Source: Pseudomonadota bacterium (GTDB taxonomy: Bacteria; Pseudomonadota; Gammaproteobacteria; Burkholderiales; Gallionellaceae). Taken from it: DNA of 64,000 nt. Numbering within the stretch: position 1 is the stretch's first letter; the number at the start of each line of letters is the position of its first letter. Location of the stretch: contig JAJZTF010000011.1 in the NCBI GenBank assembly GCA_021821945.1, positions 1-64,000 on the forward strand. The letters run 5' to 3'. The notes beneath the pieces are model-generated. The model was given only the letters and a program-made list of their open reading frames with translations, was not told the origin of the DNA and ran no database searches. The translations under genes were made by a program, and so were the position numbers. Below are positions 1 to 64,000 of this stretch, piece after piece.

Positions 1-88
1 CATCTTCTACACGTCGTGGGCGTACAGGGTGATGCGCGGCAAGGTGACGGTGGAATACATCAAGGCCCACGACAAGTCGGTTTACTAG
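1..88 (+). CDS. cydB: Cytochrome bd ubiquinol oxidase subunit II, C-terminal end (partial)
   Basis: Only the last 28 codons are present, read from base 2 to the TAG at 86-88. The tail (IFYTSWAYRVMRGKV ... HDKSVY) has the form of CydB C-termini: the end of the last membrane helix, then a short basic and polar cytoplasmic tail. The next gene, 13 bases on, is a clear cydX, which supports the call. CydB is the integral-membrane partner of CydA in the high-affinity quinol oxidase. The call would be weak from 28 residues alone; the cydX neighbour makes it good. Confidence 0.8.
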   Translation, partial: IFYTSWAYRVMRGKVTVEYIKAHDKSVY

Positions 89-101
89 AAAGGAGAACGG
101 G

Positions 102-212
102 ATGTGGTATTTCGCGTGGATACTCGGGGTAACCCTGGCCGTGCTGCTCGCCTCCATGGCCGCAACCATGTGCGATGCAAAGGAATGCGCGGATGATGGC
201 AAAAGAGGCTGA
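102..212 (+). CDS. cydX: Cytochrome bd oxidase small subunit CydX
   Basis: This is a 36-residue ORF beginning MWYFAWILGV, the signature start of the CydX/YbgT family, followed by one hydrophobic helix and a charged tail (CDAKECADDGKRG). CydX is a single-pass inner-membrane subunit that stabilises the haem site of cytochrome bd. An AGGAG ribosome binding site (91-94 region) lies just upstream, and the gene follows cydB by 13 bases. It ends two bases before the GTG start of the next gene, so it is probably translated from the same mRNA as the sulfur genes that follow. Confidence 0.93.
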   Translation: MWYFAWILGVTLAVLLASMAATMCDAKECADDGKRG

Positions 213-214
213 TC

Positions 215-907
215 GTGATCTATTTCCGCCAGCTGTTCGACGTCGGAAGCTCGAGCTACACCTATCTGCTTGGTGACTTGAAAAGGCATGAAGCCTTGCT
301 GATAGATCCGGTGCTGGAGCACCTGACGCTCTATCTTTCGTTGCTGGATGAGCAGGCGCTCGAGCTCTGCTGTGTGCTGGAGACGCATGTGCATGCCGAT
401 CACATCACCTGCGCCGGTAGACTGCGCGAAGAGACCGGGGCGAGGGTGATGGTGAGCGAGGCTGCGGACATTTCCTGTGCGGATGCCGGGCTTTCAGATG
501 GCGATGAGGTCGGCTTTGGCAGGGAAACCGTCTCGGTGATGGCGACGCCTGGCCACACTTCTTCCTGCATGAGCTATCTATGGCAGGACAGGCTGTTCAC
601 CGGGGATGCATTGCTGATCGGCACCTGTGGCAGGACCGATCTGCAGGGGGGAGATCCCGGCACGCTCTATGACAGCATCGCGCACAGGATATGGGTGCTG
701 CCCGGGGAGACGCTGATCTATCCGGGGCACGACGGTCAGCACAGGCATGTATCCAGCGTGGAGCAGGAAAGGGAATCGAATCCCATGCTGTCGGGGAAGA
801 GCCGCGATGAATTCGTTTCCATCATGTCCGGGATGGGGCCGATCGGGCCGGGTTTTCTGGAAAAGGCGGTGCATGCGAATCAGCGCTGCGGAAACATTTT
901 GATTTGA
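215..907 (+). CDS. ETHE1-like persulfide dioxygenase (metallo-beta-lactamase fold)
   Basis: This 230-residue MBL-fold protein starts at GTG and begins MIYFRQLFDVGSSSYTY, as ETHE1 proteins do. The metal motif THVHADH is at residues 57-63, with further ligand-type residues in GHT (H114), the GDALLIG segment and YPGHD (H172). The single-domain length fits persulfide (sulfur) dioxygenase, which uses mononuclear Fe(II) to oxidise glutathione persulfide to sulfite and glutathione. Such enzymes act on the product of sulfide:quinone oxidoreductase, and an SQR-like flavoprotein is encoded 19 bases downstream. A glyoxalase II activity is the main alternative, but the N-terminus and the sulfur context favour ETHE1. 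There is no rhodanese domain fused. Confidence 0.86.
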   Translation: MIYFRQLFDVGSSSYTYLLGDLKRHEALLIDPVLEHLTLYLSLLDEQALELCCVLETHVHADHITCAGRLREETGARVMVSEAADISCADAGLSDGDEVGFGRETVSVMATPGHTSSCMSYLWQDRLFTGDALLIGTCGRTDLQGGDPGTLYDSIAHRIWVLPGETLIYPGHDGQHRHVSSVEQERESNPMLSGKSRDEFVSIMSGMGPIGPGFLEKAVHANQRCGNILI

Positions 908-926
908 CTCACTAGAAAGGAATGAA

Positions 927-2384
927 ATGTCGAGAATCGTAATTCTTGGTGCGGGGATTGCAGGCCATACGGCTGCGAGGCATCTGAACAAGCTGCTTGG
1001 AAAACAGCATGAAATCGTCGTCGTCTCTCCCAATGCGAAATGGAACTGGATCCCGTCCAACATCTGGGTGGGCGTGGGACAGATGAACGAGCAGCAGGTC
1101 ACCTTCGATCTGGCAGAGGTCTACCGCAAGACGCGCGTGGATTTCCGCCAGGCGCGCGCGATTTCCATCAATCCGGAGGGAAGCGCGGAAAGCGCAAGCC
1201 CGTTCGTCACCGTCGAATACACCCTTCCCGACAGGGCAGGCGAGGTGGAAAACATTGCGTACGATTATCTCGTGAATGCCACGGGGCCCAAGCTGAATTT
1301 CGCGGCAACGGAAGGGCTGGGACCCGAGCATGGCCATACCGTTTCTGTCTGCACCGCAAGCCATGCAAAGGAGGCGAACGAAAAGCTGCAGGTATTGATA
1401 CGGTCGATGAAGGCGGGAAGGAATTGCACCATCGTCATCGGCACGGGGCATGGGATGTGCACCTGTCAGGGCGCGGCCTTCGAGTATATCTACAACGTGG
1501 ATCACGTGCTGCGCGAGGCAGGGGTGCGCGACAGGGCGCGCATCATCTGGATCAGCAACGAGTATGAGCTGGGCGATTTCGGCATGGGCGGGGTGCACAT
1601 CGAGCGCGGCGGCTACATCACCAATGGCAAGACCTTTGCGGAGTCGCTGATGGTGGAGCGCGGCATAGAATGGATCACGCGGGCCCATGTGAAGAAGGTC
1701 GAGGCAGGCAGGATCCACTACGAAACCCTGGACGGGACTTTCCACGAACAGGAATTCGATTTCTCTATGCTGATCCCGCCATTTGCAGGCGTGGGGCTAA
1801 AAGCTTATGATAAATCGGGTGCCGATATCACGGGCCAGCTGTTTGCGCCCAACGGCTTCATGAAGGTGGATGCGGACTACACGCAGAGGCCTTATGCGGA
1901 ATGGAGCGCAAAGGACTGGCCAAGGACCTACCAGACGCCTTTGTACCGCAACATTTTTGCCATCGGCATTGCTTTTGCGACACCGCATCTGATCAGCAAG
2001 CCGATGCAGAGTGCGAACGGGACGCCCATCAACCCGACGGCGCCGAGAACGGGCATGCCTTCGGCTGCGATGGCGATGGCGGTGGCGAAGAGCATCAGCG
2101 ACATGGTGAATGGCGCGGAAAAGCCCACTCATACCGCGTCGATGGCGGAGATGGGGGCGGCCTGTGTGGCATCGACCGGTGCCAATTTCTTCAGGGGAAC
2201 GGCCGCCACGATGACGGTTTTCCCGGTTGTGCCGAATTATGAGAAGTATCCGGACTACGGCCGGGACATGGGGCTGACCTTTGGGGAAATCGGCCTTGCA
2301 GGGCACTGGATGAAGCACCTCTTGCACCATGCGTTTATATATCAGGCCAAGATGAATCCGGGCTGGTCGCTCATCCCGGACTGA
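927..2384 (+). CDS. Sulfide:quinone oxidoreductase-like FAD flavoprotein
   Basis: This 485-residue FAD-dependent pyridine-nucleotide-disulfide-type oxidoreductase starts with a Rossmann motif (IVILGAGIAGHTAARHL) and has a second dinucleotide-type loop near residue 170. Cysteines at 142, 178/180 (GMCTCQG) and 413 are placed roughly where SQR-family enzymes keep the redox cysteines that form polysulfide. The protein is longer than type I SQR (about 430), with a C-terminal extension ending in an amphipathic region that could seat it on the membrane. It lies between a persulfide dioxygenase and an efflux system in a tight run from cydBX, so oxidation of sulfide into the quinone pool used by cytochrome bd is likely. 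The exact SQR type is not certain, and a flavocytochrome c sulfide dehydrogenase-like role is possible. Confidence 0.74.
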   Translation: MSRIVILGAGIAGHTAARHLNKLLGKQHEIVVVSPNAKWNWIPSNIWVGVGQMNEQQVTFDLAEVYRKTRVDFRQARAISINPEGSAESASPFVTVEYTLPDRAGEVENIAYDYLVNATGPKLNFAATEGLGPEHGHTVSVCTASHAKEANEKLQVLIRSMKAGRNCTIVIGTGHGMCTCQGAAFEYIYNVDHVLREAGVRDRARIIWISNEYELGDFGMGGVHIERGGYITNGKTFAESLMVERGIEWITRAHVKKVEAGRIHYETLDGTFHEQEFDFSMLIPPFAGVGLKAYDKSGADITGQLFAPNGFMKVDADYTQRPYAEWSAKDWPRTYQTPLYRNIFAIGIAFATPHLISKPMQSANGTPINPTAPRTGMPSAAMAMAVAKSISDMVNGAEKPTHTASMAEMGAACVASTGANFFRGTAATMTVFPVVPNYEKYPDYGRDMGLTFGEIGLAGHWMKHLLHHAFIYQAKMNPGWSLIPD

Positions 2385-2400
2385 ATTTCAGGAGCAGAAG

Positions 2401-2553
2401 ATGACAAACAGAGAACCGTACCAACAGGCTTATTATCCTCCGGCGCCGACCGGATTCACGCGTCGCATGAGGACATCGCTGATCTGGCAGGCGATGCGCT
2501 TCATCGTGATCAATTTCAAGATGCTCAAGCTGATCCTGAAGTCGCATCACTGA
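2401..2553 (+). CDS. Small basic protein of unknown function (50 aa) in the sulfur/efflux operon
   Basis: This ORF of 50 residues reads MTNREPYQQAYYPPAPTGFT, then a basic and hydrophobic half (RRMRTSLIWQAMRFIVINFK) and ends SHH. It has a good ribosome binding site (AGGAGCAGAAG just before the ATG). It begins 16 bases after the SQR-like gene and ends 11 bases before tolC, so it fills the only gap in this operon. The second half could be an amphipathic membrane-bound helix. I do not recognise the family. Tight spacing on both sides and the clean RBS are the reasons to call it a real gene. Confidence 0.62.
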   Translation: MTNREPYQQAYYPPAPTGFTRRMRTSLIWQAMRFIVINFKMLKLILKSHH

Positions 2554-2564
2554 AGAAGGAGGCG

Positions 2565-3935
2565 ATGATGCGACTTTACGGATTGCGCGCGACCACGATT
2601 GCCCTGATGCTTACAGCCTCGGTCGGCTATGCTGCCGACCTGCAGCAATGCGTCGACATCGCCTTGCGCCAGAATCCGGATATCAAGGCGAGCGAGGCGC
2701 AGATCGAGCAGGCGCAGGCTGCATTGACGCAGGCAAAAGGCGGGCGCTGGCCTAAGCTTACTGCGTCGCTCACCGGCACGCGCACCAATGATGCACTGAA
2801 TGCGTTCGGCTTGAAGCTGGAGCAGAGGGGAGCCACGTTCAACGACTTCGGCGCAGGGCAGTTTACGGGCCCTTCCGCCTTGGGCGTGGCCCCCTCGAAC
2901 CTCAACTATCCCGGAACGGTCACGAACTACAACACGCGCCTCGAGCTGCAGATACCGCTCTATAACGGCGGGATGATATCGGGCTACATCGATCAGGCGC
3001 ACAGCTTCGTCAAGGCCGCCCAGTCGGGGGACAGGGCGGCACGCCAGCAGGTCGTGTTCCGGGTGGTGCAGGCCTATCAGGGCGTGCATGCCGCGCAAAG
3101 CTATGTGAAGGTGGCAGAACAGGCGGTCGCGACTGCAGAGGCCTATGTCAGGACCACGCGCAATCTGATGAACCAGGGTCTGGTTGTCAGAAGCGATCTG
3201 TTGTTTGCCGAGGTGAACCTCTCCGACATGAAGGTCAAGCTCGAGGAGGCAAAACGCGCCGAAGCTGCAGCGATGGACCAGCTGCATCTTCTGCTCGGCA
3301 TGTCTTTGGAGGAGCCGCTTGAAGTCGGACCCGACTATATGCCAGGGCCCGTTCAAGGGAGCATCGTGCAGCTGCAGAATGATGCGGTGGCGGGGAACCC
3401 CGGCATCAATGCGCTGCGCAGCCAGATTGCCGCCGCAAGAGAAGGGGTGAATGTGGCGCGGGCGGATCTATATCCGCATTTCAATGCGGTGGTGAGGCAG
3501 GACTGGAATGCGCCCACGCTGCAGCAGTCGGCGCCTTCCTATACGCTGGCGGGCGTGCTTTCCTGGCAGGTGCTCGATTTCGGCGTGATCAAGGGCGCTG
3601 TCGGGCGGGCGGAGGCGGCGCGAATGGAGCTAGAGGCAAGGCTCAAGGCTGCGGAAGACGGCGTCCGCTTCCAGGTGGCCGATGCATGGCGGGGCGCTCA
3701 GGAGGCCGAGTCGCGGGTGAATGCGCGCACCGATGCGGTCGTTCAGGCCGAGGAGGCCGAGCGCCTGGTTGCCAAGCGATATGCGAATGGCGTGACCACG
3801 ATGGTCGAGGTGATGGCGGCCGAGACGCAGCTCGACAAGGCTCGTGCCGACTTGGTGGCCGCGCGCTACCAGCTGACCGTGCAACGTTCCGCATTGCTTC
3901 TGGCTGTGGGAAGACTGGATGGTGGCCAATTATGA
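2565..3935 (+). CDS. TolC-family outer membrane efflux protein (system 1)
   Basis: This 456-residue protein has an N-terminal signal peptide (cleavage near VGYA-ADLQQ) followed by two repeats rich in long coiled helices with Ala/Gln/Glu, the OEP architecture of TolC trimers. It forms the outer-membrane duct of a tripartite pump. Its TGA overlaps the ATG of the following adaptor gene region (3932-3935), and an RND permease comes next, so the three genes form a complete export unit. It has no lipobox, in contrast to the NodT-type protein of the second pump at 32.3 kb. The start at 2565 follows AAGAAGGAGGCG, a strong RBS. Confidence 0.9.
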   Translation: MMRLYGLRATTIALMLTASVGYAADLQQCVDIALRQNPDIKASEAQIEQAQAALTQAKGGRWPKLTASLTGTRTNDALNAFGLKLEQRGATFNDFGAGQFTGPSALGVAPSNLNYPGTVTNYNTRLELQIPLYNGGMISGYIDQAHSFVKAAQSGDRAARQQVVFRVVQAYQGVHAAQSYVKVAEQAVATAEAYVRTTRNLMNQGLVVRSDLLFAEVNLSDMKVKLEEAKRAEAAAMDQLHLLLGMSLEEPLEVGPDYMPGPVQGSIVQLQNDAVAGNPGINALRSQIAAAREGVNVARADLYPHFNAVVRQDWNAPTLQQSAPSYTLAGVLSWQVLDFGVIKGAVGRAEAARMELEARLKAAEDGVRFQVADAWRGAQEAESRVNARTDAVVQAEEAERLVAKRYANGVTTMVEVMAAETQLDKARADLVAARYQLTVQRSALLLAVGRLDGGQL

Positions 3936-3952
3936 AAGCAGGGAGAAATAGA

Positions 3953-5020
3953 ATGAAAGTGTCCGCGGGCGCAATGGCGTTGTTCGTTTTGCTGGCCGGT
4001 TGTCATTCAGGCGACAAAGGCGCTTCGGACTCCAGTCCGAAGAACGTGGAGGTCAGTGCGATCACATTGAGCAAGGGCGAGATCGCCATGTACGATGCAA
4101 CACCTGGCACGGTGGTATCCGAGCAGCAGATCCAGGTGGCCTCGAGATTGATGGGCTACATACGGGAGATGCCTGTCCATGAAGGGGATGCGGTGAAGGC
4201 GGGGCAGCTGCTTTTCACGATAGACCCGACAGATATCGAAGGCCAGGTGTCCCAGGCCAAGGCCGGACTTGCGCAGGCCGAGGCGGCCCTGAGTGATGCC
4301 AAGGCTGACTTCGAGCGTTTCTCGAATCTCTACAAGGACGAGTCCATACCCAAGCAACAGTATGACAAGGTGAAGCTGCAGTACAGCGTCGCGCAGAGCC
4401 AGGAAAGAGCTGCGCGTGCGGGGCTTGAAACTGCGCAATCCCAGCTGCGTTATGCAGAGGTGCGTTCCCCGATAGACGGGATCGTCACGCAGAAGATGGC
4501 ATCCAGGGGAGATCTCGCATCCCCCGGTCGTCCCGTTCTCGTCGTCGAGAATCAGCAGAAGCTGATGGTGCAGACGACGGTGAGCGACGAGACATATTCC
4601 CATCTCAAGCTGGGTGGCAATGCGCTGATAGAGATAGGCGGTAAAAAATACAAGGGCGTGATCTCGAGGCTGGTCGCGGCCTCCGATGCGATGTCGCACA
4701 CCCATCTCGTCAAGCTCGAAGTGCCGGACGCAAGGGATTTGATCAGCGGTTCATTTGCCAGGGTCAGTTTCGATGTGGGGACGCGCGAAGGCATCCTCGT
4801 GCCCAAGGCTGCAATCCTCGAGCGCGCGGGCATCACGGGCGTATTCGTGGTGAACGAGAAGGGGATCGCCAATTACCGCATGGTGAGAAAAGGCATCGAA
4901 CAAAACGGCATGGTCGCGATAGAGGCAGGGCTCAATCCAGGGGAGAAGGTCGTCGTCGGCAAGGCTGGAGAGCTTGATTCTGGCGACCATGTGACGCTTG
5001 CGGAAGGCCGTTCACAATGA
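3953..5020 (+). CDS. RND periplasmic adaptor lipoprotein (HlyD/MFP family, system 1)
   Basis: This membrane-fusion protein has a lipoprotein signal (FVLLAGC, cleavage before Cys17). It continues through a lipoyl-like half-motif (PVHEGDAVKAGQLLF), a coiled-coil hairpin (about residues 85-150), the returning lipoyl half (RSPIDGIVTQK) and beta-barrel and membrane-proximal domains, 355 residues in all. It bridges the RND permease and TolC in the periplasm. I place the start at 3953, which has GGGAG upstream and gives a proper lipoprotein signal; an in-frame ATG at 3932 overlaps the tolC stop and would add seven residues. The stop overlaps the permease ATG (5017-5020), so translation is coupled. 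Confidence 0.88.
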   Translation: MKVSAGAMALFVLLAGCHSGDKGASDSSPKNVEVSAITLSKGEIAMYDATPGTVVSEQQIQVASRLMGYIREMPVHEGDAVKAGQLLFTIDPTDIEGQVSQAKAGLAQAEAALSDAKADFERFSNLYKDESIPKQQYDKVKLQYSVAQSQERAARAGLETAQSQLRYAEVRSPIDGIVTQKMASRGDLASPGRPVLVVENQQKLMVQTTVSDETYSHLKLGGNALIEIGGKKYKGVISRLVAASDAMSHTHLVKLEVPDARDLISGSFARVSFDVGTREGILVPKAAILERAGITGVFVVNEKGIANYRMVRKGIEQNGMVAIEAGLNPGEKVVVGKAGELDSGDHVTLAEGRSQ

Positions 5021-8000
5021 GCGAAGTCAATCAGGCCATGAACATCGCAGGGCGCCTGGCCAAGGGCTTCCTGCTTTCCAAGATCACCGCGATGATCATG
5101 CTCGCCATCACGCTGGTAGGCCTTGTCGCGATGATGGTCACGCCGCGCGAATACAATCCGCAGATCGTGGTGCCTGCGGCCAACATCATCGTCGCCAAGC
5201 CGGGCGCCACCGCCTCGGAAGTGGAGAACATGGTCGTCAAGCCGCTCGAGGCGATCATGAATGCCCAGTCCGGCGTCAAGCATACCTTCGGCTATGCGGC
5301 AAACGACTTCGGTGTCGTGACCGTGCAGTTCGACGTGGGGCAGGACCAGGAGAAGAGCCTGGTCAAGCTTTACAACCAGCTGATGCAGAACATGGACAGG
5401 ATGCCGCCAGGCGCGATGCAGCCCATCGTCAAGCCGATCAATGTCGACGATGTGCCTATCATGACGCTGACCCTGGCTTCCAAAAAGCAGAGCGACTTCG
5501 AATTGCGCCATGTCGCAGAGCGCGTGCTGGAGCAGGTAAGGAACATTCCCGGCGTGTCCTTCACGGAAATCACCGGCGGCCATCAAAGAGCCGTGAGCAT
5601 AGACATCGATCCCCAGAGGCTCGCCGCTGCCGGATTGTCGCTCGACCAGGTGGACCGCATGCTGGGGGCGACCAACATGTCCATGCCCTCGGGCGATCTG
5701 GTCGATGGAAACAAGAACATCCCGCTGCGTTTCAACGGATTCCTGGCCAGCGTGAAGGATGTCGGCAACGTCGTTCTCGGTGCGCCTCATGGCCGTCCGG
5801 TCTTCTTGAAGGACGTGGCCACCATAGTGGACGGCCCGGCCGAAACGGATGCCTTATCGCATTTCGCCTTCGGCCCCGCGAAAAATCATCCCGCATTCCG
5901 GGGGGATGCGCCTGCAGTGACGATCGCGATCGCAAAGAAGGCGGGCACCAACGCGGTCGTGGTCGCGAATGCGGTGCTTGCAAAGCTGGAGATCCTGAAG
6001 CATGAGGCGATCCCGGAGGATGTCAGCGTGTCGGTGACGCGCGATGACGGCGCGAAGGCGAACGATGCGGTGAACACGCTGGTCGAGCATCTGGGCATTG
6101 CGATCGCCTCCGTCGTGGTCGTCCTGCTTTTCTTCCTGGGATGGCGGGAGGCGGCCATCGTGACGCTGACCGTGCCGCTCATTCTTTTCGTGGTGCTGAC
6201 GGTGGGGCTGGTCGCCGGCCAGACCATGAACCGGATCACGCTCTTTGCGCTGATATTGTCTCTCGGGCTGCTGGTGGATGCCGCGATCGTGGTGGTCGAG
6301 AACATCCATCGTCACCTGCATCACGGCGGGGCTGCCGACTTCAAGGAGGCGCTCGTCCAGGCCACGAACGAGATCGGCAATCCGACCAATGTCGCGACGA
6401 TCGCGGTGATACTGGCTTTCATCCCGATGGCCTTCGTCACCGGCATGATGGGGCCCTTCATGCAGCCCATCCCCTTCAACGTGCCGGTTGCGATGGTGGC
6501 CTCATTGATCATTGCCTACATGGTGGTTCCCTGGGCGGCTTACCGCATGCTCAAGGGGAAGGCGCTGGCTCAGCTTGAGAAGACGCCCACGCTGGAGGAA
6601 CAGGATGCGAAGCCACAGGACATTCTGCATCGCACCTATGTCAGCGTGATCACGCCTCTGCTGCACGACGGACGCCGCCGCAACCGGCTGTTTCTGATCG
6701 TCGCAGTGCTGCTGACGCTGGCGATGCTGCAGCCTCTGTGGCAGTTTGTCCGCCCGTCCGGCATGAATGGTCCGTTGAGCCTCATGGGTGTCGAGCTCAA
6801 GATGCTGCCCAATGACAACACCAATACCTTCCTGCTCGAAATCGACACGCCCGCAGGAACCGCGCTGGCGCGCACGGATGAGGTCGCGCGCGCAGTCGGG
6901 GCGGTGCTTGCCCATACCGATCATGTCGTCGATTACCAGACCTATCTCGGCATTCCTGCGACAGTGGATTTTGCGGCACTGGTGCGCGGTGACATCGTGA
7001 AGAGGGGGACCAACCTCGCGCAGATACGCGTGAACCTCGAGGACAAGCATGACCGCAGTTCGAGCTCGCACGAGATCGTGTCCGGGCTGGATCATGCGCT
7101 GATGGCCGTGAGGAAGGACTATCCCGACACGAAGATCAAGATATACGAGACCCCTCCCGGACCGCCTGTGCAGTCGCAGATACTGGCAGAGCTCTATGGC
7201 CCGGATTACGGAAAGCTGAGGGAGGCCGCACACGAGGTCAATGCGGGCTTTGACCAGGTGTATGGCATGATCAATGCGGACAATTCCGTGACGACATCGG
7301 TTGCCAGCTACGAGATTCATGTCGATGCGGAGAAGGCGGCGCTCGCCGGCATCGCACCCGCCCAGGTTGCGAAGCTGGTACACGATTATCTGAGCGGATT
7401 CTCGGTGGGCTCATTGCATGTCGATTCTGCAAGAGAGCCCATCAACCTGACCGTGCGGCTGCCCATCTCCGGGAGGCAATCGCCAAACCAGATACTCTCG
7501 CTGACCATGGCCAACGCAGCCGGACAGCAGGTTCCCCTGTCCTCCATCGCCACGCTGGAACGAGTAATCGCGGCAAAGCCCATCTATGACCGTGACCAGC
7601 ACCAGACGGTGATGGTGGGCGGGGAGCTGTTGCGTTCCAGTCCGGTCTATGCGGTGCTTGCTCTTGACAAGATGTTTGACGGCAAGACGCTCGCAGGAGA
7701 GCGCTTCACGACCGCAAACCTGGGTTTCAATGATGCCCAGCCAAAGGACATCAAGGGGTATCAGATCCTCTGGGGCGGCGAGATGAGGCTGACGCTCGAT
7801 GTTTTCCGCGATCTCGGCAGCGCCTTCATCGTCGCCCTTGTGCTGATCTATCTCGTGCTGGTCGGCTACTACAAGTCCTTCATGATCCCGATCATCGTGA
7901 TGGGCGCGATTCCGCTGACGCTGGTCGGCGTGTTCCCCGGGCACTGGCTCACCAGCCAGGCATTCACGGCGACTTCGATGATAGGCGTGATCGCGCTGGC

Positions 8001-8292
8001 GGGCATCGTGGTGAGGAATTCGCTGCTGCTGATAGACTTCATCATCGAGTACGAGGCGCGAGGCTACAGCCTCAAGGATGCGGTGATCGAGGCTGGCGCG
8101 ATCCGCTTCAGGCCGATATTGCTGACGGCGCTTGCGATCATACTGGGTTCGGCGATCATGATCACGGATCCCGTGTTCGGCGGCCTCGCGGTCTCCCTGA
8201 TCTTCGGCACCTTCGCCTCCACCGCGCTGACGCTGCTCGTGATTCCGCTGCTCTACTTCCTATGGAAGCGCAAGCAGGCCGGGCAGGCATGA
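5017..8292 (+). CDS. RND efflux permease (system 1)
   Basis: This 1091-residue inner-membrane proton/drug antiporter has the duplicated RND plan: TM1, a large periplasmic loop (about 40-350), TM2-6, a cytoplasmic stretch near 525-555, TM7, a second periplasmic loop (about 590-900) and TM8-12. TM4 reads LLVDAAIVVVEN, so the first proton-relay aspartate is kept (D421) but the second, usual in AcrB-like pumps, is alanine. This is neither the classic HAE (DD) nor the CzcA pattern, so the substrate cannot be guessed from the family name. Being last in a cydX-PDO-SQR operon, it might export sulfur compounds or a stress metabolite. It ends one base before the convergent antiporter gene. Confidence 0.88.
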   Translation: MSEVNQAMNIAGRLAKGFLLSKITAMIMLAITLVGLVAMMVTPREYNPQIVVPAANIIVAKPGATASEVENMVVKPLEAIMNAQSGVKHTFGYAANDFGVVTVQFDVGQDQEKSLVKLYNQLMQNMDRMPPGAMQPIVKPINVDDVPIMTLTLASKKQSDFELRHVAERVLEQVRNIPGVSFTEITGGHQRAVSIDIDPQRLAAAGLSLDQVDRMLGATNMSMPSGDLVDGNKNIPLRFNGFLASVKDVGNVVLGAPHGRPVFLKDVATIVDGPAETDALSHFAFGPAKNHPAFRGDAPAVTIAIAKKAGTNAVVVANAVLAKLEILKHEAIPEDVSVSVTRDDGAKANDAVNTLVEHLGIAIASVVVVLLFFLGWREAAIVTLTVPLILFVVLTVGLVAGQTMNRITLFALILSLGLLVDAAIVVVENIHRHLHHGGAADFKEALVQATNEIGNPTNVATIAVILAFIPMAFVTGMMGPFMQPIPFNVPVAMVASLIIAYMVVPWAAYRMLKGKALAQLEKTPTLEEQDAKPQDILHRTYVSVITPLLHDGRRRNRLFLIVAVLLTLAMLQPLWQFVRPSGMNGPLSLMGVELKMLPNDNTNTFLLEIDTPAGTALARTDEVARAVGAVLAHTDHVVDYQTYLGIPATVDFAALVRGDIVKRGTNLAQIRVNLEDKHDRSSSSHEIVSGLDHALMAVRKDYPDTKIKIYETPPGPPVQSQILAELYGPDYGKLREAAHEVNAGFDQVYGMINADNSVTTSVASYEIHVDAEKAALAGIAPAQVAKLVHDYLSGFSVGSLHVDSAREPINLTVRLPISGRQSPNQILSLTMANAAGQQVPLSSIATLERVIAAKPIYDRDQHQTVMVGGELLRSSPVYAVLALDKMFDGKTLAGERFTTANLGFNDAQPKDIKGYQILWGGEMRLTLDVFRDLGSAFIVALVLIYLVLVGYYKSFMIPIIVMGAIPLTLVGVFPGHWLTSQAFTATSMIGVIALAGIVVRNSLLLIDFIIEYEARGYSLKDAVIEAGAIRFRPILLTALAIILGSAIMITDPVFGGLAVSLIFGTFASTALTLLVIPLLYFLWKRKQAGQA

Positions 8293-8293
8293 C

Positions 8294-9535
8294 TCATTCC
8301 CGGTTATCCTTCCGGTCCGCCTTGCCTGTCAGGAGTGAATAGGCGGCCTGGGCCCAGCGATGCTGGTAGGCCATCACCAAAAGCGCGGTGAGCGTGATGC
8401 TGAAGAGCACGACCATGTAGGTGGTCTCGCGTATCGCCTCGCCTCCTGCAACGCCGTAATGCAGGGGGAGGGCGGCCAGCACCGCTGCGGCGAGACCCTT
8501 AGGCGCCATCATCGATGAGAGCGCGGTGTCACGCAGGCTGTATTCGGGACTGCCGAAGACGAAGCGGGCAAGGATGATGCGCATCGCATAGATCGCGAGC
8601 ACCATGGCAATGGCCGTCAGCGCGATCCTGACCGCGCCGAAATGCACGGATATGCCGAGATAGACGAAGAAGTAGGTCTTGAGCAGGAACACGGCCTCCC
8701 TGTAGAAAATCAGATCCACCTCGTTCAGCGGCACGATGTTGCGGTCTATGCTGGGAATGCGGTTGAGCTTGAATTTCTCGAAATTGGTCAGCGTGATGCC
8801 GAGCGCCAAAGAGGCGATCGCGCCGGAGAATCCCAGCCCCTCTGTTGCACCGTACACGATGAACACGAAGGCGAGCGTCGAGGAGATCGTGTTGGGGAAG
8901 TCGCGTATCTTGCCCAGCACAAGCAGCCAGCCTATGCCGCCCAGCACGCCTATCACGGTTGCAAACACCATCGCGGAAAGCACGCTGCCGATCAGATGTC
9001 CTGCGCCCATTCCTCCGTGGGTGTGCACCTGAAGGAGGGCGAAAACGCCGATGATGCTCAATACGTCTGTCAGCGCGGATTCCAGAACCAGCACGGTGGC
9101 CGGTTTTTCGGATATTCCGAGCGCCTTGACCATGGGGATGACCACGGCAGGCGAGGTGCTGCCCAGCGTGAAGCCGAGAAGCGCCGATGCCAGCCATGAC
9201 AGGCCGAGCGCATAAAACCCTATCAGGGAGGCGATGACTGTCGTCAGCGCAAAGCAGCCCAGCGCGAGCTTGCCTGTCGAGGCCAGTGACTTGCCCAGCA
9301 CTTCCATGTCCAGCGTCGTGCCGCCTTCGAAGAGGATCACCACCAGCGCGATAGTGGCGAAAAGCGAGCCCACCTTGCCGAAGTCCGCCGGGGATACCAG
9401 ACCCAGCAGCGGGCCCAGCAGGATGCCGACTGCGACCAGCACGAGCACGTCAGGTATGTTTGTCTTGCGAAACTGCAGGGACAGAAAGTGTGCGAAGAAC
9501 ACCATCAGTCCGATGAACAATATCGTCGTGGACAT
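8294..9535 (-). CDS. Cation:proton antiporter (CPA family, NhaP/K+-H+ antiporter-like)
   Basis: This 413-residue polytopic membrane protein has about 12 hydrophobic helices spread across its length and no cytoplasmic regulatory domain (no TrkA-N or TrkA-C at the C-terminus). The N-terminal helices contain the family patterns LVLVAVGILLGPLLG and VVILFEGG. The central segment ESALTDVLS is in the place where CPA antiporters keep the acidic ion-binding residues. It should exchange Na+ or K+ for H+ across the inner membrane. It is transcribed alone, convergent with the RND operon and one base from it. Ion selectivity cannot be read from the sequence. Confidence 0.83.
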   Translation of the reverse strand: MSTTILFIGLMVFFAHFLSLQFRKTNIPDVLVLVAVGILLGPLLGLVSPADFGKVGSLFATIALVVILFEGGTTLDMEVLGKSLASTGKLALGCFALTTVIASLIGFYALGLSWLASALLGFTLGSTSPAVVIPMVKALGISEKPATVLVLESALTDVLSIIGVFALLQVHTHGGMGAGHLIGSVLSAMVFATVIGVLGGIGWLLVLGKIRDFPNTISSTLAFVFIVYGATEGLGFSGAIASLALGITLTNFEKFKLNRIPSIDRNIVPLNEVDLIFYREAVFLLKTYFFVYLGISVHFGAVRIALTAIAMVLAIYAMRIILARFVFGSPEYSLRDTALSSMMAPKGLAAAVLAALPLHYGVAGGEAIRETTYMVVLFSITLTALLVMAYQHRWAQAAYSLLTGKADRKDNRE

Positions 9536-9647
9536 GTGTACCTCTGTTGGAAGAGCGGCAGATTATATCCGACCATTGTTACTGCGATGCTAAACGCCTG
9601 GGCGGAATTCCTGCCTGATGAGGGGGTGCTGCTGAGGGGGAAATGAA

Positions 9648-9670
9648 AAAGGCGACCATGGGCCGCCTTT
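9648..9670 (-). terminator. Rho-independent terminator of the small cytochrome c gene
   Basis: On the minus strand a 7-base stem AAAGGCG / CGCCTTT closes a 9-base loop and runs into a T-rich tail (CTTTTTCATTT). It lies about 20 bases after the stop of the cytochrome gene at 9691, the correct distance and orientation for its terminator. Confidence 0.78.
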
Positions 9671-9690
9671 GACAGGGACTAAAAAGCGCC

Positions 9691-10035
9691 TTACATCTTT
9701 CCAGTCTTGACAGCTTCGAACAGTGCCTTGGCTGCGTCGTCTTCGTGACCCTTGATCAGGGCATTGTACTGGCCGGTCATAAGGGCTGCCTGTGCCTTGA
9801 ATTTTGGCTCAGAGCTGGCGATCTTGCGATCTTCAACCTTGAAACCATCCTTGAAAACCTTGGCGAGTGCGTCAGCGCTGCCGTATTTCTCTGCAACTCT
9901 CTTCCAAGCTGGACCGACAACGTCTTTGTCAACTGCGTGGCATGCCTTGCATGGACCAGTCGAGAAAGCGCTCGCTGTTGCGGAAATAGTCAACAAGCCA
10001 GCTGCGGCTACTACAAGCTTCAAAGTCTTACCCAT
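9691..10035 (-). CDS. Small periplasmic cytochrome c (class I, monohaem)
   Basis: This 114-residue protein has a signal peptide (GLLTISATASA-FSTG) and one haem site CKACH just after the mature N-terminus. The mature part is only about 90 residues, like c551/c552-type electron carriers. The usual c551 distal loop (GxWGxxPMPP) is absent; the candidate sixth ligand is the methionine in ALMTGQ or another Met or Lys, so the haem environment may differ. It has its own promoter, an AAGGAGGG ribosome binding site and a terminator, suggesting strong single-gene expression. In this probable iron oxidiser it is a reasonable soluble carrier between outer-membrane donors and inner-membrane acceptors, but no partner is encoded beside it. 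Confidence 0.86.
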   Translation of the reverse strand: MGKTLKLVVAAAGLLTISATASAFSTGPCKACHAVDKDVVGPAWKRVAEKYGSADALAKVFKDGFKVEDRKIASSEPKFKAQAALMTGQYNALIKGHEDDAAKALFEAVKTGKM

Positions 10036-10075
10036 TTACACCCTCCTTGTTATAGAAATTTCAATCGGAGCCGGA

Positions 10076-10104
10076 ATCCTAGTCAAAGTGAATCTGTGTG
10101 TCAA
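10076..10104 (-). promoter_or_regulatory. Sigma-70-type promoter of the small cytochrome c gene
   Basis: Read on the minus strand: a perfect -35 TTGACA (10104-10099), a 17-base spacer, and -10 TAGGAT (10081-10076). Transcription would start about 35 bases before the ATG at 10035. This is one of the best promoter matches in the window. Confidence 0.75.
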
Positions 10105-10216
10105 ATTAAATCCAAAATGAAAAGCGATACTGGCATGTCGATAACGCATCGCCCGCTCATGCGGTTGACAGGTCGCCGGATGAAAACGCGATATACGCTT
10201 AAACCGGATGGGTGGT

Positions 10217-10372
10217 TCAGTCGTGGGTCAATAGAAACCACAAGGTGAACGCAAATGCAGCGATCAGCAGGGAAACTGCGATCTTCATCGCCTTTTCGGT
10301 CTTTTCCTTGTGCCAGGCGAGGAGCGCTGCTTCCTGATCCTTGGATACTTCTGCCGGTGTATTTTCATCCAT
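10217..10372 (-). CDS. Small single-pass membrane protein, unknown function (51 aa)
   Basis: This ORF of 51 residues has a charged N-terminal half (MDENTPAEVSKDQEAALLAW, then HKEKTEKAMK), one hydrophobic helix (IAVSLLIAAFAFTLWFLLT) and ends HD. A strong AAGGAG lies 8 bases upstream of the ATG at 10372. It sits between metG and the cytochrome c gene on the same strand, starting 32 bases after the metG stop. I do not recognise the family. The RBS and the coherent amphipathic-plus-TM layout support a real gene. The protein would be inner-membrane with a cytoplasmic N-terminus by the positive-inside rule. Confidence 0.68.
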   Translation of the reverse strand: MDENTPAEVSKDQEAALLAWHKEKTEKAMKIAVSLLIAAFAFTLWFLLTHD

Positions 10373-10404
10373 CTGGCTTCTCCTTGAAGCACCCGCACAC
10401 CTGT

Positions 10405-12486
10405 CTACTTGATGCGCATGCCGGGTCTGGCTCCCTCATCCGGACTCAGGATGCAAGGACCTCCGCGTTCGTCGCTTGCTGCCAGGACCATGCCTTCCGA
10501 CAAACCAAACTTCATCTTGCGGGGGGCTAAGTTTGCGACCATCGCGGTCATGCGGCCTTTCAGCGTATCTGGATCATATGCAGACTTGATGCCTGCGAAA
10601 ACGGTGCGCGGCTTTTCCTCGCCGATGTCTAGGGTCAGTTTCAGGAGTTTCTCGGCGCCCTCCACATGCTCGGCATTGACGATCCTGGCGATGCGCAGGT
10701 CTATTTTTGCAAAGTCCTCTATGGATATCGTTTCGGCTATCGGCGCGATTGCGTGCTGCTGATGCTCGGCATGGCGGGCCGGCGAATGCGTTTCGGGCTT
10801 CAGGCTTTCCCTGTTCGCTGCGACCATCGCCTCTATGAGTTTCGGGTCGAGGCGGGTCATCAGGTGCTGGTAGGGATTGATGGTGCTGTCGAGCAATGCC
10901 TCTTCTGCGTCGTCCCAGGTCAGCGGTCGGATGTTCAGGAAGGTTTCGACTTCCCTGGCCAGCATGGGCAGCACGGGTTTGAGGTACAGCGTCAGCAGCC
11001 GGAACAGATTGATGCTGACGGTGCAGGCCTCATGCAGCAGGGCTTCCTGTCCATCCTGTTTGGTAAGCACCCAGGGCGCTTTTTCGTTCACATATTCATT
11101 GGCGATATCAGCAAGGCGCATGATTTCCCGCAGTGCGCGCCCATAGTCGCGCTCCTCATAGCATTGTGCAATCTGGGTGCGCCTGCTGCTGAATTCGGAG
11201 ATCAGGGAAGTCGCATCCTTCAATTCCTTCGCCAGTCTGCCGCCAAACTTTTTGCTGATGAATCCGGCGGTCCTGCTCGCGATGTTGATGTACTTGCCGA
11301 TGAGATCGCTGTTGACCTTGGCGACGAAGTCCTCGAGGTTGAGGTCGATGTCCTCCATCGTGCCGTTGATCTTGGCCGCATAGTAATAGCGCAGGTATTC
11401 AGTGTTCTTCACGTGCTCGACGTAGCTTCTCGCGGTGATGAAGGTGCCGCGCGACTTGCTCATCTTCTCTCCGTTCACCGTCAGAAAGCCGTGCGCGAAA
11501 AGCCCGGTCGGCGTGCGGAAATCCGAGTGCTCGAGCATCGCGGGCCAGAAGAGCGCATGGAAATACAGAATGTCCTTGCCAATGAAGTGATACAGTTCGG
11601 TTGTTGATCCGGGTTTCCAGTATTCGTCAAAGTCGATCTTTGATCCTTGATCCTCGTTCCTGCTGTTGCAGAGCTTCCTGAAGCTGCCCATGTAGCCCAC
11701 CGGCGCATCCAGCCAGACATAGAAATACTTGCCTGGTGCATCGGGTATCTCGAAACCGAAATAGGGCGCATCGCGGGAGATGTCCCAGTCGCTTAGCCTG
11801 TTCTCGCCTTCTGATCCCAGCCATTCCTGCATCTTGTTGGCGGCCTCGGTCTGCAGCGTGCCGCTCCTGGTCCATTTGCGCAGGAATTCCTGGCATCTTT
11901 TGTCCGATAGTTTGAAGAAATAATGGTCCGAATGGCGCATCTCGGGCTTTGCGCCTGAGACCGCAGAATAGGGGGCTATCAGCTCGGTCGGTGCATAGGC
12001 GGCGCCGCAAACCTCGCAATTGTCGCCATACTGGTCCTTTGCATGGCACTTCGGGCATTCCCCCTTGATGAAGCGGTCGGGCAGAAACATGTTCTTCACG
12101 GGATCGTAGTACTGTTCGATCGAGCGCACCTCGATCAGCCCCGCGCTCCTCAGTTTCCTGTAGATGTCCTCGGCGTATTCCCTGGTCTCGGCCGAATTGG
12201 TTGAACCATAGTGGTCGAACTCGACGTGGAAGGCGGAAAAGTCGTTATAGTGTTCATGCCACACGCGCTCTATCAGTTGCTCGGGGGTGATGCCCTCGGT
12301 CTGTGCGCGCAGCATGACGGGTGTGCCGTGCGTGTCGTCCGCGCAAACGTAATGCACGCTGTTGCCGCGCATCTTCTGGAATCTCACCCAGATGTCGGTC
12401 TGTATGTATTCGACCAGGTGGCCAAGGTGTATGCTGCCGTTGGCATAGGGAAGGGCGGATGTGACGAGGATTTTTCGCTGGGTCAT
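10405..12486 (-). CDS. metG: Methionyl-tRNA synthetase
   Basis: This 693-residue class I synthetase charges tRNA-Met, including the initiator. The HIGH-type motif appears as HLGH near residue 22 after [14 protein letters not shown] zinc knuckle with two CxxC pairs lies near 145-160 (CPKCH ... CEVC), and KMSKS is at 341-345. The C-terminal 100 residues form the tRNA-binding EMAP/OB domain ([19 protein letters not shown]) found in the dimeric E. coli-type enzyme. The length equals the usual long form. The gene is transcribed away from dcd. Confidence 0.97.
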
Positions 12487-12623
12487 GAAGGCTTGCCTGA
12501 TTCTGAAAGTGTGGCTATTTTAGCAAATCGCACGCTCGGGCGGAGAATTGGCTAAAATTGCGCGCCTAAAACCGGGGAACGAGGCTACGCGCCTTCGACC
12601 CGCCACTAACTGTTAAGGAAATC

Positions 12624-13190
12624 ATGAGCATCAAGTCAGACAAATGGATACGCCGCATGGCGGAGCAGCACGGGATGATTGAGCCCTTCTCCCCGGTGCA
12701 GGTCAAGGAGGTGGAGGGGAAGCGCATCGTATCCTACGGGACTTCGAGCTATGGCTATGACATACGCTGCTCGGACGAATTCAAGCTGTTCACCAACCTC
12801 AACAGCACGATCGTCGATCCCAAGAACTTCGATCCGAATTCCTTTGTCGAAGTGAAGGCCGACTACTGCATCATCCCGCCCAACTCCTTCGCGCTGGCGC
12901 GCACCGTCGAGTATTTCCGCATTCCGCGCTCGGTGCTGACGGTGTGTCTTGGAAAATCGACCTATGCGCGCTGCGGGATCATCGTCAACGTCACACCCTT
13001 CGAGCCTGAATGGGAAGGCTATGTGACGCTCGAGTTTTCCAACACCACGCCGTTGCCCGCGAAGATCTATGCGAACGAGGGGGTGGCGCAGGTGCTGTTC
13101 TTCGAGAGCGACGAGATCTGCGAGACGTCCTACAAGGACCGGGGCGGGAAATACCAGGGGCAGAGCGGTGTGACGCTGCCCAAGATGTAG
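12624..13190 (+). CDS. dcd: dCTP deaminase
   Basis: This 188-residue enzyme of the dUTPase/dCTP-deaminase fold converts dCTP to dUTP plus ammonia, feeding dTMP synthesis. The family motifs are present: [13 protein letters not shown] near residue 35, the central [24 protein letters not shown] with the catalytic Glu, and the C-terminal phosphate-gripping GKYQGQ. The length matches the E. coli protein (193). A 29-codon ORF follows after a short gap, then the PLP decarboxylase. folA and thyA, also in dTMP synthesis, are nearby on the opposite strand. Confidence 0.96.
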
Positions 13191-13207
13191 GGCGCAGGAG
13201 ACTCGAC

Positions 13208-13297
13208 ATGAATTCTCGCTTCGCCTCGCTGAAAATCAACCCCGTGTCGGGATGCGGCTTTACGCATGTGCTTCCCCCGCCGTTTTTCGGAGCTTAA
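13208..13297 (+). CDS. Possible 29-aa leader peptide with a PPP motif upstream of the decarboxylase
   Basis: A short ORF begins MNSRFASLKINPV and ends HVLPPPFFGA. It has AGGAG 7 bases before the ATG. Its TAA (13295-13297) ends two bases before the decarboxylase ATG at 13300. The three consecutive prolines lie five codons from the end; such runs slow ribosomes unless EF-P acts. The position fits a translated leader coupled to the next gene. It may instead be a chance ORF. I cannot tell without homologues. Confidence 0.4.
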   Translation: MNSRFASLKINPVSGCGFTHVLPPPFFGA

Positions 13298-13299
13298 TA

Positions 13300-15549
13300 A
13301 TGAATTTCCGTTTTCCTATCGTCATCATAGACGAAGACTTCCGCTCCGAGAATGCAAGCGGGCTTGGCATACGCGCACTCGCAGCGGCACTCGAGAAGGA
13401 GGGAATGGAAGTCCTCGGGGTCACGAGCTATGGGGATCTCAGTTCCTTCGCGCAGCAGCAGAGCCGGGCCTCGGCATTCCTCCTTTCCATCGACGACGAG
13501 GAGTTCGGGGGCGGAAGCAAGGAGGAGATCGAGGCCGCTCTCAAGAGTCTGCGCGCATTCGTCGAGGAAATCCGCTTCAAGAATGCGGACATTCCGATCT
13601 ATCTTTATGGCGAGACGCGCACATCGCGCCACATCCCCAACGATATTCTGCGCGAGCTGCATGGCTTCATCCACATGCACGAGGACACGCCCGAATTCGT
13701 CGCGCGCCACATCATAAGGGAGGCAAGGTCATATCTCGACTCCCTTGCTCCGCCTTTCTTCCGTGCACTCTTGCATTACGCCCAGGACGGATCGTATTCA
13801 TGGCACTGTCCGGGGCATTCCGGGGGCGTGGCATTCCTGAAGTCTCCGGTGGGCCAGATGTTCCACCAGTTCTTCGGCGAGAACATGCTGAGGGCAGATG
13901 TGTGCAACGCGGTGGACGAACTCGGCCAGCTTCTGGATCATACCGGGCCTGTGGCTGCATCCGAGCGCAATGCGGCGCGCATCTTCAATGCGGACCACCT
14001 TTTCTTCGTGACCAACGGCACATCGACATCCAACAAGATCGTCTGGCATTCGACGGTCGCGCCTGACGACATCGTCGTCGTGGACAGGAACTGCCACAAG
14101 TCGATACTGCATTCGATCATGATGACAGGCGCGGTGCCCGTGTTCCTGACGCCCACGCGGAACCATTTCGGCATCATAGGCCCGATACCGAAATCCGAAT
14201 TCGAGCTGCAGAACATTCAGAAGAAGATAGACGCGAATCCCTTCATCTCCGACAAGACCAAGAAGCCGCGCATCCTGACCATCACGCAGAGCACTTATGA
14301 CGGCATCGTCTACAACGTCGAGATGCTGAAGGAGATGCTGGACGGGCGCATAGACATGCTGCATTTCGACGAGGCGTGGCTTCCGCATGCGGCGTTCCAC
14401 TACTTCTACAAGGACATGCATGCGATAGGTCAGAACAGGCCGCAGGCAAAGGAGTCCATGATCTTCGCGACGCAATCGACGCACAAGCTCCTGGCGGGCT
14501 TGAGCCAGGCCTCCCAGATCCTGGTCAGCGAATCGAAGAACCGCAAGCTCAACAAGGATATCTTCAACGAGGCCTACCTGATGCACACCTCGACCAGCCC
14601 GCAGTATGCGATCATCGCATCTTGCGACGTGGCCGCTGCGATGATGGAGGCGCCGGGAGGCACGGCTCTCGTCGAGGAATCCATCGCGGAGGCGCTGGAT
14701 TTCCGCCGGGCGATGCGCAAGGTGGACGAGGAGTTCGGCCTCGACTGGTGGTTCAAGGTCTGGGGCCCGGACGAGATCGCCGATGAGGGAGTGGGTTCGC
14801 GGGAAGACTGGGTGTTGAAGTCATCGGACAAGTGGCACGGGTTCGGTGATCTTGCAGACGGCTTCAACATGCTCGATCCGATCAAGGCGACCATCATCAC
14901 GCCTGGCCTCGATGTGGACGGAGACTTCGCGGACAGCGGCATTCCGGCTTCCATGGTGACCAAGTATCTCGCGGAGCACGGCGTGATCGTCGAGAAATGC
15001 GGCCTGTATTCCTTCTTCATCATGTTCACCATCGGCATCACCAAGGGCAGATGGAACACGCTCCTGACCGCGCTCCAGCAGTTCAAGGACGACTACGACA
15101 AGAACCAGCCTATCTGGCGCATCCTGCCGGAGTTTGCGGCGAAGTATCCGAAGTACGAGCGCGTGGGATTGCGCGACCTCTGCCGGCAGATACACGACGA
15201 ATACAAGCAGCACAACGTCGCGCGCATGACGACCGAGATGTATCTGTCAGACATGCAGCCCGCGATGAAACCCTCGGAGGCATTTGCAAGAATGGCGCAC
15301 GACGAGCTCGATCGGGTGGAGATCGACGACCTCGAGGGGCGCATCACGGCCGTGCTCCTCACACCCTATCCGCCCGGCATTCCTCTGTTGATTCCGGGGG
15401 AGATATTCAACAAGACCATCGTCGATTACCTGAAATTTGCGCGCGACTTCAGCCAGAAACTGCCAGGCTTCGAGACCGACATACACGGCCTCGTGACCGA
15501 AGAAGTGGATGGGGTGAGGCGCTATTACGTCGATTGCGTGAGGCAGTAG
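13300..15549 (+). CDS. Arginine/lysine/ornithine decarboxylase (PLP, fold type I large form)
   Basis: This 749-residue enzyme has an N-terminal receiver-like wing domain (about 1-130), a PLP-binding core and a C-terminal domain. The pyridoxal lysine is K396 in STHKLLAGLSQAS; the preceding LHFDEAW motif supplies the cofactor-pairing aspartate. The length and motifs are those of the AdiA/LdcC/SpeF group, which decarboxylate basic amino acids to polyamine precursors and help acid tolerance. The pattern is closest to AdiA-like forms, but the substrate is not certain. I start it at ATG 13300, the usual N-terminus (FPIVIIDEDF), rather than at 13252. No antiporter gene adjoins it, so a biosynthetic role is as likely as acid resistance. 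Confidence 0.9.
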   Translation: MNFRFPIVIIDEDFRSENASGLGIRALAAALEKEGMEVLGVTSYGDLSSFAQQQSRASAFLLSIDDEEFGGGSKEEIEAALKSLRAFVEEIRFKNADIPIYLYGETRTSRHIPNDILRELHGFIHMHEDTPEFVARHIIREARSYLDSLAPPFFRALLHYAQDGSYSWHCPGHSGGVAFLKSPVGQMFHQFFGENMLRADVCNAVDELGQLLDHTGPVAASERNAARIFNADHLFFVTNGTSTSNKIVWHSTVAPDDIVVVDRNCHKSILHSIMMTGAVPVFLTPTRNHFGIIGPIPKSEFELQNIQKKIDANPFISDKTKKPRILTITQSTYDGIVYNVEMLKEMLDGRIDMLHFDEAWLPHAAFHYFYKDMHAIGQNRPQAKESMIFATQSTHKLLAGLSQASQILVSESKNRKLNKDIFNEAYLMHTSTSPQYAIIASCDVAAAMMEAPGGTALVEESIAEALDFRRAMRKVDEEFGLDWWFKVWGPDEIADEGVGSREDWVLKSSDKWHGFGDLADGFNMLDPIKATIITPGLDVDGDFADSGIPASMVTKYLAEHGVIVEKCGLYSFFIMFTIGITKGRWNTLLTALQQFKDDYDKNQPIWRILPEFAAKYPKYERVGLRDLCRQIHDEYKQHNVARMTTEMYLSDMQPAMKPSEAFARMAHDELDRVEIDDLEGRITAVLLTPYPPGIPLLIPGEIFNKTIVDYLKFARDFSQKLPGFETDIHGLVTEEVDGVRRYYVDCVRQ

Positions 15550-15550
15550 C

Positions 15551-16036
15551 CTATCTTCTGCGGTAGGTCACGAAGTGGAACTCCAGGGGCTCGGGAGTGG
15601 ACTGGTGATGGGGCTGTCTCGATGTCTCCTGCCATTTTTCCCGATCTATCTCGGGAAAGTGCGCATCCCCCCTTACCTCCTTCTGGATCTCCGTGACGTG
15701 CAGCGTGTCGGCGAGATCCATCGCCTGGCGATAGATCTGCGCGCCGCCCACGATGAAGATCTCATCGTCATTGCCGCATAGCGTTATCGCCTGCTCCAGC
15801 GAATGGGCGACGAGGCAGCCCTCGATCGCAAGGTTCTCGTCGCGCGTCACCACGACCGTCGTTCGACCGGGAAGAACACGGCCTATCGAATCGAAGGTTT
15901 TGCGTCCCATGATCATGTGGTGCCCCATCGTGAGCGCCTTGAAACGCTTCAGGTCTTCCGGGCAGCGCCAGGGAAGCTGGTTGTCGATCCCTATGGTGCG
16001 GTTCTTGGAAAGCGCCACGATGATACAGAGGCTCAT
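15551..16036 (-). CDS. folA: Dihydrofolate reductase
   Basis: This 161-residue enzyme reduces dihydrofolate to tetrahydrofolate with NADPH. It starts [21 protein letters not shown], with the substrate-site Asp/Trp region, [10 protein letters not shown] at the NADPH site, and the C-terminal beta strands ending EFHVTYRRR-like. It overlaps thyA by four bases (ATGA at 16033-16036), so the two enzymes of the thymidylate cycle are translationally coupled, with thyA first. It is convergent with the decarboxylase gene, with a one-base gap. Confidence 0.96.
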
Positions 16037-16827
16037 ACGGCCACCGGCGCCTTGATCGCGGGATGCGGATCGTAGCCTTCGAGCTCGAAATCCTCATATC
16101 TGAATTCCAGGATGTCGCGGACTTCCGGATTGATCCTCATCCTTGGAGGCGTTCTGGGCTCGCGCGCAATCTGCAGCCTTGCCTGGTCCAGATGGTTGAG
16201 ATAGAGATGCGCATCGCCCAGGGTGTGCACGAAATCTCCCGGCTCAAGCTTGCAAACCTGTGCGATCATCATCGTCAAGAGCGCATAGCTTGCGATGTTG
16301 AAGGGAACGCCCAGGAAGATGTCGGCGCTGCGCTGATAGAGCTGGCATGAAAGCCTGCCGTTTGCGACATAGAACTGGAAGAAGGCATGGCAGGGCGCGA
16401 GCGCCATCCTGTCGAGCTCCCCTACGTTCCAGGCCGACACGATGATGCGGCGCGAATCAGGATTGTTCCTGATCTGGTCTATCGCGATTCTGATCTGGTC
16501 TATCGTGCGGCCGTCCGCGGCCTCCCATGAGCGCCACTGCTTGCCATAGACGGGACCCAGGTCGCCATTTTCATCGGCCCATTCGTCCCATATCGAAACG
16601 CCGTTTTCCTTGAGATAGCGGATGTTGGTGTCGCCCTTCAAGAACCACAGAAGCTCGTGGATGATCGACTTCAAATGGCATTTCTTGGTCGTGACCAGGG
16701 GAAAGCCTAGTGAGAGGTCGAAGCGCATCTGGTAGCCGAAAACGCTGAGCGTGCCGGTTCCGGTGCGGTCTGTCTTCTTTGTGCCTGAGTCGAGCACATG
16801 CTGCATGAGATCAAGATAGGCGCGCAT
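16033..16827 (-). CDS. thyA: Thymidylate synthase
   Basis: This 264-residue enzyme methylates dUMP to dTMP using methylenetetrahydrofolate. The catalytic cysteine is in [13 protein letters not shown] (about residue 146), with the phosphate-binding RRIIVSAWN arginines and [14 protein letters not shown] start it at ATG 16827 ([13 protein letters not shown]), which gives exactly the E. coli length. The frame stays open to 16893, so starts at 16845 or 16893 are possible but would add an unusual N-terminus. It overlaps folA by four bases. The leader is only about 80 bases from the start of the divergent M17 peptidase gene. Confidence 0.96.
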
Positions 16828-16905
16828 AAATGGTCTTGCAGGCATGCCTGCGGAGAAATTCTTTTTACAGGATAATGGCGTGTGTTCAATCAATCCGAGG
16901 TTCCA

Positions 16906-18342
16906 ATGTTAGCACAGCTAGGCACTTTTCCCGCCCTGCCCGAAATGATGCAGGCATCCTATGCTCTTGTGGTTTTCCCCAGGGGTAAAAGCCTGCCGAA
17001 GGATCTGCCTCATCTCGGGCTTCTCAAGACCGTGCTTGCAAGGCGGGACATGAAGGCTGCCGAAATTGCAAAGTCGCCCGTTTGCGCGAATGCGGGCAAC
17101 GGAAGTCTGGTCGCATGGGCGATGCTGGACATGGAAAAGGATGCCTTTTCAATCCTTGCTCTGATCAGGAAGGCGATGCAGCCGCTGCTCGAAGAGCATC
17201 CTTCGGAAATCGCAATCATCGTGGTGGGCGATGAGGCGCAGAGAAAGCGGGCTGCCGAGCTTTCGGCATTCGTCGCGCTTGCAAACGGGACGCCCTTGCC
17301 TGTGCACAGGAAGGAAGAAAACCGCATCCTAAAAAAAATCGCGATATACGGTTTCGATGGAAGCCTCGAGCATGTCCGCGCCGCGGCCGAGGGGAATTTC
17401 CTCTGCCGTTCGCTGACCGTCCTGCCGCCCAACGAACTCACGCCCCTGCTCTTTAGGAAGCGCTTGCAGAAACTCGCGAAGGCTCACGGATGGAAGTACG
17501 ACGAGTTCGACATGAAGGCGCTTCGCAGGATGGGGGCTGGCGCATTCGTCGCGGTGGCCCAGGGAAGCGAAACGGAAGATGCGGCGATCGTGCATCTTTC
17601 CTACAGGCATCCCAAGGCGAAGAAGACGGTGGCGCTGGTCGGCAAGGGCATCTGCTTCGACACCGGAGGGCACAATCTCAAGCCCGCTCGCTACATGCAC
17701 AACATGCACGAGGACATGAACGGTTCGGCGGTCGTCCTTGGCATACTGCTCGGCGCATCCATGCAGAAGCTGCCCATGAATCTTGACTGCTGGCTTGCGA
17801 TCGCGCAGAACCACATCAGCCCGAAGGCATACAAGCAGAACGACATCGTGAAGGCATTGAACGGCACGACGATAGAGGTGGTGCATACCGATGCCGAGGG
17901 GCGCATGGTGCTGGCCGACACGCTGACGCTCGCCTCGCGCGAAAAGCCGGGCCTGATGATGGACTTCGCAACGCTCACGGGGAGCATGGAGGAGGCGTTG
18001 GGAAACCGCTATTCGGGCGTTTTGGGAAACGAGGAGGCGCTGCTCGCACTCGCGGTGGAAACGGGGAAAAGGACCGGGGAGCGCCTTTGCGCATTTCCCA
18101 TGGACGAGGACTACGAGGAGGACTTGGAATCCAAGTTTGCCGACATCAAGCAATGCACGCTGGAAGGCGGCGCAGACCACATACTGGCGATGCGATTCCT
18201 GAACCGCTTCGTCGAGAAGGGCACGCCGTGGCTCCACGTCGATCTGTCCGCGAGCCGCTCCGATGAAGGATTGGGCGGCATCGCGACAGAGGTGACGGGA
18301 TTCGGCGTGGTATGGGGGCTGGAGATGCTAAAGGCGAATTGA
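16906..18342 (+). CDS. Leucyl aminopeptidase family protein (M17), divergent
   Basis: This 478-residue M17 peptidase has an N-terminal macro-like domain (about 1-170) and a C-terminal dizinc catalytic domain. The metal and catalytic residues remain: Lys and Asp in [10 protein letters not shown], Lys in HNLKP, Asp in MHEDMNG, and Asp/Glu/Arg in [13 protein letters not shown]. The usual MDEMK segment has changed to MHNMHED, so it is not a standard PepA and substrate preference may differ. It should be a cytoplasmic, metal-dependent exopeptidase. The start at 16906 has GAGG five bases upstream; a longer reading from 16882 lacks this. Confidence 0.88.
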
Positions 18343-18347
18343 TGCGC

Positions 18348-18620
18348 CTACTGGACTCTGGTCTTGGAATGCTTTGCTGAGTGAGACGCGACCCTGACGG
18401 ATTCCGCCTTCTGTTCGCGAGCGATCATCTCCATCCTGATCTTCTTGTTGACCCATGGAGTGGAGAGGGCGCGAGGACCGTGATCCAGCGGCAGGATGAT
18501 CTGGTTGTCCTGTGATGCACTGTGTTCGGCTGCACGGATGACATCCCAGTTGGGGCCTGCGAATGCGGGCATTGCAAAAACAAGCGAGAGTGCGGCGATT
18601 GCGGTTAGATTCTTTTTCAT
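18348..18620 (-). CDS. Small exported protein, unknown function (90 aa)
   Basis: A clear Sec signal peptide (MKKNLTAIAALSLVFAMPAFA, cleavage before GPNWD) is followed by about 69 mature residues rich in Ala, His and Lys, ending SAKHSKTRVQ. A central phrase, QIILPLDHGPRALSTPW, shows no motif I know. A good RBS (AGGAG) precedes the ATG. The protein is probably periplasmic. It may share a transcript with the YqaA-like gene 73 bases upstream. Confidence 0.7.
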   Translation of the reverse strand: MKKNLTAIAALSLVFAMPAFAGPNWDVIRAAEHSASQDNQIILPLDHGPRALSTPWVNKKIRMEMIAREQKAESVRVASHSAKHSKTRVQ

Positions 18621-18693
18621 GTTTTACTCCTCTTTACAAAAGACAGCGGTGGATCGGACAGAGGAGATGCATGAAAGTTCAAATTGGGCGCTC

Positions 18694-19092
18694 TCAGAGA
18701 TGATGCACGGTGATCGCGATCAGTGCATATCTTGCGAACTTCCCGATCGTCATGAAGAAGGCGGATTGCCATATGCTCATGCGCAACCAGCCTGCCGCCA
18801 GGCAGAATGCATCGCCGATCAGTGGAGCCCATGCGAGAAGCAGGACCGGGGTTCCGTAACGCCTGACCTTCTCCACATGCTTCAGTTCCCTTTGCGGAAC
18901 CAGCCATCCCATGAAGAAGCTCGTCATGCCGCCCAGCGTATTGCCCAGGGTTGCAAGTCCCAGCGACATCCAGAGCGTATCGGGATATTTTCTGAGCATG
19001 GCAAAGAGTATCGCCTCGGACCCTCCTGGAAGCAGGGTCGCAGCCAGGAAGCTGCTTGCAAAAAGAGAATATAGGCCTGCGGTTTCCGTCAT
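18694..19092 (-). CDS. YqaA/DedA-related membrane protein (VTT domain)
   Basis: This 132-residue integral membrane protein matches the small YqaA branch of the SNARE-associated/VTT (DedA-like) superfamily: an N-terminal amphipathic segment, LPGGSEAILFAMLRK, the glycine-rich re-entrant LGNTLGGMTSFFMGW and the later LLAWAPLIGDAFCLAAGWLRM. DedA-type proteins are linked to lipid scrambling and membrane homeostasis; the role of YqaA itself is poorly known. It is followed on the same strand by the small exported protein. Confidence 0.82.
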   Translation of the reverse strand: MTETAGLYSLFASSFLAATLLPGGSEAILFAMLRKYPDTLWMSLGLATLGNTLGGMTSFFMGWLVPQRELKHVEKVRRYGTPVLLLAWAPLIGDAFCLAAGWLRMSIWQSAFFMTIGKFARYALIAITVHHL

Positions 19093-19120
19093 GGCCCTTC
19101 AAATCCTTGCGCGAGTCCGC

Positions 19121-19879
19121 TCAGGGCCTGATCGCCGAGAACACCTTCTTTGCAAGCGAACCGGCCGCCTGCAAAGGGTTTGCGCGTATCGCCTTTTCCT
19201 CTTCTGCCATCATCACGAAGAGTCCGTCCATTGCCTTTCGCGTGATGTAGTCGTCGAGATTCGCATCCTGCGGGTCGACGAGGCCGAGCTTCGCGCCCTG
19301 TCCTGCGAACTGGTCATACTTGTCGGCGAGCCTGACCTTCTGCATGGAGCGTGCGACGATGGGCCTGAATTTTTCGGACAGCGCGGTTTCCGTGTTCCTG
19401 CGAAAGTACTGCGTCGCCGCATCGTTTCCGCCCATCAGTATTCCTTTCGCGTCCGACACGCTCATGTTCTTCACCGCCGAAACCAGAAGCGTCTTGGCTT
19501 CCGGTACTGCGGCCTCCGCCGCCCGGTTCATCGAGGTGACGAGGTCGTCCGAATATTTCCCCATGCCCAGCGTGTGCATGAGATCGGCCGCCTTCTGAAG
19601 CTTTCCGGGCAGGGGGATGCGCACCTTGTCGTTGCCCAGGAAACCGTCCTTCTTCGAGAGGTTGGCCACGGCACTCTCTGCCCCCTGGGTCAGCGCCTGC
19701 TTCAATCCGCCGACCTGATCCTGGTTGCTCAGATTTCCGAGCGCCGCAGGATTGGCGGCGGGCGCTGTGCTTTGAGACTGATTCAGCGTTCCCAATTCCT
19801 TTTTGAGTTCCCCCAGATCGAAGGCGTGGGCGGATGCGGCAAGCAGTATTGCGATGAGAGGCAAATAACGCGGTGTCAT
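19121..19879 (-). CDS. DUF4197 family periplasmic protein
   Basis: This 252-residue protein has a signal peptide (YLPLIAILLAASAHA-FDLG), a Ser/Ala/Asn linker, and a C-terminal helical domain with GLKQAL, VRIPLPGKLQKA, MNRAAEAAVPEAK and GNDAATQYFR, the recognisable DUF4197 pattern. The function is unknown. The start chosen is ATG 19879, which gives the signal peptide and has CTGGAG eight bases upstream; the frame remains open far beyond it only because it passes through the lpdA gene region. It stands between the YqaA-like gene and lpdA on the same strand. Confidence 0.85.
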   Translation of the reverse strand: MTPRYLPLIAILLAASAHAFDLGELKKELGTLNQSQSTAPAANPAALGNLSNQDQVGGLKQALTQGAESAVANLSKKDGFLGNDKVRIPLPGKLQKAADLMHTLGMGKYSDDLVTSMNRAAEAAVPEAKTLLVSAVKNMSVSDAKGILMGGNDAATQYFRRNTETALSEKFRPIVARSMQKVRLADKYDQFAGQGAKLGLVDPQDANLDDYITRKAMDGLFVMMAEEEKAIRANPLQAAGSLAKKVFSAIRP

Positions 19880-19989
19880 GGTGCACTCCAGATTAGTTTC
19901 GAATCCATTTCTTCGCGCGGAGGGTATTTGAGAAGACCAGGCCCGACAATCCAGCCACTCTTTCTTCCGCGTGAGCCTGTGTTGCAACC

Positions 19990-21729
19990 TTATCTTTTCC
20001 TTGGCGGCAGAAGATCGGTGATCGTGCCTTCCGCCATTTCCGCTGCAAAGCAGAGCGTCTCCGAGAGCGTGGGGTGGGGATGGATGGTGAGCCCCATGTC
20101 TTCCATGTCGGCGCCCATCTCGAGCGCCAACACCGCTTCCGCAATCAGTTCTCCCGCGTTCACGCCGACGATGCCGGCCCCGAGTATGCGCCTTGTCTTG
20201 GGATCGAGCAGCACCTTGGTCATGCCTTCCTCGCGAGCCACAGACAGGGCGCGACCCGATGCAGCCCACGGGAACGAACCCTTTTCATATGCGATGCCCT
20301 GGGCCTTGGCCTGGGTCTCCGTCAATCCCATCCATGCGATCTCGGGATCGGTATAGGCGACTGAAGGTATCGTCATCGGTTCGAAAAACGCCTTGTGCCC
20401 GGCGATGTTCTCGGCTGCGACCTTGCCTTCGTGAACTGCCTTGTGCGCAAGCATCGGGTCGCCCACGATGTCGCCTATCGCATAGATGTGTGGCACATTG
20501 GTGCGCTGCTGTTTGTCCACAGGGATGAAACCGCGCTCGTTCACATTGACGCCTGCCGCTTGTGCATTGATCTCGCGGCCGTTGGGGCGGCGTCCAACCG
20601 CCATCAGCACCTTGTCGTAGATCTGCGGCTCTAGCGCGGCTTCTCCTTCGAAGGTGACTCTGAGGCCTTCAGCAAGGGGCTCGATCTTCGTGACCCTGGT
20701 CTTGAGATGGATCGCCTCGTATCTCTTGGATATCCTCGCGTGCAGCGGCTTGACCATGTCCTTGTCGGCGCCCGGGATCAGCTGATCCATCAGCTCGACC
20801 ACGGAGATTTTCGAGCCAAGCGCATCGTAAACTGTCGCCATCTCGAGCCCTATGATGCCCCCTCCTATGATCAGCATGCGCTTTGGTATGTCCTTTAATG
20901 CCAGTGCGCCCGTGGAATCGATGATGCGGGGATCTTCATAGGGGAAGCCCGGGATGCGCGTAACGCTCGATCCTGCTGCGATGATCGCATGATCGAAGCT
21001 GATGATCTTTTCGCCATCAACCGTTTCAACGGAAATGCTCTTGGGCGATACGAACTTCGCGACGCCCCGCACCACCTGAACCTTGCGCTGCTTTGCGAGC
21101 TGCTTCAGTCCTCCGGTGAGCCTGGCTACCACGCTTTCCTTCCAGCCCCTGATCTTATCTATGTCGATTGCGGGTTTGCCGAAGGTCAGGCCGTGATGGG
21201 AAGCGTCGTCGGCCTCGGTGATGACCTTCGCAACGTGCAGCAGCGCCTTGGAAGGGATGCAGCCGACATTGAGGCATACGCCGCCAAGGCTCTCGTGTTT
21301 TTCTATCATCACGACCTGCTTGCCCAGATCGGCCGCCCTGAACGCTGCCGTGTAGCCGCCTGGCCCCGCGCCCAGCACCAGAACCTCGGCATGGAGAGAG
21401 GATTGAGGATTGGAGGATTGAGGGGCGGGCGTTGAGGAGTGAGGAGTGGGGAGTGTGGAGGCAGCCTCCTCACTCCTCGTTCCTGCATCCTGAACTTCCA
21501 GCATTAATATCACGCTGCCTTCGGATACCTTGTCGCCGGCCTTGACCTTCATCTCCTTGATGGTGCCGGAAGCGGGTGAGGGCACTTCCATCGCGGCCTT
21601 GTCGGTTTCAAGCGTGATGAGGGACTGTTCCTTCTCTATCCTGTCCCCCTTCTTGACGGAGACCTCGATGACGGCGACATCCTTGAAATCGCCTATGTCC
21701 GGTACTCTGACTTCTATTGTCTGGCTCAT
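19990..21729 (-). CDS. lpdA: Dihydrolipoyl dehydrogenase with an N-terminal lipoyl domain
   Basis: This 579-residue E3 enzyme re-oxidises dihydrolipoamide for pyruvate (or 2-oxoglutarate) dehydrogenase. Residues 1-78 are a lipoyl domain with the lipoylated Lys in ETDKAAME. Residues about 80-111 are a Ser/Thr/Pro/Ala linker. Then comes the FAD domain ([15 protein letters not shown]) with the redox disulfide GGVCLNVGC, the NAD domain ([12 protein letters not shown]) and the dimer interface with the catalytic His region ([10 protein letters not shown]). The lipoyl-E3 fusion is common in betaproteobacteria. Odd feature: the linker DNA (21398-21492) is built from GGATTGAG/GAGGAGTG-type repeats and holds a perfect 13-base inverted repeat. 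No aceE or aceF is in the window; proA lies upstream. Confidence 0.95.
21398..21492. repeat. GGATTGAG/GAGGAGTG repeat tract inside lpdA, with a 13-bp perfect inverted repeat
   Basis: The plus strand shows tandem degenerate units GAGGATTGAGGATTGGAGGATTG, then GTTGAGGAGTGAGGAGTGGGGAG, and then the opposite orientation CCTCCTCACTCCTC. GAGGAGTGAGGAG (21434-21446) is the exact reverse complement of 21466-21478, with a 19-base spacer. The tract stays in frame and encodes the flexible interdomain linker of the E3 enzyme. It is similar to the tracts at 23911, 35487 and 35871. Confidence 0.85.
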
Positions 21730-21749
21730 GTGTTCTCCGTAAATTCGGG

Positions 21750-21771
21750 GTTCCCGCCTGTTCGGGAATCC
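21750..21771. repeat. Short palindrome between proA and lpdA
   Basis: TTCCCG (21751-21756) and CGGGAA (21763-21768) form a 6-base perfect stem around a 6-base loop, with flanking G/T wobble extension. It lies in the 47-base gap between the proA stop and the lpdA start on the minus strand. It resembles the dispersed GGATTCCCG-type extragenic palindromes of betaproteobacteria. It has no T-run, so it is not a typical terminator. Confidence 0.45.
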
Positions 21772-21776
21772 ATTGT

Positions 21777-23036
21777 CTATATCCTGATCTGGCCGCTTCC
21801 AAGCACGATGTATTTCTGGGAAGTCAGCCCTTCCAGCCCCACAGGTCCGCGCGCATGGATCTTGTCGGTGGAAATGCCGATCTCCGCACCCAGGCCGTAT
21901 TCGAAGCCGTCCGCGAAGCGGGTGGATGCATTGACCATCACCGAGCTCGAATCCACTTCGCGCAAGAAGCGCATCGCGCTCGAATAGTTTTCGGTCACGA
22001 TCGCGTCGGTGTGCTGGGAGCCATAGGTCGCTATGTGCTGTATCGCTTCATCCATGTCCTTCACGATGCGCACGCTCAGGATGGGGGCCAGATATTCGGT
22101 GCGCCAGTCTTCCTCGCTGGCGGGCTTCATCTCCCGGATCAGCTTGCAGGATGCTTCATCTCCGCGCAGTTCCACTCCCTTCTCGATATAGATCCTGCAA
22201 AGGAAGGGCAGGACGGATGCGGCGATCTCGCTTGAGACGAGCAGCGTTTCCATTGCATTGCACACGCCATAGCGGTGGGTCTTCGCGTTGTCTGCTATGC
22301 GTATCGCCTTGTCGATGTCTGCATCCTTGTCTATGTAGACATGGCAGATGCCGTCCAGGTGCTTGATCACGGGAACCTTCGCTTCTTCGGAGATGCGCGC
22401 GATCAGGCTCTTGCCTCCGCGCGGCACGATCACGTCGACAAAGTCCTTCATCGTGATGAGTTCTCCGACTGCCGCGCGGTCTGTCGTGGAGACCACCTGA
22501 ACCGCGGTCTCGGGCAATCCTGCCGCCTTCAGTCCTGCATGAACGCAGGCGGCGATCGCGGTATTTGTGTGGAATGCCTCCGAGCCGCCGCGCAGTATCG
22601 CAGCGTTGCCGGACTTGATGCAGAGGCCTGCCGCATCCGCCGTGACATTGGGCCGGGATTCGTAGATGATGCCGACCACGCCCAGGGGCACGCGCATCTT
22701 TCCAACCTGTATGCCGGATGGGCGAAAGCTCAAATCGCTGATCCCGCCTATCGGGTCTGCGAGCTGCGCGATCTGCAGCAGGCCGTCGGACATCGCGCGT
22801 ATGGTCTTGGGGCTTAAGGTCAGCCGGTCTACGGATGCGTCGTCCAGCCCGCCGGCTTTCGCGGCGGCAACGTCCTTGGCATTGGCCGCGAGCAGCGCGG
22901 GGGACTGCGCCTGCAGTGCATCCGCGATCGCGGTGAGCGCGCGGTTCTTTTCGTTCGTAGTGGCCTGGGCCATGATGCGGGAAGCGGCTCTTGCCCCCCG
23001 GCCTACGCCCTGCATGTATGTCTTGATGTCTTCCAT
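21777..23036 (-). CDS. proA: Gamma-glutamyl phosphate reductase (glutamate-5-semialdehyde dehydrogenase)
   Basis: This 419-residue enzyme catalyses the second step of proline synthesis, reducing gamma-glutamyl phosphate with NADPH. The catalytic cysteine lies in [11 protein letters not shown], and the cofactor and substrate regions [16 protein letters not shown] and [14 protein letters not shown] are standard. The start ATG 23036 ([12 protein letters not shown]) gives the usual length of about 417; the frame stays open upstream only through the trpC region. The proB kinase gene is not adjacent. It is divergent from trpC with an 84-base gap. Confidence 0.95.
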
Positions 23037-23120
23037 GGCTTCAAATCTTCTGCGGGAATGATTGCGCATTTTAGCATCCCGCTTGGGGTAGAATGCGCGC
23101 CTTTCGTTTGGAAATGAAAA

Positions 23121-23924
23121 ATGTCGGACATATTGAACAGGATACTCGGGGTCAAGGCTGTCGAGGTGATGAAGGCGAAGGCTGAAAAGTCGCCTGCCGA
23201 CATGCGCAGGGATGCCGAAGCGGCTCCACCCCCGCGCGATTTCGTCGGCGCGATCCGCGTCAGGATTGCGGATGGACTGCCCGCGGTGATTGCGGAGATC
23301 AAGAAGGCGAGTCCCAGCAAGGGCATCATAAGGAATGACTTCAAGCCTTTGGAGATCGCTTCGAGCTATGAAAAGCATGGCGCGGCCTGTTTGTCCGTGC
23401 TGACTGACGCGGAATTCTTCAAGGGATCGCCTGAGTATTTGCGGGAAGCAAGGGCTGCATGTTCGCTTCCCGTGCTGCGCAAGGATTTCATGGTGGATGA
23501 ATATCAGATCCATCAGGCGCGCGCGATGGGGGCGGATGCGATCCTGCTGATCGCGGCGGCACTCGACCTGAAAAAAATGCAAGCGTTCGAGTCTTTGGCG
23601 CAAAGTTTGGGGATGGCGGTGCTGGTCGAGGTGCACAACGCGGCCGAGCTTGAAGTGGCCATGAAATTGAATACGCCCTTGATCGGAATCAACAACCGCA
23701 ACTTGCGCACCTTCGAGGTCAGCCTCAGGACCACGCTGGACTTGTTGCCTGCATTGAAGGCTGACCCAGGGAGAATCGCGGTCACCGAGAGCGGCATACT
23801 GGACCAGGATGATGTCAGGCTGATGCGCGAGAACGGTGTAAACACATTCCTGGTGGGGGAGGCCTTCATGCGCGCTGAAGATCCGGGCAAGGAACTGGCG
23901 AGTCTATTCAGGATTGAGGATTGA
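23121..23924 (+). CDS. trpC: Indole-3-glycerol phosphate synthase
   Basis: This 267-residue stand-alone TIM-barrel enzyme closes the indole ring in tryptophan synthesis. It shows [11 protein letters not shown] (substrate-binding and catalytic Lys), [13 protein letters not shown] with the second catalytic Lys, [12 protein letters not shown] and TESGI. It is not fused to TrpF. In many betaproteobacteria it follows trpD; here it is alone next to proA. The last codons (RIED) and the TGA are written by a GGATTGAGGATTGAG repeat, so the repeat seems to have supplied or reached the natural end of the gene. Confidence 0.95.
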
Positions 23925-23966
23925 GAAAGTTTGGAAAAGGGATGCTCAATCCTCGTTTCTCAATCC
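23911..23966. repeat. GGATTGAG repeat pair forming a hairpin across the trpC stop
   Basis: GGATTGAGGATTGAG starts at 23911 inside trpC. Its segment GAGGATTGAG (23916-23925) is the exact reverse complement of CTCAATCCTC (23945-23954), with a 19-base spacer; a further CTCAATCC unit follows at 23959-23966. There is no following T-run, so termination is possible but not shown. The repeat is the same unit as in lpdA and around the four-helix-bundle gene. Confidence 0.85.
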
Positions 23967-24027
23967 CGGCTGTTGTTGCAAAAATGCAACACTTTGTTAA
24001 GTTTTTGTGACAAACCGCGATATCCGC

Positions 24028-24055
24028 TTGCATGAAAAATTTATATCAGCATAAT
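24028..24055 (+). promoter_or_regulatory. Candidate promoter of the porin gene
   Basis: TTGCAT (24028-24033), a 16-base spacer and CATAAT (24050-24055), in the AT-rich 226-base gap before the porin. The -10 matches consensus at five of six positions; the -35 is weak. A small palindrome, GTTGCAAAAATGCAAC, lies just upstream near 23973. The leader would be about 90 bases long. Confidence 0.4.
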
Positions 24056-24150
24056 TCGCTCCAGAATTTTCTGATGAAGAAAATTTAATTTGACTTGCCG
24101 AAATTCCGGTAGCTCAGAGAACCTAAAACAATTTTATCGAGGATAAATAG

Positions 24151-25518
24151 ATGAAGATGAACAAGATTCTTTTGGCCATCCTGGCTATGGGAACGACTGC
24201 GGGCGTAGCGCAAGCCGAAGTCAACATGGTCAGCACCGATAGCACGAACGTCAGCCTGTACGGCATCCTGGATGCAGGCGTGGTTCAGATGACCAATGCC
24301 GGCAACATCAGCCCAACATTTGTTACCGGTGCGGTTCCGACCGGTGCGAATAAGACCAGTGCGCTTGTCAGCGGCAACACGGTTCGCGGCATGATGAACG
24401 GCGGCGAGTCCGCAACCCGCTGGGGCATCATGGGTTCTGAAGACCTGGGCAGCGGCAACAAGGCATTCTTCAAGCTGGAAAGCGGTTTCAGCGTGGCCAA
24501 CGGCACGCTCGCCAATTCCGGTCTGACGAGCGGCAATACTACTGTTCGTACCATGGCTGCAGATACATCCCTGGAAGGTCAGCTCTTCGGTCGCGCAGCT
24601 TACGTCGGTCTTTCCAACACGGACCTCGGTGCGGTTTCCTTCGGTCGTCAGAACAACCTGCAGCTCGACATCATCGCATCAACCGCTGGCGGCTATGATC
24701 CGGTGAACGCGCAGATGTTCTCTCCCATCAACTTCTCCGGCTTCTACGGCGGCGGCGGCGAAACCGACAATGCCCGCATCGATCAGGCTGTGAAGTACTC
24801 CAAGCAGATCGGCAACTTCAACGTGAACGCGCTGTATGGCTTCGGCGGTGTCGCTGGTTCATCGTCTGCACGCAGCAACGAAGAAATCAATCTGGGCTAT
24901 GAAGCGGATACGTTCGGCGTTCAGGGTGCAGCGATGCTGGCCAAGGATACGACCTCTATCACTGGTCCTGGATCTGGACCTGGCGTAACAGGAACAAATA
25001 CCTATGGCTTGGTTAATGCTACGTTTGTGAACTTGACTTCGTACATGCTGACAGGCCGCGTCAAGGTGACCGAGCCATTGATGCTGAAGGCTGGTTACGA
25101 GCGCGTCGAGATCGGTGCTCCCAGCAGCCCGGCTGCTGATTCGCAACTCGGCACCATCTACGGCTATCAAATCGCTCCTGGCAATCTGGTTGGTGGAACG
25201 GGATCGGCATGGCTTGGTGCTCAGAAGAACGTGAACGTGTACTGGCTGGGCGCGAACTACGACCTGTCCTCCAAGACCAAGATCTCTGTCGGCTACTACG
25301 ATGCAGAAACGGTTGCAGGTTCAGGTGGCGGCAACAATAACATCCTGGGAAGCGGTTCGGACAAGTACACTTCCGCGATGATCGAGTACAACCTGAGCAA
25401 GAAGACCAATCTGTACGCAGCCTTCATGCTGGACAAGAAGTCGGGTTCGGCTACATTGGGACCAACTGCGCCAACCACCTTCAACACCTATGGTGGCGGT
25501 CTGCGCGTCAAGTTCTAA
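24151..25518 (+). CDS. Gram-negative porin (betaproteobacterial OmpC-like)
   Basis: This 455-residue outer-membrane trimeric porin has a signal peptide (ILLAILAMGTTAGVAQA) and a first strand VSLYGILDAGV, the typical start of Burkholderiales/Nitrosomonadales porins. It also has RWGIMGSEDLGSGNKAFFKLESGF and FGRAAYVGLS near the front, alternating beta-strand pattern throughout, and a C-terminal Phe (YGGGLRVKF) for BAM recognition. It allows general diffusion of small solutes. It is a single-gene unit with an AT-rich leader and a strong terminator. Codon choice is highly biased (GGC, AAC, AAG), as in abundant proteins. Confidence 0.94.
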   Translation: MKMNKILLAILAMGTTAGVAQAEVNMVSTDSTNVSLYGILDAGVVQMTNAGNISPTFVTGAVPTGANKTSALVSGNTVRGMMNGGESATRWGIMGSEDLGSGNKAFFKLESGFSVANGTLANSGLTSGNTTVRTMAADTSLEGQLFGRAAYVGLSNTDLGAVSFGRQNNLQLDIIASTAGGYDPVNAQMFSPINFSGFYGGGGETDNARIDQAVKYSKQIGNFNVNALYGFGGVAGSSSARSNEEINLGYEADTFGVQGAAMLAKDTTSITGPGSGPGVTGTNTYGLVNATFVNLTSYMLTGRVKVTEPLMLKAGYERVEIGAPSSPAADSQLGTIYGYQIAPGNLVGGTGSAWLGAQKNVNVYWLGANYDLSSKTKISVGYYDAETVAGSGGGNNNILGSGSDKYTSAMIEYNLSKKTNLYAAFMLDKKSGSATLGPTAPTTFNTYGGGLRVKF

Positions 25519-25558
25519 TCTGAAAGCCGCTTGGCCGGCTTGAGTTTGGAATGACTTG

Positions 25559-25592
25559 AAACCCATCGCGGTAACGCGGTGGGTTTTTTATT
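25559..25592 (+). terminator. Rho-independent terminator after the porin
   Basis: The stem ACCCATCGCG / CGCGGTGGGT (one T/G wobble) closes a GTAA tetraloop and is followed by TTTTTTATTT. It starts about 40 bases after the porin stop codon. Confidence 0.9.
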
Positions 25593-25692
25593 TCGGGCTT
25601 GAAATGATGAAATATTGTTAATGGATGCGGCCTTTTGATTGTGATATTTTCGTATGAATAATGCACTCAAAAACATTACACCCGGAGCGCGG

Positions 25693-26379
25693 ATGCCGAG
25701 AATTCTGGTCATAGAAGACGATGCGATCACGGCGCAGGAGATCGTGAACGAGCTCGCCAGCCACGACTTCGATGTCGAATGGGCGAGTGACGGAAGCGAA
25801 GGATTGGCGCGCGCACTCACCGGAGGACATGATCTCATCACGCTGGACAGGATGCTGCCTTCGATGAACGGGCTTTCCATCGTCACCGCATTGCGCGACA
25901 AGAAAATAGACACGCCAGTGCTGATGATCAGCGCATTGAGCGATGTGGACGAGCGCGTAGATGGGCTGCGCGCGGGTGGTGACGATTACATGGTCAAGCC
26001 TTTCGCCCCCGAGGAGATGGCGGCGAGGGTCGAGGTGCTTCTGAGGCGTCGCAGCCTTGCTCCGAGAGAGCTGAAGCTCCGTGTTTCCGATCTCGAGCTC
26101 GATCTCGTCGCGCGGCAGGTGATGAGGGGCGACAAGGTGCTGGAGCTTTTGCCCACCGAGCTTCGTCTGCTGGAATACATGATGCGCAACTCCGGGCAGA
26201 TACTCACGCGCACCATGCTCTTCGAATCCGTCTGGGGCTATCACTTCGATCCGGGCACCAACATCATAGACGTTCATATCGCGCGCCTTCGCCGCAAGGT
26301 GGATGCGCCCAGCATGTCGCCGCTCATCCATACGGTGCGCGGATCGGGCTATACGCTTAGCGAAAATTTCTCCAAGTGA
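25693..26379 (+). CDS. OmpR/PhoB-family response regulator
   Basis: This 228-residue protein has an N-terminal receiver domain (ILVIEDDAITAQE acidic pocket; phospho-acceptor Asp in ITLDRMLP; Lys in MVKPFAPEE). Its C-terminal winged-helix DNA-binding domain has PTELRLLEYMMR and DVHIARLRRKVD. The chosen start at 25693 has CGGAG upstream; an in-frame ATG at 25654 would add 13 residues. It overlaps the kinase gene by four bases (GTGA). The regulon is not shown, but the RND pump operon begins 189 bases after the kinase on the same strand, so control of that pump is plausible. Confidence 0.9.
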   Translation: MPRILVIEDDAITAQEIVNELASHDFDVEWASDGSEGLARALTGGHDLITLDRMLPSMNGLSIVTALRDKKIDTPVLMISALSDVDERVDGLRAGGDDYMVKPFAPEEMAARVEVLLRRRSLAPRELKLRVSDLELDLVARQVMRGDKVLELLPTELRLLEYMMRNSGQILTRTMLFESVWGYHFDPGTNIIDVHIARLRRKVDAPSMSPLIHTVRGSGYTLSENFSK

Positions 26380-27740
26380 GCATCTCTTCCCAGGTTTCCC
26401 GCACGGTCGTCTTCAGGCTGACGCTTTTCTACAGCCTGTTTTTTGCGCTCTGCGTGGTCATGCTGCTGGGATTTGTGTACTGGAAGACGGCGCGCGAGAT
26501 GAACAGGCGCGTAGACCAGATATTGACGCTGGAGAAGCGGCACTTCGCGGAGCTCTCGCAGGATCGCCTGCCCGAGGAGATAGAAAGATCGGTCGAGCGC
26601 GATCAGCGCCACGTCTATATCTATGGGCTCTTTGCGCCAGACGGCCATCACATCGCGGGAAACATGGAGCAGTTGCCGGGCGGCATTCCGATGAACGGAA
26701 GGATATACCAGGTCTCCTTGCTGGCGCGCAACATTCAGGCCGACCTGCTCCCTTCGCGCGTGATGATATACAGGCTGGGCACGGGCGAGCTTTTGCTGCT
26801 CGGCCACGATGTGAAACAGCTCATCGAGTTTGGCGATCTGATGAAGATCGCCTTCGCATGGGGAGGGTCCCTTACCATCCTGCTGGGTCTGGTCTTCGGT
26901 GTGCTGTTGAGCTCAAGGCCGTTAAGCAGGATAGAGCAGATACAGAAGGTGTGCGAGCGCATCATGCTGGGCGACATCAGGCAGCGTCTGCCGGTCGGGA
27001 AGCGCAGCGATGAGCTCGACATGCTGGCAGCCATAGTCAACAGGATGCTGGACGAGATCGAGAGACTGATGTCCGAGATCAAGGGTGCGGGCGACAGCAT
27101 CGCGCACGACCTGCGCACGCCGCTCACCCGCTTGCGCGTGCTGCTGCACAGGGCGCAGCAGCAGCTGGGCAGCGCTCCGCAAAGAGCCATGGTGGATCAG
27201 GCGATCACCGAGGTGGATTCGCTGCTGCTGAGATTCCGCGCCCTGCTTCGCATCTCCGAGATCGAAAACAAGCAAAGGCGCGCGGGTTTCAAGACCATCA
27301 GGCTGGATGAAATTTTGGAGCAGGCGGTCAGTTTGATTGCGCCTCTCGCGGAAGAGAAGTCGATACAGATGTCCCTGAAGCTCGCGCACACCGAGCCGAT
27401 AAACGGCGATGGCGAACTTCTGATCGAGGCAATGATCAACCTGCTGGACAATGCGGTCAAGTTCACGCCGCAGGGCGGGCAGGTGGAGGTGAGGCTGACG
27501 CCTGACGAGAAGGGGCCGCGCATAGACATCATAGACAGCGGCATCGGCATCAAGGAAAGCGAGAGGGTGCTGGTCCTGAACCGCTTCTACCGGAGCGAGA
27601 ACGACATGAATGTGCCAGGATACGGACTCGGGCTTGCGATCGTGATGGCGATCGTGAAGCTGCATGGCTTCGGGCTGGAGCTGTCCGATGCCAATCCTGG
27701 AACGCAAGTCACGATTTATTGCTGGCCGCACAGCATTTAA
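26376..27740 (+). CDS. Membrane sensor histidine kinase
   Basis: This 454-residue kinase starts at GTG overlapping the regulator stop. Two membrane helices (about 15-38 and 160-185) bracket a sensor region of about 120 residues with no domain I know. HAMP follows (about 187-240), then the dimerisation helix with the phospho-His in AGDSIAHDLRTPLTRLR, the N box (INLLDNAVKF) and the G1/G2 boxes (DIIDSGIGI, GYGLGLAIV). It should phosphorylate the regulator encoded just upstream. The architecture is like that of envelope-stress or metal sensors, but the ligand is unknown. Confidence 0.9.
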   Translation: MSISSQVSRTVVFRLTLFYSLFFALCVVMLLGFVYWKTAREMNRRVDQILTLEKRHFAELSQDRLPEEIERSVERDQRHVYIYGLFAPDGHHIAGNMEQLPGGIPMNGRIYQVSLLARNIQADLLPSRVMIYRLGTGELLLLGHDVKQLIEFGDLMKIAFAWGGSLTILLGLVFGVLLSSRPLSRIEQIQKVCERIMLGDIRQRLPVGKRSDELDMLAAIVNRMLDEIERLMSEIKGAGDSIAHDLRTPLTRLRVLLHRAQQQLGSAPQRAMVDQAITEVDSLLLRFRALLRISEIENKQRRAGFKTIRLDEILEQAVSLIAPLAEEKSIQMSLKLAHTEPINGDGELLIEAMINLLDNAVKFTPQGGQVEVRLTPDEKGPRIDIIDSGIGIKESERVLVLNRFYRSENDMNVPGYGLGLAIVMAIVKLHGFGLELSDANPGTQVTIYCWPHSI

Positions 27741-27928
27741 TAACCGCCTGGAATTTGGAGGGTTATCCATCCCGATGGCATGGGATATTTGCTTTTGCAA
27801 ACAATGCTAAACTGTCAATTAAACTTTGTTAATATTCCTTTTGAATACGCATACTTCTGTAGAATGCAGCCTGAAAATTGCGGGTCTGCCAGACCGCAAA
27901 GAAATCTTTAAAACTGGAGTGGCCTTAT

Positions 27929-30900
27929 ATGTTATGGATTGTCCGGGTAGCGTTGAGCCGCCCATATACGTTTATTGTCCTTGCGTTGCTGATTCTGATT
28001 CTAGGCCCTCTGGTTTACACGAACATGCGTACGGATATCTTCCCGGATATCAAGGTACCCGTTGTCAGCGCGGTCTGGACCTACAACGGCATGCCGCCTG
28101 GAGACATGTCGAGCCGCATCATCACCTTCTATGAAAGGCAGCTGACCTCCTCGGTCAACGACATCGAGCATATCGAATCGCAGTCCCTGATGGGCGTTGC
28201 GGTGGTGAAGATCTTCTTCCAGCCCAGCGTCAACATCAATGCCGCGGTGAGCCAGGTGACCGCGCTGTCCCAGACGGTGCTGAAGCGGCTGCCGCCTGGC
28301 ATCACGCCGCCATTGGTCCTGAGTTACAACGCCACCAGCGTTCCGGTATTGCAGCTCGCGCTCTCCAGCCAGACGCTGCTCGACAACCAGCTCTTCGATA
28401 TCTCGAACAACTTCATTCGTCCGCAGCTGGCCGAAGTCGAGGGTGCTGCGGTGCCTTCGCCCTATGGCGGCAAGAACAGGCAGACCCAGGTCGATCTGGA
28501 TATGCATGCGCTGCGCTCCAAGGGCCTGACGCCGCAGGAGGTCACGGACGCGATCCTGCGCCAGAGCTTGATCATTCCATCCGGCACCGAGAAGATGGGC
28601 AGGTTCGAGTATAACGTGATACTCAACGCGAGCCCGCTGGTGCTGGACCAGTTGAACGACCTGCCGATCAAGTCGGTGAGGGGGGCGACCGTGCTGCTGA
28701 GGGACGTGGCGCATGTCAGGGACGGTTTCTCTCCGCAGCAGAACATGGTGCGCGTGAATGGACGCCATTCGGTTCTGACGACCATACAGAAGAACGGTAG
28801 CGCCTCGACTCTGGACATCATCGCCAAGGTCAAGGAGCTGATGCCGCGCATCGAGGCGGGTGCGCCTCCCGGTCTTGTCGTCAAGATGGTCGGCGATCAG
28901 TCGATATTCGTGAAGGCTGCGGTCGACGGCGTGATCCGCGAGGGTGTGATCGCCGCCGGCCTGACGGGCATGATGATCCTGCTCTTCCTGGGAAGCTGGC
29001 GATCGACGCTGATCGTGACGATCTCGATCCCCCTGTCCATCCTCTCCGCGATCATCGCGCTCGCTGCAAGCGGGCAGACCTTGAACGTGATGACGCTGGG
29101 CGGACTTGCGCTTGCCGTCGGTATTCTGGTTGACGAGGCGACGGTGACGATAGAGAGCATCAACTGGCATCTCGAACAGGGCAAGCCCGTGGAGGCATCC
29201 ATTCTGGACGGAGCGAACCAGATCGTCGTGCCGGCCTTCGTGTCGCTGATTGCAATCTGTATCGTGTTCGTTCCGATGTTCTTCCTGTCGGGCGTGCAGA
29301 AATACCTGTTCGTGCCTTTGGCCGAGGCGGTGATATTCGCGATGATATCCTCCTTCATCCTGTCCCGCACCCTGGTGCCCACGCTTGCAAAATACCTGCT
29401 GCGCCAGCATCTGCAGCACGAGGAGGGCCATCATCCTGCGCCTTCGAGGAATCCGCTGGTCATGTTCCAGCAAGGATTCGAGCGCATCTTCAGCAAGACG
29501 CGCGACGGTTACAAGGGGCTCCTGCTGCTTGCGCTCTCGAGGCGCGGGCCTTTCGTGGTCGGATTTCTGGCGCTGGTGTTCCTGACCTTTGCGCTGATCC
29601 CTTTCCTCGGCAGGAACTTCTTCCCTGAAGTCGATGCGGGGCAGATCAAGATGCACATCCGCGCGCAGACAGGAACGAGGCTGGAGGAGACCGCGCGTCT
29701 GGTCGACGAGATCGAGAACGACATCCGTTCCAGAATACCCGCCAGCGAAATCAAGAACGTGGTGGACAACATCGGCCTGCCTGTGAGCGGCGTGAACCTG
29801 ACCTACAGCAACTCATCCCCTATCGGTCCCGGGGATGCGGACGTGCTGATCTCGCTGAACGAGGGGCACAAGCCGACGGCCGATTATGTGAGGATGCTGA
29901 GGGAGAAGCTGAAGGATGACTTCCCCGGCACGACCTTTGCGTTTTTGCCTGCGGATATCGTGAGCCAGATTCTTAACTTCGGCATGCCGGCGCCCATCGA
30001 CATCCAGGTGATCGGATTCAAGCGCAAGGAAAACCAGGTGTATGCCGCGAAGATCATGGAGCGGCTGAGGAAGGTCAGGGGGCTAGCCGACTTGCGCGTG
30101 CAGCAGGCTTTCGACCAGCCTGAAATCCATGTGACTGTCGATCGCACGAGGTCGAGGGAGCTTGGCATGACGCAGCGCGAGATCGCGAACAACATGCTGG
30201 TGTCGCTTGCGGGCAGTCTGCAGACGGCGCCTACCTTCTGGGTGAACCCGAGCAACGGCGTTTCATATCCCTTGGTGGTGCAGGCGCCTCAGTACCGCAT
30301 GGACACGCTGAACGATCTCAGGAACATTCCGGTCGCGCCAGGCCAGAAAGCCGATCTGCCTTCGCAGCTTCTGGGCAGCGTCGCCGACATAGGCCGGGGG
30401 CAGGGCGAGGCTGTCGTGTCGCACTACGACGTTCAGCCCACGATAGACATCTTCGGCGCCGCCCAGGATCGCGATCTTGGAAGCGTTGCGAGCGACATCG
30501 AGAAAATCGTCAAGGACACGGAAGCGGATGTGCCCAAGGGCTCGTTCGTCGTGGTGCGCGGCCAGGTCAAGGCGATGAGCGATTCCTACCGCGAACTGCT
30601 GTTCGGTCTTCTGGGCTCCATCGTTCTGATCTATTTCCTGATCGTCGTGAACTTCCAGTCCTGGCTCGATCCTTTCGTGATCATCACCGGATTGCCTGCG
30701 GCGCTTGCGGGCATCGTCTGGATGCTCTTCATCACGCATACCCCGCTTTCTGTGCCTGCGCTGACGGGTGCGATCATGTGCATGGGTGTGGCGACGGCCA
30801 ACAGTATTCTGGTGATCAGCTTTGCGCGGGAACGCTTGAAGCTGGGTGACAGCGGCATCACCGCTGCAGTCGAGGCGGGCTTCATCCGATTCCGTCCTGT

Positions 30901-31126
30901 CCTGATGACCGCGTTGGCGATGGTCATCGGCATGATCCCGATGTCCCTGGGCTTCGGCGACGGCGGAGAGCAGAATGCGCCGCTCGGACGCGCGGTGATC
31001 GGAGGCCTTCTGTTTGCGACGGTTGCGACGCTGTTCTTTGTGCCGGTCGTGTTCAGCCTGGTGCATGGCAAGAAAGGTAAAACTGATCCTTCAAAAGAGG
31101 ATACTTTGATAATGGAGCAAGCATGA
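27929..31126 (+). CDS. RND efflux permease (system 2)
   Basis: This 1065-residue RND pump has twelve helices and two large periplasmic loops. TM4 reads AVGILVDEATVTIES, with D402-E403 in place of the Asp pair of AcrB, so it belongs to an RND branch distinct from classic drug or CzcA metal pumps. The N-terminal periplasmic part has PDIKVPVVSAVWTYNGMP, common in this branch. I start it at ATG 27929 (MLWIVRVALSRPY), with GGAG nine bases upstream; the frame is open to 27878. The gene order permease-adaptor-outer membrane factor is the reverse of pump 1. Its stop overlaps the adaptor ATG. The substrate is unknown. Confidence 0.88.
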   Translation: MLWIVRVALSRPYTFIVLALLILILGPLVYTNMRTDIFPDIKVPVVSAVWTYNGMPPGDMSSRIITFYERQLTSSVNDIEHIESQSLMGVAVVKIFFQPSVNINAAVSQVTALSQTVLKRLPPGITPPLVLSYNATSVPVLQLALSSQTLLDNQLFDISNNFIRPQLAEVEGAAVPSPYGGKNRQTQVDLDMHALRSKGLTPQEVTDAILRQSLIIPSGTEKMGRFEYNVILNASPLVLDQLNDLPIKSVRGATVLLRDVAHVRDGFSPQQNMVRVNGRHSVLTTIQKNGSASTLDIIAKVKELMPRIEAGAPPGLVVKMVGDQSIFVKAAVDGVIREGVIAAGLTGMMILLFLGSWRSTLIVTISIPLSILSAIIALAASGQTLNVMTLGGLALAVGILVDEATVTIESINWHLEQGKPVEASILDGANQIVVPAFVSLIAICIVFVPMFFLSGVQKYLFVPLAEAVIFAMISSFILSRTLVPTLAKYLLRQHLQHEEGHHPAPSRNPLVMFQQGFERIFSKTRDGYKGLLLLALSRRGPFVVGFLALVFLTFALIPFLGRNFFPEVDAGQIKMHIRAQTGTRLEETARLVDEIENDIRSRIPASEIKNVVDNIGLPVSGVNLTYSNSSPIGPGDADVLISLNEGHKPTADYVRMLREKLKDDFPGTTFAFLPADIVSQILNFGMPAPIDIQVIGFKRKENQVYAAKIMERLRKVRGLADLRVQQAFDQPEIHVTVDRTRSRELGMTQREIANNMLVSLAGSLQTAPTFWVNPSNGVSYPLVVQAPQYRMDTLNDLRNIPVAPGQKADLPSQLLGSVADIGRGQGEAVVSHYDVQPTIDIFGAAQDRDLGSVASDIEKIVKDTEADVPKGSFVVVRGQVKAMSDSYRELLFGLLGSIVLIYFLIVVNFQSWLDPFVIITGLPAALAGIVWMLFITHTPLSVPALTGAIMCMGVATANSILVISFARERLKLGDSGITAAVEAGFIRFRPVLMTALAMVIGMIPMSLGFGDGGEQNAPLGRAVIGGLLFATVATLFFVPVVFSLVHGKKGKTDPSKEDTLIMEQA

Positions 31127-32322
31127 TGTCTGAAAAACTTCCTAAACAACCGATACCGGGCCGTCTGCGTCTGGCAGGAATCCTCTTCGTGATCTTCCTT
31201 GTCGTGATGGCTGTTTGGGGCATCCTCTCGAGGATGCGTCACGAGCAGGAATTGCAGAAGGAGGTCGACGACCGGCATACGATGGTCAAGGTTGTGATAC
31301 CGGAATCCGGGAAGAGCGACCAGAGGCTGATCCTGCCGGTCAACGTCCGAGCGGTTGTCGATGCGCCGATCTATGCGAGGGTGAATGGCTACCTCAAGAC
31401 CTGGTACACGGACATAGGCGCGCATGTGAAAAAGGGCCAGCTGCTGGGCGAGATAGAGACGCCTGAGCTCGATCAGCAGATCTACCGCGCAAAGGCGGAT
31501 GTGGCGACTGCGCATTCGAACTGGGAAATCGCCGACGTGACGGCGAAGCGCTGGCAGAATCTGGTTGCAACGGATGCAGTCTCGCACCAGGAAGCCGACG
31601 TGAAGACCGCGGATGCGAAGGCAAGGCTCGATCTCTTGAATGCGGCAGAGGCGAATCTCAAGGCGCTGCTGGCCGAGCAGTCGTTCCAGAAGCTGATCGC
31701 CCCGTTCGACGGCGTGGTCACCGAGAGGAACACTGATATAGGCCATCTGATCTCTGTCGGCACGACGAGCGGTCAGGCGCTTTTCAGGGTGGTGGACAAC
31801 ACCAAGCTCAGGATCTACACGGAGATACCCCAGAATTACGCTACCTGGATCAAGCCCAAGATGACGGTGCATATCGTGTTCCCCGAGATGCCGAGCGAGA
31901 CCTTCGAGGCAACCGTGGTGGGACTCTCCAGTGCGATACGTGAGGATTCGCGCACATCCCAAGTCGAGCTCTTCATGGACAACAAGGATGGCAAGCTCCT
32001 GACGGGCAGTTATGCCGAGGTGCACTTCGAGCTGCCTGCGAACACGACCGTGCTCCGCCTGCCAGTGAGCACGCTGCTGTTCCGCAAGGAAGGGCTGCAG
32101 GTCGCGACCGTGAATGCGGACAACAAGGTGGTGTTGAAGAACATCACGATTGCACGCGATCTTGGGCGCGTGGTCGAAGTCTCGAGCGGAATAGACGGCA
32201 CGGATCGCGTGATAGACAGCCCGTCCGATTCCATCGTCAACGGCAGCGCTGTCGTGATCAAGGATGTCCCGCACAAGGCCAACGGTGACCATACGGGTCA
32301 TGAGCCCGAGGGGGCGCTATGA
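31123..32322 (+). CDS. RND periplasmic adaptor (HlyD/MFP family, system 2)
   Basis: This 399-residue adaptor has an N-terminal membrane anchor (LRLAGILFVIFLVVMAVWGIL) instead of a lipoprotein signal. It has lipoyl halves near YLKTWYTDIGAHVKKGQLLGE and IAPFDGVVTERNTDIG, a coiled coil between them, and a C-terminal membrane-proximal domain. It links the permease to the NodT-type channel. Both ends overlap neighbours by four bases (31123-31126 and 32319-32322), so the three pump genes are translationally coupled. The C-terminal tail is His- and Glu-rich (HKANGDHTGHEPEG). Confidence 0.88.
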   Translation: MMSEKLPKQPIPGRLRLAGILFVIFLVVMAVWGILSRMRHEQELQKEVDDRHTMVKVVIPESGKSDQRLILPVNVRAVVDAPIYARVNGYLKTWYTDIGAHVKKGQLLGEIETPELDQQIYRAKADVATAHSNWEIADVTAKRWQNLVATDAVSHQEADVKTADAKARLDLLNAAEANLKALLAEQSFQKLIAPFDGVVTERNTDIGHLISVGTTSGQALFRVVDNTKLRIYTEIPQNYATWIKPKMTVHIVFPEMPSETFEATVVGLSSAIREDSRTSQVELFMDNKDGKLLTGSYAEVHFELPANTTVLRLPVSTLLFRKEGLQVATVNADNKVVLKNITIARDLGRVVEVSSGIDGTDRVIDSPSDSIVNGSAVVIKDVPHKANGDHTGHEPEGAL

Positions 32323-33746
32323 GTTGCATCCGTCCCGCAGTGATATTCTGCATGGCAGCGCTTGCGGGCTGTTCGTTGGCACCCTCCTACAAGACGCCCG
32401 TGGTGGATGCACCCGCTGCATACAAGGGTTCGGCGACTAACTGGCAGCCCGCACAGCCTCAAGACAACAAGCCCAGGGGGGACTGGTGGAAGTCCTACAA
32501 GGACCCGATCCTGGACAATCTCATCGTGAAGCTCGATGCTGCGAATGCGGATCTTGCGGTAGCCGTGGCGAACTTCGACCGCGCGACGGCTTATGCCGCA
32601 CAGGCGAGGGCCGATTACTTCCCGACGGTCAATGCGGCCGCCTATTCGACGCGCAACAGGCAGTCCGACAACCGCGCGCGGCGCGGCAAAGGTCAGCCTG
32701 ATGTGTACGGCGACAACGCAATCGGCCTGCTTGCAAACTACGAGGTCGACCTCTGGGGCAGGGTCAGAAATTATGTCAAGGCGGGAGAGGCAGGCGCACA
32801 GGCGGCTGCAGCGGACCTCGAATCCGTGCATCTGAGTCTGAGAGCGGAGTTGGTCGACGACTACCTTGCCTTGCGCACGCTGGACCAGCAGGCAAAGCTT
32901 CTTGCAGACGAGATTGCCGACTATCAGAAGGCATTGAAGCTTACCGAGGACCGCTTCAGGGGCGGGATAGATTCCGATCTCGATGTTGCGCGCGCGAAGA
33001 TACAGCTAGAGACGGCGAAGGCGAAGGTCTCCGAGCTCACCGCAAGCCGCGCGGAATATGAGCATGCGATCGCAACGCTGGTGGGCGAATCGGCATCGGG
33101 TTTTTCCATCGCGCCAGCGATCGTCGACATCCAGCTGCCTGAGATCCCTGTTGGCGTTCCTGCGGATCTGCTGCAGAGAAGGCCTGACATCGCCTCGGCC
33201 GAACGCAGGCTGGCTGCGGCCAATGCGCGCATAGGCGTTGCAAAGGCGGCGTTCTTTCCGACGGTCGATCTCTCCGCTGCTGCGGGATACGAGAGCACCT
33301 ATCAGTCTGCATGGCTTACCGCCCCCAATCTCTTCTGGATGATAGGCCCCAATGCACTGATGACGATCTTCGATGCGGGCCGCCGTCAGGCCATCGTCGA
33401 CCAGGCGGAGGCAGCCTTCAGGGTGGATGGTGCGCAATACCGCTCGACCGTGCTGCATGCTTTCCAGGAGGTCGAGGACAATCTCACGCTGCTTAACAAC
33501 CTGACGGAAGAGTCCGTTACTTTGAGAGAGGCGGTGAAGGACACCAACCGCGCGCTGAACATCGCGATGACGCGATACAAGGAAGGGGTGGCGAGCTATC
33601 TAGACGTGGTGGTGGCCGAGGCTGCCGCCCAGCAGGTGCAGCTCGACGAGCTGAGCATCAGGGGCAGGAGGCTGCAGGCGAGCGTGAACCTGATACGCGC
33701 CCTGGGTGGCGGGTGGAACGCCGATCAGGCCACGGCAAGCAAATAG
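32319..33746 (+). CDS. NodT-family outer membrane efflux lipoprotein (system 2)
   Basis: This 475-residue outer-membrane factor has a lipoprotein signal (MAALAGC, cleavage before Cys18) and the conserved opening LAPSYKTPVVDAP. The WWKSYKDPILDNL segment and two OEP domains with LLQRRPDIASAERRLAAANARIGVAKAAFFPTVDL are typical of NodT/OprM proteins. It forms the exit duct of pump 2. A cytochrome c gene follows after 28 bases. Confidence 0.92.
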   Translation: MSCIRPAVIFCMAALAGCSLAPSYKTPVVDAPAAYKGSATNWQPAQPQDNKPRGDWWKSYKDPILDNLIVKLDAANADLAVAVANFDRATAYAAQARADYFPTVNAAAYSTRNRQSDNRARRGKGQPDVYGDNAIGLLANYEVDLWGRVRNYVKAGEAGAQAAAADLESVHLSLRAELVDDYLALRTLDQQAKLLADEIADYQKALKLTEDRFRGGIDSDLDVARAKIQLETAKAKVSELTASRAEYEHAIATLVGESASGFSIAPAIVDIQLPEIPVGVPADLLQRRPDIASAERRLAAANARIGVAKAAFFPTVDLSAAAGYESTYQSAWLTAPNLFWMIGPNALMTIFDAGRRQAIVDQAEAAFRVDGAQYRSTVLHAFQEVEDNLTLLNNLTEESVTLREAVKDTNRALNIAMTRYKEGVASYLDVVVAEAAAQQVQLDELSIRGRRLQASVNLIRALGGGWNADQATASK

Positions 33747-33774
33747 TTTTTTCAACGTCAAGGAGGGATGAAGC

Positions 33775-34194
33775 ATGAAGAAGAGCAGTCTGGTTTTTGG
33801 CCTTGCATTCGCGGCTTTTTCATTCGCAGCAAACGCGGCCGATGCGGAGCTTGACAAGATGGTTGCCGAGGGACAGAAGAATTATCAGCACAACACCTTC
33901 AACGGGAACGGCAAGGTTTGCGAATCCTGCCATCTGGGCGGCGGCAAGGAGGCGGGCAGGCTGCCAAACGGCAAGGCGATTCCCAGCCTTGCCAATGCGG
34001 CTGCGATCTTCCCTCGCATCAACATGAGGAGCGGAAAGCTGGTCACGCTGTCCGATCAGGTCAGAAACTGTGCGGCGAATGCGCTCTCCGGCACGCCTCC
34101 AGAATACGGCAGCGTGGAACTCAATTCCATCGTCGCCTATATCACTTCGTTGGCGCAGGGCAAGGCGATCGACATGGGCGGCATGCCCAAGTAA
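33775..34194 (+). CDS. Periplasmic monohaem cytochrome c
   Basis: This 139-residue protein has a signal peptide (LAFAAFSFAANA-ADAE) and one haem site CESCH followed by LGGGKEAGR. The downstream segment FPRINMRSGKLVTLSDQVRNC recalls SoxX/SoxA-type and thiosulfate-linked cytochromes, where a similar phrase precedes a second cysteine (RNCAANAL). The sixth ligand may be a Met near the C-terminus (DMGGMPK) or in RINMRS. An AAGGAGGG RBS precedes it. It may be read through from pump 2, 28 bases upstream, and ends with its own terminator. A partner role for Cyc2, 1.9 kb downstream, is possible but unproven. Confidence 0.84.
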   Translation: MKKSSLVFGLAFAAFSFAANAADAELDKMVAEGQKNYQHNTFNGNGKVCESCHLGGGKEAGRLPNGKAIPSLANAAAIFPRINMRSGKLVTLSDQVRNCAANALSGTPPEYGSVELNSIVAYITSLAQGKAIDMGGMPK

Positions 34195-34221
34195 ACAAGA
34201 CCGGAAGTTGAAACAGAATTG

Positions 34222-34248
34222 ACGGGCACCTGTGGGTGTCCGTTTTTT
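34222..34248 (+). terminator. Rho-independent terminator after the cytochrome c gene
   Basis: A 9-base stem ACGGGCACC / GGTGTCCGT (one G/T wobble) closes a TGTG loop, followed by TTTTTT. It lies about 28 bases after the stop and would end the pump 2-cytochrome transcript. Confidence 0.88.
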
Positions 34249-34317
34249 ATTTGACGCAGGGAATTGAATTCACTAAATTGCAGATTATTTTTAAAGGGTT
34301 CCAATCAGAGGTGAGTC

Positions 34318-34585
34318 ATGCCGACGATCAGTATGTTTTACGGTATTGTGATTTGCCTGTATTTTTTGATGATGAACGGCATAAGCTTCCTCATATACAT
34401 GCAAAATATCAAGGGCAGGAAGCGTCATTTTCAATTCTTGATGCCGCATTGTTAAGTGGCGAGATTCCTGTTGCCAAGGTGAGGCTGGTCCAGGCTTGGA
34501 TTAAATTCATCGTGAAGATCTGTTGGCTGACTGGGATCTGGCGGTTAATGGTCAAATGCCCTTTGCAATCGATCCTCTGCGTTAG
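34318..34585 (+). pseudogene. DUF4160 gene with two single-base deletions
   Basis: The ATG frame gives MPTISMFYGIVICLYF, the usual DUF4160 start, but then leaves frame. The next frame gives FDDERHKLPHIHAKYQGQ ... VRLVQAWIK, and the third gives DLLADWDLAVNGQMPF and IDPLR before TAG. Adding one T in the T6 run at 34362-34367 and one T in AAATTCAT near 34504 restores a single protein of 89 residues. Both lesions are lost T residues in T runs. DUF4160 often precedes DUF2442, as here, and the pair is often viewed as toxin-antitoxin-like. It may be a decayed gene, a slippage switch or a sequencing error. Confidence 0.82.
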
Positions 34586-34593
34586 GAGTAGTC

Positions 34594-34845
34594 ATGGAGT
34601 CTGTGATTCGAGTTGTGCCGCGTGATGATTTTTCGCTGGAGTTGTGGTTTGACACAGGGGATCATCGTCTTTTTGATGCCCGCCCTTATCTGGAGCGGGG
34701 TGTTTTTATCCGCCTGAAGGACATAAAATTATTCAAACAGGCATACATTGCATTGGGTACCGTGTGCTGGCCTGATAATCTGGATATCGCTCCTGAAACC
34801 CTTTTTGATCGCTCTATCGCAATTGAAATGCGGCAGCCGGCATAA
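34594..34845 (+). CDS. DUF2442 family protein
   Basis: This 83-residue protein has the DUF2442 layout: VIRVVPRDDFSLELWFDTGDHRLFDARPYLERGVF, then the LKDIKLFKQAYI segment and the ending WPDNLDIAPETLFDRSI. It starts nine bases after the repaired end of the DUF4160 gene and was probably coupled to it, with GTTAGGAG as RBS. It is intact while its partner is broken. If the pair is a toxin-antitoxin module, this would be the surviving partner. Which one acts as antitoxin is not known to me. Confidence 0.82.
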   Translation: MESVIRVVPRDDFSLELWFDTGDHRLFDARPYLERGVFIRLKDIKLFKQAYIALGTVCWPDNLDIAPETLFDRSIAIEMRQPA

Positions 34846-34860
34846 CCATATGGATACATC

Positions 34861-35487
34861 ATGTTAAATCTTGACCGCATCATCATCGAATTCGACAAGG
34901 GGCTGCGCACGCTCTTCAGCGATGCGCACAGCGTGCGTCCGCATCCGGATGCGGAAGTGATGGAGTCGCCCCTCGATGAAAACGCAAAGAAACATTCGGC
35001 CGCGCTGATGCGCGTAAACCACAGCGGCGAGGTCTGCGCGCAGGCACTTTATCAGGGCCAGGCGCTGACCGCGAAAGATCCGGTCGTTCAGAAGAAGCTG
35101 CAGCAGGCGGCGCAGGAAGAGACCGAGCATCTGGCATGGACTGCGCACCGCGTGCATGAGCTGGGCGGGCACTTGAGCGCATTGAATCCGCTCTGGTATA
35201 CGGGCTCTCTTCTGATGGGCGCGTTTGCCGGCATGCTGGGAGACAAGTGGAATCTCGGTTTTCTGTCCGAAACCGAGCAGCAGGTGGGAGGTCATCTGCA
35301 AAGCCATTTACAGATGTTGCCATCGGAAGATGAAAAGAGCCGCGCGATCGTTGCGCAAATGTACACCGACGAAATCGGCCATTCAGAAATGGCGATGGCG
35401 CTGGGCGGCGCAGTGCTGCCCATGCCCGCGAAGATGCTCATGAAGCTCAACGGTAAAATCATGACCGGGATGTCGTACAGGATCTAG
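34861..35487 (+). CDS. coq7: 2-polyprenyl-3-methyl-6-methoxy-1,4-benzoquinone monooxygenase
   Basis: This 208-residue di-iron enzyme performs the late hydroxylation in ubiquinone synthesis. The ferritin-like helices carry the ligands in MRVNHSGEVCAQALY, EETEHLAWT and the C-terminal MYTDEIGHSEMA. The length matches the bacterial Coq7 family. It is a housekeeping gene lying between two broken accessory genes. It ends AGG ATC TAG next to a GGATTGAGGATTTGAGG repeat, so repeat insertion close to its stop seems to have been tolerated. Confidence 0.95.
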   Translation: MLNLDRIIIEFDKGLRTLFSDAHSVRPHPDAEVMESPLDENAKKHSAALMRVNHSGEVCAQALYQGQALTAKDPVVQKKLQQAAQEETEHLAWTAHRVHELGGHLSALNPLWYTGSLLMGAFAGMLGDKWNLGFLSETEQQVGGHLQSHLQMLPSEDEKSRAIVAQMYTDEIGHSEMAMALGGAVLPMPAKMLMKLNGKIMTGMSYRI

Positions 35488-35506
35488 GATTGAGGATTTG
35501 AGGGGT
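35487..35506. repeat. GGATTGAG repeat, left side of the four-helix-bundle gene
   Basis: GGATTGAGGATTTGAGGGGTGG lies directly between the coq7 stop and the GTG start of the four-helix-bundle gene, and its last bases overlap that start. The complementary form, CTCAATCC, is found on the far side of the gene at 35871-35922, so the gene is framed by the repeat in opposite orientation. Confidence 0.8.
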
Positions 35507-35863
35507 GGAATATAGCGAGTTGATAGTCTGGCAAAAGGCGATGGAACTTGTGACGGAGATTTACAAATCTAGCGCCACTTTCCCTTGTGAAGAGCGTTAT
35601 GGGCTTTCTTCTCAAATCAGACGTGCTGCGGTATCTATTCCTTCCAACATTGCCGAAGGGCATGGTCGAAAATCAATGGCTTCTTACCTCAATTTCTTGG
35701 CTATAGCTTTCGGTTCGTTGATGGGCTTGAAACCCAGATACAGATTGCGGTCAGGCTGGGCTATATTCATGAGGAAAAGGCAATTGCACTACTAGCGCAA
35801 ACCGGTGAAATTGAAAAAATGCGCTCTGGTCTGAAAAAGTCGCTCAGTGAAAAATCGGAATAA
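35505..35863 (+). pseudogene. Four-helix-bundle (S23/IVS-like) protein gene with a frameshift
   Basis: The GTG frame gives EYSELIVWQKAMELVTEIY, SSQIRRAAVSIPSNIAEGHGR and LNFLAIAFGSLM, the clear pattern of the small four-helix-bundle family related to 23S intervening-sequence proteins. After ATGG at 35721-35724 the frame is lost. The next frame continues LETQIQIAVRLGYIHEE ... EKMRSGLKKSLSE to TAA at 35863. Restoring one A (GGG to GAGG, giving SLMELETQIQ) yields 119 residues, the family length. The function of the family is unclear. It may still yield a truncated 96-residue product. Confidence 0.85.
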
Positions 35864-35870
35864 ACGCCTT

Positions 35871-35922
35871 AATCCTCCATCCTGCTTTTCTCAATCCCCA
35901 ATCCTGCTTCCTGCTTTCCCCT
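35871..35922. repeat. CTCAATCC/AATCCTGC repeat, right side of the four-helix-bundle gene
   Basis: AATCCTCCATCCTGCTTTTCTCAATCCCCAATCCTGCTTCCTGC is the reverse-complement form of the GGATTGAG family. It begins 8 bases after the four-helix-bundle TAA and ends about 34 bases before the cyc2 -35 box. Confidence 0.8.
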
Positions 35923-35955
35923 GTGGTAAAAAAGCAACAGTATGAAGATTATTTT

Positions 35956-35985
35956 TTGACAGTCCGTGGCTTGTTTCTTTACATT
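35956..35985 (+). promoter_or_regulatory. Sigma-70-type promoter of cyc2
   Basis: Perfect -35 TTGACA (35956-35961), an 18-base spacer and -10 TACATT (35980-35985). The start of transcription would be near 35992, giving a leader of about 57 bases that includes AAGGAGGGC (36000-36008) and the true RBS GAGG at 36037-36040. Confidence 0.72.
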
Positions 35986-36048
35986 ACGATGAGTGGTGTC
36001 AAGGAGGGCTTGGCGTCGCTTTTCAACAAAAAAATCGAGGACATAACC

Positions 36049-37446
36049 ATGAAAAAAATCGTTCTATCTATCGCTGGCGTGATGGCCGCTGCGGCCTTTG
36101 CGCCGGATGCATCCGCAGTGCCAGTGTTTGCGCGTCAAACCGGTATGGCATGTTCCGCATGTCACTTCCAGCATTTCCCGCTGTTGAACGCTTTCGGCCG
36201 TGCATTCAAGGAAGGCGGCTTCACGATGATGGGCGCAGAGCCCAAGGTTGAAGGCGACAATCTGTCCATTCCTGCATACCTGAACGTCGCCGTGCTGACC
36301 AGCATGGGCTACATCAAGACCAATCAGACTGCTGATACATCTGGCGTGACCAAGAACTACGGCAACGGCGTCTGGGGCGTTCCTGGCATGTCCGGTGGCG
36401 GCGGCGACGGCGAGGCATCCCTGTTTGTCGGCGGTCATGTGAGCGATTTCGCAGGCTTCTTGTCCGAGATCACTCTCGGTGGTGCTGGCGCAGCGCTGGA
36501 TTCGGCAAAGCTCCCCATGTTGTATGACATGGGCACTGCCAAGATCGGCGTGGTTCCTTTCGCAACCAACGCACAGGGCGCTTCCTACTCGATGGAAGTT
36601 GCGAACACCGGTGCTAACGCTGTTCACTCTATCACCAACACAGTCGGCCCTACTGGCGAATTCATCAACGCGGTTTCCGCGCAGCAGTACATCAACACTG
36701 CGGGTAACGCAACCGGTCTTGGCTTCGTTGCGAACAGCGACATGGGACTAATCAACATCACCAAATATCAGCAGACCGGCATCGCAACGGGCGGCTATGC
36801 ATCTCTGGGCTCCACCTATGCTCGCGTGCTGGGCACGTTCACCGTGGGTGACTGGGATACCGCGATCGGTGCTCAGAACTGGAGCGGTGCCTCTCTTGCT
36901 GGTAATCTGAATGGTGCTGGTGTTCCTGCTGCTCTCGCTGCTCAATCAGGCACAATAGCTTCGAATGCAGTTGGTACAGAAATGCGTGCTACCAAGGCGT
37001 GGGCAGTTGACGGCCAGATGCAAGGCTCCTTGGGTGGAATGCCAGTTGGCTTCTACGCAAGCTATGCTAGAGCACCTGCTGTTATGGCTGGTGGGGTGAA
37101 CATCAACACCTTCCAGGATGCAAATGGCGGTGGTGCAAATGCTACGCTGACCCGCAGCTCGTTCAACGTCGATGCAGAACTGGGTGTAGTGCCTGAAGTC
37201 GCAACCATCGGCGCTGCGATCCGTCGCGGCAAGAGCGGTATTGCTGATGCGGCTGGCAACAACTTGAGCGACAATGCGTTCTACCTGACCGCAACCTACA
37301 AGCTGCAGCAGAACATGCTGGCCCGTCTGTCCTGGGTCAAGCAGAGCGGTGGCTACTGGGATAATCAAAACATCAATGGCGGCGGCACCAATGCGCAGGT
37401 CATGGGTACCCAGACTACCGAGCTGAACATGTACGTGTTGTTCTAA
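36049..37446 (+). CDS. cyc2: Cyc2-type fused outer-membrane cytochrome-porin (putative Fe(II) oxidase)
   Basis: This 465-residue protein has a signal peptide (IAGVMAAAAFAPDASA) followed at once by PVFARQTGMACSACHFQHFP, the Cyc2 signature, with one haem at C35-H39. The LNAFGRAFKEGG motif follows. The rest (about 60-465) is a Gly/Asn/Thr-rich beta-barrel with a final aromatic strand ending YVLF, as expected for an outer-membrane porin. Cyc2 takes electrons from extracellular Fe(II) across the outer membrane to periplasmic cytochromes. I start at 36049 (GAGG RBS eight bases upstream, good signal peptide); the frame is open to 35923. It is monocistronic, with its own promoter and a strong terminator, between a decayed mobile-type gene and higBA. 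A non-iron role for this cytochrome-porin cannot be excluded. Confidence 0.88.
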   Translation: MKKIVLSIAGVMAAAAFAPDASAVPVFARQTGMACSACHFQHFPLLNAFGRAFKEGGFTMMGAEPKVEGDNLSIPAYLNVAVLTSMGYIKTNQTADTSGVTKNYGNGVWGVPGMSGGGGDGEASLFVGGHVSDFAGFLSEITLGGAGAALDSAKLPMLYDMGTAKIGVVPFATNAQGASYSMEVANTGANAVHSITNTVGPTGEFINAVSAQQYINTAGNATGLGFVANSDMGLINITKYQQTGIATGGYASLGSTYARVLGTFTVGDWDTAIGAQNWSGASLAGNLNGAGVPAALAAQSGTIASNAVGTEMRATKAWAVDGQMQGSLGGMPVGFYASYARAPAVMAGGVNINTFQDANGGGANATLTRSSFNVDAELGVVPEVATIGAAIRRGKSGIADAAGNNLSDNAFYLTATYKLQQNMLARLSWVKQSGGYWDNQNINGGGTNAQVMGTQTTELNMYVLF

Positions 37447-37455
37447 TCGATTCTT

Positions 37456-37471
37456 CCTCCGTTCGCGGAGG
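37456..37471 (+). other. UUCG-capped hairpin after cyc2
   Basis: CCTCCG-TTCG-CGGAGG is a perfect 6-base stem with an extra-stable UUCG loop. It starts nine bases after the cyc2 stop, before the main terminator. It could protect the 3' end of a highly expressed mRNA. Confidence 0.6.
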
Positions 37472-37488
37472 ATTGATTCGATCTTGAG

Positions 37489-37518
37489 CGGGGAAGGCGA
37501 AAGCCTTCCCCGTTTTTT
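37489..37518 (+). terminator. Strong Rho-independent terminator of cyc2
   Basis: A perfect 10-base GC-rich stem CGGGGAAGGC / GCCTTCCCCG closes a GAAA tetraloop and is followed by TTTTTT. It is the strongest terminator in the window. Confidence 0.95.
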
Positions 37519-37591
37519 ATGTATCCTTTTTGAGATATTTGCCATATGTGTTCGATCGATATAAAATCTCCCAAAATGGGAGGTGTTGAGG

Positions 37592-37900
37592 ATGCGGGTG
37601 ATTGCAAAGAGCACCTTGGTCAAATTCTGGAGTCGGCCAGAGTATGCGGATTCAAAGGGAGCCTTGCAAAGCTGGTTTGATGAAGCGAGTAAGGCTGGCT
37701 GGTTGACCCCGCAGGATATTAAAGGGCGGTACGGAAGTGCGAGCATCTGCGGCAATAACCGTGTGGTATTTAATATTGCCGGAAACAAATACCGGCTGGT
37801 TGTGGAAATGCAATATCGGGCGGGAATTGTCTGGGTAAAGTTTGTTGGAACCCATGCGCAATATGATCAAGTCGATGTGGAGAGTGTCAATGAATATTAA
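37592..37900 (+). CDS. higB: HigB-family toxin (mRNA interferase)
   Basis: This 102-residue RelE-superfamily protein begins MRVIAKSTLVKFW, continues ALQSWFDEASKAGWL and has VVFNIAGNKYRLVV and VKFVGTHAQYDQVD, the recognisable HigB pattern. HigB toxins cut translated mRNA on the ribosome. The ATG at 37592 follows GGGAGG by eight bases; an in-frame GTG at 37583 lacks an RBS at a suitable distance. The toxin gene comes first, as is typical of hig modules, and overlaps the antitoxin gene by 11 bases. Confidence 0.9.
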   Translation: MRVIAKSTLVKFWSRPEYADSKGALQSWFDEASKAGWLTPQDIKGRYGSASICGNNRVVFNIAGNKYRLVVEMQYRAGIVWVKFVGTHAQYDQVDVESVNEY

Positions 37901-38246
37901 ACCAATCAGAAACGACGATGACCTGCAAGCCGCATTCAAACGGTTGGAGGTGGTGTATCAGGCGCAAGATGGAACGCCGGAGGCAGATGAGATGGAAATT
38001 CTTGTGACGTTGATTGAGGCGTATGAAAACAAATATTTTCCGATGGGTGTTGTAGATCCGGTTGAAGCCATTAAATTCAGAATGGAGCAGCAAGGTCTCA
38101 CGCAGAAGGATCTTGAGCCTTTTATCGGCACCAGCGGTCGGGTTTCAGAAGTGCTTAACCACAAGCGCCGCTTAAGTTTGCGAATGGTGAAACGGTTGCA
38201 TGATGGCTTGCACATCCCATATGAAAGTCTGTTGGCGGCAGCTTAG
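37890..38246 (+). CDS. higA: HigA-family antitoxin
   Basis: This 118-residue protein starts MNIKPIRNDDDLQAAFKRLE, with the toxin-binding N-terminal half, and has a C-terminal XRE-type helix-turn-helix (QQGLTQKDLEPFIGTSGRVSEVLNHKRRLSLRMVKRL). It should neutralise HigB and repress the pair by binding its promoter. The start at 37890 lies inside the higB end (11-base overlap), so the two are coupled. An 8-base palindrome follows its stop. Confidence 0.9.
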   Translation: MNIKPIRNDDDLQAAFKRLEVVYQAQDGTPEADEMEILVTLIEAYENKYFPMGVVDPVEAIKFRMEQQGLTQKDLEPFIGTSGRVSEVLNHKRRLSLRMVKRLHDGLHIPYESLLAAA

Positions 38247-38272
38247 TGCTCAATTGTTTTTCATATTGAGCA
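38247..38272 (+). other. Hairpin after higA (weak terminator or operator)
   Basis: TGCTCAAT (38247-38254) and ATTGAGCA (38265-38272) are perfect reverse complements around a 10-base loop TGTTTTTCAT. There is no T-run after it, so termination would be weak. The loop sequence recurs in the palindrome just before hisC. Confidence 0.5.
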
Positions 38273-38400
38273 GTTGTCTAGAACGGCTCGACAATAATTG
38301 CGCCGGAGTATCGCGAAATCAAGCAGCATGGACAGTGGTGCTGCGTTAATTCTTTTTCATCTTCAGGTCGCCCCGTTTTTCAGGACCTGTGGTAAGCTAG

Positions 38401-38423
38401 AAACAGTTTTTCATACTGTTTTT
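38401..38423 (+). promoter_or_regulatory. Terminator-like palindrome 9 bases before hisC
   Basis: AAACAGT (38401-38407), a 7-base loop TTTTCAT, ACTGTTT (38415-38421), then TT. It sits immediately before the hisC ATG (38432) and has a U-rich 3' side. Another inverted pair, CAGGTC / GACCTG (about 38366-38389), lies just before it. They might form an attenuator or a regulator site. No His-rich leader peptide is seen. Confidence 0.4.
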
Positions 38424-38431
38424 AGCCTCAA

Positions 38432-39499
38432 ATGTCCTCTGTGTTGGTTCACAATCTGATTCGGCCCGAACTGCTCGCGCTGCATGCCTATCATGTCCCG
38501 GAAAGCAGCGGCATGATCAAGCTCGACGCGATGGAGAATCCATACCATCTGCCGCAGTTCCTGAGAGATGAAATCGCGGTCGCCTTGTCGGGCAGCGAGA
38601 TCAATCGTTATCCTGATCCGGATCCCTTCGAACTCAAGGAAAAGATCCGCACGATAGAGGCGGTTCCCGAAGGCTGCGATGTGCTGCTCGGCAACGGTTC
38701 TGACGAGCTTATCCAGATACTCGCGATGGCGCTGAACAAGCCGGGTAGCACCCTGCTTTCGGTCGAGCCTTCCTTCGTGATGTACAGGATGATCGCGACC
38801 TTTGTCGGCATGCGCCATGTGGGCGTGCCGCTCGCCGGTGATTTCTCTCTGGACATGGCGGCGACATTGGCCGCGATAGAACGCGAGCGGCCGTCCCTGG
38901 TATTTCTGGCCTATCCCAACAATCCGACAGGCAATCTTTTTTCGGCGGAGGATGTCAGGCGCATCATCGATGCATCCCCCGGGCTCGTCGTGATAGACGA
39001 GGCATATTACGCATTTGCCAGCGACAGCTTCATGAGGCATGTGGCGGATTATCCGAATCTTCTCGTGATGCGCACCTTTTCCAAGCTCGGCATGGCGGGG
39101 CTGAGGCTGGGCTTTCTTGCAGGCAGGAGCGAATGGATCGCAGAGCTCGAAAAGTTGCGTTTGCCTTATAATGTCGGCGTCCTGCCGCAGCGCGCAGCCC
39201 ATGTGCTGCTCGACCATCACGGCATACTGCTGCAGCAGGCCGACCAGATCAAAAGGGATCGGGCGATCCTGCAACGTGAACTGCAGGCGCTGGCAGAAGT
39301 CTATCCGTCGGAGGCGAACTTTCTGCTCTTCAGGATGGAAAATGCGGCGATTGTCTTCGACAAGCTCAAAGAGCGCGGCATGCTGATCAAGAATCTGAGC
39401 AATGCGCATCCGATGCTGAAGGATTGCCTGCGCGTGACGGTCGGCACGCCGCTTGAATGCCAGAAATTCATCGAGGCGCTGCAGGAAAGCGTGGCTTAA
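38432..39499 (+). CDS. hisC: Histidinol-phosphate aminotransferase
   Basis: This 355-residue PLP enzyme converts imidazole-acetol phosphate to histidinol phosphate. It has [14 protein letters not shown] at the N-terminus, [26 protein letters not shown] and the PLP-lysine segment [14 protein letters not shown]. It is the first his gene here; hisG and hisD, which often precede it in betaproteobacteria, are not in the 34-38 kb stretch, where coq7, cyc2 and higBA lie instead. hisB follows after 17 bases. Confidence 0.96.
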
Positions 39500-39516
39500 C
39501 ATTGTGAAGGAAAAAC

Positions 39517-40104
39517 ATGCGTAGCGCGAAAGTCACACGCAACACCCTGGAGACGCAGATCAGCGTCGAATTGAATCTGGAAGGGACGGGCAAGGCGGGC
39601 TTCGAGACCGGTCTGCCTTTTCTCGAGCACATGCTCGACCAGGTCGCGCGCCATGGCCTGCTGGATATGAACATAATCGCCAAGGGCGATCTGCACATCG
39701 ATGCGCATCACACGGTCGAGGACTTGGGCATTACGCTGGGTCAGGCATTCTCCCAGGCCGTCGGGGACAAGAAGGGGATTGCGCGTTATGGCCATGCCTA
39801 TGTGCCGCTCGATGAGGCGCTCTCGCGCGTGGTGCTCGATCTCTCGGGGCGCCCCGGGCTCGTGTTCAACTGCGAATTCGTCAGGGCCAGCATAGGCGGG
39901 TTCGATGTGGACCTGTTCCACGAATTCTTCCAGGGTTTCGTGAACCACGCCCTGGTCACGCTGCACATCGACAACCTTGCGGGCAGCAATGCGCATCATC
40001 AGGCCGAGACGATCTTCAAGGCTTTCGGCCGCGCGCTGCGCATGGCACTGGCGGTCGATCCGGGAATGGCCGGCATGATGCCTTCCACCAAGGGCGTTCT
40101 GTAA
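39517..40104 (+). CDS. hisB: Imidazoleglycerol-phosphate dehydratase
   Basis: This 195-residue single-function dehydratase carries out the seventh step of histidine synthesis. It has the Mn-binding His clusters ([36 protein letters not shown]-like; [17 protein letters not shown]). It lacks the phosphatase domain fused in E. coli HisB. Its stop shares one base with the hisH start. Confidence 0.97.
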
Positions 40105-40736
40105 TGGTGGATATCGCCATCGTCGATTACGGCATGGGCAATCTGCGTTCTGTCGAGCAGGCGATGCGCCATGTCGCAGATGGGATGGAGGTCTCTGTGA
40201 CCGGCGATGCGGATGTGATCGCTGGTGCTGCGCGCGTCGTCTTTCCCGGTCAGGGGGCGATGCCGGACTGCATGCGCGAACTGGATGCACGCGGCCTGCG
40301 CCCGGTGCTTCTGCAGGCCGCCCAGGAGAAGCCGTTCCTTGGCATCTGCATCGGTCTTCAGATGCTCTTCGAGAAGAGCGCGGAAGGGAACATCGAAGGG
40401 CTCGGCGTCCTGAAGGGCGAGGTGCTGAGGTTCGACGGCAGCATGAAGGATGCGCATGGGAACAGGCTCAAGGTGCCGCACATGGGATGGAACGGGGTGC
40501 ATCACCATGGGCATCTACTTTGGGATGGCATAGAACAGGATGCGCGCTTTTACTATGTCCACAGCTATTACGTCGCGCCCAAGGACGCTGCGCTGGTGCA
40601 GGCGACGAGCGACTATCCCGCACCTTTTGTGTGCGCCGTGGCTCGCGACAACCTTTTTGCGGTGCAGTTTCATCCGGAGAAAAGCCAGGCGGCAGGGCTC
40701 AGGCTGCTGCAAAACTTTGTATACTGGAATCCTTAA
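40104..40736 (+). CDS. hisH: Imidazole glycerol phosphate synthase, glutaminase subunit
   Basis: This 210-residue class I glutamine amidotransferase has the nucleophile Cys in [12 protein letters not shown], the oxyanion segment [10 protein letters not shown] and the His-Glu pair in VQFHPEKSQ. It supplies ammonia to HisF, encoded 0.76 kb downstream with hisA between them. ATG overlaps the hisB stop by one base. Confidence 0.97.
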
Positions 40737-40744
40737 TATTTGCC

Positions 40745-41494
40745 ATGCTGATTATTCCTGCGATTGATTTAAAAGACGGTCATTGTGTGCGCCTGAGACA
40801 GGGCGTGATGGAAGACTCCACCGTGTTTTCCGAAGATCCCGCAGCGACCGCGCGCCATTGGCTCGCACAGGGGGCCAGGAGGCTTCATCTGGTCGATCTG
40901 AACGGCGCGTTTGCCGGCAAGCCCAGAAACGAATCCGCGGTGCGCAGCATCATAGAGGCGGTGGGCGACGAGGTGCCGGTGCAGCTGGGCGGCGGCATAC
41001 GCGATCTCGAGACGATAGAGCGCTACCTCGATCTGGGCGTGACCTACATCATCGTGGGTACGGCCGCGGTCAAGGTGCCGGGATTCTTGCACGAGGCTTG
41101 CGATGCATTTCCCGGTCACATTATGGTGGGGCTGGATGCCAAGGGCGGCAAGGTCGCGGTCAACGGCTGGTCCAAGCTCACGGGCCACGATGTTTCGGAT
41201 CTCGCAAAGCGCTTCGAGGATTACGGGGTCGAGGCGATCATATACACCGACATAGGACGTGATGGAATGCTGACGGGCGTGAACATAGAGGCGACCGTCG
41301 AGCTCGCGCGCCCGCTTCATGTCCCGGTGATCGCAAGCGGCGGCATCACCAATCTCGACGACGTGCGCAATCTCTGCGAGGTGGAAACGGAGGGCATCAC
41401 GGGTGCGATCACGGGGCGCGCGATCTACGAGGGCACGCTGGACTTCGCTGCGGCGCAGGCCCTGGCGGACGAGCTCTCTCCGCACCTGCCATAA
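40745..41494 (+). CDS. hisA: Phosphoribosylformimino-5-aminoimidazole carboxamide ribotide isomerase
   Basis: This 249-residue half-repeat TIM barrel begins [17 protein letters not shown], with the catalytic Asp in PAIDLKDG and the second acid in [12 protein letters not shown]. Phosphate-binding loops VQLGGGIRD and [11 protein letters not shown] are typical. It isomerises ProFAR to PRFAR. I start it at 40745, the conserved N-terminus, eight bases after hisH; the frame happens to be open upstream within hisH. Confidence 0.97.
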
Positions 41495-41496
41495 GC

Positions 41497-42255
41497 ATGC
41501 TTGCCAAGCGCATCATTCCCTGCCTCGACGTGACCGCGGGGCGCGTGGTCAAGGGGATCAGCTTCGTCTCCCTGCGCGATGCGGGCGACCCCGTCGAGAT
41601 CGCGCGCCGCTACGACGAACAGGGTGCGGACGAGCTGACCTTCCTCGACATCACGGCGAGCTCAGACGACAGGGGCATCATCTTCCGCATCATCGAACAG
41701 GTCGCATCCCAGGTATTCATCCCGCTGACCGTGGGGGGCGGCGTCCGCGAGGTTGCCGACGTGCGCAATCTGCTCAATGCGGGTGCGGACAAGGTCAGCA
41801 TCAACACTTCCGCCGTGACCAATCCGCAGCTGGTCGCCGATGCATCGGCGCGCTTCGGGTCGCAGTGCATCGTGGTGGCGATAGACGCGAAACAGGTGGG
41901 CGCGGACCGCTGGGAAGTGTTCACGCACGGCGGGCGCAAGGCAACGGGTCTCGATGCGGTTGAATGGGCAAGGAAGATGCAGAGCCTGGGCGCCGGAGAA
42001 ATCCTTCTGACCAGCATGGATCGCGACGGGCAGAAGAACGGCTTCGATCTTCCGCTGACCCGCCGCGTGACGGACGCGCTTGAAATCCCGGTGATCGCGA
42101 GCGGCGGGGTCGGCAATTTGCAGCATCTCGCAGACGGCGTGTTGCAGGGAGGGGCGGATGCGGTGCTGGCTGCGAGCATCTTCCATTTCGGCGAATACAC
42201 GGTCGAAGAGGCCAAGCGCTACATGGCTACCCAGGGCATAGAGGTGAGGCTATGA
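41497..42255 (+). CDS. hisF: Imidazole glycerol phosphate synthase, cyclase subunit
   Basis: This 252-residue TIM barrel paralogous to HisA begins [18 protein letters not shown], with catalytic Asp residues in PCLDV and in [13 protein letters not shown]. It uses ammonia from HisH to make IGP and AICAR. It follows hisA by two bases and overlaps hisI by four. Confidence 0.97.
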
Positions 42256-42659
42256 AGGCGCTGGATGAGGGCTGGCTGGACAAGGTGAACTGGCAGGAGG
42301 ACGGGCTTGTGCCGGCCATCGCGCAGGACGCAAGGACCGGCCGCGTGCTGATGGTCGCATGGATGAACCGCGAGGCGTTGCGGCTGACTTCCGAAAAGAG
42401 GGAGGCGGTCTACTGGTCGCGCTCGCGAGGCAAACTCTGGCACAAGGGCGAAGAATCCGGGCATGTGCAGAAGGTTCTGGAGATACGGCTGGACTGCGAT
42501 GCGGACGTGATCCTTTTGAAGATAGAGCAGCAGGGCGGCATCGCCTGCCATACCGGGCGCGAGAGCTGCTTTTATACGCGCCTGGAAGAGGGAGAATGGC
42601 GCATCGTCGATGAAGTGTTAAAATCCCCGGAAGAGATATACGGAAAATCAGGTTCATGA
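42252..42659 (+). CDS. hisI: Phosphoribosyl-AMP cyclohydrolase
   Basis: This 135-residue enzyme hydrolyses the adenine ring of PR-AMP. It has [29 protein letters not shown] and the metal-binding [22 protein letters not shown]. It is separate from hisE, as is usual in betaproteobacteria, but the two genes overlap by four bases. Confidence 0.97.
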
Positions 42660-42976
42660 ACGACATCTTGCAGAGGCTCACCGAGACGATAGAAGCGCGA
42701 AGGCAGGCGTCCCCCGATGGCTCCTATGTTGCAAAGCTCTTCGCAAAGGGTGAAGATGCGATACTGAAGAAGGTGGGCGAGGAAGCGACCGAGGTGATCC
42801 TGGCCAGCAAATCGGCCAATGGCGAGCAGATCGTGTACGAGACGGCCGATCTCTGGTTTCACTGCATGGTGATGCTCGCGCATCACGGGCTGACTGCCGG
42901 GGATGTGCTGAACGAACTCGCCAGGCGGGAAGGACTTTCCGGCATCGCGGAGAAGAATGGCAGGAAGGAAAAATGA
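42656..42976 (+). CDS. hisE: Phosphoribosyl-ATP pyrophosphatase
   Basis: This 106-residue all-alpha MazG-fold enzyme removes pyrophosphate from PR-ATP. It shows [28 protein letters not shown] and [17 protein letters not shown]. It overlaps both neighbours by four bases. It is the last his gene in the cluster, in front of the HIT gene. Confidence 0.96.
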
Positions 42977-43320
42977 GCGACTGTCTTTTTTGCAGGATAG
43001 TGCGTGGCGAACTGCCATGCAGCAAGGTGTATGAGGACGACGAGGTGCTGGCGTTTCACGACATCCATCCGGTGGCGCCCGTGCATTTCATGCTGATCCC
43101 CAAGCAGCACATCGACACGCTTGCGGATGCCAGGGACGTGCATGGCGCACTGCTTGGAAAAATGCTTTTGCTCTTGCCCAGGCTTGCGAAGGAGCAGGGG
43201 CTGGAAGATGGATTCCGCACGGTGATCAATACCGGGCGGGGAGGCGGACAGGAAGTGTTTCATTTGCACATACATGTCATCGGCGGCGGAAACATACCGC
43301 CCATGGTGCGTCGCAGTTAA
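42973..43320 (+). CDS. hinT: HIT-family nucleotide hydrolase (HinT-like)
   Basis: This 115-residue protein begins [25 protein letters not shown] and has the active-site triad motif HLHIHVIGG. HinT-type enzymes hydrolyse adenosine 5'-monophosphoramidates. The gene is translationally coupled to hisE (four-base overlap). The his-HIT-tat order is common in betaproteobacteria. Confidence 0.93.
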
Positions 43321-43332
43321 CGGGAGAATATC

Positions 43333-43545
43333 ATGGGTTCATTGAGCATCTGGCATTGGTTGATCGTACTGGTCGTGGTGATGATGGTGTTCGGCACCAA
43401 GAAGCTGCGCAACATAGGCAGCGACCTGGGCGGAGCGGTCAAGGGTTTCAAGGAGGGAATGGCGTCCGACGAGCCGCCCAAGCAGATCAAGGAAGAAGGA
43501 CAGACCATAGAGGGCGAGGTCAAGAGCAAGACGACGCACGGCTGA
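43333..43545 (+). CDS. tatA: Twin-arginine translocase subunit TatA
   Basis: This 70-residue protein has a short N-terminal TM helix ([19 protein letters not shown]), the [22 protein letters not shown] amphipathic helix and a charged tail. It builds the pore-forming part of the Tat pathway for folded proteins. Likely clients in the window include ActB1 (twin-Arg leader). It is the first of tatABC. Confidence 0.96.
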
Positions 43546-43572
43546 ATCCGGCCGGAGCCCAGAGGATGAGAG

Positions 43573-43926
43573 ATGTTTGACTTTAGTGCGGGTGAACTGG
43601 TGGTCGTGATGGTCGTGGCGCTGGTCGTCATCGGCCCCGAGCGCCTGCCGAAAGTGGCCCGCACGATGGGACATCTCTATGGCCGGGCAAGGCGCTATGT
43701 GAACAACGTGAAGTCCGACATCGAGCGCGACATGGCGATAGAGGAATACCGCCAGCTGCAGCAGAAGATACAGGCCGAGGCGGCAAGCCTGCATGAGGCG
43801 GTCGGCCAGACTGCCGAGGCTGCCAGCAAGAGGATGCAGGAAATCAACCGCGCGATTGCCGAGCAGCCTGCCGACGTCAAGCCGCTTGCCGATGCCGACA
43901 AGTCCGTGGAAACCCACAAGTCCTGA
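43573..43926 (+). CDS. tatB: Twin-arginine translocase subunit TatB
   Basis: This 117-residue protein has the N-terminal helix FSAGELVVVMVVALVVIGPERLPKVARTMG with the TatB Glu in the TM region, then a long amphipathic coiled region (about 30-95). With TatC it recognises twin-arginine signals. Its stop overlaps the tatC start by one base. Confidence 0.95.
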   Translation: MFDFSAGELVVVMVVALVVIGPERLPKVARTMGHLYGRARRYVNNVKSDIERDMAIEEYRQLQQKIQAEAASLHEAVGQTAEAASKRMQEINRAIAEQPADVKPLADADKSVETHKS

Positions 43927-44681
43927 TGAGCGATTTGCTTCCGCGGGAAACCGAGCCGATGAGCACCAGCGAGAGCTTCATTGCCCACCTGATCGAATTG
44001 CGCAAGCGGTTGATGCGCTCGATGATTGCGCTGCTCGTGGTGTTCCTCGGCCTTTTTCACTGGGCGCCGAAACTTTATGCGCTCTTGGCCATGCCGCTTC
44101 TGGCGAAGCTCCCGAAAGGCGGGCAGATGATCGCGACCGATGTGACCACGCCTTTCTTCGTTCCGCTCAAGGTGGCGCTGATGGCGGCATTCCTGATCGC
44201 GCTTCCCTACATACTCTACCAGCTCTGGCGCTTCGTGGCCCCCGGCCTTTACGAACACGAGAAGAAGCTGGTTCTGCCGCTGATCTTCTCCAGCACGCTG
44301 CTCTTCTTCTGCGGCATGGGATTCGCCTATTTCATCGTGTTCCCCGTCGTGTTCGGCTTCATCACGTCATCGGCGCCCGCCGGCGTTGCGGTGATGACGG
44401 ACATAGACAAGTATCTGAGTTTCGTTTTAACCATGTTCATGGCCTTCGGCATCACCTTCCAGGTCCCGGTCGCCGTCGTTCTGCTGGTTCGCATGGGCGT
44501 GGTGAGCGTTGCGAAGCTGCGCGAGATCAGGCCTTACATCGTGGTTTGTTCCTTCGTTGTCGGGGCGATCTTCACGCCGCCCGACGTCGTATCCCAGATG
44601 ATGCTGGCGGTCCCGCTCTGGCTGCTTTACGAGGCCGGCATCATCGTTGCAAGCTGGACTCCGGTCAGAAATGAAGGCTGA
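43926..44681 (+). CDS. tatC: Twin-arginine translocase subunit TatC
   Basis: This 251-residue protein has six TM helices with the family motifs SFIAHLIELRKRLMRS (N-terminal Glu site), FFVPLKVALMAAFLIALPYILYQLWRFVAPGLYEHE and the late GVVSVAKLREIRPYIVV. It is the receptor for Tat signal peptides. It may begin at ATG 43962 (MSTSESFIAHL), but 43926 couples with tatB. Its end overlaps mscS by 11 bases. Confidence 0.96.
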   Translation: MSDLLPRETEPMSTSESFIAHLIELRKRLMRSMIALLVVFLGLFHWAPKLYALLAMPLLAKLPKGGQMIATDVTTPFFVPLKVALMAAFLIALPYILYQLWRFVAPGLYEHEKKLVLPLIFSSTLLFFCGMGFAYFIVFPVVFGFITSSAPAGVAVMTDIDKYLSFVLTMFMAFGITFQVPVAVVLLVRMGVVSVAKLREIRPYIVVCSFVVGAIFTPPDVVSQMMLAVPLWLLYEAGIIVASWTPVRNEG

Positions 44682-45927
44682 TGCCAATCTGATAGCCGAC
44701 CTCATCTCCCACGCGGAGGCGTCCAGTCTGCTCTGGCAGGTCGCGGCCATCCTCCTCGCGATGCTGATGGCCTGGCTGCTCGATGCGATCTTGAAGAAGC
44801 GGCTGGTCTCGGCTTCACAGAACATCGCGATCAAGAGCGTCAAGCGCATCACCTTTCCATTCCTCGCATTGCTTGGCGTTTTGATCGAGCGCGAGATCTT
44901 CACGAGGCTTGATCAGCCGGTCACGCTGCTCAAGCTTGCCATACCGCTTTTGCTGTCTCTGGCTGCGATACGCCTCACCGTCTATGTGCTGCACAAGGTG
45001 TTCCCGAATTCATCCAAGCTCAAGTCCTGGGAGATCGGTATCTCGGGCGTGATCTGGATTGCGCTTGCCCTCCATATCACGGGGCTTTTGAATGCCGTGC
45101 TGGATGCGATGGCGGGGGTGACATTCAGAATCGGACATCAGTCCGTTTCGCTTCTGGTCATGCTTCAGGGTATCCTGTCCATCGCGGTCACGGTGATCGC
45201 AGCACTCTGGCTCGGGAGATTCCTGGAGTCGCGCATCATGCGCATGGAGGAGATAGATGCCAGCTCGCGCGTACTTCTGACCAAGATCCTGCGCGGCACC
45301 CTTCTGGTGATCTCTGTGCTGGTTGCCTTGTCTCTGGTCGGCATAGACATCAGGGTTCTTTCGGTATTCGGCGGTGCACTGGGCGTGGGGCTGGGATTCG
45401 GCCTGCAGCGCATCGCGAGCAATTACATCTGCGGGTTCATCCTGCTGCTGGACAAGTCCATCCGCCTGGGCGATCTCATCACGCTTGACAGCCGATTCGG
45501 CACGGTCACAAGGCTGACCGGGCGCTACATGGTCCTGCGCGGGCTGGATGGGTCGGAGTCGCTGATACCGAATGAGACTGCGATCACATCGACGCTGATC
45601 AACCATTCCTTCTCGGACCGCAACATGAGCATCAAGATCAGCCTGCAGGTTGCCTACAGCAGCCCTCTGGATGTCGCGATGCAGATCATGCTGGATGCCG
45701 CCGCGGCGAACGAGCGGGTGCTTTCCGATCCCAAGCCCTCGGTGAATCTCATCGAGTTTGCAGACAGCGGAATCACGCTGGAACTGTCGGTCTGGATAGC
45801 CGATCCTGAAGCGGGCCAGATGGCATTGCGTTCACAGATAAATCTGGCCATCTGGCGCGAGTTTCAGCGCGCCAACATCGAGATACCGTTCCCTCAGCGC
45901 GAAGTGCGCATCCTCAACCCGACCTGA
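44671..45927 (+). CDS. MscS-family mechanosensitive ion channel
   Basis: This 418-residue inner-membrane protein has about five N-terminal TM helices before the conserved MscS pore and beta domain: RVLSVFGGALGVGLGFGLQRIASNYICGFILLLDKSIRLGD, then VTRLTGRYMVLRGLDGSESLIPNE. It is longer than E. coli MscS (286), like YnaI/YbdG-type members. It should open on membrane tension. I start at ATG 44671, inside the tatC end, rather than 44647. It is convergent with the protease gene, with a one-base gap. Confidence 0.9.
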   Translation: MKADANLIADLISHAEASSLLWQVAAILLAMLMAWLLDAILKKRLVSASQNIAIKSVKRITFPFLALLGVLIEREIFTRLDQPVTLLKLAIPLLLSLAAIRLTVYVLHKVFPNSSKLKSWEIGISGVIWIALALHITGLLNAVLDAMAGVTFRIGHQSVSLLVMLQGILSIAVTVIAALWLGRFLESRIMRMEEIDASSRVLLTKILRGTLLVISVLVALSLVGIDIRVLSVFGGALGVGLGFGLQRIASNYICGFILLLDKSIRLGDLITLDSRFGTVTRLTGRYMVLRGLDGSESLIPNETAITSTLINHSFSDRNMSIKISLQVAYSSPLDVAMQIMLDAAAANERVLSDPKPSVNLIEFADSGITLELSVWIADPEAGQMALRSQINLAIWREFQRANIEIPFPQREVRILNPT

Positions 45928-45928
45928 G

Positions 45929-47059
45929 TCACTGATCCGCCGGCCTCGGACGCTTGCCTATCTTCACGGGCAGCGAGAATTCCTTGCCGTTGCGCACCAG
46001 TTGGACGGGGACGATCTTGCCTGGAGCCAGATTGGCTATGGTGTCCAGCATCGTGCTCCAGTCGTTGATGGGCTTGCTGTCGATCGCGATCAGCTGGTCT
46101 CCGGGCCTGATGCCTGCCTGTTCTGCAGGGCTGTTCTGCAGAACTTCTGTGATCATCACGCCCTTTGCATTGCCGTCGCTGAAGGCGGCCGCATCGGGCG
46201 AGACCTCCTGGATTCCCGCGCCTATCCAGCCGCGCGTCACCGAGCCGTACTGCATGATCTGCTCCATGGTCTTCTTCGCCGTGGTGGCGGGGATCGCGAA
46301 GCCTATGCCGAGGGACCCGCCATTGGGGGAGTAGATCGCGCTGTTGATGCCGACCAGGTTGCCATTGGTGTCCACCAGCGCGCCGCCCGAATTGCCGGGA
46401 TTGATTGCGGCATCGGTCTGTATGAAGTTCTCGAAGGTGTTGAGGCCCAGATGATCGCGCTTCAGCGCACTGATGATGCCCATCGTGACGGTTTGTCCCA
46501 CGCCGAAAGGATTGCCTATCGCAAGCACGATGTCCCCCACATGCGCGTTCTCGGGATGGCCGAAGGTGATCGCGGGCAGGCTGCCCGGCAGGTCGATCTT
46601 GATCACGGCAAGATCTGTTTCCGGGTCGGAGCCCACCACATGGGCACGGGTCTTGCGGCCGTCCGCGAGCGCGACTTCGATCTGGTCGGCCGCCTCGACG
46701 ACATGGTGGTTCGTGAGGATGTAGCCGTCCGGGCTTACGATGACGCCGGATCCCAGGCTCGATCTCTTGCGGGGGGTGCTGTCGAGCTCCCCGAAGAAGA
46801 AACGGAAGCGCGGGTCATCCAGCGGCGTCTTGATGGTCGTGCTGGTGTAGATGTTGACGACGGAAGGCATGGCCTTACTTGCAGCGAGGCTCAGCCCCGT
46901 GAGCGGCGGGTTGACCGCGGGAGCCGTCGATTCGTAAAGGGTGATCACGCCGTTGCGCGCAGCGCTTGGCAGGAGTTCCGGCTTCAGTGTGTGGATCACG
47001 AACAGGACAGCCAGTGCAATGGTCACGGTTTGGGTGAATAATAGCCAGTGTTTTCGCAT
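45929..47059 (-). CDS. DegS/HtrA-like periplasmic serine protease (one PDZ)
   Basis: This 376-residue S1C protease has an N-terminal TM anchor (TVTIALAVLFVIHTL). The catalytic triad appears in LTNHHVVEA (His), DPETDLAVIKI (Asp) and INPGNSGGALVD (Ser), with one C-terminal PDZ (about 280-365). The single PDZ and anchor resemble DegS/AlgW, which start the envelope-stress sigma-E cascade. The regulated-release role is inferred; a general quality-control role is also possible. It lies between tatABC-mscS and the Nif3 gene, as HtrA-type genes often do in betaproteobacteria. Confidence 0.9.
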   Translation of the reverse strand: MRKHWLLFTQTVTIALAVLFVIHTLKPELLPSAARNGVITLYESTAPAVNPPLTGLSLAASKAMPSVVNIYTSTTIKTPLDDPRFRFFFGELDSTPRKRSSLGSGVIVSPDGYILTNHHVVEAADQIEVALADGRKTRAHVVGSDPETDLAVIKIDLPGSLPAITFGHPENAHVGDIVLAIGNPFGVGQTVTMGIISALKRDHLGLNTFENFIQTDAAINPGNSGGALVDTNGNLVGINSAIYSPNGGSLGIGFAIPATTAKKTMEQIMQYGSVTRGWIGAGIQEVSPDAAAFSDGNAKGVMITEVLQNSPAEQAGIRPGDQLIAIDSKPINDWSTMLDTIANLAPGKIVPVQLVRNGKEFSLPVKIGKRPRPADQ

Positions 47060-47084
47060 GTCGATTCTGTCTTTAGGAGAAAAA

Positions 47085-47831
47085 ATGAAGCTTTCAGAGC
47101 TGCGCGATTATAACGCAAGCCTTTTGCAAGCCGGGCAATTCAGGGATTACTGTCCGAACGGACTGCAGGTGGAGGGAAAATCCGAAGTGCTGAAGATCGC
47201 CACCGCGGTGACCGCGTCCCAGTCGGTGCTGGACCGGGCGATAGCATGGGGCGCGGATGCGATCCTCGTGCACCACGGTTATTTCTGGCGCAACGAGGAC
47301 ATGTGCATCACCGGCATCAAGAAGAGCCGCATCGCCGCGCTCATCAGGCACGAAGTCAGTCTGCTGGCCTACCACCTGCCGCTCGATGCGCATCCCGAGC
47401 TTGGAAACAATGCCGGATTGGGGAGGCTCTTGGCAATCAGGGAGACAGGGAGGTTCGGCGAGCAGAGCCTGATCTGCAAGGGAGTGCTGGAGTCCGAAAT
47501 GTCGCTTGCGCAGTTTTCTTCCGTGGTCGAATTCCGCCTCGAGAGAAGGCCTCTGGTCATAGGCGATCCTGAAAGCATCATACGCAACGTGGCGTGGTGC
47601 TCGGGCGGGGCCCAGGGCTATTTCGAGGCGTCCATCGCGGAGGGTGCGGATGTCTATCTGACCGGCGAGATCTCGGAGCAGAACTACCATGTTGCAAACG
47701 AGACCGGCGTGGCCTTCATCGCGGCAGGTCATCATGCCACGGAGCGCCTTGGAATCAGGGCGCTAGGCACGCATCTTGAACGCGAATTCGGGCTCGAACA
47801 CCGATTCTTCGATCAGGACAACCCGGTCTAG
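47085..47831 (+). CDS. Nif3-like dinuclear metal-centre protein
   Basis: This 248-residue protein of the Nif3/YbgI family (often annotated GTP cyclohydrolase I type 2 homologue) has CPNGLQVEGKSEVLKIATAVTAS, DAILVHHGYFWRN with metal-binding His residues, AYHLPLDAHPELGNNA and the late AAGHHATERLG. The cellular role is not firmly known. The start at 47085 has TAGGAG upstream. The stop lies in a CTAG palindrome shared with the stop of the gene on the other strand. Confidence 0.9.
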   Translation: MKLSELRDYNASLLQAGQFRDYCPNGLQVEGKSEVLKIATAVTASQSVLDRAIAWGADAILVHHGYFWRNEDMCITGIKKSRIAALIRHEVSLLAYHLPLDAHPELGNNAGLGRLLAIRETGRFGEQSLICKGVLESEMSLAQFSSVVEFRLERRPLVIGDPESIIRNVAWCSGGAQGYFEASIAEGADVYLTGEISEQNYHVANETGVAFIAAGHHATERLGIRALGTHLEREFGLEHRFFDQDNPV

Positions 47832-48397
47832 CCCAAAAGCGCGGTATTGGCGCCGCTGATGAGCTCGAGGAGTTCGTGTGCGTTGAAGACGGATTCAACC
47901 TTGCTGAAGAGGCTCTCGGGCTGCAGGGTCATGCCCAGCAGGAAATCCCTCTGCCTCGGATAAAGGTCTGTCCAGCGCCAGGCGATGAAATTCCGGTTTC
48001 CCCTGTATCCCTTCGCTTCCAGCGTTTTTTTCAGTTCCAGCACCTCCGGGATGGAAAGCTCGGCAGGTGTCGGGCTTTCCTGCCACATCAATCCCATGAA
48101 TATGCGCCACTTGCCGCCCATGTGCTGCTGTTCCAGCATCGGAAAGAGATAGTTGGGCCGAGGTTCCGTAGGCCTGAACCTGATCCCCGTCAGCATTTTT
48201 GGAAAATCCCGGTCTGCTATGGTTTCGGTCTTCCATCCCGGTATTCCAAGGGATGCGTCCATGCGCTTCTGGAACTCGCCCCAGAAGTTCGAGTTCATCT
48301 TTTCGCGCAAGGTGTCGACCTGCTGCGCCACCGACAAGGCCAGGGGCAGGTTTTCCGGTTTTGCAAAGAAATCCAGCACCGCTTTTTCTTCATCCAT
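47828..48397 (-). CDS. Hypothetical protein (189 aa)
   Basis: This 189-residue cytoplasmic protein has no signal or TM segment. It starts MDEEKAVLDFFAKPENLPLAL, has a Trp- and Phe-rich middle (FWGEFQKRM, GKWRIFMGLMWQES) and ends HELLELISGANTALLG. I recognise no family. The gene ends in the same CTAG as the Nif3 gene. An AGGAT-type RBS precedes its ATG, and 288 bases separate it from actA. A WRWTDLYPRQRDFLLGM segment near residue 140 might help a profile search. Confidence 0.72.
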   Translation of the reverse strand: MDEEKAVLDFFAKPENLPLALSVAQQVDTLREKMNSNFWGEFQKRMDASLGIPGWKTETIADRDFPKMLTGIRFRPTEPRPNYLFPMLEQQHMGGKWRIFMGLMWQESPTPAELSIPEVLELKKTLEAKGYRGNRNFIAWRWTDLYPRQRDFLLGMTLQPESLFSKVESVFNAHELLELISGANTALLG

Positions 48398-48506
48398 GGG
48401 AGATCATCCTTTCATTTGTTGCATCTATCAAATATAAGCAAATAATGTAAAACCGCGAGATATAAACAAGTTTTCTTAGAACTATTAGTATATATAAAAA
48501 CCCTTG

Positions 48507-48535
48507 TTGACTTTGAAAAACAAACCATACATTAT
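48507..48535 (+). promoter_or_regulatory. Candidate promoter of the ACIII operon
   Basis: TTGACT (48507-48512), a 17-base spacer, CATTAT (48530-48535). It lies in the AT-rich 288-base gap between the unknown gene and actA; the leader would be about 145 bases. I see no other gene in this gap. Confidence 0.6.
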
Positions 48536-48685
48536 CCGCTCGCGACCGCTAATAACTTGATTTGCAGAGATAAAAAAATCGAGCAAATTTCGGCTGCTTA
48601 TATGCGCGTTGCACCTGACATTATCCGATTGAAAAATTTATTCATGCTGCAAAAAGGCATGAAGCTTGCCGGGGGAGTTCTCACG

Positions 48686-49402
48686 ATGCATCGTTATTTA
48701 CGTTTTCCTGCCATGTTGGCGGGTTTTCTGATGGCCGTTGCCTGCCATGCAGCGACCGAGCCGCTTACGACCGAGGATGCGCTGGGTCCGCAGATTCAGC
48801 AGCCCATCGAGTTTCCCCATTATCGCCATGCGGGCAACCGCAATCCGGTCGATCCGACAAACAGCGATCCGACCAAGGGTGGCATGGAAATCAACTGCCA
48901 ATATTGCCACACCTATGCGCGGCGCAGCCTGACGGCGGGAATACCGCCGCTGCAGAAGTGCATAGGCTGCCATCAGAACATTCCTTCCGTGCGCGACAAG
49001 CCGCGCATTGTCGAGCTGTTCAAGTATTGGGATGCGAAAAAGGCGATTCCCTGGAAAAAGGTTCACGACCTGCCTGATTTCGTGCGCTTCAACCACGAAC
49101 GGCACATCAAGCGCTTCATAGAGCAGCAGGGACGTCCGGTTCAGGAGGTGTGCGGCTATTGTCACGGGCAGGTGAAGGAGATGACGACCGCGCGCCGCCA
49201 GAAGCCCATCACCATGGGCTGGTGCGTCAGCTGCCACATGAAGGATCACGTCGTGGTGGCCAAGGGGGAAATACCGGAAGGCGGCACGCCGCTGGGCAAG
49301 CAGGATTACTGGTACACATTCCAGAAGCCCCAGGAAAAGAAAAATGCCGAGGGCGAGCTGACTGCCAAGGGTCCCAACGATTGCTGGCTCTGCCACAAGT
49401 GA
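48686..49402 (+). CDS. actA: Alternative complex III, pentahaem cytochrome subunit ActA
   Basis: This 238-residue protein has an N-terminal hydrophobic signal or anchor (FPAMLAGFLMAVACHA) and five CxxCH haem sites at Cys 71, 92, 156, 180 and 233 (CQYCH, CIGCH, CGYCH, CVSCH, CWLCH). The spacing and the HYRHAGNRNPVDPTN segment match the ActA subunit of ACIII, which passes electrons between the iron-sulfur subunit and periplasmic carriers. I start at 48686, after GGGGGAG; an upstream ATG at 48659 is less well placed. It is the first gene of the operon. Confidence 0.93.
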   Translation: MHRYLRFPAMLAGFLMAVACHAATEPLTTEDALGPQIQQPIEFPHYRHAGNRNPVDPTNSDPTKGGMEINCQYCHTYARRSLTAGIPPLQKCIGCHQNIPSVRDKPRIVELFKYWDAKKAIPWKKVHDLPDFVRFNHERHIKRFIEQQGRPVQEVCGYCHGQVKEMTTARRQKPITMGWCVSCHMKDHVVVAKGEIPEGGTPLGKQDYWYTFQKPQEKKNAEGELTAKGPNDCWLCHK

Positions 49403-49428
49403 TGAAAAAATTGAACAGAGAGGCTGTG

Positions 49429-51627
49429 ATGATAGACAGTGAATTTGATCGACGCGATTTTCTGAAGGTTTTGGGATGGGGTGGGGCTGCGGTTGCGCTT
49501 TCGGGCTGCGGCAATACCTCCATCGAGGACGGCAAGGAGACGGTGGTTTCCTATGTCCAGGCCAAGGACTATGTGATTCCGGGCGTTGCGGTATATTTCA
49601 ATTCGACATGCGCCCAGTGCGATGCGGGATGCAGCATCACCGGAAAGATACGCGAAGGCCGAGTGCTGAAGCTGGAGGGAAATCCTGAGTCGCCCATCAA
49701 CAGGGGCAAGCTTTGCGGGCTGGGCCAGGCAAGCGTGCAGCACCACTACAACCCGGACCGCGTGCGCGAGCCATTGCTGCGCAAAGGCGACAAGGGTGAG
49801 ACGATCAGCTGGGAAAAGGCCTATGGGCTGATCAACGAGAAGCTTGCCGGCGTGAAGGGCGATGAAATCGCCTTCCTCACGGGCGAGATGAGCGGTCACC
49901 AGAAGGTGCTGCTGGGCAACTACATGGACAGTCTGGGCAGCGGAAATCACTTCGTATATGAGGCGGTGGCGCCTGCGGTCGTGCGTGCGGCCAATCTCAA
50001 GGCATATGGCGTCGAGATGCCGCGCTACCGCATCGACAAGGCCAAGGTGATGCTGTCTTTCGGTGCGGACTTTCTCGGCACATGGGTTTCTCCCGTGCAT
50101 TTCGCCCAGCAGTATGCGGCCTTCCGCAAGGGGGTGGACGGACAGCGCGGTGTCCTGATACAGGCCGAATCCAAGATGACGCTGACCGGTGCCAATGCGG
50201 ATCGCTGGCTTGCTGTCCGTCCAGGCACGGAAGGCATACTGGCGCTTGGCATCATCAATGCGCTGGGAATCGCCACGGGCGACGTGGCCGAGCTCGTCAA
50301 GGATTACGACAAGGCGAGGGTCAGCCGGGATACCGGTGTCGAGCCCAGCCACATAGACAAGATCGCGGCAATTCTGAGATTGCGCAGCCCGAGCCTCGTG
50401 TTGGCCGGAAGCGCTGCCGAAGGGTATGTGCACGGCATGCAGAATGCGGAGGCGATCAATCTTCTGAATCATGTGCTGGGCAATGTCGGGAAGACGATAG
50501 AGGCTCCGGTGTCCGTGCCCTTCCCGCAGCTTGCGCCATCCAAGGGAAGCACCGCATCGCTCAAGAAGCTCAACGACGATCTTGCATCGGGCAAATACAA
50601 GGTGCTCTTCAGCATCGCGACCAATCCCGTATTCACCGCGCCTGCCTCCTACAAATTTGGCGACAACATGGCAAAGGCGGGATTCAAGGTCGCGTTCGCG
50701 CATTATCTCGACGAGACCGCCCTGCAGGCGGATCTCGTTCTGCCTCTCGATTCGGAGATGGAGGACTGGGGAACCCATGTTCCGGAGTATCTGGCGGATG
50801 CCGCGCAGATCAACATCCAGCAGCCCCTGATGGAAAGGCTGCATGCGAATACGCGGGGCATGGGCGATATCCTGCTCGCACTCGTCAAGCAGCGCAAGCC
50901 TGAGGAGTACAAGGCGTTCGACGACTACTACGGCTTTCTGCGCTTTGCGATGCTGCAGAACAAGAACGCCCTGGGCGGGGCGGAAAAGGACGACGACAAC
51001 TTCTGGAACGACACGCTCTCGAATGGCATCGTCAAGCTTTCGCCAGCTTCGGGCGCATTGTCCGCAAAAGCCGATGTGGGCGGGATCAAATTGCCCGCTC
51101 CAAAGGAGGCGGACAAGCAGTATCCGCTGCGCCTGATCGCCTCCGTCACCTCGAACCTGCGGGACGGACGTCACACCAATCAGCCCTGGATACAGGAATC
51201 CCCCGATCCGCTGACCACGATAGTCTGGGATTCCTGGGTCGAGATACATCCGAAGAAGGCTGCGGAACTCGGCGTCGTCGAGGGGGACATCGTGAAAGTG
51301 ACGTCCAGGACGGGTTCGATCAGCGCCCAGGTCTATCTTTTCCCCGGCATACATCCGGAGGCGGTCTCCATCCCCATCGGCCGCGGACATGAGGCGATGG
51401 GAAGATATGCCAAGGGCTATGGCGTCAATCCTTTCAGCATCATGGATGCCGTTTTCGAGCGCGAAACGGGGGAGCTTGCGATGCACGAGACGAACGTGAA
51501 CATCGCCAAGACCGGTCAGCGCGTCATCGTCGTCAAGGATGAGGGCCCCGTGGGCGGTAAGCAGATGGGAAGAAGGGTCGCCGTGAGCAGATCCACCGAT
51601 CAAGTCGATTTGTCAAAGGAGGTTTGA
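49429..51627 (+). CDS. actB1: Alternative complex III, molybdopterin-oxidoreductase-like subunit ActB1
   Basis: This 732-residue protein has a twin-arginine leader (FDRRDFLKVLGWGG) and a lipobox-like ALSGC. It has the molybdopterin-enzyme fold, with an intact N-terminal iron-sulfur motif: C61-x2-C64-x3-C68 and C96. Later parts include PGTEGILALGIINALG and the C-terminal SIPIGRGHEAMGRYAKGYG. In ACIII this domain is thought not to bind molybdenum. In many ACIII operons B1 and B2 are one gene; here they are two. It may begin at 49402 (overlapping actA), but 49429 has GAGAGG upstream and puts RR near the start. Confidence 0.9.
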   Translation: MIDSEFDRRDFLKVLGWGGAAVALSGCGNTSIEDGKETVVSYVQAKDYVIPGVAVYFNSTCAQCDAGCSITGKIREGRVLKLEGNPESPINRGKLCGLGQASVQHHYNPDRVREPLLRKGDKGETISWEKAYGLINEKLAGVKGDEIAFLTGEMSGHQKVLLGNYMDSLGSGNHFVYEAVAPAVVRAANLKAYGVEMPRYRIDKAKVMLSFGADFLGTWVSPVHFAQQYAAFRKGVDGQRGVLIQAESKMTLTGANADRWLAVRPGTEGILALGIINALGIATGDVAELVKDYDKARVSRDTGVEPSHIDKIAAILRLRSPSLVLAGSAAEGYVHGMQNAEAINLLNHVLGNVGKTIEAPVSVPFPQLAPSKGSTASLKKLNDDLASGKYKVLFSIATNPVFTAPASYKFGDNMAKAGFKVAFAHYLDETALQADLVLPLDSEMEDWGTHVPEYLADAAQINIQQPLMERLHANTRGMGDILLALVKQRKPEEYKAFDDYYGFLRFAMLQNKNALGGAEKDDDNFWNDTLSNGIVKLSPASGALSAKADVGGIKLPAPKEADKQYPLRLIASVTSNLRDGRHTNQPWIQESPDPLTTIVWDSWVEIHPKKAAELGVVEGDIVKVTSRTGSISAQVYLFPGIHPEAVSIPIGRGHEAMGRYAKGYGVNPFSIMDAVFERETGELAMHETNVNIAKTGQRVIVVKDEGPVGGKQMGRRVAVSRSTDQVDLSKEV

Positions 51628-51630
51628 GTC

Positions 51631-52485
51631 ATGTCAGTCACCAATTTGCTGGATAACTGGGCTGCGGTCCGCCATTTTCATCCTATCGATGACAAGCCGC
51701 ACGATCCCTACAAGTGGGCGATGGCGATAGATCTGGATGCATGCATAGGCTGCAACGCATGCGCCGTGGCGTGTTATGCGGAAAACAATCTGCCCGTCGT
51801 GGGGCGCGAGAAGTTCCAGCATGGCCAGGTGATGCACTGGATGCGCATCGAGCGCTACTGGAACGAGGACGACAGGGAGTTCCCGGATCAGGGAGCGGAA
51901 TTCATGCCCATGATGTGCCAGCAGTGCGAGGCGGCGCCATGCGAAACCGTCTGTCCTGTGGGCGCGACCAATCACACCCAGGATGGCCTGAATTCCCAGA
52001 TTTACAACCGCTGCATAGGATCGCGCTACTGTTCTGCGAACTGTCCGTACAAGGTCCGTTACTTCAACTGGTATGACTATCCTACGACGGACAATGTCTG
52101 GCCTGCCGAGATGAATTACCAGCTGAATCCGGACGTGACCGTGCGCGGCAAGGGCGTGATGGAGAAATGCACCTTCTGCGTGCAGAGGCTTCGTGCGGCA
52201 GAGGTCACGGCCAAGGGCGAAGGGCGCATCGTGCGCGAGGGGGAGGTACAGACGGCCTGTCAGCAGTCCTGCCCGACCAACGCGATCTCCTTCGGCAATC
52301 TGGTCGATCCTGAGTCGCGGGTGCACAAGCAGTGGAAGGCGCAGCAGGTGGATCTTGCGAAGGACGAGCAGGAAAAGGACAAGCAGGAGGGCGGCTCGGA
52401 TTTGCGCGGCTACCGGATCTTCGAAGACCTGCGCGCCTATCCTTCGGTGATGTACCTGGAGCGCGTGCGCGAGAGCGCTGTTTAG
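51631..52485 (+). CDS. actB2: Alternative complex III, iron-sulfur subunit ActB2
   Basis: This 284-residue ferredoxin-type protein carries four cysteine clusters: CIGCNACAVAC; CQQCEAAPCETVCP; CIGSRYCSANCP; and CTFCVQR with a later CQQSCP. In the third group one of the usual cysteines is replaced by Ser/Arg context (CIGSRYC), as in related three-cluster-plus-[3Fe-4S] proteins. It links quinone sites in ActC/ActF to the haems of ActA. It has no signal peptide of its own and would be exported with ActB1 through Tat. AAGGAGG is nine bases before the ATG, three bases after actB1. Confidence 0.93.
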   Translation: MSVTNLLDNWAAVRHFHPIDDKPHDPYKWAMAIDLDACIGCNACAVACYAENNLPVVGREKFQHGQVMHWMRIERYWNEDDREFPDQGAEFMPMMCQQCEAAPCETVCPVGATNHTQDGLNSQIYNRCIGSRYCSANCPYKVRYFNWYDYPTTDNVWPAEMNYQLNPDVTVRGKGVMEKCTFCVQRLRAAEVTAKGEGRIVREGEVQTACQQSCPTNAISFGNLVDPESRVHKQWKAQQVDLAKDEQEKDKQEGGSDLRGYRIFEDLRAYPSVMYLERVRESAV

Positions 52486-52510
52486 CCGGCTGAACATTTA
52501 AGGAACGACA

Positions 52511-53890
52511 ATGAAAGATATCCGCGAAGACATTGCCTGGGCCAAGATCAACCAGGACGTGATGAAGAGTCTGGAAAACCCGAGGCCGCTGTATTGGGTG
52601 ATCCTGTTTTTTGCCGTGCTGACTTTCGGCATAGGCATAGGCTGCGAGGTCTACCAGTACCAGATGGGCATGGGGGTGGCGAATCTCGACAATCCTCATG
52701 TATGGGGGCTTTACATCGCCACCTTCATCTTCTGGATCGGCATGAGCCATTCAGGCACGCTGCTGTCCGCCATCCTGCATCTGATGCATGCCGACTGGCG
52801 AAAGCCGATATACCGTTTCGCCGAGGCGATGACGACTTTCTCGCTGATGACGGCGGGCCTATTCGTGATGGTCCATCTGGGGCGTCTCTGGCAGTTCTAT
52901 TACGCGGTTCCCTATCCCAACGAGCGCTGGGTCTGGCCCAACTTCCAGTCGCCCCTCCTCTGGGATGCGATGGCGATCTTCACCTATCTGAGCTCCTCCG
53001 TACTCTTCCTGTTCGTCGGCATGATCCCGGATCTTGCGATCGCGCGCGACAACATGCACTCCGGATGGCGCAAGAAGCTCTATACGCTTCTGGCGCTGGG
53101 CTGGGAGGGTACCGACAGGCAGTGGCGCAATTTCCGCGTGACCTATCTGACCATCGCCTGTTTCCTGATTCCCCTTGCCGTATCGGTGCACTCCATCGTG
53201 GCATCCGACTTCGGCATGTCGCAGCAGCCGGGCTGGCATGTGACCTCGTTCCCGCCCTACTTCGTCGCGGGCGCGCTTTATTCGGGATGCGCTGCGATCA
53301 TCACGCTCTTCATCATCCTGCGCTACGTGTTCAAGTTCGAGGACTACATGACGCTGCCGATACTGAAAAAGATCGTGAGGCTGACTTTCGCGATCGCGAT
53401 GGTGTGGACCTATCTCAACTGCGTCGAATTCGCATCCGTATGGTATAGCCACGATGCCGTCTCCAAGGATCTGCTGATACAGAAGATGACGGGGCCATAC
53501 GCGCCATTCTGGTGGGCGATGATCTTCTGCGGCTCCATCGTGCCGCTGGTCTTCGCGATCAAGCGCTTCCAGACCAACATCCCCGTGCTCTTCGCGACCT
53601 CGCTTTTGCTGAACCTCGGCATGTGGCTGGAGCGCTGGATGATCGTGTCGCCCACGTTCTCCCATGGCTACTATCCATGGACCTGGGATCACGATCAGTG
53701 GCCCTCGATGATACAGTGGGGCATCGTGTTCGGCAGCTTCGGCTGGTTCACGCTGCTATTCATGGTGTTCTGCAAGATGTTCCCCTCGGTTTCCATGTAC
53801 GAGGTCAAGGAGATGGTTTACCACCGCACGCTGCATCTGAAAAATAACGGAACTGCCGTTGAACAAACCGTTGAGCAAGGAGTTCACTAA
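52511..53890 (+). CDS. actC: Alternative complex III, NrfD-like membrane subunit ActC
   Basis: This 459-residue integral protein of the NrfD/PsrC family has about ten TM helices. It begins with a cytoplasmic tail ending NPRPLYWVILFFAVLTFGIGIG and includes FWIGMSHSGTLLSAILHLM and MVHLGRLWQFYYAVPYPNERW. NrfD-like subunits hold quinone sites. ActC is the main quinone-reactive membrane subunit of ACIII. It follows actB2 by 25 bases with AAGGAACG upstream. Confidence 0.94.
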   Translation: MKDIREDIAWAKINQDVMKSLENPRPLYWVILFFAVLTFGIGIGCEVYQYQMGMGVANLDNPHVWGLYIATFIFWIGMSHSGTLLSAILHLMHADWRKPIYRFAEAMTTFSLMTAGLFVMVHLGRLWQFYYAVPYPNERWVWPNFQSPLLWDAMAIFTYLSSSVLFLFVGMIPDLAIARDNMHSGWRKKLYTLLALGWEGTDRQWRNFRVTYLTIACFLIPLAVSVHSIVASDFGMSQQPGWHVTSFPPYFVAGALYSGCAAIITLFIILRYVFKFEDYMTLPILKKIVRLTFAIAMVWTYLNCVEFASVWYSHDAVSKDLLIQKMTGPYAPFWWAMIFCGSIVPLVFAIKRFQTNIPVLFATSLLLNLGMWLERWMIVSPTFSHGYYPWTWDHDQWPSMIQWGIVFGSFGWFTLLFMVFCKMFPSVSMYEVKEMVYHRTLHLKNNGTAVEQTVEQGVH

Positions 53891-53892
53891 TC

Positions 53893-54423
53893 ATGAGCAA
53901 ACGTCACTTACTCGCCTTGTATGGCGACTTTGATCAGGCGGAGGCGGTCGTCAAGGAGCTTCGCAACACCAAGATTTCGGGCTTCGATGTCAACGATGAC
54001 ATGATCGTCAAGTCGCCTATCGAGCATCCGGAAGTCGAGAAGTTTCTCGGTGAAAAGCCCGTCTACGTGCAGTGGTTCACGCTGATAGGCGCGGTGCTCG
54101 GAGGATCCCTGGGGTTTCTCGGCATCTCGAGCGCGCAGGCCAATTTCTTCATGCAGATGAAGGGGGGAAAGCCCATCGTGCCTCTGCCGCCCAATTTCGT
54201 GCTGACCTACGAGCTTTTCATCCTGGGCGGCGTGTACATCACGGTGCTTGGCTTTCTGATCTGCTCGGCATTGCCGGCCAAGCGTTCCCCGCTATACAAC
54301 GCCAAGGTCTCGGTCGACAACATCGGCATACTGGTCAAGGCGGAAGAGGCGGCAGTCGGCGCATTGAAGGCGATCTTTGCCAAGCACAAGGCGTTGGAAA
54401 TTCAGGAAGAGGCTGGGAAATGA
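53893..54423 (+). CDS. actD: Alternative complex III, subunit ActD (DUF3341)
   Basis: This 176-residue protein has the DUF3341 pattern: YGDFDQAEAVVKELRN at the N-terminus, YVQWFTLIGAVLGGSLGF as first TM, a second TM GGVYITVLGFLICSAL, and SVDNIGILVKAEE near the C-terminus. It is a two-helix membrane subunit of ACIII of unknown mechanism. It starts two bases after the actC stop and overlaps actE. Confidence 0.93.
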   Translation: MSKRHLLALYGDFDQAEAVVKELRNTKISGFDVNDDMIVKSPIEHPEVEKFLGEKPVYVQWFTLIGAVLGGSLGFLGISSAQANFFMQMKGGKPIVPLPPNFVLTYELFILGGVYITVLGFLICSALPAKRSPLYNAKVSVDNIGILVKAEEAAVGALKAIFAKHKALEIQEEAGK

Positions 54424-54977
54424 TGAAAAGAACATCCTTGTTGGTCACTCTGTTGTTGATGCCGGCTCTCGCGCAGGCCTGGCCCTGGTCCAGGGACATG
54501 GCAAACCAGATCAGCATCAAGCCCCAGGAAAGTCCGGATCCTGCACATCCTGGCATGTACCCCTTTCCCTCGCGTTCCGTGCCGGTGCCCGGCACCACCG
54601 TGCTGGTGGAGGATCTTGAGGCGGCGAAGAAGATGGTCAATCCGGTGGTTCCCGATGCGCAGTCGGTGCAGAAGGGCAAGCATCTGTTCGAGATCTACTG
54701 CACGCCATGCCACGGATTCAAGGGATACGGCGACGGGCTGGTCGGGAAGAAGCTGATCATGCAGCCTTTCAACCTTTCCTATACCAACACCATGCACAGC
54801 TGGAAGTCGCCCGACTATCCGGACGGATATATTTTCGGCTACATGACGCTGGGAGGGGCAGTGATGCCAAGCTATGCGAACGATCTTTCTCCGACCGAAC
54901 GCTGGAACGTGGTGAACTACGTGCGCAAGGTCTTGCAGAAGGCGCCTCCCGGTTATGTGGCGCCGCAGTCGAATTGA
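54420..54977 (+). CDS. actE: Alternative complex III, monohaem cytochrome subunit ActE
   Basis: This 185-residue protein has a signal peptide (LLVTLLLMPALAQA-WPWS) and one haem site CTPCH followed by GFKGYGDGLVGKK. The distal Met is probably in GAVMPSYAN. The GMYPFPSRSVPVPGT segment is typical of ActE. It takes or gives electrons next to ActA. ATG ATG overlaps the actD stop, so either codon (54420 or 54423) may start it. Confidence 0.92.
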   Translation: MMKRTSLLVTLLLMPALAQAWPWSRDMANQISIKPQESPDPAHPGMYPFPSRSVPVPGTTVLVEDLEAAKKMVNPVVPDAQSVQKGKHLFEIYCTPCHGFKGYGDGLVGKKLIMQPFNLSYTNTMHSWKSPDYPDGYIFGYMTLGGAVMPSYANDLSPTERWNVVNYVRKVLQKAPPGYVAPQSN

Positions 54978-54989
54978 GGAGGATAGGAA

Positions 54990-56003
54990 ATGTTGACATA
55001 TACCAATTGGTCGGTTCTCACGGTAAGCTTCGTCGTCGTGTTGTCCCTGGCATTGAGCGGCGTGGCATTCTGCTCGGTGCTGCATCTGGTGGGCGCAAAA
55101 TGGCGCTATAACGTGCGCAATCTTGCGGTGTCGCTCTATGCGCTGTTTCCCCTTGCGGCCGTATTGCTCGTGATCCTGCTGGCCGGCGGAGAGCACACCT
55201 TCCCGTGGTGGAACCGGCCGGTCAACTCGGACTTCCACATGCCCGGCTGGTATCAGCCCTACTGGCTGATGTCGCGCGAAGTGGTGGGCATGATATTCAT
55301 GATGGCGCTCTATTGGGTGTTCATCCAGCGCCAGGCGGAAAGCGACAAGGGCCCCAAGGAATATGCGAGCTTCCACCGGGTCGCAACCTGGATTCCATTC
55401 TTCTTCGTGCTCTACAGCACGATGATCGCGTGGGATTTCGAGATGACGCTGGTGCCGGAATGGCACAGCGCGATCTACGGGATGCAGCAGTTCGTCAGCA
55501 ATTTCGGCATGTTCCTGGCATTTCTCGTGATCTGGATATATGTCCTGAACACGAAGAACAAGCTGGTTTCGCCCGTACCCGAAAAGATTTATAATTACAT
55601 CGCGCAGATGCTGCTGGCTTTCACCCTGCTGTATATATATACTTATTACGCACAATTCCTGACCATCTGGTATGGCAATCTGCCCGACGAGACGGATCGT
55701 GTGTTTGGCATGATGTATGGCGACTATGCCTTCGTCTGGTGGGCCGTGCTGGCACTGAAATTTGTCATACCATTCGTGGCGCTTTGTTTTCCGGTGACGC
55801 GGCACAGCATTGCCGGAATCACCGCTGTTGCCACGTCCATCATCATAGGCACGATCTGCGAGCGCTTCATCTGGATCGCCGGCGTAAATGGCACCGGCAG
55901 TTATCCGGTGCTCGCTGCGGCCTTGGTATGGGGAATTGTTGCGCTGGTGGGATTTTTCCTTGTGCGGGCTTTCATGCAGAGCAGAAATTTGATTAAGGGG
56001 TAA
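54990..56003 (+). CDS. actF: Alternative complex III, second NrfD-like membrane subunit ActF
   Basis: This 337-residue protein has about nine to ten TM helices and starts YTNWSVLTVSFVVVLSLALSG. It has WWNRPVNSDFHMPGWYQPYWL and RQAESDKGPKEYASFHRV, and ends VGFFLVRAFMQSRNLIKG. It is the shorter NrfD-like partner of ActC in ACIII. GAGGAGG lies ahead of the ATG. It ends seven bases before sspA, so sspAB may be read from the same transcript. I saw no ActG gene. Confidence 0.92.
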   Translation: MLTYTNWSVLTVSFVVVLSLALSGVAFCSVLHLVGAKWRYNVRNLAVSLYALFPLAAVLLVILLAGGEHTFPWWNRPVNSDFHMPGWYQPYWLMSREVVGMIFMMALYWVFIQRQAESDKGPKEYASFHRVATWIPFFFVLYSTMIAWDFEMTLVPEWHSAIYGMQQFVSNFGMFLAFLVIWIYVLNTKNKLVSPVPEKIYNYIAQMLLAFTLLYIYTYYAQFLTIWYGNLPDETDRVFGMMYGDYAFVWWAVLALKFVIPFVALCFPVTRHSIAGITAVATSIIIGTICERFIWIAGVNGTGSYPVLAAALVWGIVALVGFFLVRAFMQSRNLIKG

Positions 56004-56010
56004 GAGCGTA

Positions 56011-56607
56011 ATGATGAGATTGTATTCGGGGACGGTTTGCCCCTACAGCCATCGGTGTCGTATCGTTTTGTACGAAAAGGGCATGGATTTCGAGATTATC
56101 GATGTGGACCAGATGGACAAGTCCGAAGATGTCGCGGCGATCAATCCGTACAACAAAGTCCCTGTTCTGGTAGAGCGCGACCTGATTCTGACCGAGGCAA
56201 ACATCATCAACGAATACATAGACGAGCGTTTCCCTCATCCCCAGCTGATGCCCGCCGATCCTGTGATGCGCGGGCGCGCCAGGCTTTTCCTGCACCGCTT
56301 CGAGCAGGAGCTCTACAGCAACGTGAATCTCATCCAGCAGGGCGGCAAGACGCCCGAGAAGGCCCGGGCCATCATCAAGGACAACCTTCTGCAGCTCTCG
56401 CAGATACTGTCGAAGCAGAAGTACCTTCTGGGGAACGAGTTTTCCATGCTGGACGTGGCGGTCGCCCCCCTGCTGTGGCGGCTCGACCATTATGGCATAC
56501 AGATGGGCAAGGATGCCGCTCCCCTGATGAAGTATGCGGAGAGGCTGTTTGCGCGGCAGGGCTTCATCGATTCCCTGACACCTGCGGAAAGAGCGATGCG
56601 CAAGTGA
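56011..56607 (+). CDS. sspA: Stringent starvation protein A
   Basis: This 198-residue GST-fold protein begins RLYSGTVCPYSHRCRIVLYEKGMDFEIIDVD, with NPYNKVPVLVERDLIL and NIINEYIDERFPHPQLMP. SspA binds RNA polymerase during starvation rather than acting as a transferase. It is overlapped by sspB. In betaproteobacteria this pair commonly follows petABC; here it follows actF by seven bases. Confidence 0.95.
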   Translation: MMRLYSGTVCPYSHRCRIVLYEKGMDFEIIDVDQMDKSEDVAAINPYNKVPVLVERDLILTEANIINEYIDERFPHPQLMPADPVMRGRARLFLHRFEQELYSNVNLIQQGGKTPEKARAIIKDNLLQLSQILSKQKYLLGNEFSMLDVAVAPLLWRLDHYGIQMGKDAAPLMKYAERLFARQGFIDSLTPAERAMRK

Positions 56608-56981
56608 ACGACCTGTCCACCAGACCCTATCTGATACGCGCGATATACGAATGGTGCATAGACGGAGGGCATACGCCCTACCTTGCGGTGCGGGTCAACG
56701 AGCAGACGGAAGTGCCCGCGTCGTACGTCAAGGATGGGGAGATCGTGCTGAACGTCAGCCCGACAGCGGTCCGCGGACTGGAGATGGGCAATGAGTGGAT
56801 ATCCTTCAGCGGCCGGTTTGGCGGCGTTTCCTTCGACATCCTGGTGCCGGTGGGTGCCGTGATCGGGATTTTCTCGAAAGAGACGGGGCAGGGTCTTGTG
56901 TTTCAGCCTGCCGATTCCGCACCTGAGCCTACACCACCGGAAACAAAGCCGGCCAAGCCGCAGTTGAAGCTGATCAAATGA
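56604..56981 (+). CDS. sspB: ClpXP protease specificity-enhancing factor SspB
   Basis: This 125-residue protein starts at GTG inside the sspA end (four-base overlap). It has STRPYLIRAIYEWCIDGGHTPYL, IVLNVSPTAVRGLEMGNEWISFSGRFGG and a flexible Pro-rich tail ending KPQLKLIK, the ClpX-docking tail. It delivers ssrA-tagged proteins to ClpXP. A terminator follows at once. Confidence 0.95.
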   Translation: MNDLSTRPYLIRAIYEWCIDGGHTPYLAVRVNEQTEVPASYVKDGEIVLNVSPTAVRGLEMGNEWISFSGRFGGVSFDILVPVGAVIGIFSKETGQGLVFQPADSAPEPTPPETKPAKPQLKLIK

Positions 56982-56983
56982 AG

Positions 56984-57008
56984 AAAGCTGCTATATGCGG
57001 CTTTTTTT
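56984..57008 (+). terminator. Terminator after sspB (possibly bidirectional, with rpoH)
   Basis: AAAGCTGC / GCGGCTTT (one G/T wobble) around a TATAT loop, then TTTT. It ends two bases before the rpoH stop on the opposite strand, so both transcripts may end here. Confidence 0.85.
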
Positions 57009-57010
57009 AA

Positions 57011-57859
57011 TCAGGCTGCCGAGAGGGCGGCGTGCATCTTGCTCATCGCCTTCTGTTCTATCTGGCGTATGCGCTCGGCCGACACGTTGAATTCGGCGGC
57101 AAGTTCATGCAGCGTCGCGCTGCTGTCCTCGTTCAGCCAGCGCGCCTCCACGATGCGCCTGCTGCGTTCGTCCAGGCTGGACAAGGCCTTGGACAGCCCT
57201 GCGCTGCGCAGGTGGTCGTTTTCCGAAGTCTCGAGCACATTCGACGGCTCATGCTCTGGGCTGTCGGCAAGATACTGTATCGGCGCGTAATCCTCGTCAT
57301 CGCCGGATCCCGAAGGCTCGAGCCCCATCTCATGCCCTGCAAATCTCGCCTCCATTTCGGCGACATCCTGCTCGCTCACGTTGAGCTGTGCGGCGATTTC
57401 CTTGATCTGCTGCGGCTTCAGCGATTCCAGGTCGCGCTTCAGGCTGCGCAGGTTGAAGAAAAGCTTGCGCTGCGCCTTGGTGGTGGCAATCTTGACCAGA
57501 CGCCAGTTGCGCACGACGAATTCGTTGATTTCCGCGCGTATCCAGTGAACCGCAAAGGAAACAAGGCGCACGCCGAAGTCGGGGTCGTAATGCTTGACCG
57601 CCTTCATCAGGCCGATATTGCCTTCCTGGATCAAATCCGCCTGGGGAAGGCCGTAGCCGGCATAGCCTCTCGCAACGCTGACGACCACGCGCAAATGGGA
57701 AAGGACCAGCTGGCGCGCGGCGTCGAGATCGTTCTCGTCGCGGAAGCGCACGGCGAGGGCGTGTTCCTCTTCCGGCGACAGCACGGCATAGCGTTTGACC
57801 TGGCTGATGTAGCTGTCAAGACTGCCTAAGGCAGAAGGCATGGGAAGGCTGTAATCCAT
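57011..57859 (-). CDS. rpoH: RNA polymerase heat-shock sigma factor (sigma-32)
   Basis: This 282-residue group 3 sigma factor has region 2 (LIQEGNIGLMKAVKHYDPDFGVRLVSFAVHWIRAEINEF), the RpoH box TKAQRKLFFNLRSLK and region 4 (LDERSRRIVEARWL; LAAEFNVSAERIRQIEQKAMSKM). It directs heat-shock gene transcription. The length and the RpoH box separate it from RpoD and RpoS. It is transcribed towards sspB. Confidence 0.96.
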   Translation of the reverse strand: MDYSLPMPSALGSLDSYISQVKRYAVLSPEEEHALAVRFRDENDLDAARQLVLSHLRVVVSVARGYAGYGLPQADLIQEGNIGLMKAVKHYDPDFGVRLVSFAVHWIRAEINEFVVRNWRLVKIATTKAQRKLFFNLRSLKRDLESLKPQQIKEIAAQLNVSEQDVAEMEARFAGHEMGLEPSGSGDDEDYAPIQYLADSPEHEPSNVLETSENDHLRSAGLSKALSSLDERSRRIVEARWLNEDSSATLHELAAEFNVSAERIRQIEQKAMSKMHAALSAA

Positions 57860-57931
57860 GATCGTAATCTCCTAGAGAATTCTATACGCTAAGAGCCCTG
57901 AAACCGAATTAGGTTCATTCTGAAATGCCGT

Positions 57932-57956
57932 ACCCTTGCAAGCGCCGCTTGCAAGG
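57932..57956. repeat. Long perfect hairpin between rpoH and the 62-aa gene
   Basis: CCCTTGCAAG (57932-57941) and CTTGCAAGGG (57947-57956) are perfect reverse complements; one more C/G pair closes a 3-base loop, giving an 11-base stem. It lies 20 bases after the stop of the small minus-strand gene at 57977. There is no T-run, so it may be an extragenic palindromic element or a stability hairpin. Confidence 0.65.
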
Positions 57957-57976
57957 GCGGGCGGATTCCGGCTTGA

Positions 57977-58165
57977 TTAAGCGTGATCCTTGGGCAGCGA
58001 GCATTCCGAGTTCATCACCTTGCCGGCGGCCATGCCGCCAACCCAGATGCTGAGGATGACGCAGATGATGCCCAGTTCCTTGCTCAGGAAAAATCCGCCG
58101 ACTATCCAAAGTGCAACGGCAAACAAAATGGGCAATACGAGCGACTTGCAACCTGGTTTTTCCAT
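57977..58165 (-). CDS. Small two-helix membrane protein, unknown function (62 aa)
   Basis: This 62-residue protein has a basic N-terminus (MEKPGCKS), two hydrophobic helices (LVLPILFAVALWIVGGFFL and LGIICVILSIWVGGMAAG) and a polar tail VMNSECSLPKDHA. AAGGAAAAG precedes the ATG. I do not recognise the family. It sits between rpoH and ftsX on the same strand, with about 65 bases to ftsX and a hairpin after its stop. Confidence 0.65.
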   Translation of the reverse strand: MEKPGCKSLVLPILFAVALWIVGGFFLSKELGIICVILSIWVGGMAAGKVMNSECSLPKDHA

Positions 58166-58231
58166 GATCTTTTCCTTGTGTCTATTTACGCGCGTATTAT
58201 GCCACTGTTGTGAGCCGCCGTGTCAAGGCTT

Positions 58232-59140
58232 TCAGCGCGGCTCTATTTCGGACAGGTGACGCGCGACAGAAAGCCATGCCCCCATCAGTCCCAGATAAAG
58301 CGAGAACAGCATGAGCGTCAGGCTGTCTCCCAGGCTCAAGGGATGAAGGATGAAATCGCTGCCATAGAGGTGGGACAGGGTCGCGATCGGTTTTTTCAGC
58401 AGATGCATCCCCAGCGCGATGATGATCCATGCGGTGATGCCGCCCAGTATGCCCTGCACCGCGCCAAAATAAAGGAAGGGCCGGCGCACGAAGGAATTGG
58501 TGGCGCCTATCAGTTTGGCGACCTGAATCTCGTCCTTCTGGGTCATGATCTGGAGGCGTATCGTGTTGAAGGTGATTGCGATCAGGGCCAGGCTCAGGAG
58601 GACTGCGAGTATCAGGACCAGGATGCGAGCAAATTCGAGTATCGCCTCGAGCTTGTATACCCATGCGGTGTCGAGCTGGGCAATATCGACATGGGGTAGT
58701 TTCTGCAGCTCGCTGCGCAGGGCGTCGAGCTCCCGGGCGTGAGTTGTTCTGGGCGAGACCACGAAAGCGTCGGGCAGAGGGTTGTTCTCGAGGCCAGCGA
58801 TGACATCGGAAAGGCCATTGCTCTGGACGAGATTTTTCAGCGCATCCGCCCGTGGAATGAATGTGATCCTGCCGATGGCGGGGTTTTGTGCAAGCTGCCT
58901 CCTTAAAGATGCGATGTCTTCGCTGCCCGCATCCATGGTCAGGAAAAGGCTGATCTCCGAACTCGAGGATGCCTGTGAGAGCACGCCCTGCGCGTTTTGC
59001 AGCAGCGCATACAGGCCTGCCGGAAGGCTCAGCGCGATGCCGATCACGACGATGTTGAGGATGCCTGAAAGCGGTGCTGAAAACATCCGGCGCAGGGTGC
59101 TTTTGATGACGCGGAGATGCTGGGAAAATGCGCTCATCAT
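58232..59140 (-). CDS. ftsX: Cell division protein FtsX
   Basis: This 302-residue permease-like membrane protein has four TM helices: one near residue 25 (GILNIVVIGIALSLPAGLYAL), a periplasmic domain of about 110 residues, and three C-terminal helices (for example ILVLILAVLLSLALIAITFN). With FtsE it controls peptidoglycan hydrolases at the septum. I start it at ATG 59140, which overlaps the ftsE stop (ATGA); the frame is open further upstream only inside ftsE. Confidence 0.93.
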   Translation of the reverse strand: MMSAFSQHLRVIKSTLRRMFSAPLSGILNIVVIGIALSLPAGLYALLQNAQGVLSQASSSSEISLFLTMDAGSEDIASLRRQLAQNPAIGRITFIPRADALKNLVQSNGLSDVIAGLENNPLPDAFVVSPRTTHARELDALRSELQKLPHVDIAQLDTAWVYKLEAILEFARILVLILAVLLSLALIAITFNTIRLQIMTQKDEIQVAKLIGATNSFVRRPFLYFGAVQGILGGITAWIIIALGMHLLKKPIATLSHLYGSDFILHPLSLGDSLTLMLFSLYLGLMGAWLSVARHLSEIEPR

Positions 59141-59808
59141 GGCATCCCCTCTTTGCCGGGCGCCGTCTGGATTTCGCCTTGCCTGAGATTGATCGTGCGC
59201 GCGTTCTTGAGCACGCCCGCATCGTGAGTGGAGATCAGCAGGGTCGCTCCCACCTGATGGAACGAGTCGAATATCTTCATGATCTCCTGCGCGTATTCGG
59301 CATCCAGGTTGCCTGTGGGTTCGTCTGCGAGCAGGATGGAAGGGCGGTTTACGATGGCGCGGGCGATGCAGAGGCGCTGCTGTTCGCCGCCTGAAAGGGC
59401 GATGGGGTTCGCCTTCTCTCGGCCGAGAAGACCTACCTTGTCCAGCGCCGCGCGCACGCGCTTTCCCGTCTCCCTGTGGTCGAAGCCGCATATCTCCAGC
59501 GGAAGCTGCACGTTGTCGAACACGCTGCGGTCAAACAGCAGCTTGTGGTCCTGGAAGATCATGCCGATGTTCCTGCGAAGATAGGGCAGGGCTGCGCTTT
59601 TGAGCGCGCTGACGTTCTGGTTGTTGACGAGGACCGAGCCCGAATTGGGCCTCTCTATCGCGGCGATCAGCTTCAGCAGCGTGCTCTTCCCGGCGCCCGA
59701 ATGCCCCGTCAGGAAAGCCATCTCTCCCTTTGCAAGTTCGAAGGTCACGTTCTTCAGGGCTTCGAAGCCGCCCGGATAGCGCTTGTTCACCTGGTTGAAC
59801 GAGATCAT
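59137..59808 (-). CDS. ftsE: Cell division ATP-binding protein FtsE
   Basis: This 223-residue ABC ATPase has Walker A GHSGAGKST, Q-loop, signature LSGGEQQRLCIAR and Walker B SILLADEPTGNLD, and begins MISFNQVNKRYPGGFEALKNV. It powers FtsX. It overlaps ftsX and ftsY by four bases each, so ftsY-ftsE-ftsX form one coupled operon. Confidence 0.96.
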   Translation of the reverse strand: MISFNQVNKRYPGGFEALKNVTFELAKGEMAFLTGHSGAGKSTLLKLIAAIERPNSGSVLVNNQNVSALKSAALPYLRRNIGMIFQDHKLLFDRSVFDNVQLPLEICGFDHRETGKRVRAALDKVGLLGREKANPIALSGGEQQRLCIARAIVNRPSILLADEPTGNLDAEYAQEIMKIFDSFHQVGATLLISTHDAGVLKNARTINLRQGEIQTAPGKEGMP

Positions 59809-60758
59809 GCAGGCTCTCCGAGCAGTGCGCCAACGAACTCCTCGGCGACGAAGGGCCGCAGGTCATCAAGCCCTTCGCCCACGCCGATGAAGCGCACGGG
59901 TATGGGATGATTGCGCGCAATCGCCGCGATCACGCCGCCCTTGGCCGTTCCATCGAGCTTTGTGAGTATCAGGCCGGTCACGCCAAGCGCGGTGTCGAAC
60001 GCCTTCACTTGGCTCAGCGCGTTCTGCCCGGTGTTGGCATCCAGCACCAGCAGCACTTCATGAGGGGCGTCGGGCAGGGCTTTTCCTATGACGCGCTTTA
60101 CCTTCTTGATCTCTTCCATCAGGTGAGCCTGGGTGGTCAGTCTCCCGGCGGTGTCGGCAAGCACGACGTCTATGCCCCTGGCTTCCGCCGCATGGACTGC
60201 ATCGAAAATCACGGCGGCCGAATCACCGCTTTGCTGTGCGATCACCGTGACATCGTTGCGCTCCCCCCAGGTCATGAGCTGTTCGCGGGCGGCCGCGCGA
60301 AAGGTGTCCCCGGCTGCGAGCAGAACGGAAAGCCCCTGGGATTGCAGATATTTCGCAAGCTTTCCGATGGAGGTGGTCTTTCCTGCGCCATTGACGCCGA
60401 CCATCATGATCACGAAGGGTTTGTGGTCATTTGGCTTGAGCGGTACGGCAAGCGGTTTCAGCAGCTTCACCAGACAATGGGCAAGCGCCTCCCTGAGTTC
60501 GCCGGCCTCTGACAGTTTCTGTTCCCTGACCTGGCGCTTCAAATCGGCAAGCAGGGAATGGGTTGCCTCCATGCCGACGTCCGCGGTGATCAGTATCGTT
60601 TCAAGCTCCTCGTAGAGCTCTTCGTCTATCCTTCCTCCTCTGCCAAAAAGCTCGGAGAGCTGGCTGCCGGTCCGCGCGAGGCCGGACCTGAGTCGCGCCA
60701 TCCAGCCTTCGGCGGGTTTTTCGCCGGTCTTTTCACTCTTCTTCAAAAAACTAAACAT
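59805..60758 (-). CDS. ftsY: Signal recognition particle receptor FtsY
   Basis: This 317-residue SRP GTPase has an N domain (about 20-105) and a G domain with GVNGAGKTTSIGKLAKYL, DTAGRLTTQAHLMEE, LTKLDGTAKGG and the closing RFIGVGEGLDDLRPF. The acidic A domain is very short (MFSFLKKSEKTGEKPAEG), so membrane attachment may rely on a basic start helix. It targets nascent membrane proteins to Sec. It is first in the ftsYEX operon. Confidence 0.96.
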   Translation of the reverse strand: MFSFLKKSEKTGEKPAEGWMARLRSGLARTGSQLSELFGRGGRIDEELYEELETILITADVGMEATHSLLADLKRQVREQKLSEAGELREALAHCLVKLLKPLAVPLKPNDHKPFVIMMVGVNGAGKTTSIGKLAKYLQSQGLSVLLAAGDTFRAAAREQLMTWGERNDVTVIAQQSGDSAAVIFDAVHAAEARGIDVVLADTAGRLTTQAHLMEEIKKVKRVIGKALPDAPHEVLLVLDANTGQNALSQVKAFDTALGVTGLILTKLDGTAKGGVIAAIARNHPIPVRFIGVGEGLDDLRPFVAEEFVGALLGEPA

Positions 60759-60857
60759 CTTGGATGCATTCCGGTAGTTGGGGCATAATAGGCGAGGTCA
60801 CATCATGTGGCCATTTTCGCTATTTTAAGCCGATTGGGCGCGCCGAGGTTAGGGATT

Positions 60858-62222
60858 ATGCGGATATATCTGTATTGTTTTGCATTGCTGGTATTCGGTA
60901 TTCAACAGGCGGGTGCGGCCGAGGTGTTCGAGCAGACCCTGGCAAACGGCCTGAAGGTTGTCGTCAAGGAGGACCACAGGGCGCCGGTCGTGGTTCAGCA
61001 GGTCTGGTACAAGGCCGGAAGCATGGACGAGGTGACCGGCAAGACGGGAGTGGCGCACGCTCTGGAGCACATGATGTTCAAGGGGACGAAGCGCGTGCCT
61101 GCAGGCGAGTTCTCGCGCCTCATCGCCGCTGCGGGCGGTCGCGAGAATGCGTTCACCAGCGATGACTATACCGCCTATTTCCAGCAGCTCGAAAAATCCA
61201 GACTGCCGCTGGCGATGAAGCTCGAGTCGGACAGGATGCAGAATCTGAATCTCTCCGAAAAGGAATTTTCCAAGGAGATCAGGGTCGTGATGGAAGAGCG
61301 GCGCATGCGCACGGACGATGATCCTCATGCCCTGCTCCAGGAGAAGATGATGTCGGTGTTCTATGAGGAGCATCCCTACCGGCATCCCGTGATCGGCTGG
61401 ATGAACGACCTCGAGCATCTGACGGTGAACGATGTAAGAGACTGGTACAAAAAATGGTATGCGCCCAACAATGCTACGCTCGTGGTCGCAGGCGATGTCG
61501 ACCACGATGCCGTTTTTGCACTGGCAAAGCGCTACTACGGTCCCATCCGGAAAAGAACCGTGCCGCCGCACAGAAACTACATAGAGCCCCCGCAGGTCGG
61601 CATCAAGCGCATGGTGGTGAAGGCGCCGGCCGAGCTTCCTCTTCTGGTGATGGGCTACCATGCGCCCAACGTCGTCGACCCGCTGCGCGACTGGCAGCCT
61701 TATGCGCTCGAGATGCTGGCGGGCGTGCTGAGCGGAAACGATTCGGCGCGATTGAACAAGCATCTGGTTCGCGAACAGCAGATCGCGAGCGATGTGAGCG
61801 CCGGATATGATGCGACTTCACGCGGACCTGCGGTATTCACGCTGGAGGCAACCCCAAGCGAAGGCAAGACGGCTGCCGATGTCGAGGCGGCGCTGCGCCG
61901 TGAAATCTCGGCGATCGTCAGGGACGGCGTGAGCCAAGAGGAGCTTAAGCGCGTGAAGGCGCAGGTCATGGCTGCCGAAGTTTACAAGCTCGATTCCGTT
62001 TTCTACCAGGCGATGCAGATAGGCCAGATGGAGAGCATAGGGCTGGGCCAGCAGGCCATTCCCCTGATGCTGGACAAGCTCGAGGCGGTGACGGCTGAAC
62101 AGGTGAAGGAGGTCGCAAGCATGCTCTTGAAGGATGACAACCTGACCGTCGCAGTGCTCGACCCACAGCCGCTTTCTGGAAAGCCCAGGCATCAAACCGG
62201 AGATTCAAGCCATGTCCGCTAA
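60858..62222 (+). CDS. M16 family zinc metallopeptidase (active-type)
   Basis: This 454-residue protein has a signal peptide (IYLYCFALLVFGIQQAGA-AEVF). It has an intact inverted zinc motif HxxEH (H67-A-L-E70-H71, in GVAHALEHMMFKGT) with the downstream Glu in the EKEFSKEIRVVMEERRM region. Two M16 domains follow. It should be a periplasmic peptidase. I start at 60858, which gives the signal peptide. It overlaps the next M16 gene by 11 bases; the two form the usual active/inactive pair. Confidence 0.92.
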   Translation: MRIYLYCFALLVFGIQQAGAAEVFEQTLANGLKVVVKEDHRAPVVVQQVWYKAGSMDEVTGKTGVAHALEHMMFKGTKRVPAGEFSRLIAAAGGRENAFTSDDYTAYFQQLEKSRLPLAMKLESDRMQNLNLSEKEFSKEIRVVMEERRMRTDDDPHALLQEKMMSVFYEEHPYRHPVIGWMNDLEHLTVNDVRDWYKKWYAPNNATLVVAGDVDHDAVFALAKRYYGPIRKRTVPPHRNYIEPPQVGIKRMVVKAPAELPLLVMGYHAPNVVDPLRDWQPYALEMLAGVLSGNDSARLNKHLVREQQIASDVSAGYDATSRGPAVFTLEATPSEGKTAADVEAALRREISAIVRDGVSQEELKRVKAQVMAAEVYKLDSVFYQAMQIGQMESIGLGQQAIPLMLDKLEAVTAEQVKEVASMLLKDDNLTVAVLDPQPLSGKPRHQTGDSSHVR

Positions 62223-63522
62223 ACATTCTTTCTTGCTGGGCGCAGTCTTGACCTGCCTTGCGTCCGGTGCCGCCTTTGCGACGCCCAGTATCCAGCACTG
62301 GCAGAGCGCGAGCGGCTCCAAGGTGCTTTTCGTTGAGGACCGCGACATCCCGATGCTGGACGTGGCGGTGAGCGTGCCGGCGGGAAGCCGCTATGACAGC
62401 AAATCCGGGCTTGCCAGTATGACGCACGAGATGCTGGATCTGGGCGCCGGGGGGATGGACGAGAATGCCATTTCCGGCGGCATGGCGGACATGGGGGCAG
62501 AGCTCGACGGGAGCATCGATCAGGACATGGCAAGCGTCACTTTGCGCACCCTGAGCCATCCTGAGGAGCGCGACAAGGCGTTGGACATCATGGCAAAGGT
62601 GTTGCAGCACCCGACCTTTCCCGATGAGATCCTGTCACGCGAGAAGGCGCGCGTGATCGCCGCGCTGAAAGAAGACGAGACCAAACCCGAGAGCATCGCG
62701 AGCCGGGCCTTCTATAAGGCGGTGTTCGGCAAGCATCCCTATGCGCTGCCGATTGCCGGGAATGTGGCGGGAGTCGGCGCGATCAGCGATCAGGATGTGA
62801 AGGAATTTTACCGCACCCACTACAATGCGGCCCGCGCAGTGGTGGCCATCATGGGGGACGTGACGGTCAAGGAAGCGCATGAGATCGCGGACCGGCTGAC
62901 GAAGGACCTTCCGGTGTCGGACGAGCCTCTTCCGATGCCTGCCGTGGACATGCAGATCAAGCCTGTGGAGGAGCGCATTCCCCATCCGGCCACGCAAAGC
63001 CATATCCTGATCGGCGCGCCCGGCATATCGCGCACGGATCCGGACTATTTCACGCTTTATGTCGGCAATTACATACTGGGCGGCGGAGGCTTCGTCTCGC
63101 GCCTGATGAACGAGGTGCGCGAAAAGCGCGGCCTGGCCTACAGTGTATACAGTTATTTCTTCCCGCTGGGCCAGCCGGGACCCTTCCAGATCGGTCTGCA
63201 GACGAAGAAGGATCAGGCGGATGAGGCGTTGGCGCTGGTGCGCAAGACGCTGGACAAGTTCGTCGCAGAAGGTCCGACCGAAGACGAACTCAAAGCGGCG
63301 AAGCAGAACATCATAGGCGGATTTCCGCTGCGCATAGACAGCAACCGCAAGATACTCGGATATTTGAGCGTGATCGGGTTCTACGACCTGCCGCTCAACT
63401 ATCTGGACGATTTCACAAGGCGCGTGGACAGCGTCACTGTGAGTCAAATAAAGGATGCGTTTGCACGACACATCCATCCTGACGCGATGGCGACGGTGAT
63501 CGTCGGCGCGCCCGCCAAATGA
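62212..63522 (+). CDS. M16 family peptidase-like protein, zinc motif lost
   Basis: This 436-residue exported protein (signal LGAVLTCLASGAAFA-TPSI) has the M16 fold but no HxxEH: the equivalent position reads ASMTHEMLDLGAGG. It keeps GGGGFVSRLMNEVREKRGLAYSVYSYF, the substrate-binding part of the second domain. By analogy with PqqF-like and mitochondrial pairs it is probably the non-catalytic partner of the upstream M16 protein. rsmD follows after six bases. Confidence 0.9.
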   Translation: MSAKHSFLLGAVLTCLASGAAFATPSIQHWQSASGSKVLFVEDRDIPMLDVAVSVPAGSRYDSKSGLASMTHEMLDLGAGGMDENAISGGMADMGAELDGSIDQDMASVTLRTLSHPEERDKALDIMAKVLQHPTFPDEILSREKARVIAALKEDETKPESIASRAFYKAVFGKHPYALPIAGNVAGVGAISDQDVKEFYRTHYNAARAVVAIMGDVTVKEAHEIADRLTKDLPVSDEPLPMPAVDMQIKPVEERIPHPATQSHILIGAPGISRTDPDYFTLYVGNYILGGGGFVSRLMNEVREKRGLAYSVYSYFFPLGQPGPFQIGLQTKKDQADEALALVRKTLDKFVAEGPTEDELKAAKQNIIGGFPLRIDSNRKILGYLSVIGFYDLPLNYLDDFTRRVDSVTVSQIKDAFARHIHPDAMATVIVGAPAK

Positions 63523-63528
63523 TTTTCG

Positions 63529-64000
63529 ATGAACAAGGTCAGGATAGGCGCCGGCGAATTCAGAAGCCGCATCATACAGTTTCCCGATGCGGAAGGATTG
63601 CGTCCCACGCCTGACCGCGTCAGAGAAACGCTGTTCAACTGGCTCGGGCAGAGCCTCTATGGAAGGACCTGTCTCGATCTTTTTGCCGGCAGCGGTGCGC
63701 TGGGTTTCGAGGCGGCCTCGCGCGGCGCGGAACGGGTGGTGATGGTCGAAAAAAGCCTGCCTGCTTTTCGCGCACTCAAGGAGAATGCCGAAAGGCTAGG
63801 CTGCAGGGACGTGATCATCCGCCATCAGGATGGGCTAGAATTCGTCGCGCGCGATGTCGAGCGCTTCGATGTGATTTTCCTGGATCCGCCTTTCCAAAGC
63901 GGCTATCTGCCCGGAATCCTGGATTCCTTGCCGCGGCATCTGAAGGAGGGTGGCATGGTCTATGTGGAATCGGGGAGCGCGATGGCAGCGCCTGCTCCCT
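63529..64000 (+). CDS. rsmD: 16S rRNA (guanine966-N2)-methyltransferase, N-terminal part (runs off the window)
   Basis: The first 157 codons are present. The protein begins NKVRIGAGEFRSRIIQFPDAEGLRPTPDRVRETLFNWLG, the RsmD signature. It continues CLDLFAGSGALGFEAASRGA (SAM-binding) and FLDPPFQSGY (the DPPF catalytic motif for N2-methylation of guanine). It methylates G966 of 16S rRNA. It is cut by the window end. Confidence 0.95.
   Translation, partial: MNKVRIGAGEFRSRIIQFPDAEGLRPTPDRVRETLFNWLGQSLYGRTCLDLFAGSGALGFEAASRGAERVVMVEKSLPAFRALKENAERLGCRDVIIRHQDGLEFVARDVERFDVIFLDPPFQSGYLPGILDSLPRHLKEGGMVYVESGSAMAAPAP

Follow-up and report, generated by a model that had tools for sequence, protein, structure and literature searches.

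The genes for alternative complex III (ACIII) in a genome of the Gallionellaceae lie between nif3 and sspA, and the question raised by this locus is whether they stand in a place that belonged to cytochrome bc1 (petABC). Both complexes carry electrons between quinone and cytochrome c. The preliminary description of the stretch of DNA analysed here (64,000 nucleotides, hereafter the window) proposed that ACIII had replaced bc1 at this position in an in-place swap. Our analysis indicates that the nif3-sspA stretch is very probably a slot for complex III, in which bc1 and ACIII have repeatedly been exchanged in place within the family.

The gene order in the window, read from its open reading frames and Pfam matches, is his-HIT-tatABC-mscS-degQ-nif3-orfX-actAB1B2CDEF-sspAB. 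This bears out the order described before, in which the minus-strand orfX went unmentioned. Upstream, Pfam matches cover a HisC-like aminotransferase, HisB, H, A, F, I and E, HIT, a TatA/B-type protein, TatC and MscS, while a TatA-like ORF of 70 aa (43333-43545) was identified by eye. The mscS gene (44647-45927; Pfam MscS) lies between tatC and degQ, a placement seen only in part of genus g1 (G062, G065, G068, G083 and G119 among the loci fetched). The upstream flank continues with a DegS/DegQ-like protease gene (45929..47059, minus strand; Pfam Trypsin_2 and PDZ) and with nif3 (47085..47831, plus strand; Pfam DUF34_NIF3), the left edge of the slot, since DNA similarity between loci in different states reaches its stop codon. 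Between nif3 and actA lies orfX (47828..48397, minus strand), which encodes 189 aa and is convergent with nif3, overlapping it by 4 bases. All act genes are on the plus strand. They comprise actA (48686..49402), for a multihaem cytochrome c with five CxxCH motifs by eye (Pfam Cytochrome_C7, on the longer ORF); actB1 (49402..51627), for a molybdopterin-oxidoreductase-like subunit with a twin-arginine signal predicted by a TAT signal model (Pfam Molybdopterin, on the longer ORF; PDB 6lod_B, E 7e-49); actB2 (51631..52485), for an iron-sulphur subunit (Pfam Fer4 families); actC (52511..53890), for an NrfD-like membrane subunit (Pfam NrfD; PDB 6lod_C, E 4e-97); actD (53893..54423; Pfam ActD, E 2e-33); actE (54423..54977), for a monohaem cytochrome c with one CxxCH by eye (Pfam Cytochrome_CBB3, on a longer ORF in the same frame); and actF (54990..56003), for a second NrfD-like membrane subunit (no Pfam match; PDB 8k9e_F, E 2.5e-16), the gene having left a scar of its 3' end in some relatives. 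The right edge of the slot is sspA (56011..56607, plus strand; Pfam GST_N), followed by sspB (56604..56981, plus strand; Pfam SspB, on the longer ORF) and, as downstream flank, a gene for an RpoH-like sigma factor (57011..57859, minus strand; Pfam Sigma70 regions 1.2, 2 and 4). The seven bases reported between actF and sspA stand (actF stop at 56003, sspA ATG at 56011). Start sites needed revision, actA beginning more likely at 48686 than at 48557 and actB1 being read from 49402, overlapping the actA stop. A scan for promoters and terminators gave fewer matches than in shuffled sequences.

Judged by its predicted subunit set, the act cluster is an ACIII. The pentahaem ActA adjoins an ActB with molybdopterin-like and Fe-S parts, two NrfD-like membrane subunits are present, with ActC and ActF matching the C and F chains of solved ACIII, and ActD is accompanied by the monohaem ActE. 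The nearest solved chains come from 6lod, 8k9e, 6f0k and 6btm. Qrc menaquinone reductase was rejected as an alternative, all matches falling below the NCBIfam equivalog cut-offs (QrcB 276/440, QrcC 228/400, QrcA 50/180 and QrcD 11/570 bits). Subunit set and order, including the split actB, are as given for Ferriphaselus and other iron oxidisers, and the presence of ACIII, its split actB and its transfer are already published in the parts of that study available to us (PMC4643136). The window copy differs in standing in the bc1 slot before sspAB and in its family-only companion orfX. A second, divergent ActD match, possibly belonging to a second ACIII, was found in a single-contig genome of genus g2 (G069, C1:2005331-2005831), ~1 Mb from the first.

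Across the order, the slot belongs to bc1. Our sample of 250 genomes, 7 of them from the window's family, contained SspB in 240, cytochrome b in 231 and ActD in 18 (4 of these in the family). Among the best matches listed, 147 sspB places and 144 petB places were typed outside the family, with both in 93 genomes; in 91 of these 93, which span 34 families, petB and sspB share a strand, with petB 2.38-2.97 kb upstream, and the other two have petB and sspB on different contigs. Similarly, in a scan for SspA among named genomes, limited to the best 80 of 585 loci, pet genes were found upstream of sspA in 62 of the 66 loci L016-L081, which include three family members (L017, L019 and L029); they were absent from L019, L029, L030 and L038. 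Because petABC stands beside sspAB throughout the order, bc1 is the likely ancestral occupant of the slot. The preliminary description had given the segment, for many betaproteobacteria, as running from his, HIT and tatABC to petABC-sspAB, and its view of the place as a bc1 slot is supported. A second bc1-ACIII neighbourhood was observed in G361 (family f20; L168, 3081-13999), where a different petABC, with a PLWY motif, lies directly upstream of actA-F and away from sspB.

Within the Gallionellaceae we analysed 150 genomes, most of them MAGs and some incomplete, with 82 ActD matches (those in G086 and G017 being remnants below the cut-off), 123 for cytochrome b and 141 for SspB. Genes for bc1 were divided into class B (native) and class A (other) by a bit-score threshold of 236, with assignments tree-checked for the rows fetched. 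When coordinates were joined, ACIII was found at sspB in 74 of the 80 ACIII-bearing genomes, with ActD on the strand of sspB and 1.5-4.5 kb upstream of it. This fixed place argues that the arrangement is not due to chance. The 74 include three genomes with bc1 further upstream (G126, G138 and G129) as well as G053 (8% contamination), which has both complexes on different contigs. The other states were native-class petB alone (37 genomes), the other bc1 class alone (one, G074), neither (29) and no SspB (9); G106, with two sspB genes, was excluded from state counts. Genera g1, g2, g13 and g15 each hold both main states, which read tatC-degQ-nif3-petABC-sspAB-rpoH and tatC-degQ-nif3-orfX-actA..F-sspAB-rpoH. 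Thus, the same slot in relatives holds the displaced genes. Some loci lack the upstream genes owing to contig ends, the limit of the fetched stretch or rearrangement (g9, G048, G077, G059 and G094). In genus g8 (L144, L146, L152 and L154) the slot is empty, with 150-161 bases between nif3 and sspA; within this genus, G032 carries ACIII elsewhere and G017 an ActD remnant.

The borders of the exchange are sharp at sspA and less clean after nif3. Across the 40 fetched family ACIII loci that extend to sspA, actF and sspA are without exception separated by -1 to 9 bases, compared with 117-149 bases between petC and sspA in 18 of 19 native-bc1 loci, so the downstream link to sspAB was tightened rather than kept, as had been supposed. 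Six pairs of loci in different states are 72-91% identical in DNA as far as the stop codon of nif3 and again from the start codon of sspA onward, except for two nif3 pieces of 250 bases (66 and 68%). Immediately in front of sspA hardly anything aligns in these pairs (46 bases at 63% in G013/G029 being the exception), whereas two control pairs of like state agree there over 60 bases, at 98% and 82%. After nif3, the mixed pair G050/G001 matches at 81% over 118 bases, and the same-state pair G069/G050 shows no match.

In an RpoB/RpoC tree of 46 genomes (14 of the 60 requested gave no rpoC match), the two slot states are interleaved. Trees of the upstream flank (TatC, DegQ, Nif3) and of the downstream flank (SspA, SspB, RpoH; without a g13 row) group mostly by genus, g2 forming one branch in both (support 87). 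The AU test rejects a single clade of all bc1-state rows (p 6e-5 downstream, p 4e-54 upstream) and of all ACIII-state rows (p 6e-43 and p 3e-49, respectively). At least 6 changes of state are needed on the species tree and at least 7 on each of the downstream and upstream trees (37, 43 and 39 labelled rows, respectively; G106 omitted). In the tree of native petABC, the test rejects a g2 clade (p 1.6e-5) and a g1 clade that includes G129 (p 0.009); the petABC of this genome groups with a g15 row (87/76) and not with its g1 kin. Without G129, a g1 clade passes the test (p 0.32), and a g15 clade is a borderline case (p 0.056). As the petABC tree contradicts the genera while the flanks follow them, petABC has moved between genera, most clearly in G016 (g2). 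Vertical flanks around a cassette that is not vertical, as expected of displacement, are therefore seen for native petABC, with moderate support for the genus branches. ACIII itself mostly follows genera, with G005 (g6) and G003 (g4) misplaced, and the family's copies cluster together (100), separate from the seven copies included from outside. Most of these trees are quick searches with weak inner branches. In in situ gene displacement, including mosaic operons, foreign genes replace resident ones and leave the flanks intact. The locus studied here is alike in that the place of resident genes has been taken by foreign ones between intact flanks, and differs in that unrelated complexes of seven and three genes appear to swap repeatedly, with tandems and remnants.

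Tandem arrangements occur in three genomes, with native-class petABC followed by orfX-ACIII-sspAB in G129 and mrp-petABC of the other class followed by orfX-ACIII-sspAB in G126 and G138. The preliminary description had associated petABC upstream of actA in close relatives with a simple insertion of ACIII. The arrangement thus exists, but the petABC of G126 and G138 is of the other class and comes with mrp, and that of G129 falls outside its own genus, so these are not simply old bc1 operons with ACIII inserted beside them. In G074, mrp-petABC is followed by sspAB with a degraded actF in between; in the species tree the neighbour of this genome is G126 (88; a tree without G138), and in the bc1 tree it clusters with both G126 and G138 (99).

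Similar scars of actF were found in other genomes. We aligned the 160 bases before sspA to actF ends, with 66 control loci giving a maximum score of 27. Remnants scored 33 in G049, 39 in G074, 51 in G004 (g5), and 60, 74 and 76 in G034, G019 and G027 (all g12), with longer 3' ends of actF in the latter four. In G049, native-class petABC is followed by the final bases of actF before sspA, a short remnant of 19 aligned bases. These remnants in six genomes indicate that ACIII was once in the slot and has left it in at least four genera, and twice, in G049 and G074, bc1 now holds the slot after ACIII left. In G027, ACIII is still present ~27 kb away on the same contig. A one-off swap is rejected in view of these scars and of the number of state changes; the exchange has been recurrent and partly reversed. 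Two genomes scoring just above the control maximum (G022, 31; G110, 29) were left uncounted, as were possible remnants in g8 (G007) and g14 (G014) that look right by eye and score within the control range. In G014 (L145), a polynucleotide-phosphorylase-like ORF, recognised by eye, lies right before sspA, with the sequence resembling the actF stop and spacer in between. No actF remnant above control level was found in 18 of 19 native-bc1 loci, whose history could run in either direction. Nor was any petABC remnant found in ACIII loci; the first swap, from bc1 to ACIII, is therefore deduced from the distribution of the two states. Matches of ActE near petC and of PetC near actE are short stretches within haem proteins and were dismissed as chance.

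The replacement of bc1 holds for the slot but not for the genome. The single cytochrome b match in the window genome lies on contig C21 within a complete petA-petB-petC adjoining an mrp-like gene, so bc1 was not lost in favour of ACIII. This bc1 is of the PEWY type, not the native PVWY type, and the window genome is thus in the ACIII state with, as a second complex, a bc1 of foreign type elsewhere. Such a pairing is common. Among the 80 ACIII genomes, 53 have class A bc1 only, 2 have class B, 1 has both and 24 have none (12 of these 24 being at least 99% complete), whereas the 70 genomes without ACIII have class B in 52, class A in 7 and none in 11. The displaced genes are therefore gone from nearly all genomes in the ACIII state, native-class bc1 being present in only 3 of 80. 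PetB of the family's native type shares 71% identity with its counterparts in other Betaproteobacteria, and on average 49% with the ACIII-associated PetB. At the Qo site, 16/16 rows of the ACIII-associated type (two of them from f37) read PEWY and 19/19 native rows PVWY, with PVWY in 56 and PLWY in 3 of 59 other rows. The Rieske motif is GSxY in 16/16 ACIII-associated rows and GSRF in 18/19 native ones, with F in 53, Y in 3 and no match in 2 of 58 other rows. A tyrosine in the Rieske motif raises its potential. For the Qo site, the glutamate of PEWY has been suggested to take a proton, according to the part of the source available to us (PMC8361435). Class A petABC groups with f37, in which 5/6 genomes also have ActD. 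In a quick tree, the PEWY-type bc1 (L171-L181) groups across genera, G044 (g1) with G050 (g2) and G012 (g1) with g9 rows, and this type may itself be mobile too.

The companion gene orfX was found in the Gallionellaceae only and tracks ACIII. A profile built from 28 sequences found it in 78 of 150 family genomes, that is, in 75 of 80 with ACIII versus 3 of 70 without (Fisher p 1.6e-32, kinship uncorrected). In 50 of the 75, orfX and actD are no more than 12 kb apart; in 22 they occupy different contigs, some perhaps through breaks in the assembly, and in the other 3 (G003, G058 and G067) they share a contig but are far from each other. The gene is thus retained even without linkage. It is broken in G052 and G144. 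Outside the family, orfX was not found in 30 genomes of the order, 14 of which have ActD, nor in the remaining 368 among 369 genomes of the class, for which up to 8 candidates per genome were scored. OrfX has no Pfam match above cut-off and no NCBIfam match; its predicted structure is confident (pLDDT 92), and a fold search of the PDB gave no match with E of 0.001 or less. Because orfX overlaps nif3, orfX-like matches in bc1-state loci were read as antisense of the 3' end of nif3, and were not counted.

Could the pattern have arisen without exchange between lineages? If petABC and ACIII had stood side by side in the ancestor of the family and each lineage had kept one of them, tandem forms would be expected, and three exist, together with the loss of ACIII beside bc1 in G074, the general agreement of the ACIII tree with genera, and the lack of firm nesting of other genera's petABC within g1. 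We nevertheless consider this rather unlikely, since loss from a pet-act-ssp order should leave the act side at sspA and almost all native-bc1 loci scored carry no actF remnant above control level, and since the petABC of g2 is split while its flanks are not and the petABC of G129 sides with g15. That ACIII entered a hot spot beside sspA several times from outside is very improbable. Its transfer between Beta- and Zetaproteobacterial iron oxidisers has been suggested, in the portion of the study seen (PMC4643136), but a single actF-sspA junction is common to every family locus measured, the family's ACIII is one branch apart from the outside copies, and sspA is missing from the ACIII stretches retrieved for f37, f42 and f20. 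An artefact of assembly or binning that mixed two organisms can hardly be credited: G053, G036 (6% contamination) and G106 do look mixed, yet single-contig genomes show both ACIII (G013, G050, G057, G058, G067, G069 and G083) and native-type bc1 (G040), and in G049 and G074 the remnant and the present occupant share a contig.

Exchange may also have occurred without consequence, ACIII and bc1 being interchangeable here and shuffled neutrally, a reading that is possible but doubtful. The same genera hold both states, and ACIII has been treated as a possible substitute for bc1, as far as the source could be consulted (PMC3770913). Against this stand the rarity of native-class bc1 in ACIII genomes, the frequency of the other class in them (54/80; PEWY wherever rows were read) and the prevalence of the native class where ACIII is lacking. 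Furthermore, in Sideroxydans ES-1 growing on Fe(II), ACIII genes rise strongly, though bc1 genes rise as well, moderately (PMC8788666). The same publication assigns ACIII to reverse electron transport.

Under repeated in-place exchange, our preferred reading, the slot would ancestrally have been held by the native betaproteobacterial bc1 operon. A cassette of orfX-actA-B1-B2-C-D-E-F would then have taken it in the Gallionellaceae, in a presumed first swap from bc1 to ACIII, and become joined to sspA by one shared junction. Thereafter the slot very probably changed hands repeatedly, with native-type petABC holding it in some lineages; in one line a different bc1 arrived next door and ACIII then decayed, and elsewhere the slot was emptied. 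Meanwhile, the flanking genes descended with the genus as native petABC moved between genera. Exchange could have proceeded through recombination in the flanks, or through insertion next door followed by deletion. ACIII probably does the work of complex III here, perhaps running backwards, and sspAB may be co-transcribed with act. The ACIII state with a PEWY-type bc1 would suit chains in which electrons enter at the level of cytochrome c and part of them go uphill. As a tentative proposal, the slot may be an exchange site for complex III under control shared with sspAB, where selection retains a single machine joining quinone and cytochrome c. The ACIII state would then be a package, made up of orfX and ACIII and in most cases a PEWY-type bc1 at another locus, that adjusts the step between quinone and cytochrome c to uphill electron flow from Fe(II) or nitrite; orfX would serve ACIII as a dedicated partner.

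Parts of this picture are consistent with published work, each source having been available to us in part. Sideroxydans ES-1 has ACIII and bc1 while Gallionella ES-2 has ACIII and no bc1, ACIII being proposed as a stand-in, and the portion seen of this comparison makes no mention of a shared slot (PMC3770913). Within the family, ACIII and bc1 each have a patchy distribution (PMC10734462); ACIII is also present in Nitrotoga genomes (PMC9239080). In a literature search of partial coverage (ACIII, Gallionella, bc1 and sspA), we found no publication on a slot shared by bc1 and ACIII, none linking ACIII with stringent starvation protein and none linking PEWY with PVWY.

Complex III is central to respiration, and its recurrent in-place replacement by an unrelated complex provides a natural series on the exchange of a core energy complex, one that also bears on what each version of the complex is for. 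OrfX offers a specific candidate for a factor dedicated to ACIII. The linked change in bc1, from PVWY to PEWY and from F to Y in the Rieske motif, makes uphill versus downhill electron flow in iron oxidisers testable through comparison of close relatives.
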